Assembly: GCA_017439615.1 (NCBI GenBank)
Contig: JAFSIU010000014.1
Coordinates: 1-18,474, forward strand
Source of the DNA: Bacillota bacterium
GTDB taxonomy: Bacteria > Bacillota > Dehalobacteriia > UBA4068
Direction of reading: 5' to 3'
Length of the DNA stretch: 18,474 nt
The position numbers and the translations under genes were made by a program. Shown one piece after another: positions 1-18,474 of the stretch (its first letter is position 1; each line of letters starts with the position of its first letter). Under the pieces are notes generated by a model. It was not told the DNA's origin. It saw only the letters and a program-made list of their open reading frames with translations, and made no database searches.

Positions 1-363
1 TGTGACCATTTCAGTAACATAGGTCAAATCGCAATAATTATAGTGACGGACAAAATGATCTACGCCGCCATCTCCGCTCCATGGAACATCTATCGTCATA
101 ACAACTGGCGGACGATTGAACCAAGGATAATTGTTCAAATAAAAACCAGCATGATAAAATATCAAAAACAAACAAAGTGATGTTATGAAAAAAATAATAA
201 ATCCCCGAAGCAGATAAGTATCCCTGACAAGGAAAAAATCACGCCATCCGCCAATGAAACACATTCTGCTTCTTTGCGCCAGCATACCGATTATCAAACC
301 TGCCAGCAAGCTGACAAAACTTATCCTCGTGAAGCTAAGCGATGTAAAAAGGCTGCTGCCCAT
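1..363 (-). CDS. YeeE/YedE-family membrane protein, 3' end cut by window edge
   Basis: The reverse strand is open from an ATG at 363 to the window edge (121 codons, no stop), preceded by the RBS AAGGAG. The N-terminus has a hydrophobic segment at about residues 14-30. The stretch AQRSRMCFIGGWRDFFLVRD follows (about 31-50), then a second hydrophobic segment at about 57-80. The AQRSRxC...RDxxLxRDTYLL pattern is typical of the YeeE/YedE family, whose members include thiosulfate transporters and proteins linked to selenium metabolism. The conserved cysteine sits in that motif. The residues after about 85 (polar, with VDHFVRHYNYCD) are not a part of the family I recognise. The gene lies in line with the upstream aldehyde oxidoreductase operon but behind a strong hairpin terminator, so it may depend on readthrough or its own promoter. 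Substrate is unknown. Confidence 0.65.
   Translation of the reverse strand, partial: MGSSLFTSLSFTRISFVSLLAGLIIGMLAQRSRMCFIGGWRDFFLVRDTYLLRGFIIFFITSLCLFLIFYHAGFYLNNYPWFNRPPVVMTIDVPWSGDGGVDHFVRHYNYCDLTYVTEMVT
44..61 (+). repeat. 18-nt exact repeat, copy 1
   Basis: TGACGGACAAAATGATCT occurs here, inside the YeeE/YedE-type gene, and again unchanged at 3256-3273, upstream of the ferredoxin operon. Confidence 0.6.
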
Positions 364-396
364 AATTTACTCCTTGATAAAATGGTCTCAGGAGAC

Positions 397-436
397 AAAA
401 AAAGTTAAGACGGCGGCGGTAAGCCGCCGCCGTCTT
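397..436 (-). terminator. Rho-independent terminator after the oxidoreductase gene
   Basis: A perfect 13-bp GC-rich stem (arms 407-419 and 424-436, 4-nt loop) is followed on the minus strand by seven T (complement of A397-403). It lies 36 bp past the oxidoreductase stop and about 30 bp before the next start, so it should separate the two genes or attenuate the downstream one. Confidence 0.9.
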
Positions 437-472
437 GCAAGAACTTTTTAAGAAATCTCTTTCAAAGAAATC

Positions 473-2332
473 TTATTTAGGGAGATAAGGAATGAGGTCT
501 TCAAGACCGAGTTCCTGGAGCTTACCTTTGGTAGGAATACCGGTTTCGGGATCCCAACCCATTTCGGTGTAGTAGTTCTTTCTGGTTTCTTTGAACTTAT
601 CTTCGGGAAGGAGAGCACCCTTCTTGGGACCCCACTGATAGGGATCGTTGAAGGTTCTCCAGGGCAGAGTATCATCTTCTACGGTGAAACCTTCGCGGAG
701 GTTGAATACCTTTTCGATGTTACGTGCTCTGGAAGCGATGTAGTTCATCTGATCCAAAGTGTAGGAAGTACCCATGATGAAGTTGAGGATATCGGTTTCG
801 CCCTGTGCACCGTAAGCGGTGGAGAAGGAGCAGAATACACCCATGTCACGGATCATCATGTTGTTCATTGCAGCAGGGGTAACACCGTTGATGTGGCAAG
901 CGCCACGATGGCCAACTGCATAACCCATTTCCAAGCCGTTGTAACCGGTGGCAGCTTCCTGACCATGAACGTTGTGAGCTGCGAAGGAATGGTTCTTGGA
1001 GTCCATAGCATATTTAACAGAATCGGTCTTGCGTTCAGCGTCGATCTTCAATGCTGCATAGGTGGAACCACGACGGAACCAGTCATAGATAGGATTGGTG
1101 TGGTTGGAAACGAGAGCGTCCATGAATTTCATGATTTCAACGCCATTGCTCCATTCGAGCTTAATGCCGTCGATGTCTTTGGAGGTGATAACGCCGTTTT
1201 CATAAGCTTCGAGAGCATAACCGACGAGACCGCCAAGACCGATGAGGTCGAAGCCATAACCTTCGAGTTTTTCCATGATAGCTGCGAATTCGCCCATATC
1301 GTCGAGCAGCCAGTTTGCACCGTTCATTGCGGATTCATATTCAGGACCTTCAGCAATAGCACCGGCATGTTCACCCTGACGGATGACACCGATCTTCATG
1401 CATCTCCAGGGGCAACCATAGCAGGAGCGATGACGGATCCAGAATTCGGAGTGGATAACGCCGATACCGATCTTATCATCATAGGGGTTCATACCTTCTC
1501 TGTGGTTACGGCAGGAGGTAACGCTCATGTTGGATCTCTGAGTGAGACCGGAGCCTGTGCCCCAACGACGACGGACGTCAGCATTGGAGGAAGCCATGAT
1601 GGTGTTGTGATAGAATTTGATCTTGTCCAAGAGTTCTTCTTTGTTTGCTACGGGAACGGGCATAGTACCATTGACGATAACGCCTTTGAGCTTCTTGGAA
1701 GCCATAACAGCACCCGTGCCGCCACGACCGTTTGCACGACCGGTTTCGCTCATTACGCAAGCAAAGCGAACGCCGTTTTCAGCAGCGGGACCAACGCAGC
1801 AGTTTTTGTACATGGGGCCATATTCGTTCTGGATGGTTTCTTCGAATTCATGAGTGCTCATGCCCCAGTATTTGGAACCGTCGAGCAATTCAACTTCGCC
1901 ATTGTTGACATAGAGAACTTTGGGGGTTGCGGAAGCACCGGTAACATAGATGCCGTCGAAACCAGCCATTTTCAAGGTAGGACCGAATTTACCGCCGGCA
2001 GCAGACCAAGCAACGGTAGCACCGTTTTCGCCGTAAGGAGAGTTCTTAGCCTGAGTCATAGCAGATTTGCAGATGGTGTTGTAGCGGGAGCCGCCGCCAG
2101 GAATGGGGATACCGCCCAGAGGACCGGGGAGAATCATGAATACGTTTTCAGGACCCATGGGATCGATACCGGGTTTGTCCTTCAAAGCTTCCCAGAGAAG
2201 TTTGGAACCGAGAGCATGTCCGCCAATGTAATCGGAAACATACTGCATATGTCTATCAGTGATTTCGACTTTGCCTGTGGTCATATCGACTTCGATCAAT
2301 TTGCCCCAGTAGCCGCCAATTTGAGTTGTCAT
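473..2332 (-). CDS. Tungsten-type aldehyde:ferredoxin oxidoreductase family protein
   Basis: A 619-residue protein, the usual length for the aldehyde ferredoxin oxidoreductase (AOR) family, which oxidises aldehydes or related substrates with a tungsto-bispterin cofactor and passes electrons to ferredoxin. The N-terminal domain has the family opening (GGYWGKLIEVDMTTGKV), and RGGTGAVMASKKLK lies at about 203-216. The [4Fe-4S] ligands are visible as C304-x2-C307-x3-C311 plus C501 late in the protein. EGPEYES (about 328-334), a GFDLIGLGG segment and HRGACH (about 475-480) match cofactor-binding regions. There is no signal peptide. An AAAGGAGGT ribosome site precedes the ATG. It is 30 bp downstream of a Tat-signal ferredoxin gene and surely co-transcribed. 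The physiological substrate cannot be told from sequence; molybdenum instead of tungsten is possible. Confidence 0.93.
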   Translation of the reverse strand: MTTQIGGYWGKLIEVDMTTGKVEITDRHMQYVSDYIGGHALGSKLLWEALKDKPGIDPMGPENVFMILPGPLGGIPIPGGGSRYNTICKSAMTQAKNSPYGENGATVAWSAAGGKFGPTLKMAGFDGIYVTGASATPKVLYVNNGEVELLDGSKYWGMSTHEFEETIQNEYGPMYKNCCVGPAAENGVRFACVMSETGRANGRGGTGAVMASKKLKGVIVNGTMPVPVANKEELLDKIKFYHNTIMASSNADVRRRWGTGSGLTQRSNMSVTSCRNHREGMNPYDDKIGIGVIHSEFWIRHRSCYGCPWRCMKIGVIRQGEHAGAIAEGPEYESAMNGANWLLDDMGEFAAIMEKLEGYGFDLIGLGGLVGYALEAYENGVITSKDIDGIKLEWSNGVEIMKFMDALVSNHTNPIYDWFRRGSTYAALKIDAERKTDSVKYAMDSKNHSFAAHNVHGQEAATGYNGLEMGYAVGHRGACHINGVTPAAMNNMMIRDMGVFCSFSTAYGAQGETDILNFIMGTSYTLDQMNYIASRARNIEKVFNLREGFTVEDDTLPWRTFNDPYQWGPKKGALLPEDKFKETRKNYYTEMGWDPETGIPTKGKLQELGLEDLIPYLPK

Positions 2333-2362
2333 AATAAATTACCTCCTTTAATCCAATTCTGA

Positions 2363-3145
2363 TTACTTGCAGCCATAGAGCAAGTTCCAGACCTGCTGTG
2401 CAAGTTCTTTTTCGTTGAGTGCCCAGTACTGACCGGGGCAGCCGCCCTTGTGGTTGGAAAGTCTCAAGCAGTTTTCAGGGCAAGCGGTGACGCATTCGGG
2501 ATTGCCATCGCAAAGGTCGCACATACCAACAACGCCGAGTTCATCATGAGCGCGGAGGCAGCCGGTACGGCCTTTTCTGTCGCCCCAGCCATTACCGGTG
2601 GGATCCCAAACGGTAGTAGCGCAAGCTTCGATGCAGAGGCCGCAACCAGTGCACTTGTCATGGTCGATGAGGAGAGCGCCGGTAACTTCGTCCTTGGAGA
2701 TAGCCTGTACTTTGTCAGGGCAGGAAGCCATGCAGGGAGAGTCGGAGCAGTGCATGCAGAGGACCGGGATGTCAACCATACCGCCCTTGATGTCAATGCC
2801 GTAAACCTGGATGTTGGATTTGTTGAGATCCAATTCGCCATAGTGGGAGAGTGCGCAGTAAGCCATGCAGATGTTGCAGCCTACGCAATCCTGGTACTGA
2901 GGCATAATGAACATGGGAGAGGTAACCATGTTTTTGGTTTCGGTAGGAACGGTATCAGCGGGAACAGTTACGGTAACTTTTTCAGTAACGGTAACGGTCT
3001 TAACAGTGGTTTCACCGCAGCCTGCGAGAGCAAGAGCGCCACCTGCTACGAGAGCGCCTTTGAGGAAGCTACGACGGGACATATTAGCAAAAGGTAAAGC
3101 TTTGTTCTGAACGGTTTCCAGAACTTTATTGGACATATCAGTCAT
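2363..3145 (-). CDS. Tat-exported four-cluster ferredoxin (DmsB/HybA-like), predicted lipoprotein
   Basis: A 260-residue iron-sulfur electron-transfer subunit, probably the redox partner of the adjacent AOR-family enzyme. The N-terminus carries a twin-arginine motif SRRSFLKG (23-30), a hydrophobic stretch and a lipobox-like LAGC ending at C43, so export by Tat and lipid attachment are predicted. A Thr/Val-rich linker (about 46-70) follows. Sixteen cysteines then form four [4Fe-4S] sites: C87/C90/C93/C97, C130/C133/C138/C142, C165/C168/C171/C175 and C209/C212/C218/C222. This is the layout of DmsB/HybA/NrfC-type subunits. The ATG at 3145 follows a GGGGG ribosome site. The oddity is that this subunit appears exported while the catalytic subunit has no signal of its own; co-export as a folded pair is one explanation. 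Confidence 0.92.
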   Translation of the reverse strand: MTDMSNKVLETVQNKALPFANMSRRSFLKGALVAGGALALAGCGETTVKTVTVTEKVTVTVPADTVPTETKNMVTSPMFIMPQYQDCVGCNICMAYCALSHYGELDLNKSNIQVYGIDIKGGMVDIPVLCMHCSDSPCMASCPDKVQAISKDEVTGALLIDHDKCTGCGLCIEACATTVWDPTGNGWGDRKGRTGCLRAHDELGVVGMCDLCDGNPECVTACPENCLRLSNHKGGCPGQYWALNEKELAQQVWNLLYGCK

Positions 3146-3191
3146 TAGGGAAATCCCCCTTTCTCAAATTTCAAAATTTCGTGTTAAAAAT

Positions 3192-3200
3192 ATTATATCA
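3192..3200 (-). promoter_or_regulatory. Extended -10 promoter of the ferredoxin-oxidoreductase operon
   Basis: On the minus strand the sequence reads TGATATAAT, an extended -10 element (TGnTATAAT), 47 bp upstream of the ferredoxin start. The -35 position 17 bp further up (CTGTTC) is poor, which suggests that an activator helps or that the extended -10 suffices. Confidence 0.5.
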
Positions 3201-3217
3201 TCTTGGTGCCCGAGGAA

Positions 3218-3229
3218 CAGAGCCCTCTG
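3218..3229. promoter_or_regulatory. Short GC-rich dyad at the -35 region
   Basis: CAGAG-CC-CTCTG, with 5-bp arms, overlaps the place where the -35 box of the ferredoxin operon should be. It lies inside an unusually GC-rich patch (about 3205-3255) in an otherwise AT-rich spacer. It is a candidate regulator site; no family can be assigned. Confidence 0.3.
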
Positions 3230-3255
3230 CCCGACAAATCACTACCGGCCCGCAT

Positions 3256-3273
3256 TGACGGACAAAATGATCT
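3256..3273 (+). repeat. 18-nt exact repeat, copy 2
   Basis: Second exact copy of TGACGGACAAAATGATCT, in the noncoding region about 60 bp upstream of the predicted -10 of the ferredoxin operon. Confidence 0.6.
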
Positions 3274-3671
3274 GCCAACAATATAATCAAAATGTGCAGA
3301 TTTTCTTCAAATCCTCCACCTTTCCCAAAACTTGCGTTTGCCCTGCTAAAATTCAATATTGACAAATTATGAGCAGACGCAGATATTTTAACCTTGTTTA
3401 TCTTAGCACCAAAATCAACAAAAGTCAAGCATACAGTTGTTGGAAAAATACCTTCAAATACCATACTTTATATTGCCAATAGTAATATATCATTTCGTGA
3501 CGAGAAAAATTTTCCGTACTTTATAGTGGAAACTTGTTTAATACAAGCGATATTTATACATTGTTCTTTTATAAAAACAATTTGTTTTTCTTTGCAAAAT
3601 AAAATTTTTTAAATACATTTTTAATACAATTTTGCCGCATATTACCATTTTTTAAGCTAATTATTATATAG
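3274..3671. other. AT-rich noncoding spacer
   Basis: About 400 bp of very AT-rich DNA between the ferredoxin operon and the glnS terminator. The open frames here are short, lack ribosome sites, and resemble nothing I know. I see no tRNA, no stable GC-rich structure and no riboswitch that I recognise. Confidence 0.6.
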
Positions 3672-3714
3672 AAAAAACGGCAAAAATCTCTTTTTGATGA
3701 GATTTTTGCCGTTT
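3672..3714 (-). terminator. Rho-independent terminator of glnS
   Basis: A 16-bp perfect stem (arms 3675-3690 and 3699-3714, 8-nt loop) is followed on the minus strand by a run of T. It lies 17 bp past the glnS stop. Confidence 0.9.
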
Positions 3715-3730
3715 GCGGATGAAAATCTTG

Positions 3731-5395
3731 TTATTTTTGTTTTTTTGCCCAACTGTCGCGGAGAGCAACAGTGCGGTTGAAAATCAGTTTTTCGGGGGTG
3801 GAATCCAGATCGGGAGTGAAATAGCCGATACGCATAAACTGATAGGGCTTGCCGACTTCGGCATCCTTCAGGCAGGGCTCCAATTTGGCAGTAACAGTTA
3901 CCAACGAATCGGGATTGATGAAATCTGTGAAATCCTGACCTTCCTCTGTTTCATCGGGGTTTTCCTTGGCGAACAATCTGTCATAAAGACGGATCTCAGC
4001 ATCGACTGCGGTATTTGCTTCAACCCATTGAATAGTTCCCTTGACCTTGCGATCGGCAGCGGGAGAACCGCTCTTGGTATCGGCATCATAGGAGCAAAGC
4101 AGACGGATGATATTGCCTTCGGCATCCTTTTCAACTTCATCGCAGCGGATGATATATGCACCCTTCAGGCGAACTTCATTGCCGGGATAGAGGCGATGGA
4201 AGCCCTTGACAGGCTCTTCCATAAAATCATCGGCATCAATGAAAAGCTCGCGGGAGAAAATGATTTCTCTCTTGCCGGCATTTTCATCCTCGGGATTATT
4301 TTCTACAGGCAATGCTTCGGTAACACCTTCGGGATAATTGGTCAGAGTTACGCGCAGGGGCTTCATAACAGCCATCACACGATCGGCTTTTTTGTTCAGG
4401 TCATCTCTGATGCAGGATTCGAGCATCTCGACACCGACCATGCTGTCAGCCTTGGCAACACCGATATCACGGCAGAATTTGCGGATGGCAGCGGGAGTAT
4501 AGCCGCGGCGGCGCATACCGGCAAGGGTAGGCATTCTGGGATCATCCCAACCGCTGACTATTCCCTTCTCTACCAGCTGACGCAGCTTGCGCTTGCTCAT
4601 AACGGTGTAAGAAAGATTCAGTCTGGCGAATTCGATCTGGCGGGGCTTGTGCGGAACGGAGCAATTGTTGATGACCCATTCATAAAGCGGACGATGTGCT
4701 TCATATTCCAAGGAGCAAAGAGAATGAGTGATACCCTCCAGGGCATCCTGAATGGGATGTGCGAAATCATACATAGGATAAATGCACCATTTGTTGCCCT
4801 GACGGTGATGCTCGGCAAAGCGGATGCGATAGAGTGCAGGATCACGCATGTTCCAGTTGCCCGATGCGAGATCGATCTTGGCGCGCAGAGTCATAGCGCC
4901 CTCGGGGAACTCACCTGCTCTCATTCTCTGGAACAGATCAAGACTTTCCTCGATAGGACGATCACGATAGGGGCTTTGAGCGGGGGTGTTATAATCACCG
5001 CGCATAGCCTTCATTTCCTCAGGGGAAAGCTCGCAGACATAAGCCAAGCCTTTTTTGATAAGCTCAATGGCATATTCATAGGTCTGTTCAAAATAATCGG
5101 AGCCGAAGAAAAGTCTGTCACCCCAATCGAAGCCCAGCCAGTGAATGTCATCCTGAATTGCCTCAACATATTCATTATCCTCTTTGACAGGATTGGTATC
5201 GTCAAAGCGCAGATTGCAAAGTCCGTCAAATTCGAGAGCTGTTCCGAAATCGACACACATTGCCTTGGCATGACCTATATGCAAATAGCCGTTGGGTTCG
5301 GGTGGGAAACGGGTGTGGACCTTGTCATCCACCTTGCCCATACGCAAATCTTCTTCAATGAAATCATTGATAAAATGATGCTGCCTTTCTTCCAT
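3731..5395 (-). CDS. glnS: Glutaminyl-tRNA synthetase
   Basis: A 554-residue class I aminoacyl-tRNA synthetase that charges tRNA-Gln directly with glutamine in the cytoplasm. The HIGH signature is in PPEPNGYLHIGHAK (31-44, HIGH 39-42), and the KMSKS-equivalent is VMSKR (265-269). The length fits bacterial GlnRS (about 550). NLRFDDTNP and the C-terminal beta-barrel anticodon-binding region (GFHRLYPGNEVRLKGAYII) are typical. I chose the ATG at 5395 because a perfect GGAGGT lies 7 nt before it. An in-frame ATG at 5416 sits about 4 nt from the predicted transcription start and has no ribosome site. Direct GlnRS is less common in Firmicutes than the GatCAB route, so the gene may have been acquired. 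It has its own promoter and terminator. Confidence 0.96.
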   Translation of the reverse strand: MEERQHHFINDFIEEDLRMGKVDDKVHTRFPPEPNGYLHIGHAKAMCVDFGTALEFDGLCNLRFDDTNPVKEDNEYVEAIQDDIHWLGFDWGDRLFFGSDYFEQTYEYAIELIKKGLAYVCELSPEEMKAMRGDYNTPAQSPYRDRPIEESLDLFQRMRAGEFPEGAMTLRAKIDLASGNWNMRDPALYRIRFAEHHRQGNKWCIYPMYDFAHPIQDALEGITHSLCSLEYEAHRPLYEWVINNCSVPHKPRQIEFARLNLSYTVMSKRKLRQLVEKGIVSGWDDPRMPTLAGMRRRGYTPAAIRKFCRDIGVAKADSMVGVEMLESCIRDDLNKKADRVMAVMKPLRVTLTNYPEGVTEALPVENNPEDENAGKREIIFSRELFIDADDFMEEPVKGFHRLYPGNEVRLKGAYIIRCDEVEKDAEGNIIRLLCSYDADTKSGSPAADRKVKGTIQWVEANTAVDAEIRLYDRLFAKENPDETEEGQDFTDFINPDSLVTVTAKLEPCLKDAEVGKPYQFMRIGYFTPDLDSTPEKLIFNRTVALRDSWAKKQK

Positions 5396-5402
5396 AATGC
5401 AG

Positions 5403-5408
5403 ACCTCC
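5403..5408 (-). promoter_or_regulatory. Ribosome binding site that sets the glnS start
   Basis: GGAGGT on the minus strand, 7 nt before the ATG at 5395. It lies inside the longer open frame that begins at 5416, and so argues for the shorter protein. Confidence 0.85.
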
Positions 5409-5427
5409 GTAAACATTGTTAGAATAT

Positions 5428-5457
5428 ATTTTATCCTTTTTCATATGCAATAGTCAA
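5428..5457 (-). promoter_or_regulatory. glnS promoter
   Basis: TTGACT (5457-5452), 18-bp spacer, TAAAAT (5433-5428) on the minus strand. The predicted start lies near 5420, giving a leader of about 25 nt to the ATG at 5395. Confidence 0.75.
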
Positions 5458-5471
5458 GCCATAGCCATGCT

Positions 5472-5987
5472 TTATTGCTCTTTTTTGGCAAAATTCTTCT
5501 TTTCAAGCTCCAGCAGAAAACTTTTGATGGACAAACCTCCGCCATATCCGACCAGACTGCCGTCCGCTCCGATCACTCTGTGGCAGGGTACTACTATCAG
5601 CCAGGGATTCTTATTGTTCGCCATACCGACTGCCCTTGCCGCTTTGGGATCGCCGATACGTTTGGCTATCTCACCATAGGAAACTGTTTCGCCATAAGGA
5701 ATTTTATAAAGCTCCTGCCAGACACGCTGTTGAAAATCTGTGCCCTGCGGCAAAAGCGGTAAATCAAAAGCCTGCCTTTTGCCTGCGAAATATTCCTCCA
5801 ATTGCCTATGCGTCTCCGCTATCAATGGAGTTTCTTCCTTTATAATAGTAATTTCCGTCTCAGGCATAAGCTTCAGCTCGCCTGTCAGCCAGATGCCGCG
5901 CAGCTTGCCTTTCTGCTCGGCAATGGTCAGCTTGCCAATGGGAGACTCATAAGCAAAAATCTTCAATATTATATTATCCATGCTCAT
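5472..5987 (-). CDS. ogt: Methylated-DNA--[protein]-cysteine S-methyltransferase
   Basis: A 171-residue suicide DNA-repair protein that moves the methyl group from O6-methylguanine to its own cysteine. The active-site motif PCHRV is at 134-138 (C135), followed by GxxGxLxGYGGG. A helix-turn-helix DNA-binding region (about 86-120: FQQRVW...IPYGETVSYGEIAKRIG, then ARAVG with the arginine finger) is intact. The N-terminal RNase H-like domain is present (about 1-80). The start overlaps the stop of the upstream radical SAM gene as ATGA, so the two genes are translationally coupled. GGAAGGG lies 5 nt before the ATG. No Ada-type metal-binding N-terminal domain is present, so this is the Ogt/MGMT form. 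Confidence 0.95.
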   Translation of the reverse strand: MSMDNIILKIFAYESPIGKLTIAEQKGKLRGIWLTGELKLMPETEITIIKEETPLIAETHRQLEEYFAGKRQAFDLPLLPQGTDFQQRVWQELYKIPYGETVSYGEIAKRIGDPKAARAVGMANNKNPWLIVVPCHRVIGADGSLVGYGGGLSIKSFLLELEKKNFAKKEQ

Positions 5988-6880
5988 TCAATCCCTTCCA
6001 GACCGAAATGCGGTGTATATGCCGTGCCAATACTGCTCCTGTCCTGCATATACCCTCTGTCCAAACCAAGTCTCAAAGCCTCTTTGACCACCTTGTTATA
6101 TTCATAGCTCGTCAGCTTGCGGGAAAGCTCAGGAAAATCGCCATGCAGAAAGTCGGGAGTATATTGACTCATCAGACTCAGGAGAAACTCGCCCCGAGGC
6201 AATTCATCGGCCAAAAGCTGTAAAACACTGATGGAATCGCCGCTGTGATTGGGCAGCACAAGATGCCTGATAACTGTCCCTTTTTGCAAAATTCCTTCAT
6301 TGTTGAATATTGGAGAGCCTGTTTGTCTCAGCATTTCCTTTATGGCAGGCAAAGCGATGTCCGCATAATCCGCTGCCGCAGAATATTTGGCAGACAGCTC
6401 AGATGAAAAATATTTAAAATCAGGAAGATAAATATCGATATATCCATCCAGCATAGTCAGAGTTTCTAGGCTTTCATAGCCGCTGCTGTTATAGACTATT
6501 GGGATATGCAGCTTTTCTCCCGCCTGATTAAGAGCATCGATTATCAATGGCACATAAGGAGTTCCGCTGACAAGGTTTATATTATGCGCGCCTTCTTTTT
6601 GCAGGCGCAAAAAAATTTTTGAAAGTTCTGCAGCAGAAATCTCTTTGCCGAAAATACTATGACTTACTTCATAATTCTGACAAAAACAGCAGCGCAGATT
6701 GCAGCCGGAAAAGAAAACAGTGCCGCTGCCTTTTGTACCGGAAATGCAAGGCTCCTCACCGAAATGCAAAGCAGCCCTCGCTGCTTTCAGCTGCGAGGGA
6801 GCACCGCAAAAGCCTTTTTTATCTATCCTGTTTGCAGCACAGCTCCTGGGACAAAGTCTGCACTCATCAAAACTATACAT
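5984..6880 (-). CDS. Radical SAM protein, PflX type (COG1313-like)
   Basis: A 298-residue radical SAM protein related to pyruvate formate-lyase-activating enzymes. The N-terminus has a cysteine-rich section (C7-x2-C10-x3-C14, then C25) before the radical SAM cluster motif C60-x3-C64-x2-C67 (CNLRCCFC). GTVFFSGCNLRCCFCQN is the family signature. The role of this branch is not established; in general the family uses S-adenosylmethionine and a [4Fe-4S] cluster to make radicals. The ATG at 6880 is preceded by AAGGAG at 7-nt spacing. An ATG 12 codons upstream would begin inside the predicted promoter region and has no ribosome site. The gene overlaps ogt by 4 bp and leads that operon. Confidence 0.88.
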   Translation of the reverse strand: MYSFDECRLCPRSCAANRIDKKGFCGAPSQLKAARAALHFGEEPCISGTKGSGTVFFSGCNLRCCFCQNYEVSHSIFGKEISAAELSKIFLRLQKEGAHNINLVSGTPYVPLIIDALNQAGEKLHIPIVYNSSGYESLETLTMLDGYIDIYLPDFKYFSSELSAKYSAAADYADIALPAIKEMLRQTGSPIFNNEGILQKGTVIRHLVLPNHSGDSISVLQLLADELPRGEFLLSLMSQYTPDFLHGDFPELSRKLTSYEYNKVVKEALRLGLDRGYMQDRSSIGTAYTPHFGLEGIE

Positions 6881-6902
6881 ATCAAATCTCCTTGTTTCTT
6901 CT

Positions 6903-6931
6903 ATTATAAATAACAACTTTAGTTATGAAAA
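6903..6931 (-). promoter_or_regulatory. Promoter of the radical SAM-ogt operon
   Basis: TTTTCA (6931-6926), 17-bp spacer, TATAAT (6908-6903) on the minus strand, placing transcription start about 15-20 nt before the ATG at 6880. Confidence 0.6.
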
Positions 6932-6955
6932 GAAATTTTTAAAAAATATTAGTAT

Positions 6956-6980
6956 TTAGTCATTATTGTTAATTGACTAA
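6956..6980. promoter_or_regulatory. Operator-like dyad over the -35 box of the tandem-gene operon
   Basis: Perfect inverted repeat TTAGTCA-N11-TGACTAA. Its right arm overlaps the -35 hexamer (6973-6978). A regulator bound here would be expected to block polymerase. The binding protein is unknown. Confidence 0.5.
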
Positions 6981-7001
6981 CTATTATTTTTCTGCTAAGA
7001 T
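6973..7001 (+). promoter_or_regulatory. Promoter of the Crp-like tandem operon
   Basis: TTGACT (6973-6978), 17-bp spacer, TAAGAT (6996-7001), near consensus. Transcription should start near 7008, about 27 nt before the first ATG, which has the strong ribosome site AAGGAGG. Confidence 0.8.
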
Positions 7002-7034
7002 GATTCTGTACCTAAATAAAAGGAGGAATACATA

Positions 7035-7568
7035 ATGGAAAACTATCGTGACTTTTTACCCGAATTGAAAACCATCCCTCTGTTCTATGGTATCGAGGAT
7101 GATGCTTTGATCGCATTGCTCGAAGCTATGCAGCCCAAAATCATCCACAGAACCACCAACAATATGCCTCCCATGAGATTTGGCGAAGGCCTTTGGATGC
7201 TCGGCCTCAAGAACAATCTCAATGGCGAGATCGCTCCCAGAGAAAATCAATATGCTATGCCCAATTTCGGCGAACCCGGCGCAATGATGGGCGAAGTCCC
7301 CGGTATGTCCGAGGCATTCCTTTACAGAAAGAATATGCCCAAACCTGCTGCTCCTCCCAAGCCCGCAGGCCCTCCCAAAGAAGTTGATGATTATGTTCTG
7401 GAAATGAGCTCCGACATGATGACCAAATTCTACAGCGATGAGGTTTATCCCGCACAGGCACAGATGAACCGCAATATGCTCGGCATTATGGCTGAAAAGG
7501 TAACTCATATCCGCAAAATGAACCGCGCACAGATCGAAGAACTCCAGAATAAGCTTGCAGGTAAATAA
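7035..7568 (+). CDS. Degenerate Crp/cNMP-binding-like domain protein without HTH (paralog 1)
   Basis: A 177-residue cytoplasmic protein with no signal peptide or membrane segment. Residues 8-36 (LPELKTIPLFYGIEDD and the next helix) match the N-terminal helix of Crp-type effector domains. GEPGAMMGEVPGMS (79-92) resembles the GD-x-FGE-x-x-x-LS turn of the cNMP-binding barrel. Where the PR-T/S-A nucleotide-binding segment should follow, there is instead a proline-rich stretch (about 101-115). After a short strand comes a long charged helix (about 131-177), equivalent to the dimerisation helix. The protein ends there, so no DNA-binding domain exists. It is paralogous to the next two products and is the most diverged of the three. 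A role as a dimerising sensor or scaffold is inference; no function is known to me. Confidence 0.8.
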   Translation: MENYRDFLPELKTIPLFYGIEDDALIALLEAMQPKIIHRTTNNMPPMRFGEGLWMLGLKNNLNGEIAPRENQYAMPNFGEPGAMMGEVPGMSEAFLYRKNMPKPAAPPKPAGPPKEVDDYVLEMSSDMMTKFYSDEVYPAQAQMNRNMLGIMAEKVTHIRKMNRAQIEELQNKLAGK

Positions 7569-7595
7569 TCAACAGATTGCAGGAACTTTTATTTT

Positions 7596-7600
7596 GGAGG
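7596..7600 (+). promoter_or_regulatory. Ribosome binding site that sets the start of paralog 2
   Basis: GGAGG ends 1 nt before an ATG at 7602 but 7 nt before a second in-frame ATG at 7608. The second gives the same MENY opening and the same length as paralog 1. Confidence 0.8.
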
Positions 7601-7607
7601 AATGAAA

Positions 7608-8141
7608 ATGGAAAATTACCATCAGTATTTACCTTATTTCAAGCTCATGCCTCTCTTCCAGGGCATTGAGGATAATCAGATCATGGATCTGGTCGAGGCT
7701 ATGCAGCCCGCCATCTCCCGTCAGAGAAAAGGCGAGGCTCCGCCCAAGATCGATTTTACCGAAGGCTATTTCCAAGTCTGCATAAGACAGTATCCCGCAT
7801 TGGAAGTTGAAGCAAAGCCCAGCAAATATACTATGCCTAAGGTTGGCGAGCCCGGTATGATGATGGCAGAGATCCCCGCACTTTCCAAAGCAAAGCTGCC
7901 CAAGGATTTCTTTGCTCCCAAGCCCGGCCAGAAACCTATTCATCCGCCCCGTGATGTTGATGAAGATTGTCTTGTCATGACCGGCGAAATGGTAGTCAAA
8001 TTCTATTCCGCCGAGCTTTATCCCGCACAGGCAAAAATGATCAAAAACTTCTTCGGTATCCTCACTCAGAAGATCACCGATATCCGCGCCGCTCACAAAG
8101 CACAGGTTGAAGCACTGCAGGCGCAAATTGATGCGAAATAA
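7608..8141 (+). CDS. Degenerate Crp/cNMP-binding-like domain protein without HTH (paralog 2)
   Basis: A 177-residue paralog of the preceding product. It opens MENYHQYLPYFKLMPLFQGI (Crp-like N-terminal helix). GEPGMMMAEIPALS lies at 80-93, where a cNMP barrel has its FGE turn, then a lysine/proline-rich loop (about 96-115) takes the place of the nucleotide phosphate-binding segment. The strand DEDCLVMTGEMVVKF follows, then the C-terminal helix (about 137-177). No HTH domain, signal peptide or membrane segment is present. Residues 130-167 are identical to residues 133-170 of the next gene product, showing recent duplication or gene conversion. It starts 39 bp after paralog 1 and ends 18 bp before paralog 3, so the three form an operon. 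Function is unknown. Confidence 0.8.
   Translation: MENYHQYLPYFKLMPLFQGIEDNQIMDLVEAMQPAISRQRKGEAPPKIDFTEGYFQVCIRQYPALEVEAKPSKYTMPKVGEPGMMMAEIPALSKAKLPKDFFAPKPGQKPIHPPRDVDEDCLVMTGEMVVKFYSAELYPAQAKMIKNFFGILTQKITDIRAAHKAQVEALQAQIDAK
7995..8108 (+). repeat. Near-identical 114-bp segment shared with 8556-8669
   Basis: This segment encodes the C-terminal helix of paralog 2. By eye it differs from 8556-8669 at six positions, all synonymous, giving 38 identical residues. Confidence 0.85.
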
Positions 8142-8159
8142 ACATAAGGAGGAACAACA

Positions 8160-9470
8160 ATGAGCATTTATCAGAAATATTTGCCCCAATTGAAATTGAT
8201 GCCTCTCTTCCAGGGTATTGACGATAACTATATTCTGGACTTAGTAGAAGCAATGCAGCCCCAGATCGTTTTGAGAAAAACCGGTATGCCCAATCCTATG
8301 GAAGGCTTCACCGGCAGCGAATTCCTCGTATGCCTCAAAAACAATCTCAGCAATGAAGTTAAAGCAAAACCCAGCAAATACACTATGCCCGAAATGGGCG
8401 AACCCGGTATGATGATGGGCGAGATCCCCGGCCTTTCCCTTGCTCGTCAGCGTCCCGCTGAACCCAAGCCCGAAGGCGCCAAAAAGCCCCCCATGCCCCC
8501 CAGACCTCCCCAGCCTGTTGATCAGGAATGTCTGATCATGGATGGCGAAATGATCGTCAAATTCTATTCCGCTGAGCTTTATCCCGCACAGGCAAAAATG
8601 ATCAAAAACTTCTTCGGTATCCTCACCCAGAAGATCACCGATATCCGTGCTGCACATAAAGCACAGGTTGATTTGCTTAACAAGCAGATCGCAGGCGAAG
8701 TTCTTTATGTCAATACTGCCGGCTGCGTTATGAAGGTCGCAAATGAAACCGCTGCAAAATGGAACAAGCTCCATCCCGAGCTCCCCGCTATCGTTAAGGG
8801 CGGCGGCTCCGTTGATATCGTCCGCAATGCCTTGGCAGGCAAACCCTGCGATGTTATGATCGTTGCTGACGAAGCTAATATCGCTGATATGATGATGCCC
8901 GACCATGCTGACGGCTACTATGTATTCGCAGGCAACAAGATGGTTATCTCCGGCAAGGGCATCAACTCCGAAAACTGGAAAGAAAAATTGCTGGATCCCA
9001 ATGCTACCTTTATGCATATGAATCCTTATGGCGATCCCGGCGGCTATCGTGCTGTTATGGCTATGCTGCTTGCTGACAATGTAGAACCCGGTCTTGCTGA
9101 CAAGCTGATGAACCATCCCGGTCACATCGGCATGTCCAAAGAGCCTCCGAAGCCCGGTGCTCCCAGACCCAAGGCTGACTACAGCTTCGGCTACTATTCC
9201 GGCCCTGCTTCCAGCGGCGCTGAATTTGCTGAACTGCCTGCAGTTATGGACCTTTCCGATGACAATCTCGCTGATGTCTATGCAAAGGTTTCCTTCGCAG
9301 TTGATGATGAAAACACCATCGTTGCAAAACCCATCTCTCATGCGCTCACCATTCCTTTTGAAGCAAATCACAAGGAAGCTGCCCGTGAGTTCATCGATAT
9401 GTTCCTCGAAAACGATTTCGCAGCCCGCTGCTACCTGCCCAAGAGCAAGGTTGTCGGCAACTGGAAATAA
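8160..9470 (+). CDS. Crp-like domain fused to a WtpA/ModA-type oxyanion-binding domain
   Basis: A 436-residue two-domain protein. Residues 1-178 are a third copy of the HTH-less Crp-like module (LPQLKLMPLFQGIDD; GEPGMMMGEIPGLS 80-93; Pro-rich 99-119; C-terminal helix 138-177). Residues 180-436 resemble archaeal tungstate/molybdate-binding WtpA/ModA: GEVLYVNTAGC, HPELPAIVKGGGSVDIVRNAL, CDVMIVADEANI, FAGNKMVIS, INSENWKEKLLDP, NPYGDPGGYRA (288-298, D292 as the likely metal-oxyanion ligand) and ELPAVMDLSDDNLADVYAKV. No signal peptide exists, so the binding domain should be cytosolic, unlike ABC binding proteins. The serine of the family's AGS loop is C189, and the segment that should hold the second carboxylate ligand is replaced by a short Pro-rich loop (329-338). 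No permease or ATPase gene is nearby. A cytosolic tungstate/molybdate sensor or store is an inference. Confidence 0.82.
   Translation: MSIYQKYLPQLKLMPLFQGIDDNYILDLVEAMQPQIVLRKTGMPNPMEGFTGSEFLVCLKNNLSNEVKAKPSKYTMPEMGEPGMMMGEIPGLSLARQRPAEPKPEGAKKPPMPPRPPQPVDQECLIMDGEMIVKFYSAELYPAQAKMIKNFFGILTQKITDIRAAHKAQVDLLNKQIAGEVLYVNTAGCVMKVANETAAKWNKLHPELPAIVKGGGSVDIVRNALAGKPCDVMIVADEANIADMMMPDHADGYYVFAGNKMVISGKGINSENWKEKLLDPNATFMHMNPYGDPGGYRAVMAMLLADNVEPGLADKLMNHPGHIGMSKEPPKPGAPRPKADYSFGYYSGPASSGAEFAELPAVMDLSDDNLADVYAKVSFAVDDENTIVAKPISHALTIPFEANHKEAAREFIDMFLENDFAARCYLPKSKVVGNWK
8556..8669 (+). repeat. Near-identical 114-bp segment shared with 7995-8108
   Basis: Second copy, 561 bp downstream of the first and in the same reading frame, encoding the C-terminal helix of the Crp-like module in the fusion gene. 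Confidence 0.85.
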
Positions 9471-9493
9471 GCTTCATAGCTTTACACAAAATC

Positions 9494-9524
9494 AAAAGAG
9501 CTGAGGTTTGACCTCAGCTCTTTT
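9494..9524. terminator. Bidirectional terminator between convergent genes
   Basis: A 14-bp stem (9494-9507 with 9511-9524, 3-nt loop) has T-rich sequence after it on both strands. It lies 24 bp past the fusion gene stop and 29 bp past the stop of the convergent AI-2E-family gene. Confidence 0.9.
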
Positions 9525-9552
9525 TCTGTTTCGATATATTTCAAATAACAGC

Positions 9553-10671
9553 CTATTTCAGCAATTCATCTTCCCTGCGTCTGATATTTTCTCGCAGCAG
9601 ACGATAAATCGCTGCTACGGCAGGAACGCCAAGAAGCATACCCAATATGCCGAACAAGCCACCACCCAGAGTAACGGCTACAAGCACCCAGATAGCAGGC
9701 AAACCAATGGATGCACCAACAACCTTGGGGTAAATGAGGTTGCCCTCCAACTGCTGCAATATCACAATGAAGATGATAAAGAAAACTGCCTGCAGCGGCG
9801 AAACCGTGAATATCATAAAAGCACCGATACCAGCACCGATGAAAGCACCGACAACAGGAATAAGAGCTGTGAAGCCTATCAAAGTACCAATCATAAGCGC
9901 ATAAGGGAAACGGAAAATATACATACCTATGATACATAGGCTGCCGAGTATGAGAGCCTCGATACTCTGCCCAACAACAAAGCGATGAAAGCTATCATTG
10001 AAAACCGAAGCTATATGCATCAGCCGCTCATATTTTGCAGGTTTGATATATGCACGCAAAAGCCGGCAAATCTGATTCTGCAGCTTTTCTTTGCCAAGCA
10101 GCATATAAAGAGCAAAAATCAATGACAGCAAGCCTGTTATCAGTCCGGAAGAAACAGAAAGAACGACCGCTGCCGCAACATCAAAAGCACCGCTCAGAAC
10201 TTCCTGCCCCCACTGAGTTATTTTGCCGACATAACTCTGCCAATCAAAATTCTGCAAGGCATCAAGCCAATTATCCGGCAGAACACCCATCAATATCTCA
10301 TTGCTCAGCACCCAGTTAACTGCATCGGGGATTTTATTTACTAAAAGAGAAATGCAGGCTGTCAGTTCGGGCAGTACCAGAGAAAAAACCAGAACAACGA
10401 TAAGCACCAAGGTCAGAAATGCAGCTGTCAGGCAAACTGCGCGGCGGCTCTTTTGTACAAAGCGGCTTTCTGTGCGGGGGAAATAATGCTTTTCATAGAA
10501 GCACATTATTATATTGACTATATACGCAATGCCAAAGCCGATAAAGACAGGCAGCAAAGCACCGCCAATCAAAGACAACAGACCTGCGAAATTGCCCCAA
10601 TAAAACACTGCCAGAAAGAGCAAAAAGACACTTATGCAAATACGGAAACAGGTTTTCCATTCAATTTTCAT
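9553..10671 (-). CDS. AI-2E/PerM-family membrane protein
   Basis: A 372-residue polytopic inner-membrane protein with hydrophobic segments spread over the whole length (two near the N-terminus, one near 70-90, a cluster in the C-terminal half). The C-terminal stretch QQLEGNLIYPKVVGASIGLP followed by a Gly-rich segment (GGGLFGILGMLLGVP) is the hallmark of the AI-2E transporter family (PerM/YtvI type). Family members are proposed to export autoinducer-2 or other small solutes or act as Na+/H+ antiporters; the substrate here is not predictable. I chose the ATG at 10671, with AGGGG 8 nt upstream, over a TTG seven codons earlier. It ends in TAG. It lies 82 bp downstream of relQ on the same strand and may be partly co-transcribed. 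Confidence 0.9.
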   Translation of the reverse strand: MKIEWKTCFRICISVFLLFLAVFYWGNFAGLLSLIGGALLPVFIGFGIAYIVNIIMCFYEKHYFPRTESRFVQKSRRAVCLTAAFLTLVLIVVLVFSLVLPELTACISLLVNKIPDAVNWVLSNEILMGVLPDNWLDALQNFDWQSYVGKITQWGQEVLSGAFDVAAAVVLSVSSGLITGLLSLIFALYMLLGKEKLQNQICRLLRAYIKPAKYERLMHIASVFNDSFHRFVVGQSIEALILGSLCIIGMYIFRFPYALMIGTLIGFTALIPVVGAFIGAGIGAFMIFTVSPLQAVFFIIFIVILQQLEGNLIYPKVVGASIGLPAIWVLVAVTLGGGLFGILGMLLGVPAVAAIYRLLRENIRRREDELLK

Positions 10672-10753
10672 TTTCAAAACCCCTAACAGCAAAAGTTTAT
10701 TTTTATATTATAAACCGATATTGCTTGTTCTTCCAGAAGAATTTATATCACGG

Positions 10754-11470
10754 TCAGGCAGACTGTATATTCTCATCTTTATGTTCGCTGCTGACTTCCC
10801 TGACATATTGCAGCAAAGAATCCATTCCGGCATCCATAGCAGCACTGACCTCTGCACATTGATAAAGACGTTCAGACATTTCGAGAGTGAAAACGACATC
10901 CTTTTTATATCTCAGCTGATGCTCAAGAGTTGCCCAGAAATCCATTGCAATGGTTCTGAGCTGGATCTCGACCTTCATTTGTTTTTTCTCTTGTGAAAGA
11001 AAAATCGGTACGGTAACGATGAGATGCAGGCTGCGATATCCATTGGGTTTGGGATTTTCGATATAGTCTTTTTTCTCAATCAAGGTTATATCATCCTGAC
11101 TGAGAAGGGCTTCTGCCAGCATATAAACATCATCACGGAAGGAACATACAACTCTGACACCTGCGATATCATTCAATTCGCCCTCAACCGATTCCAGATT
11201 GACAGGCAGCCCCTTGCGCTGCAGCTTTTTGGCAATGCTTTCAGGGCTTTTCAGCCTTGATTTCACGCTGTTGATGGGATTGCGATCATATTGCAGGGTG
11301 AATTCCTGATCCAGAACATTGAATTTGGTCTCGATCTCCATAATAGCGCATTTATAATATGCCATAATTTTAGCATATTCAGCTGATTTCGCCTTCAAAC
11401 TGGCAACCATGTCCATATCTGCTTTTGTAAGCTCTGCATTTTGTATATTTTGCTTTGCAGCTTCAGTCAT
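10754..11470 (-). CDS. relQ: Small alarmone synthetase, RelQ/YjbM type
   Basis: A 238-residue single-domain (p)ppGpp synthetase that transfers pyrophosphate from ATP to GDP or GTP. Synthetase motifs are complete: RLKSPESIAKKLQRKG (72-87), DIAGVRVVCSF (101-111), NPKPNGYRSLHL (139-150) and VEIQLRTIAMDFWATLEH (167-184), with the catalytic glutamate E168. There is no HD hydrolase and no TGS/ACT regulatory region, so it is a small alarmone synthetase, and the C-terminal helices (about 195-225) fit tetramer-forming RelQ better than RelP. The ATG at 11470 sits 7 nt after GGAGG. Another ATG two codons upstream is only 1 nt from it. The preceding LysR gene is separated by a terminator, so relQ should have its own promoter, which I could not place with confidence. 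Confidence 0.92.
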   Translation of the reverse strand: MTEAAKQNIQNAELTKADMDMVASLKAKSAEYAKIMAYYKCAIMEIETKFNVLDQEFTLQYDRNPINSVKSRLKSPESIAKKLQRKGLPVNLESVEGELNDIAGVRVVCSFRDDVYMLAEALLSQDDITLIEKKDYIENPKPNGYRSLHLIVTVPIFLSQEKKQMKVEIQLRTIAMDFWATLEHQLRYKKDVVFTLEMSERLYQCAEVSAAMDAGMDSLLQYVREVSSEHKDENIQSA

Positions 11471-11477
11471 TTCCATT

Positions 11478-11482
11478 CCTCC
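11478..11482 (-). promoter_or_regulatory. Ribosome binding site that sets the relQ start
   Basis: GGAGG on the minus strand, 7 nt before the ATG at 11470 and 1 nt before the ATG at 11476. Confidence 0.75.
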
Positions 11483-11548
11483 TTAAAAGCTATTTTTACA
11501 AGCTGTCTTTCATTATGATAACAGTTAAATTTTAACATAATCTAAACT

Positions 11549-11575
11549 AAAAAGCAGCCGCAAAACTGCGGCTGC
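11549..11575 (-). terminator. Terminator of the LysR-family gene
   Basis: A 9-bp GC-rich stem (11554-11562 with 11567-11575, 4-nt loop) is followed on the minus strand by five T. It is 11 bp past the LysR-family stop. Confidence 0.88.
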
Positions 11576-11585
11576 CGTAATATCA

Positions 11586-12479
11586 TTATTCTTTGCTGCG
11601 ATATGCTGCCTTGATATAAGACTTGAAGCTTTCCATTGCGGGGCTGACTTTCTTATACTTATTGCAGATGAGATACATATTGCGGCAGGCAGAGGCATCA
11701 CTGATGAGCAGCAGCTTGGATCTTAAGGAAGATACCCAGGCATTGCCATTGCGGGCACAGACATAGACGCCTTCATCATTTTCGACCTTATTAAATAAAT
11801 CACTCCAATCACAAGCATCAAAACGCTGCTCGGAATTGCCTGTATGATTCATAATGAATTTGCGGAAATGCTCTTTGGCACCGTCTTCGGGAGTAATCAT
11901 AACCTTATCGGCAAGCTCCTTGAAGGAAACATAATCTTTTTGTGCCAATTCGGATTTGGAGGAAACAAGCGCACCCATGCAATAATATCCAACATGAATC
12001 TTGTTGAGATCGGCATCGCCGACTGCGACATTTTCTTCGAAGCAAATGCCGTAATCAACGAGATCTCGCTTGATGGCAAGCAGCATATCATCATAATCCA
12101 TACGATAAATACCGACATTCATATCCGGCTGCTGTTTGGAGAAATCATTGACGAGATTATTCTCCCAAAAGATATTGATACCTGTAGGAACAGCAAAGGA
12201 CAAACGGCGGGAATTTTTCATCAGGGTGTTGGTCAATTCGGTTTTGCCTGCATTGAGTTCATTAATAGCTGCAGCGGCATAGGTTGCAAAAATTCTGCCA
12301 TATTCTGTCAGGCGGACATTGCGTCCGTATTTTTCAAAAAGAGGTACACCCAAGGTCTCCTCCAAGCCTGAAATAGATTTTGAAAGGGCTGGCTGCGAAA
12401 CGGAAAGCATTCTCGCAGAGGCAGAAAAATTCTCTGTGTGTGCGACACTGATAAAATACTCTAAATGCTGTAAATTCAT
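11586..12479 (-). CDS. LysR-family transcriptional regulator
   Basis: A 297-residue regulator of normal LysR length. The winged HTH occupies residues 1-60 (FSASARMLSVSQPALSKSIS, then LEETLGVPLFEKYGRNVRLTEYG). The effector-binding domain covers about 85-295 and is of the periplasmic-binding-protein fold. The ligand is unknown. The start at 12479 is chosen because GGAGG lies 6 nt before it; the ATG at 12485 directly abuts that site. The gene is divergent from the DUF445 gene, and its own promoter carries dyads over the -35, suggesting autoregulation and possibly control of the divergent gene. Confidence 0.93.
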   Translation of the reverse strand: MNLQHLEYFISVAHTENFSASARMLSVSQPALSKSISGLEETLGVPLFEKYGRNVRLTEYGRIFATYAAAAINELNAGKTELTNTLMKNSRRLSFAVPTGINIFWENNLVNDFSKQQPDMNVGIYRMDYDDMLLAIKRDLVDYGICFEENVAVGDADLNKIHVGYYCMGALVSSKSELAQKDYVSFKELADKVMITPEDGAKEHFRKFIMNHTGNSEQRFDACDWSDLFNKVENDEGVYVCARNGNAWVSSLRSKLLLISDASACRNMYLICNKYKKVSPAMESFKSYIKAAYRSKE

Positions 12480-12485
12480 AGTCAT

Positions 12486-12490
12486 CCTCC
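12486..12490 (-). promoter_or_regulatory. Ribosome binding site that sets the LysR start
   Basis: GGAGG on the minus strand, 6 nt before the ATG at 12479 and immediately next to the ATG at 12485. Confidence 0.75.
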
Positions 12491-12523
12491 ATTAATAATT
12501 ATATTCCATAACCTTATAGTTCA

Positions 12524-12552
12524 ATTTTATTAAAAGTTTTGTGATTTGTCAA
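12524..12552 (-). promoter_or_regulatory. Promoter of the LysR-family gene
   Basis: TTGACA (12552-12547), 17-bp spacer, TAAAAT (12529-12524) on the minus strand, a near-perfect sigma-70-type promoter about 45 bp before the start codon. Confidence 0.8.
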
Positions 12553-12582
12553 TACAAATATTGTCTTAAATACAAAACTTTT
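12532..12582. promoter_or_regulatory. Nested dyads in the LysR/DUF445 divergent region
   Basis: An outer 11-bp inverted repeat AAAAGTTTTGT / ACAAAACTTTT (12532-12542, 12572-12582) encloses ATTTGT-N4-ACAAAT (12544-12559) and CAATA-N4-TATTG (12550-12563). The inner dyads cover the -35 box of the LysR-family gene. Binding by the adjacent LysR protein is inferred from position. Confidence 0.5.
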
Positions 12583-12691
12583 GCAGGAAAAAAACTATTT
12601 ATGGGGAATATAACATAGAGTTTATTTTTGTTTGATATTGTTTAAAGAATAACAAAATGTTTATTTTCGAGCAAAAAGGTGAGATAAAATT

Positions 12692-13606
12692 ATGAATGAA
12701 CAATTAATAATAGCTCCGATTGTAGGTCTGGTCATCGGCTGGATAACAAATTCATTGGCTATCAAAATGCTTTTCCGTCCTCGCAAAGCATATTATATCG
12801 GGAAATTCCGCATTCCGCTGACTCCCGGTGTCATCCCTAAAGAGCAGCCCCGTTTGGCAAAAGCAGTCGGCGATGCTGTCTCGCATGAGCTGTTGGGCGC
12901 CGAGGTTCTACAATCCGCCCTCAACTCTGACTCCATGCAGGAAAAGGTCGGCAGCATTGCAGATAATATCTTCGCAAGATATTCTTCCTCCAAGCTGACT
13001 CTCAAAGAAGATATCAGCGCGATCTTCGGCAGTGCAGGAGTAGACAAATTTGTGAATGGCGCATATGATTCACTGGCAGAAATCATATACAAAAAACTCA
13101 ATGACAGCAGCTTCAATGAAGAGCTGCTGACGAATATCATCAGCAAAAGTCTTACAGAAAATCCGCCCAAGGGAATTCTGAAGAAGCTGGCAGGAGAAAA
13201 TACCGCTGCCGTGATCGCCAAACCGCTCAGCAAGGTCATTTACAAACGGTTTTCACAAAATTCATATAGCATTATGCGTGACATTCTGGCACAGGAGGGC
13301 AACAAGCTTCTGGAACAAAAAACCGCTGCCCTGGTAACAAAGCATCAGGACAAGCTGCCGCAGCTGCGCAATCTGCTTATTGAAAACTACAGCAGAACAG
13401 TCAGCGATGATCTGCCGAAAATACTTGAATCCATCAATATTGCCAAAATTATTGAGGACCGCATCAATGATTATGACATCAGCGAAATGGAAAGACTGAT
13501 AAGAAATCTCGCCAACAAAGAATTGAATGCCATTGTCGTCTTTGGCGGAATCTTGGGCTTTTTTATGGGCTTTATCAATGTATTCATCTCGGCTCTTTTC
13601 AGCTGA
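12692..13606 (+). CDS. DUF445 family membrane protein
   Basis: A 304-residue protein of the DUF445 (YheB-like) family. An N-terminal hydrophobic segment (about 6-28) is followed by the family signature MLFRPRKAYYIGKFRIPLTP and GVIPKEQPRLAKAVG (about 26-60). The long central region (about 65-275) is mainly helical and charged, and a C-terminal hydrophobic segment lies at about 279-303. It is therefore anchored at both ends with a large soluble middle. The family's biochemical role is unknown. A GGTGAG ribosome site is 9-10 nt before the ATG. It is divergent from the LysR gene and 70 bp upstream of the MFS gene on the same strand. I saw no clear terminator between them, so they could be co-transcribed. 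Confidence 0.9.
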   Translation: MNEQLIIAPIVGLVIGWITNSLAIKMLFRPRKAYYIGKFRIPLTPGVIPKEQPRLAKAVGDAVSHELLGAEVLQSALNSDSMQEKVGSIADNIFARYSSSKLTLKEDISAIFGSAGVDKFVNGAYDSLAEIIYKKLNDSSFNEELLTNIISKSLTENPPKGILKKLAGENTAAVIAKPLSKVIYKRFSQNSYSIMRDILAQEGNKLLEQKTAALVTKHQDKLPQLRNLLIENYSRTVSDDLPKILESINIAKIIEDRINDYDISEMERLIRNLANKELNAIVVFGGILGFFMGFINVFISALFS

Positions 13607-13676
13607 TTCCCAATTTTTTTCTGTTGATTACCGATTCTTTAATGACTAAAATATGAATCAATAATGGAGTATACAA

Positions 13677-14867
13677 ATGCAGGGTCTGTGTAAAAGAAAA
13701 GCGGATCTGTCCGCAATGAAAGTTTTATATGGTGCATGCATGGTTTTCTTTTTCTCTATGGGTGTCGGCTATAATTGCCGTTCCATATATCTCAATGAAG
13801 CCATGAAAGCAGGTGTCATCAGCGGAGAATTGATGAGCGGATTCTGGGCATTGACAGCGCTGCTTATTTTAACAGGTGCCTTTTTCACCTCTTATGTTAT
13901 CAAGCATACAGGACTTGCCAACACCATTCTGATAGGCGGCATTGTTTTGGGATTGGGATATATCCTGCTCAGTGAAGCTAACGCCACCCTAAGCTTCATC
14001 ATCTCTTCTGTTATTCTCGGCATTGGCGGCGTGCTGACAGGGAAAATACCGGTGCAAATGCTGGTGATGCATAGCTTTTATGAACACCGCAGTTATTATC
14101 TCGGAATTTTAAGTGCATCGGCAGGTCTGGGAGCTGTTATCGGCTCGCCCGTGCTGGGATATCTGATCAACGCTTTCGGCTGGAGAGAGATCACCTTATA
14201 TTCCGGTATTGCTATCATCATCATTTCCAGCTGCTGTTGTCTGTGGCTCATAAAAGGGAATTATACCGAACCTCCGCATCCTGCCAAAAACGAGGAAAAA
14301 TACAATAAAGCACAAAAACAGGTATTGATTTTCATTCTTCTGTTTATGGTACTTGGAAACAGCATCTCCACTGCTATGACAACTCTTTTTCAACCCATTA
14401 TGACAGAAAAGGGGTTTGAGCTGATAGAAGCCAGCAAGATTTTTGCTGTTTATTCCCTGATGGGTGTAGCAAGCAGTGTTATTGGCGGCAAGATCGCAGA
14501 CCGTTTTGGATTCGGAAAGGTTTTTCTCTATTCAGGCATCGCTGTTCTGACAGGCTTATTCATTTTATATTTCACCGGCAGCAGTATATTTTATACCACA
14601 GCGGCAATTCTCATCAGCTGTTGGGGTGTTACCTTGAGCATATTCCCTCTTTATTGTGCTTCAAAGCTGTTTCCGAAAGAATTGATACAAAAAACACAAA
14701 CACTGATCATTGCCTCGGGAGCACTCAGCATTTTTCTCACATCTGCCATCTCGGGACTGATTTTCAATATACAGCAGGCTTATATCAACATTCTTATCAT
14801 TCTGATATTTGCTTTTTGTGCCTCACTGTGGATTGCAGTCAAATTACTCAGATTAACAGAAAAATAA
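13677..14867 (+). CDS. Major facilitator superfamily transporter
   Basis: A 396-residue membrane protein with about 12 hydrophobic segments in two halves. A charged central loop lies near residues 196-218 (NYTEPPHPAKNEEKYNKAQK). GGKIADRFGFGKVFLYSG (about 268-285) is the MFS loop motif of the second half, and GIGGVLTGKIP in the first half fits the fourth helix region. The overall layout resembles the oxalate/formate and monocarboxylate transporter branch, but this is a weak match and no substrate should be assigned. GGAG lies 8 nt before the ATG. It is followed after 39 bp by the SLH-CAP gene, with only a ribosome site between, so the two are probably one transcript. Confidence 0.88.
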   Translation: MQGLCKRKADLSAMKVLYGACMVFFFSMGVGYNCRSIYLNEAMKAGVISGELMSGFWALTALLILTGAFFTSYVIKHTGLANTILIGGIVLGLGYILLSEANATLSFIISSVILGIGGVLTGKIPVQMLVMHSFYEHRSYYLGILSASAGLGAVIGSPVLGYLINAFGWREITLYSGIAIIIISSCCCLWLIKGNYTEPPHPAKNEEKYNKAQKQVLIFILLFMVLGNSISTAMTTLFQPIMTEKGFELIEASKIFAVYSLMGVASSVIGGKIADRFGFGKVFLYSGIAVLTGLFILYFTGSSIFYTTAAILISCWGVTLSIFPLYCASKLFPKELIQKTQTLIIASGALSIFLTSAISGLIFNIQQAYINILIILIFAFCASLWIAVKLLRLTEK

Positions 14868-14906
14868 AACAACTGCCATAAACAATCAAAACCAAAGGAG
14901 GAAAAT

Positions 14907-16568
14907 ATGAGCAAAAAACACACACGGATTTTTATCATTATTCTCGCCTTGATTCTGACTGCCGTGTCAGGCACAACAGCCTTGGCAGCCGCAGAGAATT
15001 TCACTGTACAACAAAGCTATACCGAAAATATCTTCACAGATATCAAAACCACTGATTGGTATTATCAGGATATTGTGCAAGGCTATGAATATGGATTTAT
15101 TTCTGCAGCAACAGACAAGCTTTTCCGTCCCAATGAAGATATGAGCATTGCGGCACTCCTTGCATTGTCTTGCCGCATACGTGCTGCCTATGATGGAGAA
15201 GCAGCACCGCAAAACGGCACAGAGCTTTGGTATTTGCCTTATATTGAATATGCGATTTCCAAACAAATCATCGCAGCAGGAGAATTCACCAACAGCTATT
15301 CCCGTGCAGCAACACGCGCCGAAGCAGCGCATATTCTTGCTCAAACCCTGCCTGAAGCAGAGCTTGCCACTATCAATCAGGTGGAATATCTTCCCGATGT
15401 CGAGCAAGATAATATATATAGTAAAGATATTCTGACCCTTTATCAAGCAGGTGTCATAAGCGGCTCCGATGCCCAGCGCAATTTCTTCCCCGATGAAAAC
15501 ATTCAGCGTGCAGGAGTTATCGCCATGGCGGCACGTCTGACAGACAGCAGCAAAAGAGTCAGCTTCAGTTTGACAGGCAATGGTAATATCTCAGCTAATT
15601 TCAGCAAAAAAAGAGAGTATGCCTCCGAGATTTTTACTGACATCTCCCCTGCTGATTGGTACTATCAGGACATTGTCAAGCTTTATACATACGGTTTGGC
15701 TGAAGGCATGGGAGAAAATATGTTCATGCCCAAGGGCGAAATAAATATCGCTTCTGTCATTGTTCTGGCTTGCCGACTGCATTCGACTTACTACGGCATG
15801 CAGACTCCGCAAAACGGTGATCTGGTCTGGTATCTGCCTTATGTGCAATATGCGATCGGTGCAGGAATAATTTCTGCCAATGATTTTTCGGGACGATATA
15901 CACAAGCTGCCACACGCGGTGAAGTGGCATATATTCTTGGGCGCACTCTGCCTGCTGAAGTGATGCAGACACTCAATTCTGTCAGCTATCTGCCAGATGT
16001 GGCAAGCACACATCCATATTATGCAGCCATACTCTATCTTTATAACAGAGGCATTGTAACAGGCAAAAATGCCGCCGGAGATTTTTATCCGGACGATAAT
16101 ATAACACGCGCTGAAGTTATGACCATGATAACACGCCTGATAGAGCTGCGCAGCCGCAAATTGACCAAAACAGTGCAGCCGCAGACCGAACAGGAACTCA
16201 TTGCAGAGCTTCTGCGACTGGTCAATCTGCACAGAACAAAAGCCGGCTTGCAGAGTGTTTCTTCCTTCGATGAAATCAATCAGGCTGCACAGACAAGAGC
16301 CGTGGAAATTGCCGAAAAGCGAGAACACATACGCCCCGACGGAACGGATTTTTTCACCGTGCTGGATGAATATGCTGTTGAATTCAACCGCACCGCAGAG
16401 AATATCGGCTGCGGACAGACAAATGCCATTGACAGCATTTCCGCCTGGATGACATCGCCGGAGCACAAAAAAATCATATTGGATCCCGAATTTACAACGG
16501 TGGGAATCGGACATCACATCACAAGCTATGGTATGCATTGCTGGGCACTCATCTTCGCTGTTAAATAA
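14907..16568 (+). CDS. Secreted SLH-domain protein with C-terminal CAP/SCP domain
   Basis: A 553-residue surface protein. It has a signal peptide (basic start, hydrophobic 8-22, cleavage likely after TALAAA near 29). Two SLH blocks lie at about 40-212 and 240-412, each with three SLH-like motifs (DWYYQDIV..., WYLPYIEYAI..., YLPDV...). SLH domains bind peptidoglycan or its secondary polymers. The C-terminal CAP domain (about 430-553) has LVNLHRTKAGL, HIRPDGT (H474), RTAENIG (E498), WMTSPEHKKIIL (H520) and GIGHH. Bacterial CAP domains are thought to act on cell-wall or extracellular ligands, but the activity is unknown. AAAGGAGG precedes the ATG. The gene is downstream of the MFS gene and ends at a strong terminator. 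Confidence 0.92.
   Translation: MSKKHTRIFIIILALILTAVSGTTALAAAENFTVQQSYTENIFTDIKTTDWYYQDIVQGYEYGFISAATDKLFRPNEDMSIAALLALSCRIRAAYDGEAAPQNGTELWYLPYIEYAISKQIIAAGEFTNSYSRAATRAEAAHILAQTLPEAELATINQVEYLPDVEQDNIYSKDILTLYQAGVISGSDAQRNFFPDENIQRAGVIAMAARLTDSSKRVSFSLTGNGNISANFSKKREYASEIFTDISPADWYYQDIVKLYTYGLAEGMGENMFMPKGEINIASVIVLACRLHSTYYGMQTPQNGDLVWYLPYVQYAIGAGIISANDFSGRYTQAATRGEVAYILGRTLPAEVMQTLNSVSYLPDVASTHPYYAAILYLYNRGIVTGKNAAGDFYPDDNITRAEVMTMITRLIELRSRKLTKTVQPQTEQELIAELLRLVNLHRTKAGLQSVSSFDEINQAAQTRAVEIAEKREHIRPDGTDFFTVLDEYAVEFNRTAENIGCGQTNAIDSISAWMTSPEHKKIILDPEFTTVGIGHHITSYGMHCWALIFAVK
15024..16142 (+). repeat. Internal 600-bp-period duplication of the SLH block
   Basis: Residues 40-212 and 240-412 of the SLH-CAP protein align in the same register, with WYYQDIV at 51 and 251, PQNG at 101 and 301, and RAxV at 201 and 401. 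The offset is exactly 200 residues (600 bp), with no net gap. The copies have diverged clearly, so the duplication is not recent. Confidence 0.85.
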
Positions 16569-16574
16569 ATAAAG

Positions 16575-16605
16575 AAAAAGAGGCTGTTAAAAACAGCCTC
16601 TTTTT
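16575..16605. terminator. Bidirectional terminator
   Basis: A 14-bp stem (16575-16588 with 16592-16605, 3-nt loop) contains the T run on each side. It lies between the convergent SLH-CAP and ADP-ribosylglycohydrolase genes, 6 bp past the former's stop. Confidence 0.9.
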
Positions 16606-16622
16606 GAATACACAAAAACTTA

Positions 16623-17591
16623 TTATTCTACCTCTGCAAGCTGTGCTGCTTTTTTTCTCAGGCGGCGGAAAAACTTGGCATAGACCTTTTCAATAATATC
16701 CTTACCCTGCAGGACATCCATCCATTCGGAAGGAATGGCCTCGACACCATAATAAACACCTGCCAAACCGCCTGCGATAGCAGCAACGGTATCGGAATCA
16801 TCACCGAGATTAACAGCACGCAGAACACAGGCCTTGTAGCTGTGAGTGGTATAAAAACACCATATAGCAGCCTCTAATGTGTCGACAACATAGCCGGAAC
16901 TGGAAATCTCGCTGTCTTCACGTGCAATAAAAGCATCAAGATCCTCCAAAGCCTTGTAATGTTGCAGCTCATCCTTATATTCAGGAAGGGCTTTATAATA
17001 TTTGAAGGCCTTGCGGATGGCAAGCTGTGCAGCTTCCTTCTTTTCCTTGCCGGCAAACAGCGCCATACAAAGGAAAATATAGATAGAGCAGGCAATATGG
17101 CTGCGCTTGTGAGCATGGGTCAAAGAAGCGCAATCATGGATAATCTGCATACGTTCCTCTTCATTTGGAATATATTGCAAATAGAATGCCAACGGAAGCA
17201 TTCTCATCAGACTGCCGTTGCCATTGTCATTTTCGCTGTCTCTGCCACATTCCAGCGCAGACTTGCCTTTTGCAAAAGTATGAATCGCTTTGCGCGTAGT
17301 ATTGCCGACACCAAAACTTTCTCCGGCAACTGTATAGTCTCCGAAATTAAACCAGCGATAGAACCTGACCATCATATCCTCATAATCAAGTCCTTCTGCA
17401 AGACTTTCCATTGTGCAAAGCATCATTGATGTATCATCAGACCATGTTCCTGCGGGCAAACCCAATTCTTCCGCCGGCTGCATAGTTTCGACAGGGGTGA
17501 TTCTCAAAGCCTCTCTGCTATTAAATTCAGCAGGCACGCCCAAGGCATCACCCACACAAAAGCCATATACAGCACCGATTATTTTCTGCAT
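16623..17591 (-). CDS. ADP-ribosylglycohydrolase family protein
   Basis: A 322-residue, all-helical cytosolic enzyme family that uses two Mg ions to cleave ADP-ribose from modified proteins or small molecules (DraG and ARH relatives). The metal-binding motifs are intact: TWSDDTSM (49-56) near the N-terminus and NLGDDSDTVAA (261-271) near the C-terminus. GAVYGFCVGDALGVPAEF (6-23), NGNGSLMR (123-130) and THAHKRSH (158-165) also match. The start ATG at 17591 follows AGGAGG. The target is unknown; no dinitrogenase reductase or ADP-ribosyltransferase gene is in the window. It runs divergently from the Y-family polymerase gene and away from its LexA boxes, so SOS control of this gene is not implied. 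Confidence 0.93.
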   Translation of the reverse strand: MQKIIGAVYGFCVGDALGVPAEFNSREALRITPVETMQPAEELGLPAGTWSDDTSMMLCTMESLAEGLDYEDMMVRFYRWFNFGDYTVAGESFGVGNTTRKAIHTFAKGKSALECGRDSENDNGNGSLMRMLPLAFYLQYIPNEEERMQIIHDCASLTHAHKRSHIACSIYIFLCMALFAGKEKKEAAQLAIRKAFKYYKALPEYKDELQHYKALEDLDAFIAREDSEISSSGYVVDTLEAAIWCFYTTHSYKACVLRAVNLGDDSDTVAAIAGGLAGVYYGVEAIPSEWMDVLQGKDIIEKVYAKFFRRLRKKAAQLAEVE

Positions 17592-17681
17592 TTAATCCTC
17601 CTGCTGATAAATTTTCAGCTTTAAAAATTCTTTGATATTGATATATTAACACAAAATTTTTCGTTTGTCACCATATTCCTC

Positions 17682-17710
17682 TTGATTTATCCGAACATTT
17701 GTTCTATAAT
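17682..17710 (+). promoter_or_regulatory. Promoter of the Y-family polymerase gene
   Basis: TTGATT (17682-17687), 17-bp spacer, consensus TATAAT (17705-17710). The spacer contains a LexA box, and a second box follows the -10. Confidence 0.88.
17693..17704. promoter_or_regulatory. LexA (DinR) box 1
   Basis: GAACATTTGTTC matches the Gram-positive SOS box GAAC-N4-GTTC and lies within the promoter spacer up to the -10 box. Confidence 0.88.
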
Positions 17711-17712
17711 AC

Positions 17713-17724
17713 GAACACAAGTTC
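17713..17724. promoter_or_regulatory. LexA (DinR) box 2
   Basis: GAACACAAGTTC is a second perfect GAAC-N4-GTTC, 20 bp centre to centre from box 1 and just after the -10, over the transcription start. Two boxes one or two helical turns apart suggest tight SOS repression. Confidence 0.88.
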
Positions 17725-17738
17725 TAAAAGAGGTTGCT

Positions 17739-18474
17739 ATGCGTACAATATTACACTCTGATCTGAATAATTTTTTTGCTTCGGTGGAGCTGAAAAAGTT
17801 CCCTGAGCTTCGTGATAAGCCTGTGGCAGTTGGTGGTGATGAGCAGCAGCGTCATGGCATTGTGTTGGCCAAAAATGAAATTGCCAAGAAATTCAATGTC
17901 AAAACGGGGGACACTCTCTGGCAGGCAAGAGCAAAATGCCCTGGGCTCATTGTTCTGCCGCCGCATTATGATGAATATATGCACTATTCACAAGCGGCAA
18001 GAGAAATATATTATCGTTTCACCGACCGTATTGAGCCTTTTGGTATGGATGAGGCATGGCTGGATGTTACACATTCGCTGCGTCTTTGGCAAGACGGAGA
18101 AGAGATCGCCAATGAGATACGTCGCCTGTGCCGCGAAGAATTGGGACTGACGGTTTCTGTGGGAGTCAGCTTCAATAAGGTTTTTGCCTAGCTGGGCAGT
18201 GATATGAAAAAACCTGATGCCGTAACTGTCATCAATGCCGAAAATTATCAATATAAGGTCTGGCCGCTGCCCGCTTCCGAAATGCTTTTTGTCGGCAGGG
18301 CAACCACAAAAGCTTTGAGAGAACGGGGAATTTTCACTATCGGTGATATTGCGGCAAGAGAGCCTGAATATCTCGCCTCATTTTTGGGCAAAAACGGAAT
18401 GATGCTGCATAATTTTGCCAACGGTATGGATATTTCGCCTGTAGAAAGGCATCAGCAAGGGCCTGATGCCAAAA
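17739..18474 (+). pseudogene. Y-family (SOS) DNA polymerase gene, interrupted by in-frame TAG; 3' end cut by window
   Basis: The product resembles Y-family translesion polymerases (DinB/UmuC). From the ATG at 17739 (AGAGG ribosome site) it reads HSDLNNFFASVE (catalytic D8), then FGMDEAWLDV (D104, E105) and SVGVSFNKVFA. Codon 151 (18189-18191) is TAG. The same frame continues with LGSDMKKPDAVTVI and then little-finger/thumb-like sequence (VGRATTKALRERGIFTIGDIA) up to the window edge. In homologues the motif is FAKxxSDMxKP, so TAG stands where a conserved lysine codon is expected, one base from AAG. Read as a normal stop, the product lacks part of the palm and the thumb and little finger, and would be inactive. 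Alternatives are a sequencing error or UAG readthrough. An earlier ATG at 17682 lies in the promoter and is not used. Confidence 0.85.

Follow-up and report, generated by a model that had tools for sequence, protein, structure and literature searches.

The window, by which we mean the whole stretch of 18,474 nucleotides analysed here, carries three tandem genes, ORF1, ORF2 and ORF3, which belong to an unnamed family that extends over several phyla and that an earlier note on this DNA had missed. ORF1 and ORF2 are predicted to be shortened Crp-type modules, and ORF3 is predicted to join such a module to a WtpA-type domain. We tentatively propose that ORF3 is a cytosolic acceptor and buffer for tungstate or molybdate, oligomerised by Crp-type modules that lack an HTH. 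ORF3 would catch tungstate (or molybdate) on its entry into the cell and would likely hand the oxyanion to pyranopterin-cofactor assembly, and the fused and free modules would probably only hold the subunits together. Relatives of these genes often cluster with an ABC importer, so that intracellular capture of tungsten or molybdenum is the likely role of the set. It is conceivable, if on balance doubtful, that importer-linked cytosolic WtpA-type acceptors, built on HTH-less Crp barrels and elsewhere paired with a methyltransferase, receive entering tungsten or another scarce metal, which would amount to a non-TOBE form of intracellular tungsten handling in several phyla. A non-TOBE, structurally unrelated storage class encoded alongside an importer would lend itself to direct testing. 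It would also assign a function to proteins that have, where the source gave a name at all, only general transporter-type ones ("substrate-binding domain-containing protein", "hypothetical protein").

Organisation of the three genes

The three genes (Table 1) are each preceded by a Shine-Dalgarno-like site. For ORF2, the ATG at 7608 is preferred over a start at 7602, which is unlikely since GGAGG lies only one base away and P0121, a close homologue, has its first residue at the later Met. In a search within its own genome, ORF2 matched the N-terminal part of ORF3 at 66% and ORF1 at 43%; together with the ORF calls, these matches bear out the earlier description of three tandem paralogous genes. 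In 30-codon windows along the C-helix, ORF2 and ORF3 are alike in 94-96% of the DNA and in 97-100% of the residues, while outside the C-helix DNA identity is 82-86% in the flanking windows and 49-77% in the remainder. The near-identical stretches comprise positions 7980-8125 in ORF2 and 8535-8680 in ORF3. At the level of sequence, this likeness points to a recent gene conversion, or to strong selection on the helix or on a shared interface. The set is flanked by a radical-SAM gene (Pfam) and by an AI-2E-type transporter gene, recognised by eye.

The set had also been credited with one promoter, an operator-like dyad and one terminator. The promoter-like site is well placed before ORF1, but the number of such sites is near chance (6 found by the scan vs 4.6 in shuffles). 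The dyad exists, but at least one 7+7 dyad occurred in 44% of 500 Markov-simulated stretches of 120 bp; it is therefore not above chance, and we reject its reading as an operator. The terminator after ORF3 is confirmed by its stem.

Table 1 Features of the window and related gene clusters.
Feature	Positions	Strand	Description
ORF1	7035..7568	+	177 aa; Crp-type module without HTH
ORF2	7608..8141	+	Crp-type module, no HTH, 177 aa; paralogous to ORF1 and to the N-terminal part of ORF3
ORF3	8160..9470	+	436 aa; fusion of module and WtpA-type domain; no signal peptide
ORF3, module part	8160..8696	+	about residues 1-179; from alignment and model
ORF3, WtpA-type oxyanion-binding domain	8700..9467	+	about residues 181-436
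AFOR-family oxidoreductase (context)	473..2332	-	PF01314 234 bits, PF02730 199 bits
Tat-signal 4Fe-4S protein adjoining AFOR (context)	2363..3145	-	TAT_signal 27.5 bits, Fer4 matches
Paralogous AFOR clusters	window 1-3145; locus L047 4958-8811; locus L048 1-3941		pieces in L047 and L048 by eye, except AFOR
Promoter-like TTGACT-17-TAAGAT	6973..7001	+	motif scan
Dyad TTAGTCA-N11-TGACTAA	6956..6980	.	present; called operator-like by the earlier note
Intrinsic terminator stem	9494..9524	+	14 bp stem, -21.1 kcal/mol, z -6.0; the scan matched the other strand too

Extent of the family and its importers

Homologues of ORF3 numbered 209, of which 120 were listed; a script classed 85 of these as fusions and 35 as other, a rough split because some full-length fusions were placed among the 35. 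The module profile found 75 proteins, mostly standalone modules, while the ORF2 sequence alone gave 2 matches. A genome scan returned 22 loci from Clostridia, other Bacillota, Dehalococcoidales, Atribacterota, a spirochaete, deltaproteobacteria and a Mangrovibacter, although nearly all carriers are MAGs, so their taxon labels may carry errors. No relatives were found in the viral contigs scanned. In a phylum sample, 48 of 398 genomes had a match to profile A3, and these matches did not enter the co-occurrence analysis; by score (E < 1e-90), only G000 and G008 are clear members among them. Most of the remaining matches are WtpA-like or Crp/Fnr-like proteins of other kinds.

The module and the WtpA domain are both present in 15 of the 22 loci, fused in L004-L014 and as adjacent genes in L016, L019, L020 and L022. 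The earlier note stated that no ABC genes are paired with the set. This is true of the window, where none were seen (ORFs by eye, eight products scanned with Pfam), but not of its homologues: in 11 of the 15 two-domain loci (L005-L008, L010, L012, L013, L016, L019, L020 and L022) the same cluster has a FecCD/BtuC-type permease, in L013 after two intervening genes. Homologues with both a signal peptide and ABC genes, which the note had set against its own model, were thus found only by half, as the module and fusion ORFs at these importer-linked loci start, by eye, without a signal. The importer's own binding-protein gene accompanies the permease in 10 of the 11 loci, with none on the 4.6 kb contig of L012. 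L009 has the binding protein only, followed by the contig end, and neither permease nor binding-protein gene is found in L004, L011 (a 3.6 kb contig) or L014. In the Mangrovibacter locus (L014, 5083-11323), the fusion gene comes after a pstSCAB-phoU-like set, identified by eye, and not after a FecCD importer.

The importer binding proteins resemble several PDB entries, for L022 including HI_1472 and nickel/iron-binding proteins, and they could not be placed in a subfamily. In L020 and L022 the cluster is framed by a TonB-dependent receptor and ExbB/ExbD/TonB-like genes (the receptor of L020 by Pfam, ExbB/ExbD by eye). L017 encodes a WtpA domain, a separate methyltransferase and the importer; in L021, a WtpA-methyltransferase fusion gene has a binding-protein-like gene as its neighbour. 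L015 is located after a ZnuA-type set, and L018 has no importer by eye. L023, L024 and L025 encode the module but no complete WtpA domain; in L024 the module gene adjoins a MoeA-like gene.

The three genes of the window stand apart from any importer. The genome to which they belong (74% complete, 206 contigs) has two FecCD permeases. One of these, on contig C117, is 52% identical to linked permeases and falls in a clade whose sister group (node support 0.999) comprises six linked sequences out of 13 (L005-L008, L010 and L012). The C117 importer is a candidate partner of ORF3, with which it may function. For the lone WtpA-like form an importer is not obligatory, since G008, which has such a member, has no FecCD permease.

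Tungsten and molybdenum genes in carrier genomes

Members of the AFOR family often contain tungsten. Among the 24 carrier genomes (22 from the genome scan, G007 and G008), AFOR is present in 20 and MoeA in 22. In the phylum sample AFOR is present in 218 of 398 genomes; the carriers are enriched (Fisher one-sided p 0.004) in a test that is uncorrected for kinship, MAG completeness and differing phyla, and that has G008 in both sets. An AFOR gene lies within about 17.5 kb of a family gene in 4 of 25 genomes (the window, G436, G433 and G437) vs 1.04 expected, a rough Poisson estimate (P 0.02) at a distance picked after seeing the data; within 10 kb, the count of 2/25 vs 0.59 expected is not significant (P 0.12). 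Short contigs conceal many neighbours in these counts. On the contig of L016, the genes beyond the importer include a radical-SAM gene whose best match is a tungsten-oxidoreductase maturase model (260 bits, cut-off 380). The same contig has a ThiS/MoaD-like gene, a ModE-like HTH (47.9 bits, cut-off 98.5), AFOR, MoeA-PBP_like and MoeA genes, and TupA-like (254.6 bits) and TupB-like (175.4 bits) genes, both under cut-off. The window genome has four AFOR matches and, where contig C138 ends, part of a TupA-like gene (127.7 bits, cut-off 400). A role of the family in molybdenum or tungsten biology is favoured by this company of AFOR, Tup and MoeA. Counting against the acceptor-buffer are the AFOR result within 10 kb, the lone WtpA-like member of G008, the distance of the window's three genes from any importer, the signal-like N-termini of some members, and G441, which yielded neither AFOR nor MoeA.

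Three paralogous clusters, each with a Tat-signal ferredoxin, an AFOR and a YedE/YeeE-like membrane protein, are found in the small genome of the window. At L045 (1-3926), a large lipoprotein that carries an Oxidored_molyb-type domain is encoded close to a TupA-like gene at the contig edge.

Comparison with known systems

MolBC-A is an ABC importer for molybdate and, like the importers described here, of the FecCD/BtuC-type build; to our knowledge this system has no cytosolic WtpA-Crp protein. TaoR-like regulators and MoeA-PBP_like proteins also use an intracellular PBP-type domain in molybdenum and tungsten biology. However, that domain is joined to an HTH or to MoeA, not to a Crp-type module, and the MoeA fusions found here carry PBP_like (PF12727), not SBP_bac_11. 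The intracellular storage of tungstate and molybdate by Tub/Mop molbindins is the job proposed for ORF3, but molbindins use TOBE, whereas ORF3 uses a PBP-type domain; TOBE (PF03459) was absent from the Pfam results for the window products (E <= 1). As storage proteins, PMC11980592, in the part of that text available to us, names TOBE proteins and, for some nitrogen fixers, a cage-like store of molybdenum. In a literature search of titles and abstract openings, no description of the Crp-module/WtpA combination was recognised, which is not proof of absence, and PMC13328260 makes no mention of "FecCD", "Crp", "cyclic nucleotide" or "substrate-binding".

The Crp-type modules

The modules are predicted to have the cNMP-type effector fold with a dimer helix, and their closest profile match is to HcpR-like Crp/Fnr proteins, which are full-length regulators. 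The modules and HcpR-type regulators share the N-terminal helices, the barrel strands, a GE..LS segment and a long C-helix. They differ in that the modules have a Pro-rich insert and no HTH was found in them; there are also fewer predicted strands than in the full Crp-type barrel as generally known. Pfam matched no DNA-binding domain or HTH model in ORF1-ORF3, and the free module ends at the C-helix. No cNMP match was obtained in any of 63 modules scanned with Pfam, which gave scattered weak matches only. The HTH-less Crp-like modules described in the earlier note are upheld by profile matches and predicted fold, and the outcome that it held to be contrary, modules devoid of a cNMP fold, was not observed. 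Because no HTH was found, the modules are not equivalent to a Crp/Fnr transcription regulator. They would oligomerise by their C-helices, with ORF1 and ORF2 joining ORF3.

The resemblance to a sensor family raises a second reading, possible although rather unlikely, in which ORF3 is a cytosolic oxyanion sensor whose module relays the state of the WtpA domain, likely regulating the importer (trans-inhibition) or, via a partner, gene expression. ORF1-ORF3 have no HTH, no regulator gene adjoins them in the window by eye, and we know of no contact of such a protein with an importer ATPase. What makes the sensor nearly as attractive as the acceptor-buffer is a separate group of signal-less WtpA-like proteins, encoded directly after a PadR-type gene in 6/6 contexts (one PadR by Pfam, five by eye). 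TaoR-like regulators, which combine an HTH with a PBP-like domain (PMC11980592, in the part available), also speak for it. We prefer the acceptor-buffer, and would expect ORF3 to buffer and hand over the metal rather than to signal.

This signal-less group comprises L122-L127, and also L062-L065, L067, L069, L070, L072 and L074-L077, and it makes up 12/27 of the WtpA-like ORFs recovered, none of the 12 having room for a signal peptide. The PadR gene identified by Pfam is that of L123. Permeases of the chromate-transporter type (L125 by Pfam, L122 by eye) or of the TauE type (L123 by Pfam, L124 and L127 by eye) are found near the group, whose proteins are possibly cytosolic oxyanion sensors themselves.

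The WtpA-type domain and its ligand

The C-terminal domain of ORF3 matches PF13531 (59.6 bits) and its predicted fold is of the WtpA type. With TIGR03730 it scores 123.8 bits, under the cut-off of 242.75. The module stands first in ORF3, which therefore has no N-terminal signal, and the WtpA-like domain without a signal peptide noted earlier is corroborated. WtpA of WtpABC is a tungstate/molybdate-binding protein, whereas the window protein lacks a signal peptide and has no WtpBC beside it. ORF3 further differs from WtpA in its fused Crp-type module, in Ser326 and in a His/Met/Cys set of its own. Score, export and operon thus all set ORF3 apart from the WtpA equivalog.

In WtpA from P. furiosus, the carboxylate ligands are Asp160 and Glu218, according to the part of PMC4139814 available to us. 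D292, found in 101/101 alignment rows, falls at the Asp position. Ser326 of the window protein falls at the Glu position, in a rebuilt segment where the mapping is uncertain; position 326 is acidic in 93/101 rows. H286 and H394 are each found in 101/101 rows, and H319, H322, M325 and C230 each in 99/101. H319, H322, M325, H394 and C230 are near-invariant in the family, but most of them are not shared by 27 other WtpA-like proteins, and the ligand may therefore be a different one.

A third reading, which we consider unlikely, is accordingly that the domain has changed ligand and likely binds a different metal ion, or a metal chelate, supplied by the FecCD-type importer (in some deltaproteobacteria, via TonB receptors). 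Importers of the FecCD type usually carry chelates. The family-specific residues and H286, Ser326 in the window protein, the FecCD-type and TonB-receptor neighbours and the ZnuA-type neighbour in L015 would all fit a changed ligand, as would G441, a carrier of the WtpA-methyltransferase fusion in which AFOR and MoeA are both absent from the assembly searched. However, the conservation of D292 and of an acid at position 326 argues against it, as do the company of AFOR, MoeA and Tup and the existence of a molybdate importer, MolBC-A (PMC4031551, in the part available). In the reading that we prefer, the ligand would be tungstate or molybdate. The hetero-oligomeric cytosolic sensor, buffer or chaperone for tungstate or molybdate proposed in the earlier note is partly supported, by this company and by the lack of signal and HTH, but in view of Ser326 and the His/Met/Cys set its ligand may be another.

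It is very improbable that the proteins are exported without a recognised signal, or in some lineages with one, to serve beyond the membrane as accessory binding proteins. Signal-like N-termini, judged by eye and hydrophobicity, occur in 7/120 listed homologues: P0107, P0108, P0109, P0112, P0113 and two fusions, P0008 and P0013. Export of the domain, or even of the fusion, may therefore take place in some lineages. P0045 has a different hydrophobic extension. In the window proteins and in most of those listed, however, nothing precedes the module or domain, and Crp-type modules elsewhere are cytosolic.

In L021 (2142-3791), L081 (9617-11260) and L017 (10019-11724), a WtpA-like domain is fused or adjacent to a SAM methyltransferase in place of the Crp-type module. 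A TrsS-type radical SAM protein was rejected as a constant partner of the family: the model matches 25/25 genomes at E <= 1e-3, yet it exceeds 340 bits in 9/25 and its cut-off in 5/25, and of these above-cut-off genes only that of G007 is near a family locus, as far as the contigs show. In L081, genes close to the methyltransferase form encode a radical SAM protein of the TrsS type (513 bits, cut-off 490) and a methyltransferase resembling DVU_1556 (143 bits, cut-off 155).
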